DNA of 64,000 nucleotides from an uncultured Verrucomicrobiota bacterium. GTDB lineage: Bacteria > Verrucomicrobiota > Verrucomicrobiia > Opitutales > Seribacteraceae. The translations under genes and the position numbers were made by a program. Numbering within the stretch: the stretch's first letter is position 1; each line of letters starts with the position of its first letter. Location: positions 18,277-82,276 of the forward strand of contig CACFTI010000007.1 of the NCBI GenBank assembly GCA_902569115.1, given 5' to 3'. The notes below the pieces were generated by a model. That model did not search any database and was not told where the DNA came from. It saw nothing but the letters and a program-made list of their open reading frames with translations. Below, piece by piece: positions 1-64,000 of this stretch.

Positions 1-144
1 TGCACCAAGTAGGCCATCATTGGCGAGTAAGCCGGCCAGGGCCATGGAACCAAGAGCGGTGGAGGAATGCTTTAAGAAGGAACGACGGTTGAGCATGGAC
101 ATGCCCGCCGGGCTAAGTTCTTTGGGTTGGAGGGAAGGTTTCAT
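1..144 (-). CDS. DUF1501 family protein, N-terminal fragment (continues beyond window start)
   Basis: Reverse strand from the ATG at 144 reads MKPSLQPKELSPAGMSMLNRRSFLKHSSTALGSMALAGLLAND, a Tat-like start typical of DUF1501 proteins; overlaps the upstream PSD1 gene stop by 4 bp (ATGA). Confidence 0.75.
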   Translation of the reverse strand, partial: MKPSLQPKELSPAGMSMLNRRSFLKHSSTALGSMALAGLLANDGLLGA

Positions 145-3100
145 GGCATAAACAAAAATTCGTTGGCATTGAAGAGAACGCGGCAGTAGGCGGCCAAGCC
201 ATGCTCCTCAACATACCTGCTTGCAGTGGTTGATTCTTGCAGATTGGGTTCACGGCCAAAAATGCTTTCAAAACCAAGAAGCAATGCCTGTTTTGTTGAA
301 TTGTCGGTCTGCTTGAGAAGTTTTTGTGAAAAGGCATCCGCTATTTTCTCGGTAAAGGAACTATTATAGAGATTTAATGCCTGAAGGGGAGTGGTGGATC
401 GGGCCCGGTTGGGAGCGGATTGTCCGCCATCCGGGCAATCAAAGGCTCCAAAGACGGAATCCTGTTCCATGCGGATACGCATGTTGTAGATCATTCTGCG
501 AAAATCTTTCTCATCCACATCATCCTTTGGAATCCAATTGCGTGCATAGTTGGCATTGGGTTCGAAGAGGAGGAACCCAGGTCCATACATTTTTTCGTCG
601 AGCAGCCCGCTGAGTAGCAGCATGTTGTCGCGGATGGCTTCAGCCTCCAGTCGACGGGGTGGAAAGCGCCAAAGAAGTTCAGTGCCCGCATCGATGGATA
701 TGGCTTCGGTCCGAGGTTCGGAGGCCTGTTGGTAGGTGTAGGATTGGAGAATCAGACGGTGCATCTGCTTGATCGACCATCCCTGAGAAATAAATTCACC
801 AGCCAGCCAGTCGAGCAATTCTGGATGAGTGGGGCGGAAGCCCATATCTCCAAAATCGGAGGGAGTGGCCACGATACCGCGACCAAAATGGTAGTGCCAG
901 ATTCGGTTCACCATGACGCGGGCAGTGAGGGGGTGCTTTGGATCAATTAACCAATTGGCGAACGCAATACGTCTTTGTTTTTCTGGCGAATTTTTATCCA
1001 ATGCATATTCGGGGACTCGTTGGGTAAATGCGGATAAGGATACGGGCGAGACGATTTCGCGTGGAGATAGTGGATCTCCACGATGCATCAGTCGGGTGGG
1101 AGAGGGTTGCCTGAAGGAACCAATCCATGCCTTGGGTTTGGAATTTAGATTATCCAACACCTTTTTCTTTTCGTCCAGGTCCTGAATTAATTTGCGAGCA
1201 ATTGATTTTTTCTCCGAATCCAAATGATCCAGGGCAAGCAAAGTGCTGCCATCCTTTCCCTCCACCATTTTGGGTTTCCTGGATCCTGAGGAGGCTACTT
1301 CGATCCATTCACCCTTTTCATTTTTAACTTCGATGTAGTAGGAGGAAGGAGTGCGGTCGGAGTATTTTCCGTTCTTATCCCGTCCCCAAGTGATGTGGTC
1401 GAATCGTTGCGGTTTCGAAAAGGTCAGGGTCACCCAACCTTTGTTTTTAGTGCTGGAGATCCAGCTGTAATCATTTCCAAATCTCCCATCATTGATATGA
1501 ACCAACTTATGCTTGGAGCTACCTTTGTAATTCCCAGATGAAGCAAGGCTAATATTGAGATCCTTTTGGATGGCAAGGTTTACGGATTTCTTATCCGTAT
1601 TCCATACTCCAAGTTCATCGATACAGGGTTCGCTGCCATTATTGGTTTCTTCGATGGTGAAACGTACACTGGAAGCAGTAACTGGATGGAACCACTCTTC
1701 ATTGAAAGATGCCTTTACTTCAGGCTCGAACCGCCGGATGGATGGTGAAGTATCCACCCTTTCCAGTATGATTAAGTCGGCGGTAAGGGCTGAACCATTT
1801 TGCCCGCCACTGATAAGAATTTTGGAAGAAGTATTAAATTCCTGCACTCCGCAGTCCTGTAAACCGCTCCATAAGGGTTTTGAAATAACCATTCCTTTTC
1901 CATTGGCAAGAAGTTGCTGATTGATGATGGCAATCTCTTTGCGATCCTCAATCGTTTTGAAATTTCCATCGCGATCCAACTGGTATTTTACATCTGTGGA
2001 GTGAGTATTCCATCCACTCCCCCAGGAAACCCAAACTCGGTATTTTCCTGTAACGGATAGTTGATAACTGACCGCAATTTCTCCCGGCTTATTGTTCCAC
2101 CAAGTGTAGGTCCCATTACTTAGATTTGGCGATCGTGTTGAATCTCCTGGGTCATCCGCAAAGCCAGGGGCTATACCTTTTGGGTTTTTTCCATTTCCCC
2201 GTTTTTTATAATGATGAGTGACATAACTTGTGTCCTCATCGTCCATCCAGACGAAGCGAGGGGAGGATTTTCCATTCGATCTCAATTTATTAAGCTTGGC
2301 CTCAATCTTTTCGATTTGGGACTCAGTGCGGAAAATCTCCTCTTTTTTCTCTTTGGATATTTCCAGTTGGATAGGTCTTTCTCCTAACTTAACTCCTTCA
2401 AAGACAGACTGCATGGAGAAAAAATCCACCTGGGAGACGGGATCAAACTTGTGATCGTGACAACGGGCACAACCAATGGTGAGTCCCAAAAATGTACTAC
2501 CGGTAACGCCTACAATATCTGCGAGTTCATTCGAACGTTGCTGCTTCGCGAGCAAAGGATCTTGCCCTCTTACGATATCGTTTGGTCCCGCCACCAGAAA
2601 ACCCGTGGCAGTATCAGCACCGCAGGTGTCTCCTGCGATCTGCTCAAAAACGAAGCGGTCATAAGGTTTATCCTGATTGAGACTTCTGATCACATAATCC
2701 CGGTAATGGTATGCAGTCTTTCTTTCGTGATTGGTTTCAAAGCCGTTGCTGTCAGCATACCTGACCACATCTAGCCAGTGTCTGGCCCAGCGTTCACCAT
2801 ACCGCGGACTGGCAAGCAGTTTATCGATTAATTTAGGGTATTTTTTTGGATCTTTATTTTCGCAGTAGTCCTTTATTTCCTTGGGACTGGGCAACAAGCC
2901 ATGAAGATCGAGGTATAGTCGTCTGACAATGATTGAATCCTTTGCCAAGGGAGAAGGTTCGAGATTCTTCTGCTCTAGCTTTTCAGTGATAAATGCATCG
3001 ATGGGGTTAGATACGAGTGGGGATGATACTGAAGGAGGAGTGGGACGGATCAGAGGCTGTAGAGACCATAGTTGTTCCGGCTTTAGTGCTTTCCCGAATA

Positions 3101-3176
3101 GAACGATGAAGGCAGATGAAAGAATACCTCCCCAGAGAAAAAATCTCGAAAACGCTCTATGCACAAAGGGACTCAT
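141..3176 (-). CDS. DUF1549/DUF1553 (PSCyt2/PSD1) domain protein with inserted carbohydrate-binding-like modules
   Basis: Motifs YGERWARHWLDVVRYADSNGFE, GCARCHDHKFDPVSQ, HPLTARVMVNRIWHYHFGRGIV, RRLEAEAIRDNMLLLSG; central insert resembles golvesin/discoidin-like modules. Confidence 0.93.
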   Translation of the reverse strand: MSPFVHRAFSRFFLWGGILSSAFIVLFGKALKPEQLWSLQPLIRPTPPSVSSPLVSNPIDAFITEKLEQKNLEPSPLAKDSIIVRRLYLDLHGLLPSPKEIKDYCENKDPKKYPKLIDKLLASPRYGERWARHWLDVVRYADSNGFETNHERKTAYHYRDYVIRSLNQDKPYDRFVFEQIAGDTCGADTATGFLVAGPNDIVRGQDPLLAKQQRSNELADIVGVTGSTFLGLTIGCARCHDHKFDPVSQVDFFSMQSVFEGVKLGERPIQLEISKEKKEEIFRTESQIEKIEAKLNKLRSNGKSSPRFVWMDDEDTSYVTHHYKKRGNGKNPKGIAPGFADDPGDSTRSPNLSNGTYTWWNNKPGEIAVSYQLSVTGKYRVWVSWGSGWNTHSTDVKYQLDRDGNFKTIEDRKEIAIINQQLLANGKGMVISKPLWSGLQDCGVQEFNTSSKILISGGQNGSALTADLIILERVDTSPSIRRFEPEVKASFNEEWFHPVTASSVRFTIEETNNGSEPCIDELGVWNTDKKSVNLAIQKDLNISLASSGNYKGSSKHKLVHINDGRFGNDYSWISSTKNKGWVTLTFSKPQRFDHITWGRDKNGKYSDRTPSSYYIEVKNEKGEWIEVASSGSRKPKMVEGKDGSTLLALDHLDSEKKSIARKLIQDLDEKKKVLDNLNSKPKAWIGSFRQPSPTRLMHRGDPLSPREIVSPVSLSAFTQRVPEYALDKNSPEKQRRIAFANWLIDPKHPLTARVMVNRIWHYHFGRGIVATPSDFGDMGFRPTHPELLDWLAGEFISQGWSIKQMHRLILQSYTYQQASEPRTEAISIDAGTELLWRFPPRRLEAEAIRDNMLLLSGLLDEKMYGPGFLLFEPNANYARNWIPKDDVDEKDFRRMIYNMRIRMEQDSVFGAFDCPDGGQSAPNRARSTTPLQALNLYNSSFTEKIADAFSQKLLKQTDNSTKQALLLGFESIFGREPNLQESTTASRYVEEHGLAAYCRVLFNANEFLFMP

Positions 3177-3233
3177 CTATTTACAAAAAAAGTAAGTGCT
3201 AATATGATTTGCAAACCAAACTCTTCGTATTTT

Positions 3234-3258
3234 GCGTAAAAATTCTGTTGTTTTACGC
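3234..3258. promoter_or_regulatory. Inverted repeat GCGTAAAA-N9-TTTTACGC between two PSD1/DUF1501 pairs
   Basis: Perfect 8-bp arms at 3234-3241 and 3251-3258, intergenic; could be an operator or a weak terminator. Confidence 0.4.
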
Positions 3259-3281
3259 CAAATCTTTAAGGGTTGTTTAGC

Positions 3282-4709
3282 CTAACCGCTTGCCAGTACC
3301 TGTCTTTTGAAATGACCTTCGTTGAGATCTACACGTTCCGGACGGCCTTTGTGCATGTATACGACTTCCGTGTGGTCGAGGCCGAGTAGTCCAAGAATAG
3401 TGGCGTGGAAATCGTGGACATGTACCTTGTCTTTGATAGCGTGCAGACCAAGTTCGTCAGTCTCGCCGATTACCTGTCCACCTTTGACGCCTCCTCCAGC
3501 CATCCACATGGTAAATCCGGTTGGATTATGATCGCGACCATCTCCTTTTTCACTCATTGGAGTTCGGCCAAATTCACCTCCCCAGATGACCAGGGTTTCT
3601 TCTAATAGCCCGCGGGCTTTCAGATCGGTTATGAGCCCCGCGATGGGCAAGTCCACCTGCTGGCAGAGCCTGGAGTGGTTGCTCTCCATATTCGTATGAC
3701 TGTCCCATTTACTGCCGGCACCGTGGTACAATTGCACAAAGCGTACGCCCCGTTCCACCAAACGTCGCGCAAGCAGGCATTGTTGCCCAAAAGTTTTGGT
3801 TTCCTTCTGATCCAGGCCGTAAAGATTTTTGGTTGCAGGAGATTCCTTTTCCAAGTCGACGGATTCCGGAGCATGCATTTGCATGTTGGCGGCCAGTTCG
3901 TAACTGCGGATACGGGCTTCCAGTTCTGAATTGGACTCACGGCCCTGCAGATGTCTTTGGTTGAGGCTTTGCAGAAAGGATAATTTTAAATCTTCCGCCT
4001 GTTTGATTTTTGATTCTCTTGGTTTGAGATTGGCGATGGGTTCCGGTCCGTTTTCCAAAAGAACTCCCTGATGGGTGGCGGGCATAAAACCATTTCCCCA
4101 GCACCGGGTACCATTGACGATCATGGCACTGGTATCCTTGATTACCACGAACCCTGGAAGATTTTGGTTTTCCGTACCCAGTCCATAAGATACCCATGAA
4201 CCAAGAGAAGGGCGTCCGCCAAATACCGAACCGGTGTTCATTTGGCAGACTCCACCGGCATGATTGATGCCGTCGGAAACGCAGGAACGGATCACACAGA
4301 GTTCATCTGCAATCCGGCTGTGGTTGGGTAACCAATCAGAAATCCAAAGACCACTCTCGCCATGCTGTTTCCAAGCTCTCTTGGATTCAAGCAGGGGAGA
4401 ACCTACTTCCCCCATGGCGGTGACAGGGCGGTCGAAACTATCGGGGAGGGGCTTGCCGGCTAGTTTGTTGAGCAAAGGCTTCGGGTCAAAAAGATCGAGA
4501 TGGCTGGGGCCACCTTCCATGAAAAGAAAGATTACATTCTTTGCCTTGCCCCAGTTATGGGGAATCTTCGGAAGGGTGGGGTTGTTCGAAGCACGGGCAA
4601 GCAGCGGTTCATTGGCAAGAGCAGATAATGCAACGGCTCCAAAACCCGCACCTGCGGAGTTAAGAAAATGGCGACGGTTGAATGGTTGGTCGATTTGGAA
4701 GCAGGCCAT
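3282..4709 (-). CDS. DUF1501 family protein
   Basis: Start re-placed at MACFQIDQPFNRRHFLNSAGAGFGAVALSAL, 2 bp after the upstream stop; contains FLFMEGGPSHLDLFDPKP and GGEFGRTPMSEKGDGRDHNPTGFTMWMAGGGVKGG. Confidence 0.93.
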   Translation of the reverse strand: MACFQIDQPFNRRHFLNSAGAGFGAVALSALANEPLLARASNNPTLPKIPHNWGKAKNVIFLFMEGGPSHLDLFDPKPLLNKLAGKPLPDSFDRPVTAMGEVGSPLLESKRAWKQHGESGLWISDWLPNHSRIADELCVIRSCVSDGINHAGGVCQMNTGSVFGGRPSLGSWVSYGLGTENQNLPGFVVIKDTSAMIVNGTRCWGNGFMPATHQGVLLENGPEPIANLKPRESKIKQAEDLKLSFLQSLNQRHLQGRESNSELEARIRSYELAANMQMHAPESVDLEKESPATKNLYGLDQKETKTFGQQCLLARRLVERGVRFVQLYHGAGSKWDSHTNMESNHSRLCQQVDLPIAGLITDLKARGLLEETLVIWGGEFGRTPMSEKGDGRDHNPTGFTMWMAGGGVKGGQVIGETDELGLHAIKDKVHVHDFHATILGLLGLDHTEVVYMHKGRPERVDLNEGHFKRQVLASG

Positions 4710-4711
4710 GA

Positions 4712-7549
4712 TTAATGAAGATAAAGAAACTCGTTGGAAGTAAGGATGACGTGACACAAAGCAGCCAATGCCTCGGATTGAGGAGATGAAGTCTTTTGGG
4801 GTGTCGTTCTGGGAAGAAAGCCGGTGTCTTGTAAAACTTGGTTGGGAGACTTGGCAAAGCTCAAGTCCAGTTTGGCAGCTCCTTGATCTGGTGCTTTGTT
4901 ATTTTTGGAAATAAGCGAATGCTCCTGACTGATTGCAGGGGAGGAAATGCGGAAACGCTTTATATTTCCATTCCAGAAATGTTGTCCAGTGGAACGCCCT
5001 CCGAGAAATAATTTATCGGAAGAGACGGATTGCAGGGCAATGATATCATGTTTGATCCGGGCTTCCTGAACTTTCGAATCCGGAGTTTCGAGATCTTTCC
5101 AGACAAAATGAACATAAGAGTCACCCTTGGGATTCAAAGTTACGGAGCAGGAAAGATAATGGGTTTTCCCCAGGGGTATCTGCAAATTCGAGTCAATCAC
5201 CCGATAGATGGTGTCACCCCCGATATTTTCACCAATTAATTGCATGATGAAATTTCGCGGTTCGTATGCTGACTTGGCACTGGTGATTCCAAAGGTCCAC
5301 CCTGCTTTTTGGTGACTGCCTGACCATTGACTTAAGAGTGTGTTCACATAGGCATTGGCGTGGATGTGATCGAGGCGGGTAATGGCTTCGATGGTCCAAC
5401 TGGTTCCCAGTTCAATTCCTTTCTTTTTGTAAATACGGGGGGTATTTTCGTAAAGGCTGAGGCTATCGATCGATTTACCGGTTGTGGTTTCGATTGCTTG
5501 GGGTTCTTTGTTTGGTTCTTGATTATTCAACCATTGATCGAGGAAGCTTTGAGATAATTCGATTTCGGCCTGAGTTGCTGGACGACCATAGGCTGACTTA
5601 AAGATTTTGGAAATGGTTGACTTGGTACTTTCCGACTTGGCAAATTTATTGGCCATAGCCTGGGCGCGTGCATGAGGCCACGGGTTATTCCTGAGGAGGA
5701 GTGCCTGAGTGGAAGTGGTTGTATCGAGTCTTTCCGATGAGGATGAGAAACCTGCAGGTGCATCGAAAGCGGAGAGGATACGATCAGGAGAGTTCCTCCT
5801 CTTTTTAACATAAACGCTTCGATGAGGAGAATTTCCATCGACTGAACTTCCTCCGCTTTTTGTTTTTAATTCTCCGGAAGTAAAAAGCATGGCATCCCGA
5901 ATCTGCTCAGCGGATAAACGACGGGGAGGGAACCGCCAAAGAAGTTGATTTTGCGGATCCTGCAGGCTTGCCTTGTCCGAGGGTTCTTGACGGGCAGTTT
6001 GACCGTAAGTATCGCTAAGCATAATCAAGCGGTGAAGTGATTTTAGTTTCCAGTCATTTTGAATCAGATAATTTGAGAGGAAGTCGAGCAATGCTGGGTG
6101 GGTTGGTGGTTCACCAAGAAATCCGAAATCATTGGCCGTGGTAACCAGTCCCTGTCCAAAATGTTTTTGCCATACACGGTTAACGATCACGCGGGTGGAC
6201 AGAGGATTATCCGGAGAGGTGATCCAGTTAGCCAAGGCCAGACGGCGACCCGTAGTACCATGTTTGGTCTCCTCGATTTTCGGAGAGGGTAAGTTAAGTA
6301 GGGTAAGAAACTCGGGAAAGGTTTCCTGTATCTTTTTCCCGGGAACAAAAGTACGAGCAGGGCGAACCGAGAGATCAGTAGTTATGAAGGCCTGAGGGAG
6401 GGAAGGCTTGGGCGAAAAGCTGGCGAGTTCGAGATTCAGGTCGTCGTACTTTTTTTTCAATTCCTCATTCTTTTTAAATTTCTCTTCCCACTTTATACGT
6501 GTCGATTTGTGCCGTACTTGCCTGTTTACCATTTCCACGAGTTGTTGCTCATGGGTCGTCCGCTCCTCAGGTTTTTTATAGTACATTTCCTGAATGTCTG
6601 CTGGGAACTGCTTAACAACAATCCTTTCATTTCCTTTTAATATATCCTTCTTCAGTTCCATGAGTTTTTCCCTGACTTCAAATGTTTCAGCTTCCCATTG
6701 CTGAAGCTTTAGCAGTTGATCAGGTTTGCCGATATTTTGGTCTTCAGGCCACCAGACACTGGATAGAAAGCTTTGCATGGAGTAGTAATCCTTCTGCAGA
6801 ATAGGATCAAATTTGTGATCGTGGCACTGGGCACATCCCATGCCAAGTCCAAGAAAAACCTCACCGGTCACATTGGTCATTTCATTAAGGATAAGTTCCC
6901 ATTGCATGCGTGCATTGCGTTGGTTCCATTCATATACCCCATGACGAAGGAATCCGGTGGCTATCATATGATCAAAGTTTTTTGGATCGATCTCGTCACC
7001 CGCGAGTTGTTCACGGACAAACTGATCGTAGGGTTTGTCCTGATTTAGGCTCCTGATGACATAATCTCGATACAGGTAGGCAGAGGAACGAAAATCATCG
7101 GCCCGGTAGCCGTCTGATTCAGCAAAGCGGACAACATCCAACCAATGAGTCGCCCAGCGCTCCCCATAGGCTGGACTGGCTAAAAGTTTTTCAATCAATT
7201 CTTTTTTTGCTGTTTCTGGATTCTTCTTCCATGAATCAGTAAAGGCCTTGGTTTCACCCTCTGAGGGAGGAAGACCAATCAGGTCGAAGCTCGCCCTTCG
7301 GATAAACTCGTAAGGTCCAGCTTGGGGTGATAATTCCAATTCTTTGGATTCTAGTTTTTCCTGGACGAAATAATCCACTGGATTAGCAGGGAAATTGAGG
7401 GTGTTTTTTCGAATGGGTTGAATGGCCCACCAAGCTTTTTCCCTTTCTGAAAAATTAGCACGCACATCCTCAGATTGGGTGGCACTTTTAGAAAATAAAA
7501 AATGATTCGCAAAAAGTGTAGCAAGGAAGATGTAAAAGATTCTAGCCAT
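4712..7549 (-). CDS. DUF1549/DUF1553 (PSCyt2/PSD1) domain protein with LamG-like insert
   Basis: YGERWATHWLDVVRFAESDGYR, GCAQCHDHKFDPILQKDYYSMQ, NPLSTRVIVNRVWQKHFGQGLV; C-terminal region has a LamG-like module (LFLGGRSTGQHFWNGNIKRFRI). Confidence 0.92.
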   Translation of the reverse strand: MARIFYIFLATLFANHFLFSKSATQSEDVRANFSEREKAWWAIQPIRKNTLNFPANPVDYFVQEKLESKELELSPQAGPYEFIRRASFDLIGLPPSEGETKAFTDSWKKNPETAKKELIEKLLASPAYGERWATHWLDVVRFAESDGYRADDFRSSAYLYRDYVIRSLNQDKPYDQFVREQLAGDEIDPKNFDHMIATGFLRHGVYEWNQRNARMQWELILNEMTNVTGEVFLGLGMGCAQCHDHKFDPILQKDYYSMQSFLSSVWWPEDQNIGKPDQLLKLQQWEAETFEVREKLMELKKDILKGNERIVVKQFPADIQEMYYKKPEERTTHEQQLVEMVNRQVRHKSTRIKWEEKFKKNEELKKKYDDLNLELASFSPKPSLPQAFITTDLSVRPARTFVPGKKIQETFPEFLTLLNLPSPKIEETKHGTTGRRLALANWITSPDNPLSTRVIVNRVWQKHFGQGLVTTANDFGFLGEPPTHPALLDFLSNYLIQNDWKLKSLHRLIMLSDTYGQTARQEPSDKASLQDPQNQLLWRFPPRRLSAEQIRDAMLFTSGELKTKSGGSSVDGNSPHRSVYVKKRRNSPDRILSAFDAPAGFSSSSERLDTTTSTQALLLRNNPWPHARAQAMANKFAKSESTKSTISKIFKSAYGRPATQAEIELSQSFLDQWLNNQEPNKEPQAIETTTGKSIDSLSLYENTPRIYKKKGIELGTSWTIEAITRLDHIHANAYVNTLLSQWSGSHQKAGWTFGITSAKSAYEPRNFIMQLIGENIGGDTIYRVIDSNLQIPLGKTHYLSCSVTLNPKGDSYVHFVWKDLETPDSKVQEARIKHDIIALQSVSSDKLFLGGRSTGQHFWNGNIKRFRISSPAISQEHSLISKNNKAPDQGAAKLDLSFAKSPNQVLQDTGFLPRTTPQKTSSPQSEALAALCHVILTSNEFLYLH

Positions 7550-7604
7550 AAAATAACTATTTAATTACTATTTACGAATAGAAGTCGGTCAATTAGTTTT
7601 GTTA

Positions 7605-7637
7605 TTAATTTGCGTCTTTTTTCTTTTAATTTGCGTC
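7605..7637. promoter_or_regulatory. Direct repeat TTAATTTGCGTC x2, 21-bp periodicity, in a divergent promoter region
   Basis: Identical 12-mers at 7605-7616 and 7626-7637 between the divergent PSD1 operon (7549, -) and the ThuA gene (7769, +). Confidence 0.45.
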
Positions 7638-7768
7638 AGTAATTACTGCAATTTGACCCAGCTTTGGGCCTTGGTCTTCATGACAAAATTATAGGAGGAC
7701 TTATATTCGATGCTTGTCAAAAACGGATAGTCCGTTTTCGTATGTGAATTGCCCATATTGTATTTATT

Positions 7769-8539
7769 ATGAAAATTCTTCTTAGTCTTATATTTATTTT
7801 TTCAACGCTGGTTACTCTTGCAGATCATCATGGTAAGAAAAAACCGCTAAAGGCATTTATGATCACCGGTGGTTGCTGTCATGATTATCCCAATCAGAAA
7901 AATATTATCAGTGAGGGGATTAGTGAGCGTGTGCCGACTAAATGGGATATCTTTTTTGAAATGGATCAGGAAAAGAGTAAAGCCAAGCTTAGTCAATCAG
8001 GTTGGGCGGATGGTTATGACTATGTTGTCTACAACCATTGCTTTGCTCATGAGAAGGATGCAGCATTCGTTAAATCCATTACCGAAGTTCACAAGGCCGG
8101 TAAACCTGCGATCGCCTTACATTGTGCGATGCATTCTTATCATTGGAGCATTCCTGCTAAGGAAGGTGAAAAGAAAGCCTGGCCCGAAATGCTTGGGGCG
8201 AGTTCCAAGGGGCATGGACCTAAGGCAGCGATCACGGTGAATAAGGTAAAAAAACATGCGAATCATCCTATCATGAAAGATATGCCAGATGGTTGGATGA
8301 CTCCAGAGGGAGAATTATATAATGTCCAACAAGTTTATGAAGGTACTACGGTTCTTGCCTATGGTGATAACGGAGCAAACAAAAATCCTAAAGAGCCACA
8401 GGCTTGTGTCTGGGTAAACACTCATGGCAAAGGGAGAATCTTTTCCACCACCCTGGGGCACCATAATTCGACTATGTCGACTAAAGAATATCTAGATATG
8501 CTCGGAAATGCAGTCCGGTGGGTGACCGGTAAGAAGTAG
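7769..8539 (+). CDS. ThuA-domain (trehalose-utilization-like) secreted protein
   Basis: Signal peptide, then KAFMITGGCCHDYPNQKNIISEGI; ALHCAMHSYHW; TTLGHHNSTMSTKEYLDMLGNAVRWV, typical of ThuA-like proteins. Confidence 0.88.
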   Translation: MKILLSLIFIFSTLVTLADHHGKKKPLKAFMITGGCCHDYPNQKNIISEGISERVPTKWDIFFEMDQEKSKAKLSQSGWADGYDYVVYNHCFAHEKDAAFVKSITEVHKAGKPAIALHCAMHSYHWSIPAKEGEKKAWPEMLGASSKGHGPKAAITVNKVKKHANHPIMKDMPDGWMTPEGELYNVQQVYEGTTVLAYGDNGANKNPKEPQACVWVNTHGKGRIFSTTLGHHNSTMSTKEYLDMLGNAVRWVTGKK

Positions 8540-8542
8540 GTT

Positions 8543-10381
8543 TTAACTCCTAAAGCTGGGTTTTGATTTCTTTTTGAAGTCTCTGCCTTTGCCGAACTTT
8601 TTACCTTTTCCGAAGCTTTTCTTAAACTTGCCTCCTTTGCCTCCAGGGCGGGGGCGGCCTTTATCGATGGAAATATTCATCTGATGTCCCTGTACCCAAA
8701 CAGTTTTTAAAGCGTCCAGTATTTCCTTTGGCATATCCTGGGGGAGATCAATAAAGGAATGATCTTTAAACATGCGGATCTTTCCAACACTTCTCGGGTC
8801 CAATCCTACTTCGTTGGCAATCGCTCCGACAATGTCGCCTTTTTGTGCTCCATGGAATTCTCCCACTTCAATGCGGTAGCTCTGTAAATGGTCATCCCGA
8901 AAAGACTTCCGTTCAGAGCGTCCATCATCCCTTGAATTATAGTCACCCCTGTCTCCACGGTCCCGATCCCGGCGGTCCTCCCTGCGTGCCCGTTTGGATT
9001 CGATTTTGGGCATGCTGTCATAGAAAAGTGGTTTTTTGCCCGCAGCAAGAAAGGCAAGAGCTGCGGCAATATCAAGTGTGTCCTTGCTTGTTTCCTCGAC
9101 AAGTCTTTGGAGGGCTTTGCGATAGTCCCCCAATTCTCCCTTCATTCCTTCTTCGATGCGGTTGAAGAATTCCTCTTCCCGGCGTTCATTCATTTCCTCC
9201 AAGGTAGGGAATATGTACTCCGCACAAGGGACTTTCAATGTCCGCTCGATCGCCTTGAGCATGCGCATCTCTTTGTTGGTCACAAAGATAATGGCATCGC
9301 CTTCCCTGCCGGCCCGTCCGGTGCGTCCGATCCGGTGGGTATAAGATTCCAAATCAAAAGGTGCGTCATAATTAAGCACATGAGTGATTCGGTCGACATC
9401 CAGGCCTCTGGCTGCCACATCGGTGGCAACCAGCACATTAATTTTACCGCGTTTCAAGCGATCGACTGTTTTTTCCCGGAGGTTTTGGGGCATATCGCCA
9501 TTGAGCGGCTCGGCTGGATACCCTTTGCCCTGAAGTTTTTCCGCAATTTCCATGGTTGCGTTTTTGGTGCGGGCGAAAATAAGCATGGCATCAAACTTTT
9601 CGATTTCCAAGAGTTTCAGCAACATATCCCTTTTTTCGTGCTGACGTACCTTGATGAAGTGTTGCCGAATATTGGGTGAATTCTCCGCCTTAACTTTGAT
9701 GGTAATTTTAACGGGGTCCTGCATGTAGTTCTCCGCAAGCCTCTGGATAGGTTTGGGCATGGTGGCCGAGAAGAGGGCAGTCTGCCGTTCGGCAGGAGTA
9801 TGCTCAAGAATCCATTTGATGTCATCGATGAAGCCCATGCTAAGCATTTCGTCTGCTTCATCGAGAACCACGGTCTGGAGATGATCGAGTTTTAAGTACC
9901 CTTTCTCGATATGATCCATAATTCTCCCGGGGGTCCCGACGACAATTTGAGCACCTCTTTTAAATTCTTTGATCTGTTCGCCGTATCCGGTGCCTCCGTA
10001 GACGGCGACTACCCGTAACTGGGACAAATTTTCTGCAAAGCCCTCCATCGCCTCAGCTACTTGTAACGCAAGTTCACGAGTAGGAGCCAAGACGAGAATT
10101 TGGGCTCCCCTAACGGATTCGTCGAGTCTGGAGAGCAAGGGCAGCGAAAAAGCTGCAGTCTTGCCGGTTCCGGTTTGGGCAACACCGAGTAGATCTCTAC
10201 CCTCTAAGATAGGAGGGATCGAGCATTCCTGTATGGGTGAGGGCGTTTCGTATCCTGCTTTGCGGACTGCTTGAAGGATTGGCTTAGCCAATCCCATATC
10301 TTCAAAGCTTTTGGGCGTAGCCGAAGCTTCCTGAATTTCAATGTCTTGGGTCATGTGAATGTGGGTTCGTTTGCTTTTCAA
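8543..10381 (-). CDS. DEAD-box RNA helicase (DeaD/CsdA type, DbpA-like RNA-binding domain, basic C-tail); true start may be internal (MTQDIEIQ)
   Basis: AQTGTGKTAAF, PTRELA, VLDEADEML, SATMP, THRIGRTGRAGREG; C-terminal VGAIANEVGLDPRSVGKIRMFKDHSFIDLP and a G/K/R-rich tail. Confidence 0.95.
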   Translation of the reverse strand: MKSKRTHIHMTQDIEIQEASATPKSFEDMGLAKPILQAVRKAGYETPSPIQECSIPPILEGRDLLGVAQTGTGKTAAFSLPLLSRLDESVRGAQILVLAPTRELALQVAEAMEGFAENLSQLRVVAVYGGTGYGEQIKEFKRGAQIVVGTPGRIMDHIEKGYLKLDHLQTVVLDEADEMLSMGFIDDIKWILEHTPAERQTALFSATMPKPIQRLAENYMQDPVKITIKVKAENSPNIRQHFIKVRQHEKRDMLLKLLEIEKFDAMLIFARTKNATMEIAEKLQGKGYPAEPLNGDMPQNLREKTVDRLKRGKINVLVATDVAARGLDVDRITHVLNYDAPFDLESYTHRIGRTGRAGREGDAIIFVTNKEMRMLKAIERTLKVPCAEYIFPTLEEMNERREEEFFNRIEEGMKGELGDYRKALQRLVEETSKDTLDIAAALAFLAAGKKPLFYDSMPKIESKRARREDRRDRDRGDRGDYNSRDDGRSERKSFRDDHLQSYRIEVGEFHGAQKGDIVGAIANEVGLDPRSVGKIRMFKDHSFIDLPQDMPKEILDALKTVWVQGHQMNISIDKGRPRPGGKGGKFKKSFGKGKKFGKGRDFKKKSKPSFRS

Positions 10382-10647
10382 TATCTGCCAAAAAGGTCGA
10401 ACACTCGCTCACATACTCCAACTTCCATCCATTCCACTCGTGAGCACCGGTTCTTGTGCTTGGCTTAAGTTGTTCACAGTATTTTAACTTGTTAATAATG
10501 GCGAGCCTGAAAACGAAACAAAAACATCATGATATTCATTTGAATTAGTTTAGGTCTTTGATTCACCGAATTATCCAACTTCTTGCTACCCAGAATTTTA
10601 GTAATTTAAATGTTTCGGGTTGCTTCGATCCTTGAATAATAATTTTT

Positions 10648-11403
10648 TTGGGGGCTGTGAAAAAATTAATCAGCCTTTTCAGTTCATTGTTTTTAGTGAT
10701 TAGCCATGCCGTTCTTGCTCACGATGCTGAGACTTCCCGACCATTTCAAAAGTTTCATGCCCATCAAATATTTGAGTCTCACTCGCATGCGGGTTGGGAG
10801 AGTCGTTACTTTTCAGAAGGAAGAGACGCATTGAATGGTAAATCTCTCTGGGCAGGCTCTTTCGAACTTGGCTATGATCATTTTTCAGGCGGGGTATGGT
10901 ATGGTCGATCCTCAGATCATTCCTACGATGAATGGCAGTATAATTTGTCGATTACGCAAGAAATGAATGGATTTGAGTTTTATGCGGATTATACCCATTT
11001 GGTTTTCGCTAAGGATGATGAATCTGATGATGAGTGGTCTGTGGGCATTAGTTATGGTGACTTACCTTGGGATATGGAATCAGCATTGGATGCAACTTAT
11101 TCGGTGGATGCGGATGGAACTTTCCTCGAATGGTCGAATGGGAAATCCTTCTCAATAAGTGAGGCGGCTGAACTTTCTGCTAATGGAATTTTCGGATGGA
11201 ATGAAGGGTATGTTTCAGATGGTCATGATGGGATGAATTATTTTGCATTCAGTTTGTCTGGGGAAAGAGTATTGAATGAAAATTTTTCCCTGGTCGGCCA
11301 TGGTACCCAAAGTTGGGCAATAGATCGGGATTTGACTTATGCCGGGGATGATCAGCTTAAAGACTTTTTCCATGTGGGTATTGGAATCGAATGGAATTTC
11401 TAA
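10648..11403 (+). CDS. Secreted hypothetical protein, probable outer-membrane beta-barrel
   Basis: Signal peptide; alternating aromatic/polar strands ending in F (...FFHVGIGIEWNF). Start is TTG or the nearby GTG at 10657. Confidence 0.6.
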   Translation: MGAVKKLISLFSSLFLVISHAVLAHDAETSRPFQKFHAHQIFESHSHAGWESRYFSEGRDALNGKSLWAGSFELGYDHFSGGVWYGRSSDHSYDEWQYNLSITQEMNGFEFYADYTHLVFAKDDESDDEWSVGISYGDLPWDMESALDATYSVDADGTFLEWSNGKSFSISEAAELSANGIFGWNEGYVSDGHDGMNYFAFSLSGERVLNENFSLVGHGTQSWAIDRDLTYAGDDQLKDFFHVGIGIEWNF

Positions 11404-11547
11404 ACCACGCAGTGAGATCGGTTCTATGCATCTTCTCTTCTTTATCTAAGAATTCTTCTTCCAGTTAAGTCATAGCACCTGGGATTAATTTCTCGGTGAT
11501 GAATAAATTTTCTAGAGTTTATTTGTTGATTTGCATTAACTGAAAAA

Positions 11548-13101
11548 ATGCGAATCATACTCTCCTTTCTTTTTGTTCTTTCGGGTTATTTCTGCTTTGG
11601 GCAGCATGACCGTGAAAGGAACGCTTTCCGTCATCTTGCTGAAGGAAAAGTCGAAAAAGCCTACTTTGAATTAAAAAATGGCAAGAAACATACAGATCCT
11701 GCGGAAAAGGCATTCATCTCAACTCTTTGCCTACTAAACGAAGAAAAAGTAGAACAGGCTTTGATGATGGCGAGAAAAGCAGTCAAGGAAGGTTTGCCAT
11801 TTGAGCGTTTTCTTGGAGAACCCCGAGAATGGCTTAAACCCTTGCGGGAGATGAAGGAATTTAGCCGTTGGGAGATAAGTCTTAATCCTTCGGCTCTGCT
11901 TCATGGACCAATGGTTGGGCAGGTAACTGATCTGACCGCAAGCTTCTGGTTCCGAACGGATGGTCCCTGTGAGATTGAAGTTGAAATAACCGGTCATTCG
12001 GGTCGGGAGAAAATCACAACATCCAAAGAAGAGGGATTTGTCGGGGTGGTGCATGTGGATGGTCTTCTTCCAAATACTTATTTCGCCTATCGGGTATTCG
12101 TAAATGGAGAGGAGTACTTGGACAACTCGAGAGAGTTTGGTTTTCGCACATTTCCTGAACCTCATGAAGGTGCGAGATTCACGATTGCTTTTGGGGGATG
12201 TTCGGGTTTTGTCCCCGAGTATGAAAAAATCTGGGAATTAATCGCCGATCACGACCCGAGAGCGATGCTGATGCTGGGCGATAATGTCTACATTGATGAT
12301 CCGGAAGATGTGAAATGGACTGGAGATTATTGCTACTCCCGCAGACATTCACGGCCGGAGTGGAAGAAGCTTGTGGCTAAAACCTCAATGCATGCAATTT
12401 ATGATGATCATGATTTTGGGATGGATGATTGTATTCCTGGATCTGAGATTAATTTTCCCAAGTGGAAGAAGCCAGTTTTGGCAAATTTCAATAAGAATTG
12501 GAATAATCCACCCGTTGGCGGTGGGATCGAAAATCCCGGGTGCTGGCAGACTTTCACCCTGGGGCAGGTTCAGATAATTATGTTGGACTGTCGATATTAC
12601 AGAGATCGAAAGAAAAAATCCATGCTTGGCCCCGTGCAAAAGAAATGGCTTTTCAAAACTCTCAATGAGTCGGAGGCTACCTTCAAAATAATTGCTTCCT
12701 CAGTTCCCTTTTCTGCAGGGATTAAGCCAGGAAGCAAAGACCCATGGGACGGATACCCCGAAGAGCGCGAAGAAATCTTCCGTTTCATAGAAAAAGAAAA
12801 AATAGAAGGAGTTGTCTTGCTTGCTGCCGATCGGCATCGGATTGATTTGCGTAAAACGAAACGACCCGAGGGGTATGATTTGTTTGAATTTGTCAGCGGT
12901 CGTCTGACGAACCGTCATGTGCATTCTGTCATCAAAACCGATGGATTGATTTGGGGGTACAATGAAACCTGCGGCTATTGCCTGCTCCATTTCGATACCA
13001 AAGCGAAGAAACCGCAGGTGAAGCTCGAGGCCTATGATAACAAGGGGAAACTTTTGTTCGCCCAAAAAATCAGTGCCCAAGACTTACGATTCGAAAACTG
13101 A
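11548..13101 (+). CDS. PhoD-like alkaline phosphatase/metallophosphoesterase
   Basis: FAFGGCSGF, MLMLGDNVYIDDPEDV, AIYDDHDFGMDDCIPGS, LLAADRHRIDL. Confidence 0.85.
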   Translation: MRIILSFLFVLSGYFCFGQHDRERNAFRHLAEGKVEKAYFELKNGKKHTDPAEKAFISTLCLLNEEKVEQALMMARKAVKEGLPFERFLGEPREWLKPLREMKEFSRWEISLNPSALLHGPMVGQVTDLTASFWFRTDGPCEIEVEITGHSGREKITTSKEEGFVGVVHVDGLLPNTYFAYRVFVNGEEYLDNSREFGFRTFPEPHEGARFTIAFGGCSGFVPEYEKIWELIADHDPRAMLMLGDNVYIDDPEDVKWTGDYCYSRRHSRPEWKKLVAKTSMHAIYDDHDFGMDDCIPGSEINFPKWKKPVLANFNKNWNNPPVGGGIENPGCWQTFTLGQVQIIMLDCRYYRDRKKKSMLGPVQKKWLFKTLNESEATFKIIASSVPFSAGIKPGSKDPWDGYPEEREEIFRFIEKEKIEGVVLLAADRHRIDLRKTKRPEGYDLFEFVSGRLTNRHVHSVIKTDGLIWGYNETCGYCLLHFDTKAKKPQVKLEAYDNKGKLLFAQKISAQDLRFEN

Positions 13102-13102
13102 T

Positions 13103-13978
13103 CTATTGTAACTGATTGAGTATGTCAGCGTCTCCCTTTTGAGAATGGCTGAGTATTTTGCCGCCCTCAAAGATTTGGTACGCTTTCCCGTTTTTCCAAC
13201 GGCTTACTTTATAAAGGGTGGCAAAATCAAAGTCCGGTGCTTTTCCACCCTGTCCGCCGACAACTTCTGCTCCTCTCCTTACATTATCCTGCATCCAGGC
13301 AGGTAATCGTAAATGAAAAGGGTTTCTTGTTACCTCGCCTTTGTGGTGAGAGAGGGCTGCAACCAGATCGGCCACTTCCTCTGGGGAATTTTCCACCATC
13401 AAATTGGGGTTTTGTATTTGTCCCCAAAATTCAGTCTCGATCAGGGTTACTTCCGCACCAGGGATTTTTTGAAGAGCATCAATGGTGAGCAGATACACAC
13501 CTAAGTGGGTTCGGTTCCAGTCTGTTGAACTTGGAAAAAAGAGAATGTCTGGATTTATCTTTTCCAGTGATAGGACCAGTTCATCGACCGCATTGGACCA
13601 GTGTGCAGGTTCCGCTTCTCTGCTTTCGGGATTGATGTTATCCAATCCAGCCTGACCAAACGATAATAAGCTGAAACCGATCCATTTACAGGCAGAGTTT
13701 AATTCTTTTTCCCGCTCCTTTTTTCTTTCAGGATTACTGCCACAAGTGATTGGTAGAACCAATACTTCCGATCCAGCTTCTCTCATCAGCCTCAGGGGTA
13801 GCCCCCCCATTACGCACTCATCATCAGGGTGGGGAGCTAAGAGCAGTACCTTGGGAGCGGTTGGATTTGACTTAACCGGTGCGGGCAATGGCATCTGACC
13901 CAAGGGCAAATCATGACCTGCCTTGAAGTTTTTACAAACAGAGTGGACAAATTCACTGTATGGGTTTGAGGAGTCCAT
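13103..13978 (-). CDS. PIG-L family deacetylase
   Basis: VLLLAPHPDDECVMGGLPLRL and FFPSSTDWNRTHLGVYLLTIDAL, LmbE/PIG-L motifs. Confidence 0.9.
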   Translation of the reverse strand: MDSSNPYSEFVHSVCKNFKAGHDLPLGQMPLPAPVKSNPTAPKVLLLAPHPDDECVMGGLPLRLMREAGSEVLVLPITCGSNPERKKEREKELNSACKWIGFSLLSFGQAGLDNINPESREAEPAHWSNAVDELVLSLEKINPDILFFPSSTDWNRTHLGVYLLTIDALQKIPGAEVTLIETEFWGQIQNPNLMVENSPEEVADLVAALSHHKGEVTRNPFHLRLPAWMQDNVRRGAEVVGGQGGKAPDFDFATLYKVSRWKNGKAYQIFEGGKILSHSQKGDADILNQLQ

Positions 13979-14115
13979 GTTCTAAATATGTACGAAATTT
14001 TACCTGTTACGACCAAAATGAGCGAAAATTCAGGATCGAGTAAGAATTTAGTTTTGCAGACATATACAAGTCGTACTTGTCCATCATTCAAAAAAAGTTA
14101 GTATGAGTCTTTTGT

Positions 14116-17100
14116 ATGAAAATAACCTATCTTGTTAAATTTATATTTCTGTTGCCTTTACTTTGTGTTGCAAAACCGATTGAGGTTGGAGAGCAAGACA
14201 TGCCAGAGCTATCTAACCAACCTGCACCTTTCCGGGGAAAGATTAATCACTCTGGTTACAGCGGGCATACTTGGGTGACATACCCCCATGTGGAAAATCC
14301 CGCCAGTTTGGATATGGACCCGCACGGCCGAATTTTTGTTTCGGAAGCCAATCGTTTTTGGTTCGGAGTTCCTGATCTTCGCCGGGCGCGTGAAATGATC
14401 CGCGGTGATTTTCGTTCCCGTACCACGGCTGACCGGTTGGCCTTGTATGATGCCCACGCAGATAAACGAGACCGTGCCTGGTATGAGCAAACTCCCGACC
14501 GCCTGATCAGGCTGGAGGATAGCGACGGTAATTTTGTTGCTGATAAAAGAACCCTTTTTTCGGATGCCTTTGATAAACCTTTGGATGGGATTGGGTTCTC
14601 AGTACTTGCGGAAAGAAATGCGACTTACTTTACCTGTATCCCCGCCTTACGTAAGCTCACAGATCCCAATGATGATGGGGTGGCCGACACCATGGAAAAC
14701 CTTGTGGAGGGCTTTGGTGTTCGCGTCTCTTTCATTGGTCATGATTTACACGGAATTATCCGGGGACCAGACGGTCGGCTCTATTTTACAATTGGAGATC
14801 GTGGTTTTTATGTCGAACGGGAAGATGGTGAAATCTTCGAAGCTTCGGGGAGAGGTGCGGTTTTTCGTTGTGATTCGGATGGGACTAACTTCGAAGTTTA
14901 TGCGCATGGCTTGAGGAACCCACAGGAACTTGCCTTTGACGACCAGGGGAATCTTTTCACTTTTGATAATACGGGAGATATTGGAGATAAAGCCCGGGTT
15001 GTCTATGTTTTGGATAATACAGACTCCGGTTGGGATATGGCTCACCAGTCACCTCATCATTATGCCAACGCTCTGGACTGGGGGAATTTTAAACTTAACA
15101 AATCAGTCTGGGTGGGCGAAAAAATGTTTGAGCAGTATACGCCGGATCAGCCTCAATGGGTTTATCCCCCAATCGGGCATTTGGGGAATGGCCCTTCCGG
15201 AGTGGCTTGGCTCTCTGGACAAACTGTGCCAGAGGATTTGCAGGGCGGCTTTTTGGTAACCAATTACCGGGGAGCTCCTAAGAATTCAAATATCATACAT
15301 GTTTCTTTAAAAGCGAAAGACGCCAGTTTTGAGCTTGGAGAAAACTCGGTCTTTGTGGAAGGTGTCGCTGTTTGTGATGTTGAACATGGCTACGATGGGA
15401 ATATTTATTTGGCAGACTACGGTGGTGGTTGGTCAGTAAATAAAAATGGAACCATTCAAATTCTTCGCCCGACTGATTCAAAAAGACAAGCAATCGGAAA
15501 GGAGACTGCACTTACTTTTAAGAAGGGTTTTAACCAAAGATCGCTTCCGGAACTTGAACTACTTTTAGCACATGAAGATCAAAGGGTTAGGCAGGCTGCT
15601 CAATTTGCAATGGTTGCGAAAGGGTCCACTGCTATCAAAACCTTTGCCGAGATTCTGAAAGCAGATGCCGATCCTCATGCACCTCTTCATTCCTTATGGG
15701 GATTGGGGCAGTTGTATCGTAAGGGAGTCGCTGACGCGGCCTTTCCTCTTCTAGAGAGCCTGACTTCGGATAATGAGGAAATTCGTGCAAATGCGGCGAG
15801 AACTTGTGGGGATATCCAATTGGCATCCGCGAAGAAACTGCTTTTGGATTTATTAGATGATCCCAGTCCCCGGGTCATTTCCTTGGCGACGGTTGCCCTG
15901 GGCCGAATCGCACCCAAGGGAGATAGAGAGGTTGTTGATTCACTCTTCACAAACGCAGCCAAAAACAAAGGAACCGCGTTTGATGTGACTATCCGGCATG
16001 CTTATCTTTCTGCCCTTACTCGACTGGCAAAGCCTGATCAAACTCTTGCCCGAGTTAAATCGGATTCCTTTGAGCAGCGTATGCTTTCCCTACTGGTCTG
16101 TAGAAGACAGAATCATCCACATCTTGCTCTTTTCTTGAACGACGAGAATGAGGCGATCAAAAATGAGGCCGTTTCCGCCATTTATGATACCGGAGCCCTG
16201 GATGGCCCAGCAGGTAAGGAGCTTCTTTCACTCAAGCTGGAAGACTTCCCTTTTCATCAACAGGCCAGACTGGTAGGTGCTTATTTTCGGATTGGTTCAA
16301 AGGAATCAGCTAAAGCCCTTGTTGAAACTTGTACCAATTCGATGCTGAAGGAGGAGTTGAGGATCTTCGCTTTGGAAGCGCTCTTGCGCTGGTCCATACC
16401 GATGGATACGGACCCAGTTCTTGGGCATTACCGACCCACTTTGAAAAGCACTTTTTCGCGGACTGAGCTCGTTGCATCTTCGGGAGAAAGTATTCGACAG
16501 CTTGTGGAAAAAGAGAAATCCCCAAAGCTTGCTTCCCTTTTGGGCAAATTTGTTATGGAAGCCGGGATTTCAATGGATCCAGTCGTGTTGCGCAAACAGG
16601 TCATGGATACGAATCTGAACCCGGAAGTTCGTGCTTCTAATCTTCGATCTCTTCTTAGTCTTAACGAGCCGGCTGATCATTCATTGATCGAAAAGTTGGT
16701 GGATGATCCAAGCGAGTTGGTAAGATCCGTCAGTTATGCAGGTCTTGTGGAACGGGGACTGGAAAGGTACCAAGAAAGAGTCGTCGTTGCTGTGAAAGAA
16801 GATGATCCTGTCGTGGCCCGTGCGATTTTTAAAGTTTTATCTCAAAAGAATCCTCAGGTCCTGATTGATATGTGGAAAGTGCGGGAGTTGAATTTAAAAA
16901 ATGAATTGTGGCTCGATCTCTACCATGCACTCACAGAAAGTCCCGATGAAGAGGCAAGAAAAGTCGCTGCCACCTATGCCGCTGGTGATCCGGGTAGAAT
17001 TCATGCATTGAGTTTGTACGGGGGTAATGTCGGTTCTGGAGAATTAGTTTTCCGTAATCAGGGAGCCTGCCTTCAATGTCATCAAATTGATGGAGAGGGT

Positions 17101-17478
17101 GGAGAGCAGGGACCTGAATTAAGTTTGGTGGGGGATCGTATGCAACCATCCAAACTTCTTGAATCACTGGTTAATCCCAATGCGGAGATTTCTCCCGGTT
17201 ATGGGCTTTCGACTGTGAGTTTAAAGAACGGAGATGCGCAGGTGGGCAGAATCTTGGCGGATGAGGATGACTCCCTAGTTCTTCTATCACCTGACGGCAA
17301 GAAGCAGGAACTCAGTAAAGGGGATGTGGCTTTCGTATCTCCACCGATATCCGCAATGCCTCCCTTGGGTATGACTCTGAATCCAAATGATTTGCGTGAT
17401 TTGATTGCTTATCTGGGTTCCCGAAATAAGGAGTCCATCTCCAAGCTCAAGCGGGAGACGGAACACGGCGAAAAGTAA
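14116..17478 (+). CDS. PVC-type membrane-bound dehydrogenase: beta-propeller, HEAT repeats, cytochrome c
   Basis: MDPHGRIFVSEANRFW, HGLRNPQELAFDDQGNLFTFDNTGD, HEAT-like repeats, C-terminal heme motif CLQCHQIDGEGGEQGPELS. Confidence 0.9.
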   Translation: MKITYLVKFIFLLPLLCVAKPIEVGEQDMPELSNQPAPFRGKINHSGYSGHTWVTYPHVENPASLDMDPHGRIFVSEANRFWFGVPDLRRAREMIRGDFRSRTTADRLALYDAHADKRDRAWYEQTPDRLIRLEDSDGNFVADKRTLFSDAFDKPLDGIGFSVLAERNATYFTCIPALRKLTDPNDDGVADTMENLVEGFGVRVSFIGHDLHGIIRGPDGRLYFTIGDRGFYVEREDGEIFEASGRGAVFRCDSDGTNFEVYAHGLRNPQELAFDDQGNLFTFDNTGDIGDKARVVYVLDNTDSGWDMAHQSPHHYANALDWGNFKLNKSVWVGEKMFEQYTPDQPQWVYPPIGHLGNGPSGVAWLSGQTVPEDLQGGFLVTNYRGAPKNSNIIHVSLKAKDASFELGENSVFVEGVAVCDVEHGYDGNIYLADYGGGWSVNKNGTIQILRPTDSKRQAIGKETALTFKKGFNQRSLPELELLLAHEDQRVRQAAQFAMVAKGSTAIKTFAEILKADADPHAPLHSLWGLGQLYRKGVADAAFPLLESLTSDNEEIRANAARTCGDIQLASAKKLLLDLLDDPSPRVISLATVALGRIAPKGDREVVDSLFTNAAKNKGTAFDVTIRHAYLSALTRLAKPDQTLARVKSDSFEQRMLSLLVCRRQNHPHLALFLNDENEAIKNEAVSAIYDTGALDGPAGKELLSLKLEDFPFHQQARLVGAYFRIGSKESAKALVETCTNSMLKEELRIFALEALLRWSIPMDTDPVLGHYRPTLKSTFSRTELVASSGESIRQLVEKEKSPKLASLLGKFVMEAGISMDPVVLRKQVMDTNLNPEVRASNLRSLLSLNEPADHSLIEKLVDDPSELVRSVSYAGLVERGLERYQERVVVAVKEDDPVVARAIFKVLSQKNPQVLIDMWKVRELNLKNELWLDLYHALTESPDEEARKVAATYAAGDPGRIHALSLYGGNVGSGELVFRNQGACLQCHQIDGEGGEQGPELSLVGDRMQPSKLLESLVNPNAEISPGYGLSTVSLKNGDAQVGRILADEDDSLVLLSPDGKKQELSKGDVAFVSPPISAMPPLGMTLNPNDLRDLIAYLGSRNKESISKLKRETEHGEK

Positions 17479-17492
17479 TACTCAACCTTTTC

Positions 17493-19430
17493 TTAGAGAA
17501 AAGGGTCTACTCGAAGTACTTTGGCTTTTTTAGGTTCCTTTTTGGGGCGTGCATTGGCCAATAGAGGATTTTTGGGGGTATCTTTACCCACCCGCACGCT
17601 ATGCGGATCCATGGAGTAAACCTTAGGCTGAAAGCTCTTGCCCTGTACCCGTACTGTATAAAGAACTTCCTTCGTTTTGTCATTGATTACCTGAACGACC
17701 GGGTTGGGTTTCGAAAAGGATAATTTGGGTAACCATCCTTTCACTTTTCTGCCATCGTTTTGGGTCATCTTTACGGTGACGGGCCAACCGGGAAATTGAG
17801 CTTTGTCCCCATCCGAAACTTTTGCAAACCGGGGCCAGCATTCAAAGGTAATGGTCTGGTTTTTCTTATTGAATTTGGCGACGCCAAATCCATCTGCTCT
17901 TTTTAATTCGTTGTTACGATCCTCGGGGTTTGCATAGGCATGCATCGTGATCAGGTTTCCGAGTCCGTCTGAAAAATCTCCGGTCCATGGGAGGGGAGAG
18001 TTCGGGATCGGGCGGGGGCCTGGTTTTTCATTTTCCGGTTTCCACCAGCGTCCATAGATGGTGTTGACGATGGCTGGACTGGTAAACGCAAAAGGGCCAT
18101 CCCGGTGTTGTTCCACACCGTGCTGTACCACCACCGCGAGGTGCTGATCGCCGCATAAATGAGGTGCCCAGGCTTTACGTAATTCGTAGAGGGCTTTATT
18201 GCGCCCGGTCTGTGGCCAGGCATTGCTGTCAAGATCTGCTAGCAGACGATTAGTGGGACCTCCATGAATGTGAACCGCTCCACAGAACGCAGTCTGGGAA
18301 AGGGCCGCTTTCATTTGAGCACCCTCCCAATCCTGACTCCATTGAGAAAGAAATTTCAATTGGCGATCCCCAAGCAAGACAAGTCCATCGAGATCTACCG
18401 CTTTTCTGTCATATTTGGGATCGTTAATATGATCGGGGCGGGGACCCATCTTGGGGATTTTTCCCGCAGGACCGGTCTTGAATTTTCGGTCTTCTAAAAT
18501 CGCAAAATCTATGCCACCCACGCGGAGTCGGGTAAAGTAAACTTCCAGTCCTCTTTTTACCTTCTTAGGATCCACCGGGTCGGGTAAGTGCCAAGTTTGC
18601 TGTCTTTGCACCATGTTGACGTAGGGAATGGGGTAGAAATATCCGCCACTGTTTCCCGCAGGAGAAGTCGCTACAATCCCACTTTCACCCCATAAGTTTG
18701 CCTGCCCCACATCATGGTCGTCAGGGATGGTCACCGTGGGCCGGTCTTTCATTAAATCCCTGAATTGCAGACCAAATTCGATCCAGCCAGCGGTGTGCTG
18801 GGTATGATGGTAGGTCTGATCACCGGCAAAGAAAAGCATGTCGGGGTCGATCGCTTTGAGATTTTCAATGATCATTGGTCGCGGCCCTTTGGTTCGGCTT
18901 GAGTTGCAGGATAGATTTCCAACCACGATCGTTTCCTGATTAATGGGGTCTTTACGGATTACTCCCTCGAAAAGAGCCTTTTCCCCGTGTCTGACACGAT
19001 AGGGAATGTTCTTGGCCGAGTCCCAGTTTTTTACTCTGAAGTGAGCGGTCCATCCGGGGTAAGTGATCTTTACTTTGGCAATCTCTTTCCATTCTTTTCC
19101 TTGCTTTGTTTCCAGTCGTACTTCTCTGGATTCCTTCGGCATAAGGGGATACAACTGACCGGTGAGTTTCAGTGTCCCCGCATCCACGGTGTATAGGGCA
19201 AAGGCAACGACCTGATCCCTTGGGACATTCATCTCAATGATTTGCTTGGGAGCTTTGCCTTTCTTTTTTGCAGAGGTGTCTACAGGTTTGGCCCGCGTCC
19301 ACCATTCACCCGTTGACATGTGGTCGAGGTTGGGGAATTTGTCTCCAAATAATACTTTGGAATCTGGTTCAGCGTTGGAAATGCCGTGCAATAGGAACAG
19401 GCAACTTAGCGAGGTAAGAAAGAATTTCAT
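17493..19430 (-). CDS. PhoD-like metallophosphatase, secreted
   Basis: Signal peptide; DMLFFAGDQTYHH, TVTIPDDHDVGQANLWGESG, HLCGDQHLAVVVQHGVEQH. Confidence 0.85.
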   Translation of the reverse strand: MKFFLTSLSCLFLLHGISNAEPDSKVLFGDKFPNLDHMSTGEWWTRAKPVDTSAKKKGKAPKQIIEMNVPRDQVVAFALYTVDAGTLKLTGQLYPLMPKESREVRLETKQGKEWKEIAKVKITYPGWTAHFRVKNWDSAKNIPYRVRHGEKALFEGVIRKDPINQETIVVGNLSCNSSRTKGPRPMIIENLKAIDPDMLFFAGDQTYHHTQHTAGWIEFGLQFRDLMKDRPTVTIPDDHDVGQANLWGESGIVATSPAGNSGGYFYPIPYVNMVQRQQTWHLPDPVDPKKVKRGLEVYFTRLRVGGIDFAILEDRKFKTGPAGKIPKMGPRPDHINDPKYDRKAVDLDGLVLLGDRQLKFLSQWSQDWEGAQMKAALSQTAFCGAVHIHGGPTNRLLADLDSNAWPQTGRNKALYELRKAWAPHLCGDQHLAVVVQHGVEQHRDGPFAFTSPAIVNTIYGRWWKPENEKPGPRPIPNSPLPWTGDFSDGLGNLITMHAYANPEDRNNELKRADGFGVAKFNKKNQTITFECWPRFAKVSDGDKAQFPGWPVTVKMTQNDGRKVKGWLPKLSFSKPNPVVQVINDKTKEVLYTVRVQGKSFQPKVYSMDPHSVRVGKDTPKNPLLANARPKKEPKKAKVLRVDPFL

Positions 19431-19557
19431 GGATGTACTTGAAGATGAGAGGAAGACCTTTTCAAGATAAAAAAAGGAATTGAGTCATAATGCCATGCAG
19501 CGTTTCGGCTAGATTGGCTGAAATCATCCCAACTGGCAGGAATACCGATGACAGAGA

Positions 19558-20367
19558 CTAGCCCATCGAACCTATCCGCCATTGGCGTGGAGATTGTCCG
19601 ACTTTTTTGCGAAACCACCTGGCGAAGTAATTGGGGTCGGCAAAGCCGCAGTTCCATGCGATTTGGGAAATGGGGAGGGTAGGATTTTTTAATTCATCAA
19701 AAGCACGATTTTCTCGGATTTCATTTAACAGGGTACTCAGATTGAGGGTGGATTCCTGTCGAATTTTGCGATTCAGGGAACTGAGTTCCTCATCGAGAAT
19801 CGAGGCCAACTCTCCAGCCGACTTGGGGATGATTTCAAGATTTTGTAAAAGGCTTCTGATTTTTTGGGTAACGGGTAGAACTTTTCTTTCCACTCTCTTT
19901 TCGAGTTCACCCAAGAGAATTGAAAAAATTTTGAGAATATCCGAAGAAAGTTGAATATTCTGGACCGAGGTCAGATCAACGGATGCGATCATCTGATTGA
20001 GAGTCCTTTCGACTTCTGAGAGTCTTTCCGCACTGATCACTTTTTCTGCTTTTGAGGTCCCCGGCACTTTCTTTTCCTTAAAGTTAATCACTAATGAGAG
20101 GGGAGGGCTTTTCATCGATTTGACAAAGCCATGAGTCCTGCCCGGGGGAAAATATAGAAGAGAGCCTCTTCTTACCTGTATAGGTCTCTGGCTTACTGTT
20201 TGAACTCCTTGTCCCCTCAAATAAAGGAGTAGCTGTGAGTGGGTGTGCGTGTGTTCTTCGACCAGGTCGCTTTTTTCTGTATGCCGATGGTGCGAAAATC
20301 GCAGGATGGAATAACCCGGTATTGCGATCCGTAAATCTTCCCAAAAAAGAGGCTGAAACTTATTCAT
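19558..20367 (-). CDS. AraC family transcriptional regulator (cupin-like N-terminus)
   Basis: HTHTHSQLLLYLRGQG...RRGSLLYFPPGRTHGF; C-terminal HTH ISQIAWNCGFADPNYFARWFRKKVGQSPRQWR. Confidence 0.93.
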   Translation of the reverse strand: MNKFQPLFWEDLRIAIPGYSILRFSHHRHTEKSDLVEEHTHTHSQLLLYLRGQGVQTVSQRPIQVRRGSLLYFPPGRTHGFVKSMKSPPLSLVINFKEKKVPGTSKAEKVISAERLSEVERTLNQMIASVDLTSVQNIQLSSDILKIFSILLGELEKRVERKVLPVTQKIRSLLQNLEIIPKSAGELASILDEELSSLNRKIRQESTLNLSTLLNEIRENRAFDELKNPTLPISQIAWNCGFADPNYFARWFRKKVGQSPRQWRIGSMG

Positions 20368-20374
20368 TAGATAA

Positions 20375-20391
20375 AGACAAAATTATTGTCT
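20375..20391. promoter_or_regulatory. Palindrome AGACAA-N5-TTGTCT in the AraC/sugar operon divergent promoter
   Basis: Perfect 6-bp arms within the 88-bp divergent intergenic region. Confidence 0.4.
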
Positions 20392-20443
20392 GAAAAATGC
20401 TACTTTTGCAAGTTCCGTGCTAACAGTTCTTTAAAATAGCTGC

Positions 20444-20449
20444 TATAAT
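20444..20449 (+). promoter_or_regulatory. Putative -10 box TATAAT, 6 nt before ATG at 20456
   Basis: Consensus TATAAT immediately upstream of the start codon, no Shine-Dalgarno visible. Confidence 0.4.
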
Positions 20450-20455
20450 GCAATC

Positions 20456-21541
20456 ATGATTAGGAACGCCGAAGAGTTAACACCTGATACAAAATGGAAG
20501 GAGACGGTCTGGTCTTGTGCCCGCGAAGAAGATCTTGCTGATTCTGTTTCCAATCCCCGTCTTTGCGTTGCGGCCTTGCTTCCTTTTCATCATCGAAAAC
20601 CCGATTGGCGAAGTTTTGAAAGAATGCTGGTTTGGATGAGCGACTGTGCACATCATTTTGGAGTTGAGATCACTTATGTTCTCAATGCAGACACTGGTTA
20701 TGTCTTCAATCTATCTGAAGAATTGTATGAGGAAGTCATTATCCGGTTTAGATCTCTCTACCCTGACGCCTCTTTTATCAGTGGGGTCACCGCGGTGGGT
20801 GCCTCTCCTGAAAATTTTGAAGCATCATGTTATCATCCACATCTTGATATCGCTCAGAATTACCAGCCAAGCGAAGTGATGATTATGACCTCACAGGCAC
20901 TCAATGCCCTGGGGTCGGAAAAAAGAAGAGATGCTTATTTTCAAATTGCTGAGAACATTAAAGTACCTGCACTGGTGCATGCGTTGGAGCCCGCATTCGT
21001 TCCCTGGGCAACCCCATTTGATCCCTGGCTCCTTCATCAATTGGCGGGACATGAGAAATTCGTGGGTGGCAAAATTTCCACCTTGGACGAACCTCATTTT
21101 CTCTATTGGGCTGCGATGTGCCGGGATCTTGGATTGAACTTTGTTCCCCATAGTGGTGACGATTTTGGTATCGCTTCTGCCATAAAAATGGGGCTGCCAC
21201 TCTTGATTGGAGCAGGAGTATCTGCCTGCCCACTGATCTGTGCTGCCAAAAAGTACTGGAGGAAAGAAAGCTTTGATTCGAGGGTGTATAAGTTATTTGA
21301 AGCATTTCAATCATTGGAAGATTCGGTTTTCCGTTTGGATACCAAGGGAAGTGCTGCAGGGTATAAACACAGCACGGCTGAGATTCTGAAGTTACTTGGT
21401 ATTATTGAAGAAGCAGCGATTCACCCGGATTGTCCTGATTTGCGAAGTGGGAACGAAGTGGAGAGGATGAAGGAAGCTCTTATTCGCCCCATGCGAATGG
21501 CACAGAGAATGAAAATCCCCTATTACTCTTTTCCCTCATGA
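20456..21541 (+). CDS. Dihydrodipicolinate synthase/NAL-like aldolase family protein
   Basis: TIM-barrel-like sequence; YHPHLDIAQNYQPSEVMIMTSQAL, KFVGGKISTLDEPHFLYWA, HSGDDFGIASAIKMG; operon context. Confidence 0.65.
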   Translation: MIRNAEELTPDTKWKETVWSCAREEDLADSVSNPRLCVAALLPFHHRKPDWRSFERMLVWMSDCAHHFGVEITYVLNADTGYVFNLSEELYEEVIIRFRSLYPDASFISGVTAVGASPENFEASCYHPHLDIAQNYQPSEVMIMTSQALNALGSEKRRDAYFQIAENIKVPALVHALEPAFVPWATPFDPWLLHQLAGHEKFVGGKISTLDEPHFLYWAAMCRDLGLNFVPHSGDDFGIASAIKMGLPLLIGAGVSACPLICAAKKYWRKESFDSRVYKLFEAFQSLEDSVFRLDTKGSAAGYKHSTAEILKLLGIIEEAAIHPDCPDLRSGNEVERMKEALIRPMRMAQRMKIPYYSFPS

Positions 21542-22371
21542 AGGCCGAACCCCTCAAAGACTTTTCACGCCTATGCGTTCACACCATTACCACAAAAAGA
21601 TGGGAACTAGAAGAGGCCATTGATCGTTATGCTGAGGCAGATGTATCCGGAATCACCGTTTGGAGGCAATGGCTGGATGGTCGTGATCCCGCGGGTGCAG
21701 GTGAACGGATTCGGGCTGCTGGACTGGAGGTCGTGTCGTTATGCCGGGGAGGATTTTATCCCGCCTTGGAGGAGAAATCCCGAGAAGAGGCAATTAAAGA
21801 TAATAAGCAAGCGATCGAAGACGCTGCTGCGATGGGTGCACCGCTGGTTGTTTTGGTATGCGGTGCAATAATCGGCCAGTCCCTTGTTGAATCGCGGAAA
21901 CAAATCACTGATGGAATCGCCGCCACACTCCCACTGGCTGAATCGCTGGGGGTCAAATTGGCGATCGAGCCCCTTCACCCGATGTATGCCGATGACCGGT
22001 CGGCGATCAATACCTTAGCCTCGGCCAATGACGTATGTGATGAATTGAGTCATCCCCTGGTCGGAATAGCCTTTGATGTGTATCACCTCTGGTGGGATCC
22101 CGATCTGGCCGCCCAAACCAAGCGGACAGCCGAAGCCAATCGACTCTTCGCCTATCATGCCTGTGATTGGATGACCCCAACCACTGATTTACTTAATGAT
22201 CGTGGACTGATGGGGGAGGGGTGCATCGACTTGCGGGCAATCCGAGGAATGGTGGAGGGGGCCGGTTTTGATGGCATGATCGAAGTCGAGGTTTTCTCCA
22301 ACCGATGGTGGGAAAAACCAACTGAGGAATTTTTACAGGCGATCAAACAATCCTATTTGAACCATACTTAA
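21538..22371 (+). CDS. Sugar phosphate isomerase/epimerase (xylose isomerase-like TIM barrel)
   Basis: LAIEPLHPMYADDRSAINTLASANDVCDEL, GIAFDVYHLWWDPDL, FDGMIEVEVFSNRWW; ATGA overlap with the previous gene. Confidence 0.9.
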   Translation: MKAEPLKDFSRLCVHTITTKRWELEEAIDRYAEADVSGITVWRQWLDGRDPAGAGERIRAAGLEVVSLCRGGFYPALEEKSREEAIKDNKQAIEDAAAMGAPLVVLVCGAIIGQSLVESRKQITDGIAATLPLAESLGVKLAIEPLHPMYADDRSAINTLASANDVCDELSHPLVGIAFDVYHLWWDPDLAAQTKRTAEANRLFAYHACDWMTPTTDLLNDRGLMGEGCIDLRAIRGMVEGAGFDGMIEVEVFSNRWWEKPTEEFLQAIKQSYLNHT

Positions 22372-22377
22372 TCTACT

Positions 22378-23520
22378 ATGAAAGAACATAAACTTGGTAT
22401 TATCATGAATGGCGTCACCGGACGCATGGGAACGAATCAGCATCTTATCCGTTCGATCTGTGCGATCCGGGATCAGGGAGGAATTCAGGTTTCTCCGGAT
22501 GAGGTGATTACGGTCGATCCAATTCTGACTGGTCGAAATGAGAATAAACTTCAAGCACTTGCCGAAAAAACGGGTGTCAAACGCTTTACCACCAACTTGG
22601 ACGAGGCATTAGCAGATTCGGGGAATCAAATCTTTTTTGATGCCAGTTCCACCCTTCATCGTTCTCGTTTTGTGGAGATGGCGGCCAAGGCCGGGAAGGC
22701 CATCTATTGTGAGAAGCCAACGGCGGTAACGACTGAGGAAGCACTCCGTCTTGCCCAACTTTGTGAGGACGCCGGAGTCAAGAACGGTGCTGTGCAAGAT
22801 AAGTTATGGTTGCCCGGAATCCGTAAACTCAAGACTTTAATCAATCAGGGCTTTTTTGGAGAAATTCTCTCTGTCCGGGGAGAATTCGGCTATTGGGTGT
22901 TTACCGGGCATGATCAGGATCAGCCAGCGCAGAGACCCAGTTGGAACTACCGTAAAGAGGATGGTGGAGGCATTATGATCGATATGCTCTGTCACTGGCG
23001 CTACCTCGTTGACAATGTGTTTGGTCCGATCAAAAGCATATCCTGCCGTGGAGCGACTCATGTAACCGAGAGAGTGGATGAGCAGGGGAATAAATACCCA
23101 TGCACGGCGGATGATTCCTGTTATGCAACGATGGAACTGGATAATGGGATCATTTGCCAGTTTAACAGTTCATGGACGGTAAGGGTACGCCGGGATGATC
23201 TTTTTGTGATGCAGGTGGATGGAAGCAAAGGTTCGGCGGTGGTCAATCTTCGCGGTTGCCAAATCCAGGGTCTGGGTGTGACTCCCAAGCCCGTATGGAA
23301 TCCGGATATTGAACAACTAATCAATTTTTATGAGGGTTGGTCTGAAGTGCCGGATGCCACCACCTATGACAATGCCTTTAAAATCCAGTGGGAACTTTTT
23401 CTACGCCATGTGGCTCTGGATGAACCTTTTCCATACGATTTGAGATCAGGTGCGAAAGGAGTTGAGCTTGCAGAACTTGGATTACGATCATGGGCGGAGC
23501 GTAAGTGGATTGATCTGTAA
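22378..23520 (+). CDS. Gfo/Idh/MocA family oxidoreductase
   Basis: [44 protein letters not shown] motif; [21 protein letters not shown]. Confidence 0.92.
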
Positions 23521-23580
23521 ATTTTTCAGTTCTATGTTCTAGGGTTGGCATTTGCTTGGACAGTCGTAAATTATTTTACC

Positions 23581-25707
23581 ATGAATTCTTTAAGGTTTAT
23601 CACTTTTGTAAGCTCTTTGTTTGCAGGTTCGCTTGGCATTGCCCAACAAGGAGACAAGGCGAATGAGAAAGACATCATATCCTCTCTTAATTGGAAAAAA
23701 TGGTCTCCTGATGTGGTGCCCGTATTCACTGCGGAGGAATCCCTTGCCCAATTTAAAGTGGCTCCGGGTTTCAAAGTTGAACTGGTCGCAGCAGAACCCA
23801 TGGTCAAGGATCCTGTTTTCGTCGACTGGGATGACGAGGGTAGGATGTGGGTTGGAGAATTAAGAACCTACATGCGCGATCTGGATGGAACCGGAGAAAA
23901 CGAGCGTATGAGCCGGGTGATGGTATTGGAAGATACGGACAAGGACGGGGTTATGGACAAGGCGACTCCCTTTGTTGATGATATGGTTAATGTTCGATGT
24001 ATTGCTTTCGTTGAAGGTGGAGTATTGGTGGTTGAGTCGGGTGCTTTGTGGCTGTGTAAGGACAAGGATGGAGACCTTCGATGTGATGAAAGGGAAAAGC
24101 TCATCGATTTTGCCACCGCTGCCCACAGTAATATTGAGCATGCAGAAAACGCCCTTCATTATGCCCTGGATAACTGGATGTACAATTCGAAGTCTTCCCG
24201 CAAGCTCGCGTGGCGGAAAGGGAAACTGATCGAGATGCCGGCAAAAGCCAGGGGCCAGTGGGGTATGGCCAGTGATGCATATGGTCGCCTGTATTTTAAC
24301 GCAAATAGTAACTGGTTCGAAGTGGACTGGGCGACTTATGACCGTCAATGGCCTAGCAAAGGCTCCAGTGTGAAACCTCCGACCAATCGAGTGTTCGGTA
24401 TCCGTCCAAACACCGCCCTTAATCGGAATTACCGGCCCGGGCGTATTTTGGAGGACGGCCGGGTTGCCAGCGTCACGACCATAAGTGGTCTGGCGGTACA
24501 CAGTCATGGAGCGTATGGCGAGGAATGGGAAGGTGCTATTTTCTCGATGTCTCCCGGAACTAACACGGTGGGTGCGTTTCTTCCCGAAAAACCATTCCCC
24601 GCATCTGATAAATATGTCCATCAACTCTATCCCGATGCGATTTGGAAAGAGCGGGAATTTCTTGCCAGTACGGATGAACGTTTCCGTCCGGTCAATGCAT
24701 CGATGGGACCTGATGGGTTCCTCTATGTGGTTGATTTTTACCGTGGTGTGATTCAGCACAAGCGTTTCCTCACTTCCTATCTCCGGCGTCAATCGGCCGA
24801 GCGTCAGTTGGATAAACCTATTGGACTGGGGCGTATCTATCGGATCGTTCCTGAAAAGCATCAGAAAGTAAAAGCACCCGATGGATTGGTTGCAGGTCTT
24901 TCGCATCCTTATCTTTGGTGGCGTTTGCGTTCGCAGAAACGAATTGTGGAGGGGGACCGACAGGATCTCGCTGAAGAGATTCAAAAATTGGCCACTTCTC
25001 AGACTCCAAATTCTCATGCACGCGTTCATGCGTTGTGGACTCTTGCCGGGCTGGGAAAACTGAATGAAAAGACCGTTGCTCAGGCAATGAATGACAAGGA
25101 CTGGTTTGTATCCATGACAGGTTTACGCCTGGCGGGCGAGAGCAAGGGAGTTGCGGATTTCTTTCCGGATGAATTCAAGCCATCAGCTGAAAAGGTTGCT
25201 TCTCGACAACAAATACCTGCGGTGCTTTCCTCCTATGCCGGTTTGCTCGGTAAATCAGGTTACCCCCTTCGCTCGGTCAAGGTTTACAAGGATAAGGAAG
25301 CTGACTGGGTGAAAAGAGATAAAAATCTGCTCTCTGCTTATCGCAAGGGAAGAGACCAATATGTCGTGAGTTGCGGAGCCTGTCATCAGGCGGATGGAAA
25401 AGGACTACCCCATATGGCCCCTACATTAGCAAAGAGTGATTGGGTTACTGGAGATACTAAGCGTCTGATCGGGGTTGCTGTTCACGGACTGATGGGGCCA
25501 ATCAAGGTAAACGGAAAGCCCGTTACTGGAGTGCCACCGATTATGCCCCCGCATGGTTTTATGAAGGATGAGCAATTAGCGTCTATCCTTACCTATGTCC
25601 GAAATGCATGGGGCAATCAGGGAAAGATGATTTCAACGGAAGATGTAGCCGATTACCGTAAGAGTGAAGCTGAGAGGGTTAGTCCTTGGACTGAGTCTGA
25701 GTTCTAA
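23581..25707 (+). CDS. PVC-type dehydrogenase with C-terminal cytochrome c domain
   Basis: FKVELVAAEPMVKDPVFVDWDDEGRMWVGELRTY; heme motif CGACHQADGKGLPHMAPTLAKSDWV. Start re-placed at 23581 (MNSLRFITFVSSLF signal). Confidence 0.9.
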   Translation: MNSLRFITFVSSLFAGSLGIAQQGDKANEKDIISSLNWKKWSPDVVPVFTAEESLAQFKVAPGFKVELVAAEPMVKDPVFVDWDDEGRMWVGELRTYMRDLDGTGENERMSRVMVLEDTDKDGVMDKATPFVDDMVNVRCIAFVEGGVLVVESGALWLCKDKDGDLRCDEREKLIDFATAAHSNIEHAENALHYALDNWMYNSKSSRKLAWRKGKLIEMPAKARGQWGMASDAYGRLYFNANSNWFEVDWATYDRQWPSKGSSVKPPTNRVFGIRPNTALNRNYRPGRILEDGRVASVTTISGLAVHSHGAYGEEWEGAIFSMSPGTNTVGAFLPEKPFPASDKYVHQLYPDAIWKEREFLASTDERFRPVNASMGPDGFLYVVDFYRGVIQHKRFLTSYLRRQSAERQLDKPIGLGRIYRIVPEKHQKVKAPDGLVAGLSHPYLWWRLRSQKRIVEGDRQDLAEEIQKLATSQTPNSHARVHALWTLAGLGKLNEKTVAQAMNDKDWFVSMTGLRLAGESKGVADFFPDEFKPSAEKVASRQQIPAVLSSYAGLLGKSGYPLRSVKVYKDKEADWVKRDKNLLSAYRKGRDQYVVSCGACHQADGKGLPHMAPTLAKSDWVTGDTKRLIGVAVHGLMGPIKVNGKPVTGVPPIMPPHGFMKDEQLASILTYVRNAWGNQGKMISTEDVADYRKSEAERVSPWTESEF

Positions 25708-25742
25708 ATTACTTAAATAAAAATTTGTAGCGAGAAGGTGGT

Positions 25743-26180
25743 TTATTTTACCACCATGATTCCCCTCATCATGGCGAAATGACCGGGGAAGGAACAGACA
25801 AACTGATAATCGCCCGGCTCGGGTGCGGTGAAAGTTAAGGTTTCATTTTCACCTGGTCCAAGTAGTTTAGTTGCGGCAATCACATCCTCCATGCTTCCTT
25901 CAGGAAGAGCATTGGTCGCACTCGCTCCTAAACTCATCACCTTCTGTCCAAATTTCAGGGAGCTGATTCCTTTTTTGAGAATTACTAAATTATGTCCCAT
26001 GGCAATCTTGGGAAGCTTACCAATGTTTTTGAATTCAAGCTCTACTTTCTCTCCGGATTTTACCGTAAATTCCCGCTTATCAAACTGCATGGTGTCATTA
26101 CCTGTTATGGTAATTTTCTGAGCGGCGTGAGAGGTTATGGCAATCGTCGTAATTGCGAGGTAGCTTATGAACTTGATCAT
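25743..26180 (-). CDS. Azurin-like type-1 copper protein
   Basis: ITGNDTMQFDKREFTV, MGHNLVIL (His ligand), CSFPGHFAMM (Cys, His, Met ligands in azurin spacing); signal peptide from MIKFISYLA. Confidence 0.9.
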   Translation of the reverse strand: MIKFISYLAITTIAITSHAAQKITITGNDTMQFDKREFTVKSGEKVELEFKNIGKLPKIAMGHNLVILKKGISSLKFGQKVMSLGASATNALPEGSMEDVIAATKLLGPGENETLTFTAPEPGDYQFVCSFPGHFAMMRGIMVVK

Positions 26181-26271
26181 ATTCCGATGTCTATCCACAA
26201 AAATGTTGCAGACAAATCAGTCAGTCAAAATTCTTCCCGAAGGAAGCCCAAAAAAGGATTCCTGAAAAAGT

Positions 26272-27276
26272 TTACTTGATCAGCTTGCGAACAGCCAGGT
26301 TGTTCAGGCGGTGAGTGACTTCAATCACGCCATCGGTCACCGTTTTATTGTAGGTTCTTCCGTCGGTGGTATCCACTCCATGCCCCTTGACCGCCTTACG
26401 CAGAGGCTCAAGGGCAGGATCTTCGTGATGGAAAAGCTCAACAAAGACATGTTTTAATTTACCGGTAGGGGCATACGCAGCGAGCAGGGCACCGATCCAG
26501 CCATCATCGGTGGAGAGACATCCACGGGTAGTCTTGGCAGAGGCATGAAAGATGCCGAGGGCATCGGTCTTGGCAAGGTCCTTGACCACCTTTTCATTTT
26601 CCGCGATGGAAAGATCGGAATCTCCGCAATGGGCGGCATCGATCATTACCTTGAAGAATTTCTTTTTGATCTTTTTATTGATCCCATTCACCACCTTGGC
26701 AGCCTTGGCCGCATTGGTAAAGTTTTGGAATTCCACGCCGCGGAGGAATTCGAGATGCCACGCTTCGATCGGGCTCTTGTCGAGTGCACATTCCTTGTAG
26801 CAACGGGCATGAACATTGATCACTTGCTTAACGGCAGCATCAAAAGCTTTGCCCTTCAATTTCTTTCCGGCGAGCCACTCTTCAAAGGAAGTGGAGGACA
26901 CATGCTTGACCTTATACTTCTTGGCCACTTCAAGCCCGGCGTTGAGCATGCCAACGACGGCGTCCTCATCCTTCGGGTTGAGTGGATTGGCACCGCCAAC
27001 CATCATGATCAAATGAACTTCGAGCTTGAGAGCCTTGAGACCCTTAAACATATCCTGTAAATCCTTGGCATCGGTACCGGGAAAGAGGGTAACCTGTACG
27101 GTATCCAATTTCACAGGAGAGGTGCGGCAAAGCAGTCGTATGCCAGACACAATTTTAAGATCGCCCAAGCGGGTACGGGGTAATTTGCCGGACTCATCGG
27201 GAGCGAGTGCACCGACAAACATAAGATGTGTGGGGACAACCCCGATTTTTACTTTGGATTTGTTTTTGATTTCCAT
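26272..27276 (-). CDS. TIM-barrel protein, sugar phosphate isomerase/AP endonuclease 2-like
   Basis: Overall TIM-barrel-like pattern; FKVMIDAAHCGDSDLS, ALGIFHASAKTTRGCLSTDDGWIGAL. Confidence 0.5.
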   Translation of the reverse strand: MEIKNKSKVKIGVVPTHLMFVGALAPDESGKLPRTRLGDLKIVSGIRLLCRTSPVKLDTVQVTLFPGTDAKDLQDMFKGLKALKLEVHLIMMVGGANPLNPKDEDAVVGMLNAGLEVAKKYKVKHVSSTSFEEWLAGKKLKGKAFDAAVKQVINVHARCYKECALDKSPIEAWHLEFLRGVEFQNFTNAAKAAKVVNGINKKIKKKFFKVMIDAAHCGDSDLSIAENEKVVKDLAKTDALGIFHASAKTTRGCLSTDDGWIGALLAAYAPTGKLKHVFVELFHHEDPALEPLRKAVKGHGVDTTDGRTYNKTVTDGVIEVTHRLNNLAVRKLIK

Positions 27277-27417
27277 GACTATTTAAAAAAGTTTTGAGAT
27301 TGAGGGTAAATAAGTGGAGAAATCAATTCATTGATAAATCCAAGATTGAATCAAGGAAATAGTAGGGAGTGAAACTTTTATAGCGACATTTCCGATCCTC
27401 TGTTTTTTCTTCTTTGT

Positions 27418-28839
27418 ATGAAAAGTTTCCCAAGATATTTACTCGTTCTTTTGATCCAGTCATTCTTTTTGCTTTGCTTCCTTCAAGCGGACACAAAAGG
27501 AAAACCGAATATTGTGGTCATTCTATGCGATGATTTGGGGTACGGGGACTTGGCGTGTTATGGGCATCCCAAAATCAAAACGCCTTTCCTTGATCAAATG
27601 GCAAAAGATGGAATGCGGTTTACCGATTTTTACTCCACTGCTCCGGTTTGTTCTCCTTCCCGTGTAGGCTTGCTTACCGGCCGAAGTCCCAACCGTGCAG
27701 GTGTGTACGACTGGATCCCCGGCGGTAGGGATGTTCATATGCGGGAGTCCGAAATTACCATTCCTCAACTTTTGAAAAAAGCCGGTTATGCCACCTGTAT
27801 GAGTGGAAAGTGGCACTGCAATGGAAAATTTAATTCCCCTCAACAACCGCAACCTGATGATGCCGGATTTGATCACTGGTTTGCCACCCAGAACAATGCC
27901 AGTCCATCTCATGAAAACCCAAATAATTTTGTTCGCAATGGCGAGCCGGTCGGAGAACTCAAGGGATACAGTTGTCAACTGGTGGTGGATGAAGCTTTGG
28001 ACTGGTTGAAAGGAAAGCAGGCAAAGAAAAAGGAACAGCCGTTCTTTATGTATGTGGCTTTTCATGAGCCGCACGAACCGGTGGCCTCGCCCAAGAATAT
28101 GGTGGATCAGTATGATGGGATTGCGAGAAATCACGATGAAGCCCAGTACTTTGCCAATGTCACGAACTTGGACGCGGCGGTGGGCAAATTATTGAAGGCT
28201 CTGAAATTGATGAATTTGGATCAGAATACTTTGGTGATCTTTACCTCGGACAATGGACCGGAAACTTTGCTCCGATATGGACCCCGCTCGGGTAGATCCT
28301 TCGGGGTGGCCGATCCCTTGCGGGGAATGAAACTCTGGACGACGGAGGCCGGATTCCGGGTCGCGGGCATCATGCATTGGCCTGCACGGATCAAGCCCGG
28401 TCAGGTAAGTGGAGAAGTTGTGTCAGCTTTGGACTTCCTGCCTACTTTTTGCGATCTGGCGGGAGCAACGATTCCGACTACTCTGAAATTGGACGGAACC
28501 AGTTTTCTCCCCGCACTTGCGGGTAGGGGAGTGAAGCGAGAGAAGCCATTACTTTGGGTTTATTACAGTGCCCTGAATGAAAGACGGGTTGCGATGCGAG
28601 CTGGTAAGTGGAAGGTATTGGCCAAGATGAATTTTCTCAAGACCAAAACAATAAATCAGAAAAATGAATCAACAGCCAAGGGTGCCCAATTGTCTGACTT
28701 CCAGATCTTTGACCTTTCGCAGGATATTGATGAGAGCAAAAACCTCGCGGCAACCAATCCATCCAAGTTGAAGGAATTACAAAAGACCATGGAAATGCAC
28801 TATCGAGAACTGGTTAACGATTCCTATGTCTGGAAATAA
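27418..28839 (+). CDS. Sulfatase
   Basis: NIVVILCDDLGYGDLACYGHPKIKTP; FGly motif CSPSRVGLLTGR; FTSDNGPE. Confidence 0.95.
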   Translation: MKSFPRYLLVLLIQSFFLLCFLQADTKGKPNIVVILCDDLGYGDLACYGHPKIKTPFLDQMAKDGMRFTDFYSTAPVCSPSRVGLLTGRSPNRAGVYDWIPGGRDVHMRESEITIPQLLKKAGYATCMSGKWHCNGKFNSPQQPQPDDAGFDHWFATQNNASPSHENPNNFVRNGEPVGELKGYSCQLVVDEALDWLKGKQAKKKEQPFFMYVAFHEPHEPVASPKNMVDQYDGIARNHDEAQYFANVTNLDAAVGKLLKALKLMNLDQNTLVIFTSDNGPETLLRYGPRSGRSFGVADPLRGMKLWTTEAGFRVAGIMHWPARIKPGQVSGEVVSALDFLPTFCDLAGATIPTTLKLDGTSFLPALAGRGVKREKPLLWVYYSALNERRVAMRAGKWKVLAKMNFLKTKTINQKNESTAKGAQLSDFQIFDLSQDIDESKNLAATNPSKLKELQKTMEMHYRELVNDSYVWK

Positions 28840-28848
28840 GGAATCAAG

Positions 28849-30060
28849 GTGAAATTACTCATTGTCATGGCTATTGTAATCTTGGCCGAATTGTTGGGGC
28901 AAAAGGGAAATCCCCCAAAGCTAGATTGGCATAAGTCATACAATGGTACCGGCGAGGAGAGTCATCCCCATTATGTTATACAAACTAGTGATTTGGGCTT
29001 CTTGATGGTCGGCGAGACGGGATTTGTGGAAGATCGTTCCGCCAAAATATTCCTGGTTAAAACTGGTTCAGGAGGCAAGTTGCTGTGGCAAAAAGAATTT
29101 GGAAAGAGAGGATATAATCTGGGTAATTGTGTGGCGGAAGCAGATGATGGGAATTATCTAATTGCGGGAACCCTTAATTTTGATGCCGCTTTAATCAAAG
29201 TGGAAGCGAAGACGGGCAAAGCACTATGGTCGAAAACATGGAATCTCGGATCAGAAGATTCCTTTGAAGGACTCACCCTCTCACATGATGGAGGAATCGT
29301 ACTCACTGGATATCGGGATGGATTGGCAGAGGGAACATTTCTGAACTGGGGGAGGGGATTGGTTCTTAAAACCAATGAATACGGTCAGGAAGAATGGCGT
29401 AGGGATTTATCCGATTTCACTTCTTCCGGCTATCGAATCAAGCAGTCTGGCACAGGATTTGTACTCAGTATTCACCCAAAGGATGAAGAGAGCGAGAATT
29501 TCAATCTTTTATCACTTGATAATAAGGGCAAGGTGAAGTGGGCAAAATCGTATGGCGAAATTTTCTGGGGCTTTGATCAAAATAAGAAAGGTGAGATTCT
29601 TCTTGCAGGGCACACTCGAAAAACACCTTTGAGCAAAAACTTGGATGTGCAAATGAAGGAAATTGATAAGCAGGGAAGGGTGCAGTGGACAAAATTCTTC
29701 GGACAGCCCAGAGGATATGATGGAAAATGGATTCATGATGAGGTTTGGGGGGCAAGGGCTACTCCAGACGGGGGCTGGTTGGCGGTGGCTGGAACAGGTG
29801 ATGAAACTCGAAGGTATGAGGGACGGGGTCATCCATCCGGTCCCTCTGGCCAATGGAAGATTTATCTAATCAAAACGGATGCGATGGGGAACTTGCAGTG
29901 GGAAGGTGTCTATGGTTCGTTTGAAAACGATTGGGCTGGAGAAGATGTATGCATTACCGCAGATGGTGGGGCATTGGTGGCAAATGACTGCGGTGCATTT
30001 GGATTTACCAAGATATCTCCCTTCATTGTGAAGGGAAATGCTTACAAGTCTGGGAACTAA
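28849..30060 (+). CDS. Secreted beta-propeller-like repeat protein (GTG start)
   Basis: Repeated G-G/D-x-x-L-x-G motifs (DGNYLIAGT, DGGIVLTGY, KGEILLAGH, DGGWLAVAG, DGGALVAND). Confidence 0.65.
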   Translation: MKLLIVMAIVILAELLGQKGNPPKLDWHKSYNGTGEESHPHYVIQTSDLGFLMVGETGFVEDRSAKIFLVKTGSGGKLLWQKEFGKRGYNLGNCVAEADDGNYLIAGTLNFDAALIKVEAKTGKALWSKTWNLGSEDSFEGLTLSHDGGIVLTGYRDGLAEGTFLNWGRGLVLKTNEYGQEEWRRDLSDFTSSGYRIKQSGTGFVLSIHPKDEESENFNLLSLDNKGKVKWAKSYGEIFWGFDQNKKGEILLAGHTRKTPLSKNLDVQMKEIDKQGRVQWTKFFGQPRGYDGKWIHDEVWGARATPDGGWLAVAGTGDETRRYEGRGHPSGPSGQWKIYLIKTDAMGNLQWEGVYGSFENDWAGEDVCITADGGALVANDCGAFGFTKISPFIVKGNAYKSGN

Positions 30061-30116
30061 GAAGGGCTGGATGTATTCGAATTAATTGGCGTTCTTTAAA
30101 ACTCAGGCCTCATCTT

Positions 30117-31748
30117 TTAGTCAGTGGGTAAGCCGTCCTTGAGCTGAGCGACATGGTAACTTGGATCATCGGGTAGTACCTGGATATCTACCATAGTGCC
30201 TGCTTTTTTAAGGAGGGCTCGGCAATTTGAGCTGATATGTCTTAACTTAACATTTTTCCCATTTTTATGGTAGCGCTCACCCAGTTTATGAATTGCTTCC
30301 AATCCGGAATGATCCCACACCCTGGAGTCTTTCATGTCCACGATGACAGATTCAGGGTCTTCTGCGGGGGAAAACCCAAGATTGAAATCAGAGACTGATC
30401 CAAAGAAAAGCGGGCCATGCAAGAAGTAAACTTTGGTTCCGTCCTCCTTTATCTCTGATTCCTTGTGGATATGCATGGCTGACTGCCAGGCAAAGCCCAG
30501 GGCTGAAACGATCACCCCACTGATGACCGCGAGGGCCAGGTTGTGAGTGATCACAGTAATTCCGGATACCAGGATGATTACGAATGCATCCGTCTTGGGG
30601 ATTTTACGAAGAATCCGCAAACTCGACCACTCGAAGGTACCAATCACCACCATGAACATAACCCCGGTCAAGGCGGCCAGGGGAATTTTTTCAATCAAGG
30701 AGCTGGCAAAAAGAATGAAGGCGAGGAGGAAAAGGCCGGCGGCAATGCCGGATAGGCGTCCGCGTCCTCCTGAGCGGATGTTGATGATACTCTGGCCGAT
30801 CATCGCACAGCCTCCCATTCCGCCAAAAAAACCGGTGACGACATTGGCAATCCCCTGTCCGAGGCATTCACGGGTGCTGTTACCTCGAGTTTCCGTTAAT
30901 TCATCAATCAGGGTTAAAGTCATCAGGGATTCGATAAGGCCGACAGCCGCTAAAATAAATGCAAACGGAGCGATGAAAACGAGCGTATCCAAGGTAAAGG
31001 GGATACTGAAACTCACCAGAGAAGGAAGCTCACCTCCAATCGAAGCCATATCTCGTACTACCAAAGTGTCCAGGTCGAGCCCAATTACGATTAAACTGAC
31101 CGTGCCAATGGCGGCAAGCGAGGAGGGGAACTGGGTTGTGATTTTAGGGAGTAGAAAAATGATCGCCATGGTCAGGGCGATGAGCCCTCCCATCAAATAA
31201 AGGTCGTTGCCGACCAACCAGGCAGATCCGGGGGTGGTCGGGCTTTCTGTAAACATCGGGAACTGGGCCTCGAAAATTACGATAGCCAATCCATTGACAA
31301 ATCCAAACATCACCGGCTGTGGGATCAGGCGCACAAAGCGACCCAGTTTTAAGCATCCACATCCGATCTGTATGATTCCCATTAGAATGACTGTGGCAAA
31401 GAGATATTGTACTCCCATATCGCTTCCAAGCCCCAGAGCTTCTCCTCTTTCATTTCCTAGGATAACCAGAGACACCATAATCACGGCAAGAGCTCCGGTA
31501 GCTCCCGAGATCATGCCCGGTCTTCCCCCCAAAACTGCCGTGATCAGGCAGATCATAAAGGCGGCGTATAATCCGATAATTGGAGATACTCCGGCAATGA
31601 TGGCAAAGGCCACGGCTTCGGGAACCAAAGCCAATGCTACGGTCAGACCCGAGAGAAGATCGTCTTTGGTCTGGATACGGTTACCAAACTTTCGATAAAT
31701 TAATTTGAACACGGTATGGATGATTTTGGGTGGAAAACGAGGCACCAA
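30117..31748 (-). CDS. SulP family anion transporter with STAS domain
   Basis: DLLSGLTVALALVPEAVAFAIIAGVSPIIGLYAAF; GGMGGCAMIGQSIINIRSGGRGRLSG; STAS VIVDMKDSRVWDHSGLEAIHKL. Confidence 0.95.
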   Translation of the reverse strand: MVPRFPPKIIHTVFKLIYRKFGNRIQTKDDLLSGLTVALALVPEAVAFAIIAGVSPIIGLYAAFMICLITAVLGGRPGMISGATGALAVIMVSLVILGNERGEALGLGSDMGVQYLFATVILMGIIQIGCGCLKLGRFVRLIPQPVMFGFVNGLAIVIFEAQFPMFTESPTTPGSAWLVGNDLYLMGGLIALTMAIIFLLPKITTQFPSSLAAIGTVSLIVIGLDLDTLVVRDMASIGGELPSLVSFSIPFTLDTLVFIAPFAFILAAVGLIESLMTLTLIDELTETRGNSTRECLGQGIANVVTGFFGGMGGCAMIGQSIINIRSGGRGRLSGIAAGLFLLAFILFASSLIEKIPLAALTGVMFMVVIGTFEWSSLRILRKIPKTDAFVIILVSGITVITHNLALAVISGVIVSALGFAWQSAMHIHKESEIKEDGTKVYFLHGPLFFGSVSDFNLGFSPAEDPESVIVDMKDSRVWDHSGLEAIHKLGERYHKNGKNVKLRHISSNCRALLKKAGTMVDIQVLPDDPSYHVAQLKDGLPTD

Positions 31749-31920
31749 GCAATCGATGAATCAAGAAAAGAAGTTCCCTGATTTTTAAACCACTCAGCAC
31801 CTGTGCAAAAATGAGCACAAAGATTGAATAGTAGACTAGATTTGTTTTTTGAACAAGCAGATCTCTTGGGATTCTTTTTTGGGTTCGACTTGGACATACG
31901 ATCCATCAACCTAGCGATTC

Positions 31921-32781
31921 ATGATAAAAACCATCATTACTCATCCCGGAGGAGCTCATAAAGATGATTTCCTTGCTTGTTCAGTCCTACTATCGAATCA
32001 TCCCGTTTCCATTTTTAGGCGTGACCCAACTGAGCAGGAATTGGAGGATCCTGAGGTTGCGGTTGTCGATATTGGGCATCGGCATGATCCCGACCTAAAC
32101 AATTTTGATCATCATCAGTTGCCCCGCGATCATGAGCCGACCTGTGCTCTTTCCCTGGTTTTACAAAAGTTTGAAATTTATGAGGACACTAAGGAGTTTT
32201 GCAGTTGGTTGGAGACCACTGAGTGGTTTGACTGCAGGGGACCACATGATACCGCTGAATGGTTGGGCGTCGACCGGGAGGCTATGGCCAAGTTGAATTC
32301 ACCACTGGATGTCACCATGTTTCAAGCCTTTGCTAAGCAAAAAGAACATCATTCGGGAGAGCCCGTCTGGGAGGTTATGAAAATGATGGGGACGGATCTC
32401 GTTCAATATGTCAATGGACTGCGGGGTAGAATCAATCAGGTTGCCAAGATTGAAGAGTTCTGGGATCTGGGGCAGGGCGAAGATATGATTAAGGTCGCAT
32501 TTGTTCCCCGGACTGAGCCGGAGGTAGAGGAAGCGTCGGGAGGATTGGCTTGGAGGATTAAGGAGCTGGGGCTGGAAGAGGAAGTGGTTGCGGTGGTCTA
32601 TCCAGACAGCAGAGGCGGGGGCTATGGGATGCGAAGGTACGACGATAATTTGGCATTGGATTTCAGTCAATTATCAGAGCAGCCGGATGTTCATTTCACC
32701 CACAACCGTGGATTTATTGCCAAAACCTCCACCACCGAAGTTTCCAGACTCAAGGAACTTCTTCTTTTGGCAAAGGTCTAG
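31921..32781 (+). CDS. MYG1 family protein (UPF0160-like metal-dependent hydrolase)
   Basis: THPGGAHKDDFLACSVL, VAVVDIGHRHDPDLNNFDHHQLPRDH, DSRGGGYGMRRYDDN, FTHNRGFIAKT. Confidence 0.8.
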   Translation: MIKTIITHPGGAHKDDFLACSVLLSNHPVSIFRRDPTEQELEDPEVAVVDIGHRHDPDLNNFDHHQLPRDHEPTCALSLVLQKFEIYEDTKEFCSWLETTEWFDCRGPHDTAEWLGVDREAMAKLNSPLDVTMFQAFAKQKEHHSGEPVWEVMKMMGTDLVQYVNGLRGRINQVAKIEEFWDLGQGEDMIKVAFVPRTEPEVEEASGGLAWRIKELGLEEEVVAVVYPDSRGGGYGMRRYDDNLALDFSQLSEQPDVHFTHNRGFIAKTSTTEVSRLKELLLLAKV

Positions 32782-32796
32782 GGAAAGCCCCTTAAG

Positions 32797-33012
32797 TTAG
32801 AAAAAATTGGTGTAAATCAATCCTCCGCCCAGGATGAATACTTGCGGGAGAAAATTTAAAATGATGCTTTTTTCCTTCCAGGCAAAGCCGACAACGCTCC
32901 AGGTACAGGCCCCGATCAAATGAATGATTACATTCAGGGGATGAATGTTTAACGCATGAAGACATATCGCCGAGACGATGGTCATGGCACTGAAATATTT
33001 TAGGAAAACCAT
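32797..33012 (-). CDS. Small integral membrane protein (71 aa)
   Basis: MVFLKYFSAMTIVSAICLHALNIHPLNVIIHLIGACTWSVVGFAWKEKSIILNFLPQVFILGGGLIYTNFF: three hydrophobic segments; fills the gap between flanking genes. Confidence 0.6.
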   Translation of the reverse strand: MVFLKYFSAMTIVSAICLHALNIHPLNVIIHLIGACTWSVVGFAWKEKSIILNFLPQVFILGGGLIYTNFF

Positions 33013-33072
33013 TTACTCTTTTTAAATAGAGGATACTGAAAGCCAAGTCTCAGATAAGAGCCAAAGTGTTTT

Positions 33073-35010
33073 TTAGGAATCCAGTTCCAGGAGCTTTTCG
33101 GTCTCGATCTCCCATTCGTAATTACGTTGCTGTAGCTTACGGGCCAGTCGTGCCGCCTCAGCATTAAGCTCTTTGGCTTTTTCAGAATCGTTATAGGAAT
33201 CAGGATTGGCTAATTCAGCATGGCAGGTTTTTTCTTCCTCTTCCAATTGCATGATCTCCTTCTCCAATTTTCTTACTTTGTCTTCCAGTTTTCCTTTCTC
33301 AGCTTTTTTCTTTTCCCTCTCCTGAGAGCGCAGTCGTCGTTTTTCTTTTGCACTGAGAGCCCTTTCTCCAGTTGGTGAGTCGGCATCTTGTTCAGGTCTC
33401 GCATTTTTTAGACCTTCGATCAGCCCGGACTGGGCATCGGTCGATCCGGATTTCCATAGATAGTAGTCATAATTACCGGCAAAGTTGGTGATTTTTCCTG
33501 ACTCGATACGGATGGTACGTTTTCCCAGAGCCCGGATGAAATGAACATCATGGCTCACGAAAATCAGAGTCCCCGTGTAATTACGCAATGCCTGGATGAC
33601 GGCATCGATACTCGCCATATCCAGGTGTGTGGTCGGTTCATCGAGCAGAAGAAAGTTGGGAGGAGAGAGTAACAGTTTAACCAGGGCGAGCCTGCTTTTT
33701 TCACCCCCGCTCAGTACTTTAACTTTTTTAAAAACATCATCCCCCCGGAAAAGAAAGGCTCCAAGAAGTGTCCGTGCATCCTGTTCATGAACTTTGGAGT
33801 CAGTGTTATGCGTAGCTTCATCGACTACGCTTCTTTCAAGATCAAGAACCTCAACCCGTTGCTGAGAGAAATAACCAACCGAAACATTGTGGCCCAATTC
33901 CCGCGAACCTTTCTCGATGGCTACCAGATCCGCCAGGATTTTGAGCAGAGTCGATTTCCCTGCTCCATTGGGACCGACCAAGGCAATACGCTCCTGCTTT
34001 TCGACCTCTAGATTCAGGTCTGAGTATACCAGGTGGTCGCCGTAGGCCTGCCTTACCTGTTTGAGTGTGGCCACCCGCTGCCCACTTCGTGGAGGTTGCG
34101 GGAAAGTAAAGGAAATAGTGGCATCCGCCTCTTCCGGTGGATCAATTCTTTCCATTTTCTCGAGGGTCTTAATCCGTGCCTGGGCTTGCGATGCCTTGGA
34201 TGCCTTTGCCCGAAAACGTCGGATAAAATCCTCATGATGGGCAATCTCTCTTTGTTGGTTTCGATAGGCCGCCAGGTGTTGAGCTTCACGCTCTTTTTTC
34301 TGGACCAGGAAATTTTCAAAATTTCCGGGATATCGGAACAGCTTACGGTTGCTGATTTCTAGAATGCCGGAGCAGATTGAGTTGAGGAAGGCACGATCGT
34401 GAGAAATCGTAAGGACGGAACCCGAGAATTTTTGAACCTGTGCCTGAAACCATCCCAGCGTTTCCAGGTCCAGGTGATTGGTCGGTTCGTCCAGCATCAG
34501 CAGATCCGGTTCCATTACCAGGAGACGGGCGAGATGGGCCCGCATAATCCAGCCGCCGCTGAGGGTATGGGCTGGTTGATTGAAGTCTTCCTGATGAAAA
34601 GCAAGACCGCTGAGAATTTTCTTGGCCTTGGCTTCAAGATTGTAGCCTTCCATTTCCGTGAATTTTTCCTGGGCTTCCAAACGATCCTGACTATTGGGGT
34701 CAGTATCTTCCCTTAAGACCTTCAGGACTTTGGCTAATTCCGGGGTAACCGATGTCGCCAATTCCAACACCGTCTCTTCCCCGGTCGGGGCACTTTCCTG
34801 GGGTAGGTAACCAATGCGGGTACCTCGTTCCCATTCGATTTTTCCTTCATCCTCGTCCACTTCTCCGAGCAGAATCGAAAACAGAGTGGTTTTGCCGGCT
34901 CCGTTTGCTCCGACTAATCCGATTTTTTCCCCTCTCATCATTCGCAGGGATACTTCCCGAAAGAGAATTTTCGGTCCGTAGCGTTTGCTGATTTTGGATA
35001 GTGTAAGCAT
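33073..35010 (-). CDS. ABC-F family ATP-binding protein
   Basis: Two ABC modules: [87 protein letters not shown]-terminal coiled coil. Confidence 0.95.
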   Translation of the reverse strand: MLTLSKISKRYGPKILFREVSLRMMRGEKIGLVGANGAGKTTLFSILLGEVDEDEGKIEWERGTRIGYLPQESAPTGEETVLELATSVTPELAKVLKVLREDTDPNSQDRLEAQEKFTEMEGYNLEAKAKKILSGLAFHQEDFNQPAHTLSGGWIMRAHLARLLVMEPDLLMLDEPTNHLDLETLGWFQAQVQKFSGSVLTISHDRAFLNSICSGILEISNRKLFRYPGNFENFLVQKKEREAQHLAAYRNQQREIAHHEDFIRRFRAKASKASQAQARIKTLEKMERIDPPEEADATISFTFPQPPRSGQRVATLKQVRQAYGDHLVYSDLNLEVEKQERIALVGPNGAGKSTLLKILADLVAIEKGSRELGHNVSVGYFSQQRVEVLDLERSVVDEATHNTDSKVHEQDARTLLGAFLFRGDDVFKKVKVLSGGEKSRLALVKLLLSPPNFLLLDEPTTHLDMASIDAVIQALRNYTGTLIFVSHDVHFIRALGKRTIRIESGKITNFAGNYDYYLWKSGSTDAQSGLIEGLKNARPEQDADSPTGERALSAKEKRRLRSQEREKKKAEKGKLEDKVRKLEKEIMQLEEEEKTCHAELANPDSYNDSEKAKELNAEAARLARKLQQRNYEWEIETEKLLELDS

Positions 35011-35159
35011 TGAAAAAACGAACAGGCTTGCAGATGATGGGAATTTGGCAAAGCAATTTGGAGAGGGAATCAGTTTGGACCCGATTTGTAGACTTATGAT
35101 TTGGGCAGTTTTTAGGTTTTTACCTTTTCTTGTTTCTTTTTTACAGCTAGTGAGGGTGT

Positions 35160-36059
35160 ATGAATGAGCTAATATCCCGTAAAAATTTCCTTTTGCAAAG
35201 CAGTGTGGTCGCTACAGGACTGGTAGGGGGCATTCTTCCTACTTCAGTATCAGCCAAGCATCACATGCCCAAGCGTTTCACCCTAGGTTTATCTCAATAC
35301 TCCCTCCGGGCTATATTGCGTGATGGATCCCTCGATGCCCTTGATTTTCCGAAGTTCACGGTTGATCAATTTGGAATTAAGGCCATCGACTTATGGGAGG
35401 GCGGTCTGCCCAAGGATAAACTGGATGATTCCAAATATTTAGCGAGGATGCGAAAGAAGGCGGAACAAGCCGGTACGGACTTATTTTTACTTATGTCCGG
35501 TGCCTTGGATGCATCCAAAGAAAAACGGGAGGCTAGCTCGGCGAGGATCAGTAAGTCTTTCGATCGTGCTTCCCAGTTGGGAGCACCCCTGGTTAGAATC
35601 TTTCTCAAGGCACCCGGTACGGATTCCGGTGAGGGTCTGAAAGCAAGCGTGGAAGCTCTGAAGCCTCTTGCGGATGAGGCAGCCAAAAAGAATCTCATCA
35701 TCGCCATTGAGCCAGGTGCGTCCGAGTTAAGTCAGAAAGGTGCTTTCCTCGCCAAGGTGGCTACTAAGTTGAATCATCCGGGGCTCAAGCTGATGCCCGA
35801 CTTCGGAAAACTTAAGGGCAATGTCTATGAGGGGACAGAAGCCATGCTGCCCCATACCATCACTGTTTCCTGCAAGATGCATAGTTTCGACAAGGAGGGC
35901 AACCAACCCGACTTTGATTACCCCCGTCTGATGAAGATGATCAAACAATCCGATTATAAAGGAATTCTTGCCATTGAATGGGAGGGCAGTGCCCTCAAGC
36001 CGATACCCGGGGTCAAAGCTTCCAAAAAACTCATCGAAAGATCTCTTCAATCCTCCTGA
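35160..36059 (+). CDS. Secreted sugar phosphate isomerase/epimerase-like TIM-barrel protein
   Basis: Signal with SRKNFLLQSSVVATGLVGG; AKKNLIIAIEPGASELS, GLKLMPDFGKL, YKGILAIEWEGS. Confidence 0.8.
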   Translation: MNELISRKNFLLQSSVVATGLVGGILPTSVSAKHHMPKRFTLGLSQYSLRAILRDGSLDALDFPKFTVDQFGIKAIDLWEGGLPKDKLDDSKYLARMRKKAEQAGTDLFLLMSGALDASKEKREASSARISKSFDRASQLGAPLVRIFLKAPGTDSGEGLKASVEALKPLADEAAKKNLIIAIEPGASELSQKGAFLAKVATKLNHPGLKLMPDFGKLKGNVYEGTEAMLPHTITVSCKMHSFDKEGNQPDFDYPRLMKMIKQSDYKGILAIEWEGSALKPIPGVKASKKLIERSLQSS

Positions 36060-36247
36060 TCGGATGAAAATCCTTTCTCTTTGGCCTGTAATGTATTGCT
36101 AGGAAGATTTCTGCTTCTGGCTTACTCAACAAGTAAAAGCTAGGTTCAAGAAATCCTTGCTTCAGGGAAAAAAAGAGACTTTTCCCTTCAGTTTCCATGT
36201 CGTTAATTTTTTTGCCCCATGATCACTCGGGTGTACAATAAGTTAAG

Positions 36248-37183
36248 ATGAATCTCTTCCACAAAGTTGCCACCCTGACCTTTTGGGCCACCCTTTGCCT
36301 GGTGGTTGCCGGCGGACTGGTGAGGGCAACGGGGGCCGGTCTGGGATGTCCCGACTGGCCGACCTGCTGGGGCTGCTGGTTGCCTCCCACTGAGCTTTCG
36401 GACATTCCCTCCCAACTGGATGATTCCGGTAATGCCTACTATTTGGACAAGCTGGATCGTAAGCAATACCTCAGCAAGTTTGACTCCACAAAGATGTGGA
36501 TCGAATATATGAACCGGGTGCTTGGAGTACTGATTGGGATTTTCATTATCGCCACATTTATCTCCTCGTTTCCTCTCCGGAAGTCACAACCACGGTTGTT
36601 TTATGGTTCGCTTGTAGCCTTGCTGATGGTGATTTTCCAGGGCTGGCTGGGATCGATCGTGGTGGAAAGTGAATTGATGCCGGGAATGATCACCCTTCAT
36701 ATGTTGCTGGCCATGATCCTCTTGTCTTTACTGATCAGTTTACAGGCGTGGTCATCTCCTCTTCCCAAAGGTAGTATTCTGCCCGGAACTCGGATTTTAT
36801 ATGGTTTAGTTATTCTACAGGTTATCCTGGGTACACAGGTACGTGAGAAAGTGGATGAGTTTACCAAGGAGCCGGAAGGGATTGCACGGGAAAACTGGCT
36901 CGATCATGCCGGATGGGTGGATCACATTCATCGCCCACTCTCGTTACTGGTTCTTGGTCTTAGTGTCTGGATTTTCTGGACTGCCCGGAAAATGTCGAAA
37001 AAGGATTTACTTCCAACTTGGATTCTCGGATGCGTATTGGGACAAATTTTATTGGGAGTTGTGTTAGCCTATGCCGGGTTACCCCCGTGGTCCCAGACCG
37101 CCCATCTGGTCTTGGGTGCGGGTATGCTCTGCTTGGTTTATCGCGCAGGCTGGCACCCCGTCGATACCTTCCGGGATGGGTAA
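36248..37183 (+). CDS. ctaA: Heme A synthase, COX15/CtaA family
   Basis: GGLVRATGAGLGCPDWPTCWG, EYMNRVLGVLIG, ITLHMLLAMILLSLL, DHIHRPLSLLVLG, TAHLVLGAGMLC. Confidence 0.93.
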   Translation: MNLFHKVATLTFWATLCLVVAGGLVRATGAGLGCPDWPTCWGCWLPPTELSDIPSQLDDSGNAYYLDKLDRKQYLSKFDSTKMWIEYMNRVLGVLIGIFIIATFISSFPLRKSQPRLFYGSLVALLMVIFQGWLGSIVVESELMPGMITLHMLLAMILLSLLISLQAWSSPLPKGSILPGTRILYGLVILQVILGTQVREKVDEFTKEPEGIARENWLDHAGWVDHIHRPLSLLVLGLSVWIFWTARKMSKKDLLPTWILGCVLGQILLGVVLAYAGLPPWSQTAHLVLGAGMLCLVYRAGWHPVDTFRDG

Positions 37184-38039
37184 GGGAATCGTTGCGATGG
37201 GGGATGGACTTTGGGATTTATTTCCCGACGGGCCACGGTTTGGCGGAGCCACCGCCAACTATGCCTGTCATGCTTCCATCCTTGGTGCTGATGTGCACAT
37301 GGTCAGCGGGGTGGGCAAAGATGAGCGTGGGGAGGCCCTTTTACAGGTTTATCAAAAACATGGAGTGAGTACCGATCTGGTTCAGGTATTCAAGGATTAT
37401 CCAACCGGGGTTGTGGATGTGGAACTTACCGAATCCGGACTGCCCACCTTTACGATTGGAGAAAATGCCGCCTGGGATCACTGGGCATGGAATCAAGAAA
37501 TCGAGGTAGCTGTAAGAAAAGCAGACGCCCTGTATTTTGGTACTCTTGGTCAACGCGGAGATTCTGCCCGTGCCGGGATTCGCCGGGCCTTGGAGATCGC
37601 AAGTGTGACTAAAATTCCCCGTATTCTTGATATCAATCTCCGGGCACCCTTTTATAATGACTCCCTGATCCGGGATTCGATTGCCCTTTGTTCAGTTCTT
37701 AAACTCAGCGATGAGGAACTCGAACGGGTTACCCAAGCCTGCGAATTGGATTCATCTCTCGAGGATACTGCTGCACTTGAGGAACTGAGGTCTAAATTTG
37801 AACTGGATCTTGTAGTGATGACCCGGGGCTCGGAAGGTGCCGTGCTCATTTATGCAGAGGGATTGGTGGAACAACCGGGCGAGCCGGCCACCGTAGTCGA
37901 CACCGTGGGGGCAGGGGATTCCTTTACCGCCTCCATGACACTAGGTTTACTTGAAGGAAAAGATTACCCTCAAATCATAAAAGATGCCTGCAGGGTAGCC
38001 GCTGGGGTCTGTTCGCATGCCGGTGCAGTGCCTCATTAA
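37176..38039 (+). CDS. PfkB family carbohydrate kinase
   Basis: Start re-placed at 37176 (MGKGIVAMGDGLWDLFPDGPRFGGATANYACHASILGADVHMVSGVGKDERGE); VVDTVGAGDSFTASMTLGLL; 8-bp overlap with ctaA. Confidence 0.93.
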   Translation: MGKGIVAMGDGLWDLFPDGPRFGGATANYACHASILGADVHMVSGVGKDERGEALLQVYQKHGVSTDLVQVFKDYPTGVVDVELTESGLPTFTIGENAAWDHWAWNQEIEVAVRKADALYFGTLGQRGDSARAGIRRALEIASVTKIPRILDINLRAPFYNDSLIRDSIALCSVLKLSDEELERVTQACELDSSLEDTAALEELRSKFELDLVVMTRGSEGAVLIYAEGLVEQPGEPATVVDTVGAGDSFTASMTLGLLEGKDYPQIIKDACRVAAGVCSHAGAVPH

Positions 38040-38098
38040 ATTGATTGATTTTTTGCCGGTTGATCAAAAACCTTCCTTAATCCAAAAGCTTTATATCT

Positions 38099-39007
38099 AT
38101 GAAAACAAACCGAAGAACTATTCTTAAGTCCGCAGCAACCACTGCTGTTGCCGGCACTTTGCTGACAGCTCCAAAAGCTGCCCATGCCCAGGCTCCTATG
38201 CGGGCCGCAAACCCTAAGTTTCGGATTAAAAACGGACGGATCAAACAATCCATCATGGGCTGGACCTTCAATCCTATGCCCACACCCGAACTGGCCAAAC
38301 TGTGTAAGGAAATCGGACTGGTGGCAATGGAAGGGATTTCACCCAAGCATTATCCAATGATCAAGGATCTCGGTCTGGACATTTCATTGGTTGGCAGTCA
38401 TGGGTTTAAGAAGGGACCGGTGGATCCGGCCAACCATGATGAGTGTGTTGAGAAATTAACGGAGGCCATCGAACTTTGTGCGAGTGCGGGGTACAAAAGA
38501 GCCATTACTTTCACGGGAATGAAAGCGGAGGGGATCGATGACGAAGAGGCGGAGCAGAATTGCATAACCTGCTGGAAAAAGGTGCTTCCACTTGCTGAGA
38601 AGAAAGGAATTACCCTGTGCCTGGAGCATTTAAATTCCCGGGATGACAGTCATCCGATGAAGGGACATCCCGGGTATTTTGGGGATGATGTCGACCATTG
38701 TGTGAAAATGATCGAGAAGGTTGGTTCAAGTTCCTTAAAATTACTTTTCGATGTCTATCATGTCCAGGTGATGAATGGAGATGTGATCCGCCGCATCAAC
38801 CAGTACAAGGATGTGATCGGGCATTATCATACGGCCGGTAATCCCGGACGGGCGGAACTGGATGATAAACAGGAAATCAATTATCCCGGAGTGATGAACG
38901 CCATCGTGGATACCGGATACGAGGGATATGTTGCCCAGGAATTCATCCCGACATGGGAAGATAAGGCTCTTGCCCTACGGCATGCCGCAGAAGTGTGCGA
39001 TGTCTAA
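38099..39007 (+). CDS. Tat-exported hydroxypyruvate isomerase-like TIM-barrel protein
   Basis: MKTNRRTILKSAATTAVAGTLL; LCLEHLNSRDDSHPMKGHPGYFGDDVDHCVKMIEKVGSSSLKLLFDVYHVQVMNGDVIRRINQYKDVIGHYHTAGNPGRAELD. Confidence 0.92.
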   Translation: MKTNRRTILKSAATTAVAGTLLTAPKAAHAQAPMRAANPKFRIKNGRIKQSIMGWTFNPMPTPELAKLCKEIGLVAMEGISPKHYPMIKDLGLDISLVGSHGFKKGPVDPANHDECVEKLTEAIELCASAGYKRAITFTGMKAEGIDDEEAEQNCITCWKKVLPLAEKKGITLCLEHLNSRDDSHPMKGHPGYFGDDVDHCVKMIEKVGSSSLKLLFDVYHVQVMNGDVIRRINQYKDVIGHYHTAGNPGRAELDDKQEINYPGVMNAIVDTGYEGYVAQEFIPTWEDKALALRHAAEVCDV

Positions 39008-39033
39008 CCTGTCCAGGCTAAAGCCTGTTTGCT

Positions 39034-40515
39034 TTACCAGTCGTCGGTGCGGAATGGACCGGCAGGTAGACCGTCGATGTTGTAAAGATTGGCGTCCGCT
39101 GGGTTCATGGTGAAGGCGTAGCGGGCAGCGACGGGTGTTTTCACATTTTTAGAACTTAGGACCACCTTATCACCCACAATCTTAGCATCCGCCCAGTGCC
39201 ATTTTTTATCAGCACCGGCGATGGAAAAGTGTTTCAGGTTTCCCTTATCCTGCTGCGTGGGATCAAGACCGACTTTTTTACCGACCATCAGTCCCTGCCC
39301 AACATTATTGAAGGTGACATGAATCTTATTTCCTTTGATTTCATGGCCTGAATAGAGCGGACCGGAAGCAACCATATGCTTTTTACCATAGGTCTGATTG
39401 AGTGCCCATTGAGCGAGGCGTCCACCCACATCCTGTTTATTCTTTGGATGGATATCATTGGGATTGTGAGCATCAGCCAAATCAATAATCACTGCCATAC
39501 CGGTATGTTTCAGATCGAGGGCTTGGGTTTGTGCTTCTCTTAATCTTGCCCATCCGTCCCCACCTTCGGGTCTGGATTCTTCCTTACTGGCATCCTTAAT
39601 ATCCATCACATTGGGTTTTCTGAAGTTGCACAACTGCACCCAGTAGAACCCAAGGTCAGGGTTTTGAAAGGCTTTTCTCCACCCTTTGACGAGAGCGTGT
39701 TTCTTCTGATAATAAGTGACTCCCTCATTACCATTGGATTCTCCCTGATACCAGATGGCTCCGCGCATGGCGTAGGGGGTAAGCGGGTGAACCATAGAAT
39801 TGTAAATGGCAGAGGGAGTACCTCCTCCAACTTTTGTGTCCTTGGTATAGGCAGCCACATTTTTGGCCTGTTCGGAAAGTTCAGGAACGGATTTAAAACC
39901 GTCGAGGGTGGTCCAGGGTTCGATTTTGGTGCCTCCCCAGTTGGATCCAATTAAACCAACCGGTACACCGAGGGAAAGATGAATGCGGCGACCAAAGTAA
40001 TAACCCGTGGCACTAAATTTGGCAACGGAGTCCGATGAGCAAACCTGCCAGGAACCCTTGCCTTCCCGTTGTGGTAAAGGGTGCACAGTATGACCCGGGA
40101 CATCAAAAAGTCTTATTTTCGAGTAGTTAGCCTTGGCGATTTCTTCCTGTGGGTTGGCACATTGGCGAACATGCCATTCCATGTTTGATTGACCTGAACA
40201 GATCCAGACCTCCCCGACCAACACATTCTCGAGTTTAATCTCGTTGTTTCCTTTTATCGTAAGCACGGAAGGCGAAGCGTTGGCTTTCAGTTTGTTGAGT
40301 TTGACCATCCATTCTCCATGTTTGCCGACTGTGGTCTCTTTCTTTTGTCCGGCAAAGGTGACGGTTACTTTTTCACCCGCATCCCCCCATCCCCAGATGG
40401 GTACCTGCATATCCCTTTGCAGAACCATGTGGGAATTGATAACTGCAGGAAGGCGTACGGCGTATGCACTGATGGAACAAGCAAGTGCGAGAAGAAAAAT
40501 AGACAATCTTTGCAT
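39034..40515 (-). CDS. Sialate O-acetylesterase-like protein
   Basis: VINSHMVLQRDMQVPIWGWGDAGEKVTV, WICSGQSNMEWHV, GAIWYQGESN; start re-placed at MQRLSIFLLALACS. Confidence 0.92.
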   Translation of the reverse strand: MQRLSIFLLALACSISAYAVRLPAVINSHMVLQRDMQVPIWGWGDAGEKVTVTFAGQKKETTVGKHGEWMVKLNKLKANASPSVLTIKGNNEIKLENVLVGEVWICSGQSNMEWHVRQCANPQEEIAKANYSKIRLFDVPGHTVHPLPQREGKGSWQVCSSDSVAKFSATGYYFGRRIHLSLGVPVGLIGSNWGGTKIEPWTTLDGFKSVPELSEQAKNVAAYTKDTKVGGGTPSAIYNSMVHPLTPYAMRGAIWYQGESNGNEGVTYYQKKHALVKGWRKAFQNPDLGFYWVQLCNFRKPNVMDIKDASKEESRPEGGDGWARLREAQTQALDLKHTGMAVIIDLADAHNPNDIHPKNKQDVGGRLAQWALNQTYGKKHMVASGPLYSGHEIKGNKIHVTFNNVGQGLMVGKKVGLDPTQQDKGNLKHFSIAGADKKWHWADAKIVGDKVVLSSKNVKTPVAARYAFTMNPADANLYNIDGLPAGPFRTDDW

Positions 40516-40622
40516 ATTAATAAAGGTGGGTTTGAGTTTATAAAAGGGTATCACCACCAAATGAACTGAGAAACCCCTGATCAATCTCAAAATAGAATCC
40601 TGAGAGAATAAAATTTAGGAAC

Positions 40623-42146
40623 TTAGCTCTTTTTTCCCTTTGAGTCTTTGCTTGCCACTTTTATTTGCAGGGGCTCGGGGGGAGTGTTCTTAAGCAGGCG
40701 ATTCAAAGTATAAACGATATAGTTATTGCTTAGCTTGTCTCCACTTGAGGAGGTAAGGTTTTGGACCGTAACCTCGTGAATGTGCCAGGCTTTGAGTTCT
40801 GCGAGTTCAACCTCTATCGTTTTAGCATCTTTGGATATATGAATTGCGGATATTTCCACTTTGGTTTCATCGGATCGCGGGGAACCGTAAGCTTCCCGGT
40901 ATTCATAAAAGTATCGGGAAAAGGGCCAGGTTTCCTTTTTCGCCCCAATCTCACGATTGACCGGTTTGGTAAAAGTAAACTTAAATCCCTTTTCCTGTAA
41001 TTCCATATTTTGGATTTCAAAGGGAGTTTTGCCATTCCAGGAAATTTGTTGGATGCCTTCTCCTCCGGCCCAGGTATGCTTAGTCTGACCCACAAAAAGA
41101 CTGCCGTCCGGCGCCCAGTCCATCCGGTTACATCCGCGACCCAGGGGAGATCCATCGAAGAAAGGAACGCATGCTCCCTGTAATTCTCCTCCAACTTTTT
41201 CAAGCATGACCCGCATGATCCGGGGGCGGTTCATTTCTCCAACGAGAAGTTGACCGGTGAATGGGCCCATTTTCGCCCGGGGAGTGATCGCGAGCACTTT
41301 GGTGGGCGAATTAGCCATGGTTCCGTGAGGGAAGACCACGCAGGCTCGGGACCGCATTTTGGCAAGTTTCTCGACCGGTGTGTCCACGGGTGTGCCCTCA
41401 AAACCCTCCTTCCAGGCAAGGCTGGCCGCGTGTCCATAGAAATGATCCTTCTGTACATGGAAAAGCTTGCTTGAGCCTACCCAGTCGCCCTGGTTGTCGG
41501 TGACAAATAAATTTCCATTTAGGTCGAACCCAAGTCCATTGGGTGTGCGGTGACCGTAGCTCCAGGGGATGGTTTTTCCCTCGGTGGTGAGCTTCATGAT
41601 ACATCCGCGGTAGGGGGCCGATGAATGCATCCGGCCGGGGCGTCCTCGCTCGTTGAAAGTTCCCCGTGTGATGGTGCGCACGCCGTCTCCTCTGGATCCT
41701 GTTCCCAAAGCGAAGAAGTAATTTCCCTGCTTGTCTCGAACGGGGGTGAAGTTGAATTCATGATAATTTCCCGACATTCCAAAATGATCAGTAATCACGG
41801 CAAAATCGTCTGCCTTGCCATCGCCGTCTGTATCCCGAACCCGGGTGAGTTCGGGACGTTGGGTCACGATAAGTTCAGAGTTGGAGAGGGCGATCACACC
41901 GAGGGGGTTATGCAGACCCTCCGCAAATAATTCCCATGATTCAGTTTTCAAATCCCGAAAAAAGATTTCTCCGCTGGGCAGGCAAACGACTAATTTTCCA
42001 TTCGGGAGAAAGGTTAGACCATCGATTTGAAAATTTTTATACTTGGTGGGCGGGGCAGGAATATTGGTTACCGAGTACTGGGGGGCCGTGGCTCCTGGCA
42101 TTGAGGTTGTCCAGAAGATGAAAATAAAGGTAAAAAAAGATTTCAT
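40623..42146 (-). CDS. PQQ/sorbosone dehydrogenase-like beta-propeller protein
   Basis: IDGLTFLPNGKLVVCLPSGEIF, ELTRVRDTDGDGKADDF, PWSYGHRTPNGLGFDLNGNLFVTDNQGDWVGSSKLFHV. Confidence 0.85.
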   Translation of the reverse strand: MKSFFTFIFIFWTTSMPGATAPQYSVTNIPAPPTKYKNFQIDGLTFLPNGKLVVCLPSGEIFFRDLKTESWELFAEGLHNPLGVIALSNSELIVTQRPELTRVRDTDGDGKADDFAVITDHFGMSGNYHEFNFTPVRDKQGNYFFALGTGSRGDGVRTITRGTFNERGRPGRMHSSAPYRGCIMKLTTEGKTIPWSYGHRTPNGLGFDLNGNLFVTDNQGDWVGSSKLFHVQKDHFYGHAASLAWKEGFEGTPVDTPVEKLAKMRSRACVVFPHGTMANSPTKVLAITPRAKMGPFTGQLLVGEMNRPRIMRVMLEKVGGELQGACVPFFDGSPLGRGCNRMDWAPDGSLFVGQTKHTWAGGEGIQQISWNGKTPFEIQNMELQEKGFKFTFTKPVNREIGAKKETWPFSRYFYEYREAYGSPRSDETKVEISAIHISKDAKTIEVELAELKAWHIHEVTVQNLTSSSGDKLSNNYIVYTLNRLLKNTPPEPLQIKVASKDSKGKKS

Positions 42147-43309
42147 TAGTTGGTCTCCTCAACGGGTGTAATTAAGACGGAAAAATGGCTGGAATCTTTG
42201 GCGGAAAGTAGGAGTTTCCCATCCGGTTTACTTTTTCCCTGATCGCAATTTATCGAAGCAAATGCAGATGGAGTGAGTTGCAAAACGGCTTCAGTGGGAG
42301 GGGAAATGGTGAAAGTTCGCACGATTCCAGTTTTCTTATCATTCATACCAATGAGTTCAGTGATCGTATGTTCACCCAGTGAATACCTAAACTTTGGGTA
42401 GCCTTCGACGAGTTGGTATCCCAGGAATGAAGGTGTTTCTTTCAATCCTTTCAGGCGAATCGGAAAGTCGTCCGCCTGAGATGTGTCGTAAATGGGCTTT
42501 TGCATATTGGTTTTGGAGAGTTCATCAAACGATTCATCCTCGAGCAGGGTGGTTCGGGCACGATAGTACGGGGTGCCATTGAATTCCGCTACCGGTTTTC
42601 CATTGCTGGACCAATGGGCCTGATTGGATTTTATAAATCCCCCCTTCGTCCATACATAGCGTAAACGGCACTCGCCCGCATCCCAGCAAAAGTAATGATT
42701 TCCCGGTAAGGCCACCGCAAAAGCAGCCGGTGACGCTCCGGGCATGAAAGTACGGTAAATGACCGGCCTGGTTATCTCCGTGAGAGTATCATCGAAGGTG
42801 GGAGTAAAGGTACCGTTCTTCTTGCTGTATTTTTTATCGAATGGAAATTTTTTCAGCAGGGTTTGCGGAGTGAACACATCCTGAGATAATTCCCTGCGTG
42901 CTTTGGCGACTTCTTCTTTACTGACCAAATCCTCCTGATTACCCCAGGCATTGTTTACATAGCTGAGAATGTAAGCAAGTTTCTCGTCGTCGAATAACAG
43001 TTGGGGTGGCATCGCGGCGTAATATTTCTTGCCGTTTACTTGGATGGGGCCGGCCAATCCGCGAAGAGAAATAGCAATGGATCTGTCTGAGCCTTCCTTG
43101 AGCCAGTCACTTCCGGCAAGGGGCGGAATATTTCCTTTTTGTCCTTTGCCGTCGGCCATATGGCAGGCAACACAGGAGCCGGCTCCATTGTAGAGTTCTT
43201 TGCCTTTCCTGAGGATTTCGTCCCGAGATTCTGCGGACAGGCTGGAGCAAACTCCGGATAATAAAAGAAAGAGAAAAAAAGAAAGATGAGGATTCATGGA
43301 AAGGTTCAA
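42146..43309 (-). CDS. Cytochrome c domain protein
   Basis: Signal peptide; GKELYNGAGSCVACHMADGKGQKGNIPPLAGSDWL; AAMPPQLLFDDEKLAYILSYVNNAWGN; 1-bp overlap with the downstream dehydrogenase. Confidence 0.88.
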   Translation of the reverse strand: MNLSMNPHLSFFLFLLLSGVCSSLSAESRDEILRKGKELYNGAGSCVACHMADGKGQKGNIPPLAGSDWLKEGSDRSIAISLRGLAGPIQVNGKKYYAAMPPQLLFDDEKLAYILSYVNNAWGNQEDLVSKEEVAKARRELSQDVFTPQTLLKKFPFDKKYSKKNGTFTPTFDDTLTEITRPVIYRTFMPGASPAAFAVALPGNHYFCWDAGECRLRYVWTKGGFIKSNQAHWSSNGKPVAEFNGTPYYRARTTLLEDESFDELSKTNMQKPIYDTSQADDFPIRLKGLKETPSFLGYQLVEGYPKFRYSLGEHTITELIGMNDKKTGIVRTFTISPPTEAVLQLTPSAFASINCDQGKSKPDGKLLLSAKDSSHFSVLITPVEETN

Positions 43310-43383
43310 GGTTACTATCGCTTGCTATACATGTGTAAACCTTCATTCAAAACAAAAGTCCGGTAAAATGCAAAAAATTGAAT

Positions 43384-43887
43384 TTAGTCGGGTAGGGAAT
43401 CCTTCTTCTGGTCGCGATCCAGGTTTTCCTGAATCCAATGGGCCAGGGTGCCGCTTCCCATGCCATAACCACCGGGGAGCGGTCGTAAATCGCGGGTTTG
43501 TCTTTTGGGAGGATCGCCCCAGTGCTTGGGGAACGGTTTTCTTTTACCGGGTTTGGCATGGGGTCGTTTTTGTTTGGCAGGTTTCTTAAGAGCTTTTTTC
43601 CCGTACAACATTTTGTAGACCTCCTCGGCTGTGCGTCTTTGTCCGGTGCTTTCATTGAACCAGGGACTCCCCCCGAGAAACATGATGCCTTCCGGGAGCT
43701 TTTTACCTTTTGCCACCCACTCATCGAAGGTGGGGATGTTTTCTTTTTCAGAAGCTTTTTGACTTTGATTGGAATCGTCTCTCTTTGTGTGAGATTCGAC
43801 TGGTGCATTTCCTGGTCCCGGATTGTCCGCCAATAGGATCAGAGCTCCGAGTACAAGGATGGATAAAAAAATCGAGTTCAAGGTCAT
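43384..43887 (-). CDS. Hypothetical membrane-anchored protein, Pro/Lys-rich linker and motif-like C-terminus
   Basis: N-terminal hydrophobic helix; KGKKLPEGIMFLGGSPWFNESTGQRRTAEEVYKMLYG; FPKHWGDPPKRQTRDLRPLPGGYGMGSGTLAHWIQENLDRD. Confidence 0.75.
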   Translation of the reverse strand: MTLNSIFLSILVLGALILLADNPGPGNAPVESHTKRDDSNQSQKASEKENIPTFDEWVAKGKKLPEGIMFLGGSPWFNESTGQRRTAEEVYKMLYGKKALKKPAKQKRPHAKPGKRKPFPKHWGDPPKRQTRDLRPLPGGYGMGSGTLAHWIQENLDRDQKKDSLPD

Positions 43888-43967
43888 CAGGATAGCATTC
43901 TTAAACCAAGACGAATTTTCAACTTCTAAAGCTTGTCGATTCTTGGCCCGCTCTTTAAGCCTTAGGC

Positions 43968-45362
43968 ATGAACATACTCATAATTTCAGTCATTGTATGC
44001 TTGCTCTCTCATTTATTTGCAGCAGACCGTCCAAATTTTCTGATCATTTTGGCAGACGACTGTACTTACAACGACCTGCCTCTTTACGGCGGCAAAAATG
44101 CAAAGACCCCAAATATCGATAAGTTGGCAACCGAAGGCCTGACCTTTACTCGTGCCTTTGTGTCTTCCTCAATGTGCCAACCCTGTCGGGCGGAATTATA
44201 TTCCGGATTATATCCGATGGGGAACGGATGTGCCTGGAATCACTCTGGATGCCGTCCGGATATTCAAGGCATGCCGCAGATCTTGGGGAACCTTGGATAT
44301 CGGGTTGGGCTCGCCGGTAAAACCCATATTCGTCCGGCGGAAGTTTTTCCCTTTGAGAAAGTGGATGGCTTTGACAAAAGTTGCGTGCGTAATCCCACGC
44401 TTGCTCACGATTTAGGGCCAGTGGAACAATTTATGGGCCGGGATAAGGCTGAACCCTTCTGTTTGATTATTGCGCTGACTGAACCACATGTCCCGTGGGT
44501 AATGGGAGATCCTTCGCAATATCCGCCTGATAAGATTAAGCTTCCGCCGAATATTGCGGATACCCAAAGAACTCGGGAAGATTTTTCCAAATACCTGGCC
44601 GAGATCACCTACATGGATGGCCAAGTGGGCGAAATCCTTGATTCATTGAAAAAGTGCGGAAAGGCTAACGATACACTGGTACTCTTTACTTCCGAACAGG
44701 GATCTCAGTTCCCCGGGTGCAAATGGACAACCTGGAATACCGGACTGCACACCGCACTGATTGCCCGCTTTCCGCAAAAGGTGAAAAAAGAAATCCGAAC
44801 GGACGCTTTGATTCAGTTCGCGGATGTCTTACCCACTCTTGTGGATTTAGCAGGCGGTGAGGCCGAGGGAATGGACGGCTCGAGTTTTGCACCTGTGCTT
44901 ATGGGGAAATCGGGTTCGCATCGGAAGTATGTTTATGGAATGCACAATAATTTCCCGGAGGGGCCTCCTTACCCAACTCGTACCATTTCGGATGGCACCC
45001 ATCGTCTCATTCTTAACCTCACTCCAGACGAACTATTTATTGAAAAGCATTTGATGGGATTAAAAGGGAACGCGGTATTGAACAATCCCTATTGGGCAAC
45101 CTGGGTCCGTGACTCCTGGGAAAAGCCAGCCATTTATAAATTGGTCAAGCGTTACCAGAGCCGACCGCCGGTCAGCTTTTATAATACAGCGAAGGATCCC
45201 TATGAAATGAATGACCTGGCCGGTATGCCAAAATTTCAAAAAAAGATTAAGGAGATGAGGAAAGAACTGGAGGCATGGATGAAGAGGGAGGGAGACCCGG
45301 GAGTCTTGCTCGATTCCTCGGAAGCTCATCAGGCAGCTAAATCCGGAAAGCATCTCTTCTAA
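43968..45362 (+). CDS. Sulfatase (CQPCR active-site motif)
   Basis: NFLIILADDCTYNDLPLYGGKNAKTPNIDKLATEG; SSMCQPCRAELYSG; FTSEQGSQ. Confidence 0.92.
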   Translation: MNILIISVIVCLLSHLFAADRPNFLIILADDCTYNDLPLYGGKNAKTPNIDKLATEGLTFTRAFVSSSMCQPCRAELYSGLYPMGNGCAWNHSGCRPDIQGMPQILGNLGYRVGLAGKTHIRPAEVFPFEKVDGFDKSCVRNPTLAHDLGPVEQFMGRDKAEPFCLIIALTEPHVPWVMGDPSQYPPDKIKLPPNIADTQRTREDFSKYLAEITYMDGQVGEILDSLKKCGKANDTLVLFTSEQGSQFPGCKWTTWNTGLHTALIARFPQKVKKEIRTDALIQFADVLPTLVDLAGGEAEGMDGSSFAPVLMGKSGSHRKYVYGMHNNFPEGPPYPTRTISDGTHRLILNLTPDELFIEKHLMGLKGNAVLNNPYWATWVRDSWEKPAIYKLVKRYQSRPPVSFYNTAKDPYEMNDLAGMPKFQKKIKEMRKELEAWMKREGDPGVLLDSSEAHQAAKSGKHLF

Positions 45363-45423
45363 ATTAAATCTTGAACAATGAAAACTTTTCATGGTCAAAG
45401 ATCATGATTGGTAAAATAAAGTT

Positions 45424-46146
45424 ATGAATAAATCTATTTTGATTCCTGTTTCCGTGGTGGTCGGGCTCATCGCAGCCGCCACCATTATTTCCAAGCCCTG
45501 GGTTACTATCCAGCATGCCGAGCCGATTATGGTGAAGGGATATGCGGAGCGAGAGGTCAGGGCCGATCAGGGAAGCCTGACTGTGCGAATTTCGGAAGAG
45601 GGTGCGGATAATGGAGAAGCCTACGAAAAAGCAGGAAACTCCCTCGAAACGGTACGCAAACTTATTGGAGATACATTGGGAGAAGAGGCAGAGTTGGTGG
45701 AATTGTCATCTTCCCTGAGTGAAACGAAAAAGCTGAATGAAAAAGGAAACCGGACCAATGAGGTCGATTATGTCACTGCTACCCGTAGTCTTCGGGTAAA
45801 CAGTTCGCAGGTCGAGAAGCTTAAGGTCATGTCCCGGCAACTGTATGATCTTAATGGAGAGGGCATAAGGCTCACTTTGAGTGGACCTGAGTTTTTCGTC
45901 TCTAAATTGGACGAGGTAAAGATCGACCTGATGCAGAGAGCCACTCAGAACGGGAGAGAAAGAGCCGAAATTATGGCTGAAAGTTCGGGAGAGAACCTGG
46001 GTTCACTTGTTTCCGCGCGACAGGGTGTTATCCAGATCACCAAGCCGAATTCCACCCGTACTTCCAGTTATGGGATTTATGATACGGAGACCATTGAAAA
46101 AGTGGTGAAGTTGGTGGTCACCCTCGAGTTCAAAATCGGAAAGTAA
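45424..46146 (+). CDS. SIMPL (DUF541) domain protein
   Basis: IMVKGYAEREVRADQGSLTVRISEEGADNGEAYEKAG; LMQRATQNGRERAEIMAESSGENLGSLVSARQGVIQI. Confidence 0.85.
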   Translation: MNKSILIPVSVVVGLIAAATIISKPWVTIQHAEPIMVKGYAEREVRADQGSLTVRISEEGADNGEAYEKAGNSLETVRKLIGDTLGEEAELVELSSSLSETKKLNEKGNRTNEVDYVTATRSLRVNSSQVEKLKVMSRQLYDLNGEGIRLTLSGPEFFVSKLDEVKIDLMQRATQNGRERAEIMAESSGENLGSLVSARQGVIQITKPNSTRTSSYGIYDTETIEKVVKLVVTLEFKIGK

Positions 46147-46243
46147 AACTCCTTTTGTATCCCAATGAGAATATAAGGTAACCTATTTCTTTCTCATTGC
46201 CTTTGGTTGAAACTTTCCTCTCTTTGGTAAGTTTTAACCTCAT

Positions 46244-47764
46244 ATGAAAGCTCATTATTTCCTTACATCCCTGTACTCTCTTGGCTTGTTTCTTCTAGGC
46301 AACTTATACGGTGAAGAAAAGAAGCCACTCAATTTACTCCTCATCACCGTGGATGATATGAGTTGTGATTCTGTTGGGGTCTACGGATGTGAACTGGAAG
46401 GAACCACTCCGGTGATGGATCGTCTTGCATCCCAGTCCCTGCGGTTTGATTACGCCCATGTCACCGTGGGGAATTGTAATCCCTGTCGGAATGTGATGTT
46501 TTCCGGATTGATCTCCCATAACAATAAAGTGGAAGGTTTCTATAAAGTTACCGACCCGGGCTGGCCACACATGGTGGATCTTTTAAAAGATGCCGGCTAT
46601 TATGCCGGGATTCGTGGAAAGGTGACTCATTCCAGTCCTTATCAGCCCTATGACTGGGACGAGGATCTTACTACTTTGGAGGATGGTTCCAAGGCTCACA
46701 TCAAAGATGCCAAGTCTTATGGCGAATCCACCGCCCGTGGAATCGCTAACGCCAAGAAGCAGGGAAAGCCCTTCTTTTTGTCAGTGAATATTTCAGATCC
46801 ACACAAACCCTTTTGGTCACAGGTACGGGGAGGAGGGGAAGACCCTTATCAACCGAGCCGTATCTTTACTGCGGATGAAGTGCCGGTTCCAGGGTTCCTT
46901 TTTGAGGACGAGGCGGTTCGCGAGGAGCTTGCCCTTTATTACAGCAGTGTGCGCCGTGCGGATGACTGCCTGAACCAAGTTCTCAGAGCCCTGAAGAAAA
47001 GTGGGGAGTGGGAAAACACCATGATCGTTTTTCTTTCCGATCATGGGATGCCTCTTCCTTTTGCGAAGACTCAGCTTTACCATCATAGCACGCGGACGCC
47101 CCTGATGGTTCGGATCCCCGGTGTCACCAAGGATGGCAGGGTAGATAAAAGACATATGGTATCCGTATTGGATTTGTTACCTACGGTTATGGATGCATTG
47201 GGCGTTGAAAAACCGTCCCGGTTGGACGGTCGCTCCTTTTATCCGATTCTGAAAGGGGAGAAGCAGGCTGACCGAGATTTTATCATCAAGCAATACCACG
47301 AGAATTCAGGACGTTCTAGAGATCCGATGCGTGCCATACAGACCAAGACCCACTTGTATCTTTTCAATCCCTGGTCAAATGGGGAACGCATTTTTGCGAC
47401 TGCCACCAATGGAACGGTTACCTGTAAAAGGATGATTGAATTAGCCAAGAATGATAAAGCAATGAATGAGAGGCTGAATCTCTATCGCTACCGGGTTCCA
47501 CAGGAACTTTATCAAGTCAAAAGAGACCCGGACTGCCTGCAGAATTTGATCGATTCTTCCAATAATCAGGAAGTCAAAAATAAATTACAAAAACTTTTGG
47601 AAGAGTGGATGGTGAAGACTGGAGATCCGATTCTTGAATGTTTTCGTAAAAGGGAAGATCCCGCGTTTGTGGAGGCATATGTTCAGAAATTGGAATCCGA
47701 GTCAGAGGCTCGAAGAAAAGCCAGTGCTCCAAAGCCCAAAATAAAGAAGAAAAAGAAGTCCTAG
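46244..47764 (+). CDS. Sulfatase (CNPCR active-site motif)
   Basis: NLLLITVDDMSCDSVGVYGCELEGTTPVMDRLA; GNCNPCRNVMFSG; VFLSDHGMPLPFAKTQLYHHSTRTPLMVR. Confidence 0.92.
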   Translation: MKAHYFLTSLYSLGLFLLGNLYGEEKKPLNLLLITVDDMSCDSVGVYGCELEGTTPVMDRLASQSLRFDYAHVTVGNCNPCRNVMFSGLISHNNKVEGFYKVTDPGWPHMVDLLKDAGYYAGIRGKVTHSSPYQPYDWDEDLTTLEDGSKAHIKDAKSYGESTARGIANAKKQGKPFFLSVNISDPHKPFWSQVRGGGEDPYQPSRIFTADEVPVPGFLFEDEAVREELALYYSSVRRADDCLNQVLRALKKSGEWENTMIVFLSDHGMPLPFAKTQLYHHSTRTPLMVRIPGVTKDGRVDKRHMVSVLDLLPTVMDALGVEKPSRLDGRSFYPILKGEKQADRDFIIKQYHENSGRSRDPMRAIQTKTHLYLFNPWSNGERIFATATNGTVTCKRMIELAKNDKAMNERLNLYRYRVPQELYQVKRDPDCLQNLIDSSNNQEVKNKLQKLLEEWMVKTGDPILECFRKREDPAFVEAYVQKLESESEARRKASAPKPKIKKKKKS

Positions 47765-47779
47765 TCCGAATTTATTATC

Positions 47780-48490
47780 ATGAGAGCCTTACTTTCACTG
47801 ACCTGCGTTTTCATATTCTCTTTCACTGTGCTAGCGGATGACCACGGCAAGCATTTGTTTATTTTGTCGGGTCAGTCGAATATGCAGGGACACCGACCGG
47901 ACGAGGCTTTCACTCCGATGGTTGAAAAAGCACTTGGTAAAGAAAAGGTAATTGTCGTGCAGGATGCGCTTGGAGGCCAACCGATTCATCGGTGGTGGCA
48001 AGAATGGAAGGACCCAAAGGGGGAAAAGCCTAATCAGAGTGGTGATCTTTATGACCGTTTGATGGGGAAGGTAAATGCGGCGATCGAAGGGCAAAAGATT
48101 AAAACGATCTGTTTTGTTTGGATGCAGGGAGAACGGGATGCGAAGATGGGGTGGGGCAAACTTTATGAAAAAGCCCTGCTCGGTTTGCATGCTCAGCTGG
48201 CCAAGGATTTGAAATGGAAAAAGAATGATCTTGGCTTCGTGATTGGGCGGCTGAGTGATTTTGATATAAGCAATAAGCGGTATCCTCACTGGACAATGGT
48301 TCGTGAGGCACAGGAGCGGGTGGCGAATTCAAATAAGAATTTCTTCCTCGTGAATACGGATGATCTGAATGATGGGCTTAGCCGAAAAGGGAAAGCGATA
48401 AAAGACGATCTTCATTATTCCGCTGAAGGCTACAAGGAACTGGGCAGGCGTTTTGCCAAGTTTTGTCTTACGATAGCGAATCAGAAATAG
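47780..48490 (+). CDS. SASA-domain (sialate O-acetylesterase-like) carbohydrate esterase
   Basis: Signal peptide; HLFILSGQSNMQGHRPDEAF; FVWMQGERDAKMGWG; DDLHYSAEGYKELGRRFA. Confidence 0.87.
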   Translation: MRALLSLTCVFIFSFTVLADDHGKHLFILSGQSNMQGHRPDEAFTPMVEKALGKEKVIVVQDALGGQPIHRWWQEWKDPKGEKPNQSGDLYDRLMGKVNAAIEGQKIKTICFVWMQGERDAKMGWGKLYEKALLGLHAQLAKDLKWKKNDLGFVIGRLSDFDISNKRYPHWTMVREAQERVANSNKNFFLVNTDDLNDGLSRKGKAIKDDLHYSAEGYKELGRRFAKFCLTIANQK

Positions 48491-48495
48491 GTACC

Positions 48496-50184
48496 ATGAG
48501 ACTTCAGTTATTTGTACTTTCTCTTTTACCTCTAGTAAGCACCATAAGTAAGGTTAGGTTACCCGGGGTGTTTACGGATAACCTCGTATTCCAGCAGCGA
48601 AGCGGAAATCCGGTCTGGGGTTGGGCCAAACCCGGGGAAAAGGTGACGGTCTTAACGAGCTGGGGAACGAAGGATTCGGCAACCGCGGATAAAGATGGAA
48701 AATGGATGATCATTACCTACACCACCGGTGCTGGCACCGGACATGAGGTTACCATCAGCGGAGAGAATGAAATTGTGTTGAAAGATGTCGCCTTGGGGGA
48801 AGTCTGGCTTTGTGCCGGGCAGTCAAATATGGGTTGGTCGGTGGCAAATTCATTCGAGGCGGCTGGCGAATCGGATGTGAATCTACCTGATTTCCGGATT
48901 TTCCGTTCTGCCCGGGAGCATTGGCATGAGCCGCTTGAGGAAAACCGGGACCGGTTAGCCAAGTGGAAGCCATGTAATCCGGAGTCGGCGGCGGAAACCT
49001 CTGCGGTTGCTTATTATTTTGGGAAGACCCTGCAGCAAAAACTCGGTGTTCCCGTAGGAATAATCCAAAGAGCGTATGCCGGAACCCCTATTGAGGGATG
49101 GATGCCCTGGGATATCCAACGCAATGATCCGAGAGCCCAGGCACACAAGAAGGGATTGGATGATTCCGCCAACCGCATGATCGGGAGGGGGGAAACCAGG
49201 CAAAAAGCATTGGATAGATTTCAAAAAGAACTGGCAGAGTACAATGACAAGATCGACCGGGGTGAAGCCATGAGGAATGCAAGCCGGGCCTTATCCCCCC
49301 CGATCATCACCAGACCCGCCAACCTTGGGCATCAATATCCCGGTAATATTTTCAATGCGATGATCGCACCCATTTGTCCCTATGCCATTCGCGGGATGAT
49401 CTGGTATCAGGGAGAAAGGAATGCCAAGAACAGTCCGCAGGCTGAGCACTACCGTAATCAACTCAAACAAATGATTGGGTACTACCGCAACCTCTGGCAC
49501 GGGAAATCCTGGGGTGCGGTGAGTGATGGGTTTCCGGTTTACTTTACCCAGTTGCCCAGCTGGAATCCTCCCCAATCCGAACCTGTGGAAGGAGTGGAGT
49601 CGCCCTGGGTCGTCAGTCGGGAAAGTATGAGGCAGGTTACCAAAGAGCTGTATAATACAGGAATGACGGTAACTATCGATACGGGCGATGCCATTTTACT
49701 GCATCCCAAAAATAAAAAACCGATTGGGGTCAGGCATGCCTACCTGGCTCTGGGTAAAACTTATGGATTTCCCTTGGTTCACGAAGGGCCCGTTTATTCT
49801 GGATTTAAGATTGAGGGAAGCCGAATGAGGTTGAGTTTTACCTCCACCGGTTCTGGCTTAACTGGAGGAAGCGATAAACCCCTCGATTCCTTCGCGATAG
49901 CCGGGGAAGATCGTCAGTGGCATTGGGCAAATGCGAAGATAGAAGGAGGTTCGATTGTGCTTAGCTCCTCAAAAGTCAGCAAGCCGGTGGCTGCCCGTTA
50001 TGCCTGGGCCATGAACCCTTCCCAAAGAAACCTACTTTATAATCAAGAAGGTTTTCCTGCATCTCCTTTTCGGACCGATGACTGGCCGCTCTATGATCCA
50101 AAAGCCGAATTGATAGAAGTGACCAAGCCGGAAAAACCAAAAGTATATGAAGCCAAAGACTGGTCCCGGCCGGTGATGAAATAG
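48496..50184 (+). CDS. Sialate O-acetylesterase-like protein
   Basis: Start re-placed at MRLQLFVLSLLPLVS; FTDNLVFQQRSGNPVWGWAKPGEKVTV, WLCAGQSNMGWSV, GMIWYQGERNA. Confidence 0.92.
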   Translation: MRLQLFVLSLLPLVSTISKVRLPGVFTDNLVFQQRSGNPVWGWAKPGEKVTVLTSWGTKDSATADKDGKWMIITYTTGAGTGHEVTISGENEIVLKDVALGEVWLCAGQSNMGWSVANSFEAAGESDVNLPDFRIFRSAREHWHEPLEENRDRLAKWKPCNPESAAETSAVAYYFGKTLQQKLGVPVGIIQRAYAGTPIEGWMPWDIQRNDPRAQAHKKGLDDSANRMIGRGETRQKALDRFQKELAEYNDKIDRGEAMRNASRALSPPIITRPANLGHQYPGNIFNAMIAPICPYAIRGMIWYQGERNAKNSPQAEHYRNQLKQMIGYYRNLWHGKSWGAVSDGFPVYFTQLPSWNPPQSEPVEGVESPWVVSRESMRQVTKELYNTGMTVTIDTGDAILLHPKNKKPIGVRHAYLALGKTYGFPLVHEGPVYSGFKIEGSRMRLSFTSTGSGLTGGSDKPLDSFAIAGEDRQWHWANAKIEGGSIVLSSSKVSKPVAARYAWAMNPSQRNLLYNQEGFPASPFRTDDWPLYDPKAELIEVTKPEKPKVYEAKDWSRPVMK

Positions 50185-50186
50185 AG

Positions 50187-51623
50187 ATGTACAAAATTTT
50201 CCTTTTCTGTCACTTCCCCCTTTATTTTCTATTCGGGACCGGCCCCAATGTAATCATTATCCAGACGGATGAGCATAATTTGCGTACGCTCGGCTGCTAC
50301 CGTGAGCAAATGAGACCGGAGCAGGCCTTCGTCTGGGGCAAAGACAATAAGGTGGACACGCCCCACATTGATTCCCTTGCCAAAGATGGATTGCTTTGCA
50401 CCAATTACTTCGCGTCTTCACCGGTTTGCACACCTTCCCGGGCCTCCTGGGTATCCGGACTTTATCCTCAGGCCACCGGCTCTCCGAGCAATAATTTACC
50501 CCTAAATGATTCCATCATTACTTTTGCCGAGGTGTTACGCAAGCGGGGCTATGCCACCTCCTACCTGGGGAAGTGGCATTTGGATGGGAATGCGAAGCCG
50601 GGCTGGGCTCCGGCGCGAAAATTCGGATTTTCCGATAACCGTTTCATGTTCAATCGTGGCCATTGGAAAAAATTTGAAATTACCAAGGATGGTCCACAGG
50701 TGGCCGCCCGCAAAAAAGGCGAGCCCAGCTACGACCTGGACGGAGCTGATGATCAAAGCTTTGCCACCGATTGGTTGGTCGACCGTACTCTGGAAATCCT
50801 CGAGCGTGATAAAAAGAAACCTTTTTGTCTGATGCTCGCACTTCCCGACCCACACGGGCCGAACACGGTGAGGGCACCCTATGACACCATGTATGACCAC
50901 CTGACTTTTCAGCAACCCGTGACGATGCGCAAGGTTCTGGCCGCCTTGCAGAACCGGCCGGGGTGGGTGACTGGATCCAACGCAGTGAAAAAGCTAAGCC
51001 AGTCAACCTTGTCCAAGTATTTTGGGATGGTACGGTGCATCGATGATAATGTGGGGAAAATTCTCCGCTTTCTTGAGGAAAATGAACTTACTGAGGATAC
51101 GATCGTCGTATTTACATCGGATCATGGCGATATGATGTGCGAGCATTGCCGGATGAATAAAGGACTTCCCTACAAGACATCCGTGGGCATCCCTTTTGTT
51201 TTGCGCTACCCGGCCAAGGTTCCGGCGGGCAAAGTGATTCACACAGCTTACACGACAGTTGACTTCTTCCCCACTCTGATGGGACTGATGGGAATTGAAG
51301 ATGGGTTGCCCAAGCTTCATGGTCAGAATGCCACCATTTCTTTCACAAACAAGAAAAAGGAAATTGCCAGGGACCGCATCGTTTATGTCAGGCATTCTGG
51401 AGGGGCTTGGGTGGCTGCCTTTGATCGGCGATACAAGTTGGTTATCTCCAATCTTGATGAACCATGGCTTTATGATTTGGAAAAAGATCCGGACGAACTG
51501 GTTAACTATTTTGGCCGTGAAGGATACGATAAACATTTCATCCGATTGAGGGATGAGCTGATTGCTCAGATGAAAAAGTTCAAGGAACCCGCCTTTACCT
51601 CGAAAAAACTTCGGTACGAATAA
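50187..51623 (+). CDS. Sulfatase
   Basis: NVIIIQTDEHNLRTLGCY, SSPVCTPSRASWVSGLYP, VFTSDHGDMMCEHCRMNKGLPYKTSVGIPFVLR. Confidence 0.94.
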   Translation: MYKIFLFCHFPLYFLFGTGPNVIIIQTDEHNLRTLGCYREQMRPEQAFVWGKDNKVDTPHIDSLAKDGLLCTNYFASSPVCTPSRASWVSGLYPQATGSPSNNLPLNDSIITFAEVLRKRGYATSYLGKWHLDGNAKPGWAPARKFGFSDNRFMFNRGHWKKFEITKDGPQVAARKKGEPSYDLDGADDQSFATDWLVDRTLEILERDKKKPFCLMLALPDPHGPNTVRAPYDTMYDHLTFQQPVTMRKVLAALQNRPGWVTGSNAVKKLSQSTLSKYFGMVRCIDDNVGKILRFLEENELTEDTIVVFTSDHGDMMCEHCRMNKGLPYKTSVGIPFVLRYPAKVPAGKVIHTAYTTVDFFPTLMGLMGIEDGLPKLHGQNATISFTNKKKEIARDRIVYVRHSGGAWVAAFDRRYKLVISNLDEPWLYDLEKDPDELVNYFGREGYDKHFIRLRDELIAQMKKFKEPAFTSKKLRYE

Positions 51624-51680
51624 AGATTATTCTATCTTTTGCTTGGATTTCCTCCCTGAAATCATTCATGCTTACCAGAT

Positions 51681-53420
51681 ATGGATAAGAAGGACATCGT
51701 GGAGGTTTTGGAACGCATCGGGACGATGATGGAAATTAAAGGGGAGAACCCATTTAAGATACGGGCGTATTCCGCAGGTGCCCGTACCCTGCAAACCATG
51801 GAAGAGGACTTGGGTGAGGTGATTGAAGCGGGGCGTTTGGGAGATATTCCGGGCATCGGTAAGGCACTCACCGAAAAGATTGAAACCCTCTACACCACGG
51901 GTGAACTCGAATTTTATGATAAACTGGTGGCATCCGTGCCTTCCGGATTAATGGATCTGCTCGATATTCCCGGGCTTGGTGGGAAAAAGATCAAGGTTCT
52001 TCACGAGAAACTGGAAGTGGATTCCATTGAATCTCTGACTGCTGTCTGCCAGGAGGGCAGGGTGGCGGAACTCAAGGGGTTTGGCAAAAAGACGGAGGAG
52101 AAAATCCTCTCGGGAATCAAAAACCGCGAAGCGTATGCCGCCCGTCATCTCTGGTGGGATGCCCGTTCCGTGGTCGAAAAGATTCTGCCCGGACTGCAGG
52201 GATTGCCCGAAGTCGAGAGAGTGGAGGCGGCCGGTAGTTTCCGCCGGGGGATGGAAACGGTGGGGGATCTTGATTTTCTGGTGGCTTCTTCCAATCCTGC
52301 CCCGATCATGGACTGGTTTACCTCCATGGATGGCATTGCGGAAGTCACCGCTCACGGGGATACAAAGTCGAGTATCCGTTTGGAAGGGGGAATGCAGGCC
52401 GATTTACGGGTGGTGCCATCCGAACAGTTTTATTTCGCCCTGCATCACTTCACCGGATCCAAGGATCACAATGTACGGATGCGCCAAAAAGCACTATCAC
52501 AAGGACTCAGCCTGAGTGAGTGGGGACTGCGTCCGGAAGAGGAAAAAGATTCCTCCCGCAAGGCAGGTCCGGTGGAGGCAAATTCAGAAGAGGATATTTT
52601 TAAGGCTTTGGGACTGCAGTATGTTCCGCCGTCACTCCGGGAAGGTATGGGAGAAGTGGAAGCGGCTGAGCGAAACGAACTGCCCGAACTGCTTGAATTC
52701 GCCGATCTCAAGGGATGTTTTCATAATCATACCACCGCGTCGGATGGGCGGAACACCCTCGAGGAGATGGCGGAAGAAGCAGACCGGCGGGGGTGGGAAT
52801 ACCTCGGAATATCCGATCATTCGAAGGCGAGTTTTCAGGCCAATGGTCTGGACGAGGAACGACTTTCAAAACAAGTGCAGGCGATCAAGACCATCAATGA
52901 AAGCGGAAAATACCGGGTTCATCTCTTTTCCGGATCCGAAGTGGATATTTTATCCGGTGGGAAATTGGATTTTGAAGATTCCGATATGGAACCGCTCGAT
53001 TATGTGGTCGCCTCCGTGCATGCCGGACTCACCCAGGATGAAGAGACGATGACGGCCCGTTTAATCAAGGTATTGGAGCATCCAAAAGTGACCATGCTTG
53101 GCCATATGAGCGGTCGGCTTTTACTCAAACGGGAGTCCAGTCGGATGAATGTTCAAAAGATTATCGATGCGGCCATCGCCAATGGTAAGATCATTGAATT
53201 AAATGCCAATCCCATGCGTTTGGATATGGATTGGCGGCACTGGAGACGGGCGGCGGAGAAAGGCTTGCTTTGCTGTATCAATCCTGATGCTCATGCCATC
53301 CATCATTTTGATTTCCAGCAAGCAGGTGTCCTGGCCGCCCGTAAGGGATGGTTGACCGCTCAAGAAGTTTTCAATACCCGCACGCTGTCCGAAGTAAAAG
53401 ACTATCTTTTCAGTTCCTGA
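51681..53420 (+). CDS. polX: DNA polymerase X family protein with C-terminal PHP domain
   Basis: N-terminal HhH (DIPGIGKALTEKIE), AAGSFRRGMETVGDLDFLVAS, PHP: CFHNHTTASDGRNTLEEMAEEA, YLGISDHSKAS. Confidence 0.95.
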   Translation: MDKKDIVEVLERIGTMMEIKGENPFKIRAYSAGARTLQTMEEDLGEVIEAGRLGDIPGIGKALTEKIETLYTTGELEFYDKLVASVPSGLMDLLDIPGLGGKKIKVLHEKLEVDSIESLTAVCQEGRVAELKGFGKKTEEKILSGIKNREAYAARHLWWDARSVVEKILPGLQGLPEVERVEAAGSFRRGMETVGDLDFLVASSNPAPIMDWFTSMDGIAEVTAHGDTKSSIRLEGGMQADLRVVPSEQFYFALHHFTGSKDHNVRMRQKALSQGLSLSEWGLRPEEEKDSSRKAGPVEANSEEDIFKALGLQYVPPSLREGMGEVEAAERNELPELLEFADLKGCFHNHTTASDGRNTLEEMAEEADRRGWEYLGISDHSKASFQANGLDEERLSKQVQAIKTINESGKYRVHLFSGSEVDILSGGKLDFEDSDMEPLDYVVASVHAGLTQDEETMTARLIKVLEHPKVTMLGHMSGRLLLKRESSRMNVQKIIDAAIANGKIIELNANPMRLDMDWRHWRRAAEKGLLCCINPDAHAIHHFDFQQAGVLAARKGWLTAQEVFNTRTLSEVKDYLFSS

Positions 53421-53435
53421 TCCTGCCCCCTGACT

Positions 53436-55331
53436 ATGGCATTGATCAGCTATCGTAACCTGACCGTATCCTTTGGAGGGCCTCTCCTCTTGGACGATGT
53501 CGGCATCACCATTGATAAAAAAGAAAGAATTTGTCTGCTCGGCCGAAACGGGGAGGGGAAGTCGACTTTACTGAGAATTCTCTCTGGGCAGGTAAAGCCG
53601 GACAAAGGAGAGGTAGAGAAGATTCCGGATTTGCGGGTGGCAAAGCTGGATCAGGAAATTCCCACTGGAGTCGAAGGTACGGTTTTTGATCTCGTGGCCC
53701 GGGGGCTTGGTTCGGAAGCCGATTTATTGCGTGATTATAATGTCGCTGCCCAAAAGCTGGCTGAAAATCCGGATGATGAATCCCTTATCACGAAGGTCGA
53801 TCATTTACAGTCCGAACTGGATCGGACCGATGGTTGGACCCTTGATTATCGGATTGCATCGGTCATTGATCAGGTCGGTCTGGTGGCGGATGAGACCTTT
53901 GATACCCTATCTGGTGGAAACAAGAGCCGGGCGATGCTGGCTCAGGCATTAGTCAGCGAGCCCCACCTGCTGATTTTGGATGAGCCCACCAATCATCTTG
54001 ATTTTGCCGGGATCCGTTGGTTAGAAGAATTTTTACGAAAAGCAGATTTTGCCACATTGTTTGTTTCTCATGACCGGGCTTTTTTACGAACTCTGTCGAC
54101 CCGTATTCTGGAACTCGACCGAGGAAAGTTGACTTCCTGGACTTGTGGGTATGAAAAATTTCTTGTTCGCAAGGCGGAGTTCTTAGCTGCGGAGGAAAAG
54201 AACAATGCGGTATTTGATAAAAAACTGGCAGAGGAGGAAGTCTGGATACGCAAGGGAATCCAGGCACGACGAACCCGAAACGAGGGGAGGGTGCGTGCCT
54301 TGTTTAAATTACGGGAGGAACGGGCAGACCGTCGCGATCAACAGGGAAAAGTAAATCTTACCGCTGCAAATCAAGGGCAGACCTCCGGACGAAAAGTAAT
54401 CACGGTCAAGGATCTTGATTATGCCTGGGATGCACAGTCGATTGTGAAGGATTTTACCGCCACCATCTGGCGGGGAGATAAGATCGGAGTGGTGGGATTG
54501 AATGGATCCGGTAAATCAACCCTTCTCCAGTTATTACTCAAAAAGTTGGAACCAAATACGGGAACCGTTGAGCATGGAACCAAGCTGGAAGTGGCCTATT
54601 TTGATCAGTTGAAGGCACAGGTGCGGGAAGATTTATCCGTGGCGGAAAATGTCGCTATCAATGGGGATACCGTCGAAGTAAACGGAAATAAGAAACATAT
54701 CCTTTCCTATCTCCGTGATTTCCTTTTCCTGCCGGAAACGGCACGGGCACCCGCCAAGATGTTGTCGGGTGGGGAGCGTGCCCGCTTGTTATTGGCCAAG
54801 TTATTTTTACAACCAGCCAACCTGCTGGTGATGGATGAGCCGACCAATGATCTGGATATCGAGACCATCGAATTATTGGAGGAGCGTCTGCTTGATTTTC
54901 AGGGCACACTTTTACTGGTCAGTCACGACCGTGATTTCCTCGACAATGTGGTCACCGCTACGCTGGCAATGGATGGGCACGGAGGAATCACGGAGTATGC
55001 AGGTGGGTGCGAGGACTGGCTCGATCAAATGACTCGTCCTCAAGAAAAAGTAAAGCCAGCACCCAATCCTAGAGAGAAAGCAGAGCCAGTAGCCCCAAAG
55101 AAGCGGAAGCTTCTGAACAAAGAACGGGAAGCACTTAAAAAATTACCCAAGCAGATTGAACAGATGGAAGCAGAAAGGGACCAGATTACCGCATCGATGC
55201 AGGAGCCCGATTACTATCGAAATGCTGAGAACGACCCCCTTGGCGACCAGCAAAAACTCGAGGGACTGGAAAACAAAATCCTCGACGCCTATGAAACTTG
55301 GGAAGAGCTTGAGGAACTATCTAAGAAATAA
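53436..55331 (+). CDS. ABC-F family ATPase, Uup-like
   Basis: [116 protein letters not shown]-terminal coiled coil. Confidence 0.95.
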
Positions 55332-55360
55332 TTAATTATTTAAAAATTAAGTCATTCCCC

Positions 55361-56077
55361 ATGAGTAAAGAAGTAATAAAAGCTGCCAGAAAATTATGTG
55401 ATGAGGTCTCGAAATTACATTTTTCCGAGCCCACCGCTTATATATATAATCCGTTGGACTATGCATGGGCGATTCATGAGGAGTACTTGAAGCTAGCAGG
55501 TGCGGGAAAGAAGAAAGTGGTGCTTCTTGGCATGAACCCGGGCCCGTTCGGGATGGCCCAGACGGGAGTGCCCTTTGGGGAAATTCCCGCAGTTCGTGAC
55601 TGGATGGGCTTACAGGGAGTAGTGGATAAACCAAACCCGGAGCATCCAAAACGTCCGGTGGAAGGATTGGCCTGCACTAAGAGTGAGGTAAGTGGACGGC
55701 GGTTATGGGGTTTATTTTCGGAGAAATTTCCGGAGGCGAAAGATTTCTTCAAGGATCATTTTGTGGCAAATTATTGTCCGCTTGTCTTCATGGAAGAGAG
55801 CGGGAGGAATCGGACTCCGGAAAAATTAACGGCTTCCGAAAAAAAGCCTTTGGAAGAGGTGTGTGACCAGCACTTACGGGAGATCGTGGATATCCTCGAA
55901 CCCGAGTGGTTGGTCGGGGTGGGGGGCTTTGCCAAAAAACGGGCAGAGGAAGCACTTAAGGGAATGGAAATTAAGATTGGGACAATTCTTCACCCAAGCC
56001 CGGCAAGCCCCGCCGCAAACAGGGGATGGGCTGAGGCAGCGACTAAACAATTAAAAGAGCAGGAAATCTGGATATAA
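55361..56077 (+). CDS. SMUG1-type uracil-DNA glycosylase
   Basis: VVLLGMNPGPFGMAQTGVPFGEIPAVRDWMGL, ANYCPLVFMEESGRNRTPEKL, ILHPSPASPAANRGW. Confidence 0.92.
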   Translation: MSKEVIKAARKLCDEVSKLHFSEPTAYIYNPLDYAWAIHEEYLKLAGAGKKKVVLLGMNPGPFGMAQTGVPFGEIPAVRDWMGLQGVVDKPNPEHPKRPVEGLACTKSEVSGRRLWGLFSEKFPEAKDFFKDHFVANYCPLVFMEESGRNRTPEKLTASEKKPLEEVCDQHLREIVDILEPEWLVGVGGFAKKRAEEALKGMEIKIGTILHPSPASPAANRGWAEAATKQLKEQEIWI

Positions 56078-56110
56078 AAAACGGAGCCCCGAGATGGAGA
56101 CTCCGCTTTT
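56076..56110. terminator. Probable bidirectional Rho-independent terminator
   Basis: AAAAAACGGAG...CTCCGCTTTT hairpin between convergent genes (imperfect inner stem). Confidence 0.6.
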
Positions 56111-56134
56111 ACCCTCTAACTATAATTTAAAATG

Positions 56135-56305
56135 TTATGGTGGTTTGGTCTCGAAATGCTCATTCAATAAATTAAACCCGCAATATTGTTGAATATTTTC
56201 TGAAGCAAGTTTTTCGATATTTCTTTGATTTTCTCCCACGAAAACTACCAAATTGCTTCGTTGTTGAAAACTAGCTTTATTTTTAATTGATAATCCAATT
56301 TTCAT
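56135..56305 (-). CDS. 56-aa small ORF (below ORF-track cutoff); possible peptidase M17 N-terminal-like fragment
   Basis: MKIGLSIKNKASFQQRSNLVVFVGENQRNIEKLASENIQQYCGFNLLNEHFETKPP*; SD-like GAAAGGTG 6 nt upstream of ATG; lies between the surface-protein gene and a terminator. Confidence 0.5.
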   Translation of the reverse strand: MKIGLSIKNKASFQQRSNLVVFVGENQRNIEKLASENIQQYCGFNLLNEHFETKPP

Positions 56306-56343
56306 TTTATTCACCTTTCTATGTATTTGAACTAAATTTAGGC

Positions 56344-57738
56344 TTATAAATTATCTTTATTTGCAAGGGATGCGTCATTTTTCTCAGATATGTTATCCCA
56401 TGATTCCCATTGTTGTGATTTAAAATTGAAGAAATAGCGGGGATTAGAACCAAGTTCGAAATAGTGCCAAGTATCTGTTTTATGAGTATAAACCAATGGG
56501 TAGTGATCCGCATCGGTAAAGATCCAGCCGCGATCGTTGTCGTAGACCCATCCATTAATGAAAGGGACCTGAGCCATTTTAACAGCTTCTTCTGCTTGTT
56601 TTGTAGCTACACCAAGTTCATGTTTTAGGTTATTGTTGTCCTGAGTTAGGTTGGCAACCTGTGCTGTTAAGACATCATTCTTTTCCACCTCCTCTGCCAA
56701 TTCTCCTCTCAGTTCTTTGTTCTCATAAGTTAGCTCCTGATTTGTGGATTGAAGCTCGGTAATGGTTTCGTCTTTTAGTGAAATTTCTTCTTTTGCGTCA
56801 TTGAGTTCAGCTGAGAGTTGCTCGATTTGCTGTTGGAGTGCTGCAATCGTTTCCAAGTAATCATCGGCAGGGGGTGTACCTGGGTCAGTTGAAGGCGGTG
56901 ATGGTGGATTGTCATCATCAAGACCTTCTGAATATTCAAGTTCAATATAGAAAATTTCGCTTTGAGAATTTGTATTACTGCGACCAAATTGGGCTACAGA
57001 GTAACTAGAATTAGGAGCCCCTTGGACTGTCATTCTTATTTGTAGAAAAATATCTTTTTGACCTAGTAAAACTTGAGGTAACTGATCATGAAAAGTTTTA
57101 GATTCACTAAGTTTTTTAGGGGTTTTAATATCAATTATGTTTATCCATTCGATGCCATCGTTTGAAACCCACGCAGAGGCTTCTCCTGAACCACTACCAA
57201 AAGCTCCACCGGCATTAAAATTCCAAGTATCAAGTTTAATTTTAAGTTTTGCTGAAGTAATTGTTCCATCGACAGAATATTTGTAAGTGAGTTTACCTTC
57301 TTTGTTATTATTGCTTGGTCCAAAGTATGTAAGCGGTGGAGTTTGCCACTCTGAATACTTCGTAATATTTGTTTTTTCAATTAAGTATTCGTTAGCATCT
57401 TCCTGATTTAAATGTTTGATCGAATGCCTAAATGATAGATTTTCTGCTTCGTTGGGTACATTTAGATTTTCGAGTTCGCTTACATCTGGAGTTGTCAGTG
57501 AATCAGACCCAGTTGGTTTATTCGTCGGAACCATGCTATCCAAAGTGGACCAATAACCCGTATCTGTAATAGAAGTCGAGACGGGAACATCACGGAGGCT
57601 TAAATAAGTGGTTGATCCATCAATTACCAGTGCTGGGTGAGCGTATGATTTGTTTGGGCTCCAGGTTTGGGGTCCTTGAGCGGAAAGAAAGCAACTTATT
57701 ACTAAGAGTGACAATGTGGTGAATAATCGATTTTTCAT
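56344..57738 (-). CDS. Secreted modular protein: CBM5/12-like head, coiled-coil stalk, aromatic-rich C-terminal domain
   Basis: Start re-placed at MKNRLFTTLSLLVISCFLSAQG; WSPNKSYAHPALVIDGSTTYLSLRDV; long heptad-rich segment; C-term INGWVYDNDRGWIFTDADHYPLVYTHKTDTWHYFELGSNPRYFFNFKSQQWESW. Confidence 0.8.
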   Translation of the reverse strand: MKNRLFTTLSLLVISCFLSAQGPQTWSPNKSYAHPALVIDGSTTYLSLRDVPVSTSITDTGYWSTLDSMVPTNKPTGSDSLTTPDVSELENLNVPNEAENLSFRHSIKHLNQEDANEYLIEKTNITKYSEWQTPPLTYFGPSNNNKEGKLTYKYSVDGTITSAKLKIKLDTWNFNAGGAFGSGSGEASAWVSNDGIEWINIIDIKTPKKLSESKTFHDQLPQVLLGQKDIFLQIRMTVQGAPNSSYSVAQFGRSNTNSQSEIFYIELEYSEGLDDDNPPSPPSTDPGTPPADDYLETIAALQQQIEQLSAELNDAKEEISLKDETITELQSTNQELTYENKELRGELAEEVEKNDVLTAQVANLTQDNNNLKHELGVATKQAEEAVKMAQVPFINGWVYDNDRGWIFTDADHYPLVYTHKTDTWHYFELGSNPRYFFNFKSQQWESWDNISEKNDASLANKDNL

Positions 57739-57911
57739 TTTGGTTGGAATTAAGTGGAATTTGAAATTAAAGACTAAAGTTAATATATATACATTAAATA
57801 AGTATATGCATAAGTCAAGCAAATATGTATATTCATGTGAAAGTACTTTATTTGCAGATTGGAGAGCGTTGATGTGTTCATGGTGATTTACTGACTCATC
57901 AGTTTTACCAA

Positions 57912-57948
57912 GAAAAAAGCGGGGCCCTTTGGTAGACCCCGCTTTTCT
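57912..57948. terminator. Rho-independent terminator downstream of the adhesin-like gene
   Basis: Perfect 10-bp stem AAAAGCGGGG (57915-57924) / CCCCGCTTTT (57937-57946) with 12-nt loop. Confidence 0.85.
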
Positions 57949-57997
57949 TAATTCATTTACTTATATAAAACAGAATGTATCTGCACCAAATAATCAC

Positions 57998-60433
57998 TTA
58001 TAAATTATCTTTATTAGCAAGGGATGCATCATTTTCCTCAGATATGTTATCCCATGATTCCCATTGTTGTGATTTAAAATTGAAGAAATAGCGGGGATTG
58101 GAACCAAGTTCGAAATAGTGCCAAGTATCTGTTTTATGTGTATAAACCAATGGGTAGTGATCCGCATCGGTAAAAATCCAACCGCGGTCATTATCGTACA
58201 CCCATCCATTAATGAAAGGAACTTGAGCCATTTGAACAGCTTCCTCCGCTTGTTTTGTTACTGTTTCTAAATCATGGCTTAGCGAATTATGCTCGAATTG
58301 AAGATTATTTATCTGAGCAGTTAGGGACTCGTTCTTGCCTTTGAGATCGGTTACTTCCGCATTTAATGATTCGATTTGAACGGTGAGATTCGCTTTATCA
58401 TTACTAAGAACCAAATTATCTTCTTGGAGGTTTTGAATCTCGATTGATTGCTGAAGTACTTTTTCATTTAGATCGTTAATTGTATTTGCAAAGTCAGGAG
58501 AAGGAGGAGCTCCGGGAGCAGACTTAGGTGCAGTAAATTTTGGCATTGGACGACTGAGGGGATTGTTTGGGTCTGTCTTGGCTACTACTTCCTTTCCGTC
58601 ATCTATACCATCCCCGTCACTGTCCTTAGAGTTGGGATTTGAATAATATCCAAATTCGAGAATGTAACCGTTGCGATTTTCATTAAATTGGTTGTCATTC
58701 CATGCACGGTTACCATCAAGGGAAGGTCCCCAAGTCTGAAGGAAGTCTTCATCTCCGAGGTTGTTGGGCTCATTTGCCGCCCATTTTGTGAATTTCCATG
58801 CCTCTCCTGTGATCCATTCCCATACACCTTCGCTTTTCTCATCTGTACCCCCCAGCCAGTAAGTAGATGGGAGTGGACCAACTTCATTTCGGACAGCTTC
58901 CCATTCCTCTTGAGAAGTAATAGTTGCAAGGTGACCCCCTCTGCTCTCTGCGTCAGTTTTTGCACTTTTCCAATCGTAGGATCCGGCAATAAGTTTGTAC
59001 CTACCTCTGCCTACTTCATAAGCATCGGTCAGTCCATCGCCATCTGAGTCTTCGAGTCCTCCATCGAAGAGACGAGCAACCTCGGCGTCATTGATAGCAC
59101 GGTTATAGACATAAACATCATCTATATTTCCATGATACTTTCTGTCCCCGTGACGGTTCTTTCCTACAATAATGTTTGAGAATGAATTAGCATCCCCTCC
59201 CTCAAGCTCCTGTGAGTAGACCCTCTCTCCGTTTTCATAAAAGCGGATGACATTTCCGAGTACGGTAACTGCGAGGTGTTGCCACTCTTGAGTTACAAGG
59301 GCAAAGCTCTCTGGGTTACTTGAGAAAAATTGATAAGTAGGATACCGACCTCCACTGGTATGAATTTGGCATGTGTCGCGAGACCCTGGAGTTTTATCAT
59401 GAATATTGATTACTGAGCGATAGCGACTTTGCTCAGTGTTTGCAGCTTTTGCCCAAAGTGAAAGAGAAAAATCTCCAATACGATTTTCAATATCAGTAAT
59501 CAGGTAGTTGCTTTGTCCATCAAAAGAGTAGGCGGAATCTTCCATTCCAAAACGATCAATCGCCATAGTTGCACCATGATTTTCCAAGTGATTCTCATTT
59601 CCACTTTGGTCATTTGAGTCTCCGCTAAATGGGTAATGACCTACAAGACCGGCACTAAGGTCAATCATGTCAGAAGTGTCCTTGTAGAGAGCTTCCACCT
59701 CATATTCATTTAATCCCCTTCCATAGATCCTGAAGTCGTCCATGGCTCCATCCCAATATTGTATTTTTCCTTCGTAGTCGCGTCCTATCCTAAATGCAGT
59801 TGTAATCTCTAAACTGCCGGTATGACTAACGCTGGAGACCAGTTCCCCGTTGATGTATATTGCCTGCTTTTCATTATCAATAACTGTTGCAAAATGAAAC
59901 CATTCTTCTTTAGGGATAGCCTCACTACGAATGGTGAACTTTTTTTCGCCAGAATGATTAAACTCAAGCGTATTTCCTGAAGATGTTTGCGTTTCAAGAA
60001 AGATCTCCCAAACATTGGTCAGAGCTTCAAAAACTTGTTCGATTCCTGAAGAAGATTCGTTTCTGTAAAGCCAACCAGTGACCGTTAGCTCATCCTCAAG
60101 AATTTTTGAAAAGTCAGGAGTGAGTATGAAATTGTTTTTAAATGCAAAAGCGTTGTCCTCATGTCCAAAACGATTTTTTGTTCCGGTGGTTCCATTGACT
60201 AAACTATGGTTATTATTCCCTGATTTATCATCTCCCGATCCATCGAAAGAATAGTGGGCAAGTAACGAATCATTTAAGTTCACCTTTCCGATTCGGTCTG
60301 AATTAAACTGGGGAGTGATTTTAACATAGTCCAAGCCGTTGACCTTAGGTTGACTCGCAGCTGTCTTAAAACTTGTGAGTGTTAATAGTGAGGAAAAGAT
60401 AAGTGGTAAGATAATTTTATTATTCATAAGCAT
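57998..60433 (-). CDS. Secreted modular adhesin-like protein: two LamG-like domains, C-type lectin domain, TSP3-like repeat, coiled coil, aromatic-rich C-terminal domain
   Basis: LLAHYSFDGSGDDKSGNNNH and LVGHYPFSGDSNDQSGNENH; YKLIAGSYDWKSAKTDAESRGGHLATITSQEEW...WIT..NEPNN..; DSDGDGIDDGKEV; same C-terminal domain as the neighbouring gene. Confidence 0.88.
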   Translation of the reverse strand: MLMNNKIILPLIFSSLLTLTSFKTAASQPKVNGLDYVKITPQFNSDRIGKVNLNDSLLAHYSFDGSGDDKSGNNNHSLVNGTTGTKNRFGHEDNAFAFKNNFILTPDFSKILEDELTVTGWLYRNESSSGIEQVFEALTNVWEIFLETQTSSGNTLEFNHSGEKKFTIRSEAIPKEEWFHFATVIDNEKQAIYINGELVSSVSHTGSLEITTAFRIGRDYEGKIQYWDGAMDDFRIYGRGLNEYEVEALYKDTSDMIDLSAGLVGHYPFSGDSNDQSGNENHLENHGATMAIDRFGMEDSAYSFDGQSNYLITDIENRIGDFSLSLWAKAANTEQSRYRSVINIHDKTPGSRDTCQIHTSGGRYPTYQFFSSNPESFALVTQEWQHLAVTVLGNVIRFYENGERVYSQELEGGDANSFSNIIVGKNRHGDRKYHGNIDDVYVYNRAINDAEVARLFDGGLEDSDGDGLTDAYEVGRGRYKLIAGSYDWKSAKTDAESRGGHLATITSQEEWEAVRNEVGPLPSTYWLGGTDEKSEGVWEWITGEAWKFTKWAANEPNNLGDEDFLQTWGPSLDGNRAWNDNQFNENRNGYILEFGYYSNPNSKDSDGDGIDDGKEVVAKTDPNNPLSRPMPKFTAPKSAPGAPPSPDFANTINDLNEKVLQQSIEIQNLQEDNLVLSNDKANLTVQIESLNAEVTDLKGKNESLTAQINNLQFEHNSLSHDLETVTKQAEEAVQMAQVPFINGWVYDNDRGWIFTDADHYPLVYTHKTDTWHYFELGSNPRYFFNFKSQQWESWDNISEENDASLANKDNL

Positions 60434-60622
60434 AGATAAGTTAAAGATATAAATACACTAAATAGGTAAGAGTGTAAATGCAAGAAAAATTTATTAAAAA
60501 AATGATTTTCGCTAAAGTCTACAAAACCAATAGTTTATGAAAATAGTTTAAAGTATTTTTTAAAAATCAATGATTGTGTATTTCTTTTTTTCTAAAAATT
60601 TGTATTTCAGTATTATAAAGTA

Positions 60623-61135
60623 ATGCAAAATATTTCCGTTTCCCAAAGTTTTGATAAAAGAAAGCAGAATTCAGGCATTCCCCTGATTGATGTGAGGACG
60701 CCTGCGGAGTATGAATCGATCCATGCTGATGGGGCGGTGAATCATCCGATGGAATCCTTGCAGGTAGAGAAAATACCTTTTTCCAAAGAGGTGGAAATCC
60801 ATGTGATCTGCCAGTCCGGTGGACGCTCCATGAAGGTGAGCCAGAAACTTGAGGCTGTCGGATTTACCAATATCGTAAATATTGAGGGGGGAACTTCAGA
60901 ATGGCATGCGGCTGGGTTGCCGGTCATGGAGGGGAAGAAAGTGATGTCCCTCGAAAGGCAGGTGCGGATCGCGGCAGGTTCGCTGGTGATGATTGGAGCC
61001 GCGGTCGGGCAATTTGTGCATCCGGGTGGGTTTGGATTATCCGCGTTTATCGGAGCGGGATTAGTCTTTGCCGGGGTGACGGATACCTGCGGGATGGGGA
61101 TTATGATTGCGAAGATGCCCTGGAACCGGGCCTAG
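60623..61135 (+). CDS. Rhodanese domain fused to DUF2892-like membrane domain (YgaP-like)
   Basis: LIDVRTPAEYESIHADGAVNHP, VICQSGGRSMKVSQKLEAVGFTNIVNIEGGTSEWHAAGLP; C-term SLERQVRIAAGSLVMIGAAVG two hydrophobic helices. Confidence 0.92.
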   Translation: MQNISVSQSFDKRKQNSGIPLIDVRTPAEYESIHADGAVNHPMESLQVEKIPFSKEVEIHVICQSGGRSMKVSQKLEAVGFTNIVNIEGGTSEWHAAGLPVMEGKKVMSLERQVRIAAGSLVMIGAAVGQFVHPGGFGLSAFIGAGLVFAGVTDTCGMGIMIAKMPWNRA

Positions 61136-61144
61136 CAATCCAAC

Positions 61145-62260
61145 TTACCAGACTTCCACCGGGCCCTTGGGGACACCAATCTCTTTTCTTTGCTTTGCCT
61201 GGAAGGTGTCTTCTTCTTCCATGAAGGAGGCGATCATGGGTGCCATTTGATAGCGTTGCAATAATTCGCCGGTGTCATCAGTAAATTGTTTTCTCCATTC
61301 AAGGTAATCAGATAACACCTTTTCAAAATCTGTGCGGGAGCTGATTTTCACCACCGCGGTGTTAAAGGGTTTGACCGGCCCGAAACGTTTGGAGTACCAG
61401 GGAGCTACTTTCCGGAACTGCAGGGATCCGCGGTCTTCCCCGAACACTTCGACCATAAGATCATAGTGTCTGCACATGACCCGGATTCTTTCCTCAAAAC
61501 TGGGTTCCGGGGGAAGGGTGCCCGATTCCAAGTATTGCTGGGTATGGAGGAAAATCCAGGGGTTGTAAAAGGCACCCCGTCCGGCGGATACACCATGGCA
61601 ACCGGTCTTTTCGATCATATGCTTTGCCGCTTCGGGCGTGGTGACATCGCCATTACCAATGACCGGAATGCTTTTTATCGCTTCGACCACTTTTCGAATA
61701 CCCTCCAGGTTGACCACCCCTTCAAATCCCTGGGCCCGGGTACGGCCGTGTACAAAAATGGCAGCGACACCGGCATCCTCGAGGGCACGGGCAAGATCGG
61801 GGGCGGTTAAATTTTTATCGTCCCATCCCAGACGCATCTTTGCGGTAATCGGGACATCGACGGCTTCAACCATGGCACGGATCAGTCCCTGGGTTTTGGG
61901 CAGTTCATTCATCATGCTGGCACCACCCCCGGTTTTGGTGACCTTGGGGACGGGGCAGCCCATGTTGACATCGATGGAATCAACCCCGTGCTCCTGTAAA
62001 AGGATCGAGGCGTCACGCATCTCCTCTTTGACCCCGCCAAACAACTGGACGGAGAGGGGGCTGTCCTGATCATTGGTCTCGATCAATTTGAGGGCCTTGG
62101 GGTTTTGTTCGATCAGGGAACGCGCATTGACCAAATCAGTGGTGCACAGGTCGACCCCGCCAATTTCCCGAATGACCAGACGAAAGGGCAGGTTGGTGTA
62201 GCCAGCCAGGGGAGACAGGAAAAGATTCGATGAAAGCTGAAGCTGGCCCAGAGAAAACAT
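61145..62260 (-). CDS. tRNA-dihydrouridine synthase family protein
   Basis: LSPLAGYTNLPFRLVIREIGGVDLCTTDLVNARSL, VDSIDVNMGCPVPKVTKTGGGASMM, ITAKMRLGWDD, IFVHGRTRAQGF, VIGNGDVTTPEAA; start re-placed at MFSLGQLQLSSN. Confidence 0.92.
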   Translation of the reverse strand: MFSLGQLQLSSNLFLSPLAGYTNLPFRLVIREIGGVDLCTTDLVNARSLIEQNPKALKLIETNDQDSPLSVQLFGGVKEEMRDASILLQEHGVDSIDVNMGCPVPKVTKTGGGASMMNELPKTQGLIRAMVEAVDVPITAKMRLGWDDKNLTAPDLARALEDAGVAAIFVHGRTRAQGFEGVVNLEGIRKVVEAIKSIPVIGNGDVTTPEAAKHMIEKTGCHGVSAGRGAFYNPWIFLHTQQYLESGTLPPEPSFEERIRVMCRHYDLMVEVFGEDRGSLQFRKVAPWYSKRFGPVKPFNTAVVKISSRTDFEKVLSDYLEWRKQFTDDTGELLQRYQMAPMIASFMEEEDTFQAKQRKEIGVPKGPVEVW

Positions 62261-62499
62261 TACCTGACAAGCATGAATCATTAGCCGTTTTTTACAATCC
62301 CACAAAAAATCCGGTTGTTAAACTTAGAAACCATCTTTGGCCTCTTGTTTTTACTTTTCGTGAATGTATGAACCGGATGTCAGGAATAGATATGCTTTGG
62401 TCAGGAATATATACTCTTAAAGAATTAATGTGACGCTATTTACTCTTATGCTTGGAATAAAGAATTTACTCCCTATCTTGGAGGTAAAAGGAGTTATAT

Positions 62500-64000
62500 G
62501 GTGAGACAGCAATTTTATAAGAAACAATCTATTGTTATCTTTTTCTCAGTAGCCTGCTCTCTGTTTATCCTGACGCCTGTTCTTGCCGATAAAGAATTTT
62601 CGATCGAAGATACTTTCAAGACTCACTGTGTGAAGTGCCATGGTGCCAAGGGTAAGGTCAAAGGTGAAGTGAATTTAGTTTCCTACTTGGAGGGGGATGA
62701 TATTAAGGACAATCCTGAACTGCTGCAGACGGTGATGGAAGTGATTGATTTTGGGGAGATGCCGCCGGAAGAAAACAACCCGATCCCCAAGGATGAGCGG
62801 CAAATAATCGTGAAACATTTGAAGGAAATGTTGGAGGTGGCGGTAAAATCAAAGGAAGAGGTGGTGGTTGCTCCAATACGCCGAATGACCCGTTTTCAGT
62901 ATGCAAATGCGGTCAAAGATCTGTTGGGCTTGAAAGTGGAAGTATTTCCTTTGCCTGAGAAAATGATGCGCGACCGTTCAGGTTACTTCAAACCACATAC
63001 CGGAAAAATGCCGGCGAAGATGACGGTGAGCAGCCGACCGCTGGGGAAATCCGGGCTGATCGAGCCGAGGATGGATGGAGTGGCTCCTTTTCCCCAGGAC
63101 CTGAGGGCAGAGCATGGTTACGATACACAGGGGGATCATTTATCGCTCTCGCCCCTTTTGATGGAAGATTTCTTCCGGTTAAGCCGGAGTATTGTAAAGA
63201 GCCCTTCGTTTAATCCAAAAAATGTAGGGGTGTGGAAACAATATTTTGAGGAACTGAAACCGGAAATTAACCAGTCGGATGAATTGAAATCGCGCCTGCA
63301 AAACCTGCTCAAAAGAGCCTTTCGGGCTCCGGTTGATGATAAAACTTTCAACAAATACTTTTTATTTGCAGAGCAGGAAATGAAGAAAGGTGTCGGTATG
63401 GGCGAACTCATGAAAGATGTCTTTTCCGCAATTCTCGCTTCCCCCCGCTTTCTGTATCTCTATGACCGGGGAGCGGAAGAAAGCAGTAATCCTGAGTTCA
63501 CGCAAGACCTGGATCTGGCATCCCGACTGTCCTTTTTCCTCTGGGGCAGTTTACCGGATGAGGAACTTTTACAGGCGGCAGTGGAGGGAAAAATTCGCGA
63601 GGATGAGCAATTAGGCAGACAGGTGGATCGGATGCTGACCGATCAAAAACTGAAAAGGTTTTGTGATTCGTTTCCCATTCAGTGGTTACAACTGGACCGG
63701 ATTATATCGGCTGTGCCCGATGAGAAGAAATATAAGGATTTTTATTATGCAGCTCCCTTATACCGCACGACTATGGATATGATGATGGAACCCCTGCTGC
63801 TCTTCGAAACGGTATTGATCGAAGACCGGTCGATTCTCGAGCTAATTGATTCGAATTACACTTTTCGTTCTCCCCGGCTGAGGAAATGGTATGGTGAAGA
63901 ACCTGGAGGGAGACTGGGCGGTCCGGTGACCATTCCCTTTGCGAGGCAACCCGTTGCTGATAGACGGCATGGAGGCGTAATCACCAATGGAGCAGTCATG
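62500..64000 (+). CDS. DUF1592/DUF1588/DUF1587/DUF1595 PSCyt-type protein with N-terminal heme motif (partial, continues past window end)
   Basis: Not in ORF track because no stop in window; MVRQQFYKKQSIVIFFSVACSLFILTPVLADKEF...HCVKCHGAKGKVKGEVNL; RRMTRFQYANAVKDLLGL; FSAILASPRFLYLYD; LASRLSFFLWGSLPDEELL; GGRLGGPVTIP; good SD GGAGGT/AGGAG upstream. Confidence 0.9.

Follow-up and report, generated by a model that had tools for sequence, protein, structure and literature searches.

The window analysed here, a stretch of 64,000 nucleotides, contains two neighbouring minus-strand genes for proteins A and B (Table 1), and as the original prediction had noticed, the two are arranged in tandem and end in the same tail, only two positions differing in the last 84 amino acids. 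The two LamG domains and the C-type lectin domain that had been read into the head of B are supported by Pfam (LamG, 2e-40; Lectin_C, 8.4e-10), which adds TSP3 repeats (1e-8). For the head of A a CBM5/12-like domain had been proposed, but no such family is present among the Pfam matches listed at E ≤ 0.35, making the label a weak one. The ORF of A as listed (56344-57822, minus strand, 492 aa) begins with TTG; the ATG at 57738, which gives MKNRLFTTLSLLVISCFLSA, is judged from the sequence to be the likelier start, because a signal peptide scores 4.14 there by a simple heuristic of hydrophobicity and cleavage site rather than a trained predictor (B, 3.8). The proposed coiled-coil stalk was predicted by AlphaFold2 (AF2) as a single uninterrupted helix of 59 residues.

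Table 1. Features of the A and B genes in the window.
Feature	Positions	Strand	Description
Protein B	57998..60433	minus	811-aa ORF; signal peptide, 2 x LamG, C-type lectin, TSP3 repeats, coiled coil, short-form aromatic domain
Protein A	56344..57738	minus	signal peptide MKNRLFTTLSLLVISCFLSA, head without assigned family, coiled coil, short-form aromatic domain
Coiled-coil stalk of B	58220..58501 (approximate)	minus	Pfam coiled-coil families at residues ~644-735; AF2 helix 2-60 (numbering of the modelled C-terminal segment)
Coiled-coil stalk of A	56566..56868 (approximate)	minus	Pfam coiled-coil families, residues ~319-415 of the TTG-start ORF
Short-form aromatic hairpin domain of B	58052..58219	minus	PFINGW...WESW, three hairpins; alignment A6
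Short-form aromatic hairpin domain of A	56398..56565	minus	profile and alignment A6; amino-acid identical to the domain of B
DNA repeat over C-terminal module of B	57975..58274	minus	89% identity over 300 nt
DNA repeat over C-terminal module of A	56321..56620	minus	89% identity over 300 nt

One edge of the homology between A and B is the stop codon, while the other fades into the coiled coil. All changes within the 52 codons compared in the domain are synonymous (dN = 0, dS = 0.37), implying purifying selection and not a very recent copy. The closest relatives of the tail come from congeners (L154 and L155, ~77-80% identity), and the two window copies are closer to each other than to these. 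On these grounds, the tail is a duplicated or converted module under purifying selection.

What is not discernible from the window itself is that a longer repeat domain exists, of which its tail is a shortened form. The unit is a 20-residue aromatic β-hairpin, and the long form has five of them in ~95 aa, with the consensus GWxxSxWFGxF....GWIYHxxLGWxY.......xWLWxxxxGWLWT....xPxLY......WLYF.........FYDY....W and a content of ~11% Trp and 8% Tyr, whereas the short form (~50 aa), found in the window proteins and in 39 of 152 distinct copies, consists of the last three hairpins only. The internal 20-residue repeat is significant: at lag 20 the column profiles score 10.07, and the highest of 500 column shuffles reaches 7.0. 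The AF2 model of the long form, made from 85 sequences, has a pLDDT of 93.6 and ten strands in order, which we read as five sequential hairpins; the short form of the window was modelled, at low confidence, as the stalk helix followed by three hairpins (strand pairs). Sequence that is poor in Pro, Gly and aromatic residues and looks like a coiled coil precedes the short form in 15 of 34 cases but the long form in only 1 of 109. The domain of B was recovered by profile search at E 2.2e-26 with alignment A6, which itself includes the B sequence. Short-form coiled-coil proteins also lie in neighbouring gene arrays elsewhere, as the window pair does (G016:C11:27171-37052, G014:C172 and G012:C227).

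The tail had been taken to lack a known family, and indeed neither Pfam nor NCBIfam holds a model for the domain. In sequence searches of Pfam, NCBIfam and the PDB, 3 of 85 members showed weak WW-type matches, and nothing else was returned. Foldseek comparison of the long form with the PDB gave no convincing fold (best E 0.58, TM ≤ 0.30) and comparison with viral models no significant match; the domain is a small fold of aromatic repeats, predicted with confidence, for which no solved relative was found. Our literature search found no paper on it. As a sequence family it appears to be missing from the libraries we searched and from the papers we found; terminal modules that occur in multiple copies and serve in localisation or binding are, as a kind, already known.

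A search seeded with seven copies detected 24 in the genome that contains the window, most of them long-form; these copies were too divergent for a scan with a degenerate pattern, and a closer sequence set was used instead. Every sampled genome of the genus is positive (25 of 25 including this one, 3-40 copies each). In the order, 73 of 274 sampled genomes are positive, and a search of 388 genomes from the phylum gave just two positives outside the order; at these two levels the best candidates alone were scored in each genome, which makes the copy numbers lower bounds. The named relatives carrying the domain are Opitutia/Opitutales metagenome genomes. This lineage of marine Verrucomicrobia turns out to fix the module to the C-terminus of dozens of secreted proteins per genome that are otherwise unrelated. 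An origin from a mobile element or plasmid was considered and rejected; the plasmid search gave no match, and one locus lies on a viral contig. This contig from a viral collection (L180, IMGVR_UViG_3300046370_000543) encodes a copy with 36% identity and may be a misassigned host contig. An orphan ORF of 76 aa in the genome of the window (L014, G000:C9:5931-6149) holds a domain remnant only and is probably a decayed gene.

The domain ends within 20 aa of the stop in 142 of the 152 distinct copies, at 21-80 aa in 5 and farther away in 5, and it thereby recurs as the C-terminal module on unrelated secreted heads that had been anticipated. At least four copies are clearly internal or N-terminal (L158, L201, L152 and L137); L158 is a short-form copy placed N-terminally in a longer protein, after a signal peptide and a coiled coil. 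With the orphan ORF excluded, all 17 domain proteins of the window's genome with a complete N-terminus have signal-peptide-like starts by the heuristic used for A and B, on which cytoplasmic controls score lower. Their heads include cadherin/Ig repeats, LamG, C-type lectin, β-propeller, reprolysin, trypsin, subtilase, thioredoxin and DUF285, and among the families listed for 93 heads from other genomes cadherin, TSP3, Ig, LamG and thioredoxin prevail. No cytoplasmic family is prominent among the heads, and placement that is mainly internal or cytoplasmic, named beforehand as speaking against a surface role, is not what we found. In some proteins (G000:C9:15173, C30:539, C21:18663; L043) the domain is followed by a helical-looking tail, e.g. 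LTDEEKQQAVTDLFLYGEF, sometimes behind an InlB-type repeat; from its sequence, this could be a second recurrent tail.

The C-terminal position, the coiled coil that is frequent before the short form and the small aromatic core would also suit a structural cap or oligomerisation module for the C-terminus of long repetitive proteins. However, the domain caps compact enzymes too, thioredoxin, trypsin and subtilase among them, it is conserved across heads of very different fold and its expansion is restricted to one lineage, and we consider such a role quite improbable. Another possible role is that of a carbohydrate module that binds extracellular polysaccharide of algae or particles rather than the producer's own surface: the domain is a small, aromatic-rich β domain, and marine Verrucomicrobiota have been described as specialist polysaccharide degraders (PMC8857213). 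Among the heads, however, adhesin-like repeats, proteases and thioredoxins predominate; the 25 of 59 families listed include no glycoside hydrolase, a pectate-lyase-like fold occurs in only 2 of 93 heads, and the strong C-terminal bias would be unusual for modules of this kind, leaving such a role very unlikely.

PEP-CTERM signals consist of a short PEP motif, a hydrophobic helix and a basic tail at the extreme C-terminus, and the original prediction had likened the logic of the shared tail to theirs. The likeness lies in a tag that recurs, within a genome, at the C-terminus of varied exported proteins. We rejected the identity because the domain is a folded β unit of 50-95 aa with a Trp-rich strand or a polar tail at its end, having neither short motif nor membrane helix nor basic tail, and the link to exosortase because this enzyme is encoded in 28 of 31 domain-rich and 25 of 30 domain-free genomes, so that presence of the domain is independent of it; one domain-rich genome that is 94% complete (G122) has no exosortase match. 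The few internal and N-terminal copies also speak against a C-terminal signal that must be cleaved, and the expected genomic link to a dedicated processing gene was not found. What survives of the earlier reading is the recurrent, near-strictly C-terminal module on secreted heads, and what falls is the PEP-CTERM-like sorting. In the family of the window's genome (f1), PEP-CTERM was detected in 0 of 13 genomes and exosortase in 11 of 13, compared with PEP-CTERM in 42 of 48 genomes elsewhere; this is a lead and not evidence of replacement by the domain, since both are found in domain-rich genomes from other families.

We propose that the shared tail is a non-covalent surface-attachment module made of all-β aromatic hairpin repeats resembling choline-binding repeats, a reading that we hold at about even confidence. 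Its starting points are those established above: the repeat and its two forms, the C-terminal bias, the secreted heads, the lineage expansion and the purifying selection on the duplicate. In the proposed scheme, the proteins would be exported by Sec with the domain at their end; each hairpin and the next would have between them a pocket formed by Trp, Tyr, His and Phe, and these pockets would bind a general constituent of the producing cell's own outer surface, with a glycan or a partner in the outer membrane as the likeliest candidates. The variable heads (adhesin-like repeats, proteases, thioredoxin) would thus be tethered non-covalently at the cell surface. As the short form often sits on a coiled coil, we infer that oligomerisation may compensate for its fewer repeats by avidity. 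Copies at internal or N-terminal positions, such as L158, are expected of a binding module; on the other hand, the sequence of the domain matches none of the known binding modules and its C-terminal bias is stricter than usual for such modules.

Alternatively, the folded C-terminal domain could be an outer-membrane export signal for a dedicated translocon, as the C-terminal domains of type IX secretion (T9SS) are. The many copies per genome, the combination of a Sec signal peptide with a strongly C-terminal folded β domain on unrelated heads, which is the layout of T9SS cargo (PMC4804311), and the patchy, all-or-many distribution between related genera, which differ in this respect within the families f4, f10 and f18, are consistent with this possibility. 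Models for the T9SS machinery (SprA/Sov and PorP/SprF; TIGR04189, PF11751) matched in 0 of 61 genomes, but the control genomes were equally silent and the absence is suggestive only. Neither did the fold search return a T9SS domain, and some copies are internal or N-terminal. We consider an export signal rather unlikely and prefer surface attachment on account of the internal and N-terminal copies, the T9SS components undetected along with silent controls, and the repeat architecture that parallels choline-binding repeats. A bolder version seems to us unlikely: Opitutales-type Verrucomicrobia would have an as yet undescribed system of outer-membrane secretion and anchoring for which the domain serves as address tag, equivalent to T9SS but based on a new fold and a separate translocon.

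To our knowledge, the placement of proteins on the outer surface of Verrucomicrobiota is largely undescribed. The domain offers an HMM-detectable handle that recurs tens of times in a genome and marks the probable surface proteome of these marine lineages, and the search for its receptor or translocon becomes testable through gene co-occurrence and the proteomics of a cultured member.

Besides PEP-CTERM, two known systems come closest. The C-terminal domains of T9SS, both type A and type B, are folded β domains of similar size carried in many copies by unrelated Sec-exported proteins (PMC4804311, PMC9143113). They are, however, seven-strand Ig-like sandwiches, whereas five sequential aromatic hairpins are predicted here with no PDB match at E < 0.5, and our domain differs also in its occasional internal and N-terminal copies and in the SprA and PorP result. 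Choline-binding repeats (CW_binding/LytA-type) differ from it in that none of 85 members matched the Pfam choline- or cell-wall-binding models at E 0.05, that choline-binding proteins are absent from the best 50 Foldseek matches in the PDB, that the hairpins number three or at most five and that the lineage is Gram-negative. A hallmark of the choline-binding family is a left-handed solenoid of hairpins that binds choline between its repeats. Yet the two share tandem aromatic β-hairpins of ~20 residues, seen here in the lag-20 score and the five predicted hairpins and there as a 14-aa hairpin plus a linker of 6-7 residues with aromatic sites between repeats (PMC4929436), as well as the GW...W-aromatic pattern and the usual location at the protein end, and the known family attaches non-covalently to the surface of its producer (PMC4929436).
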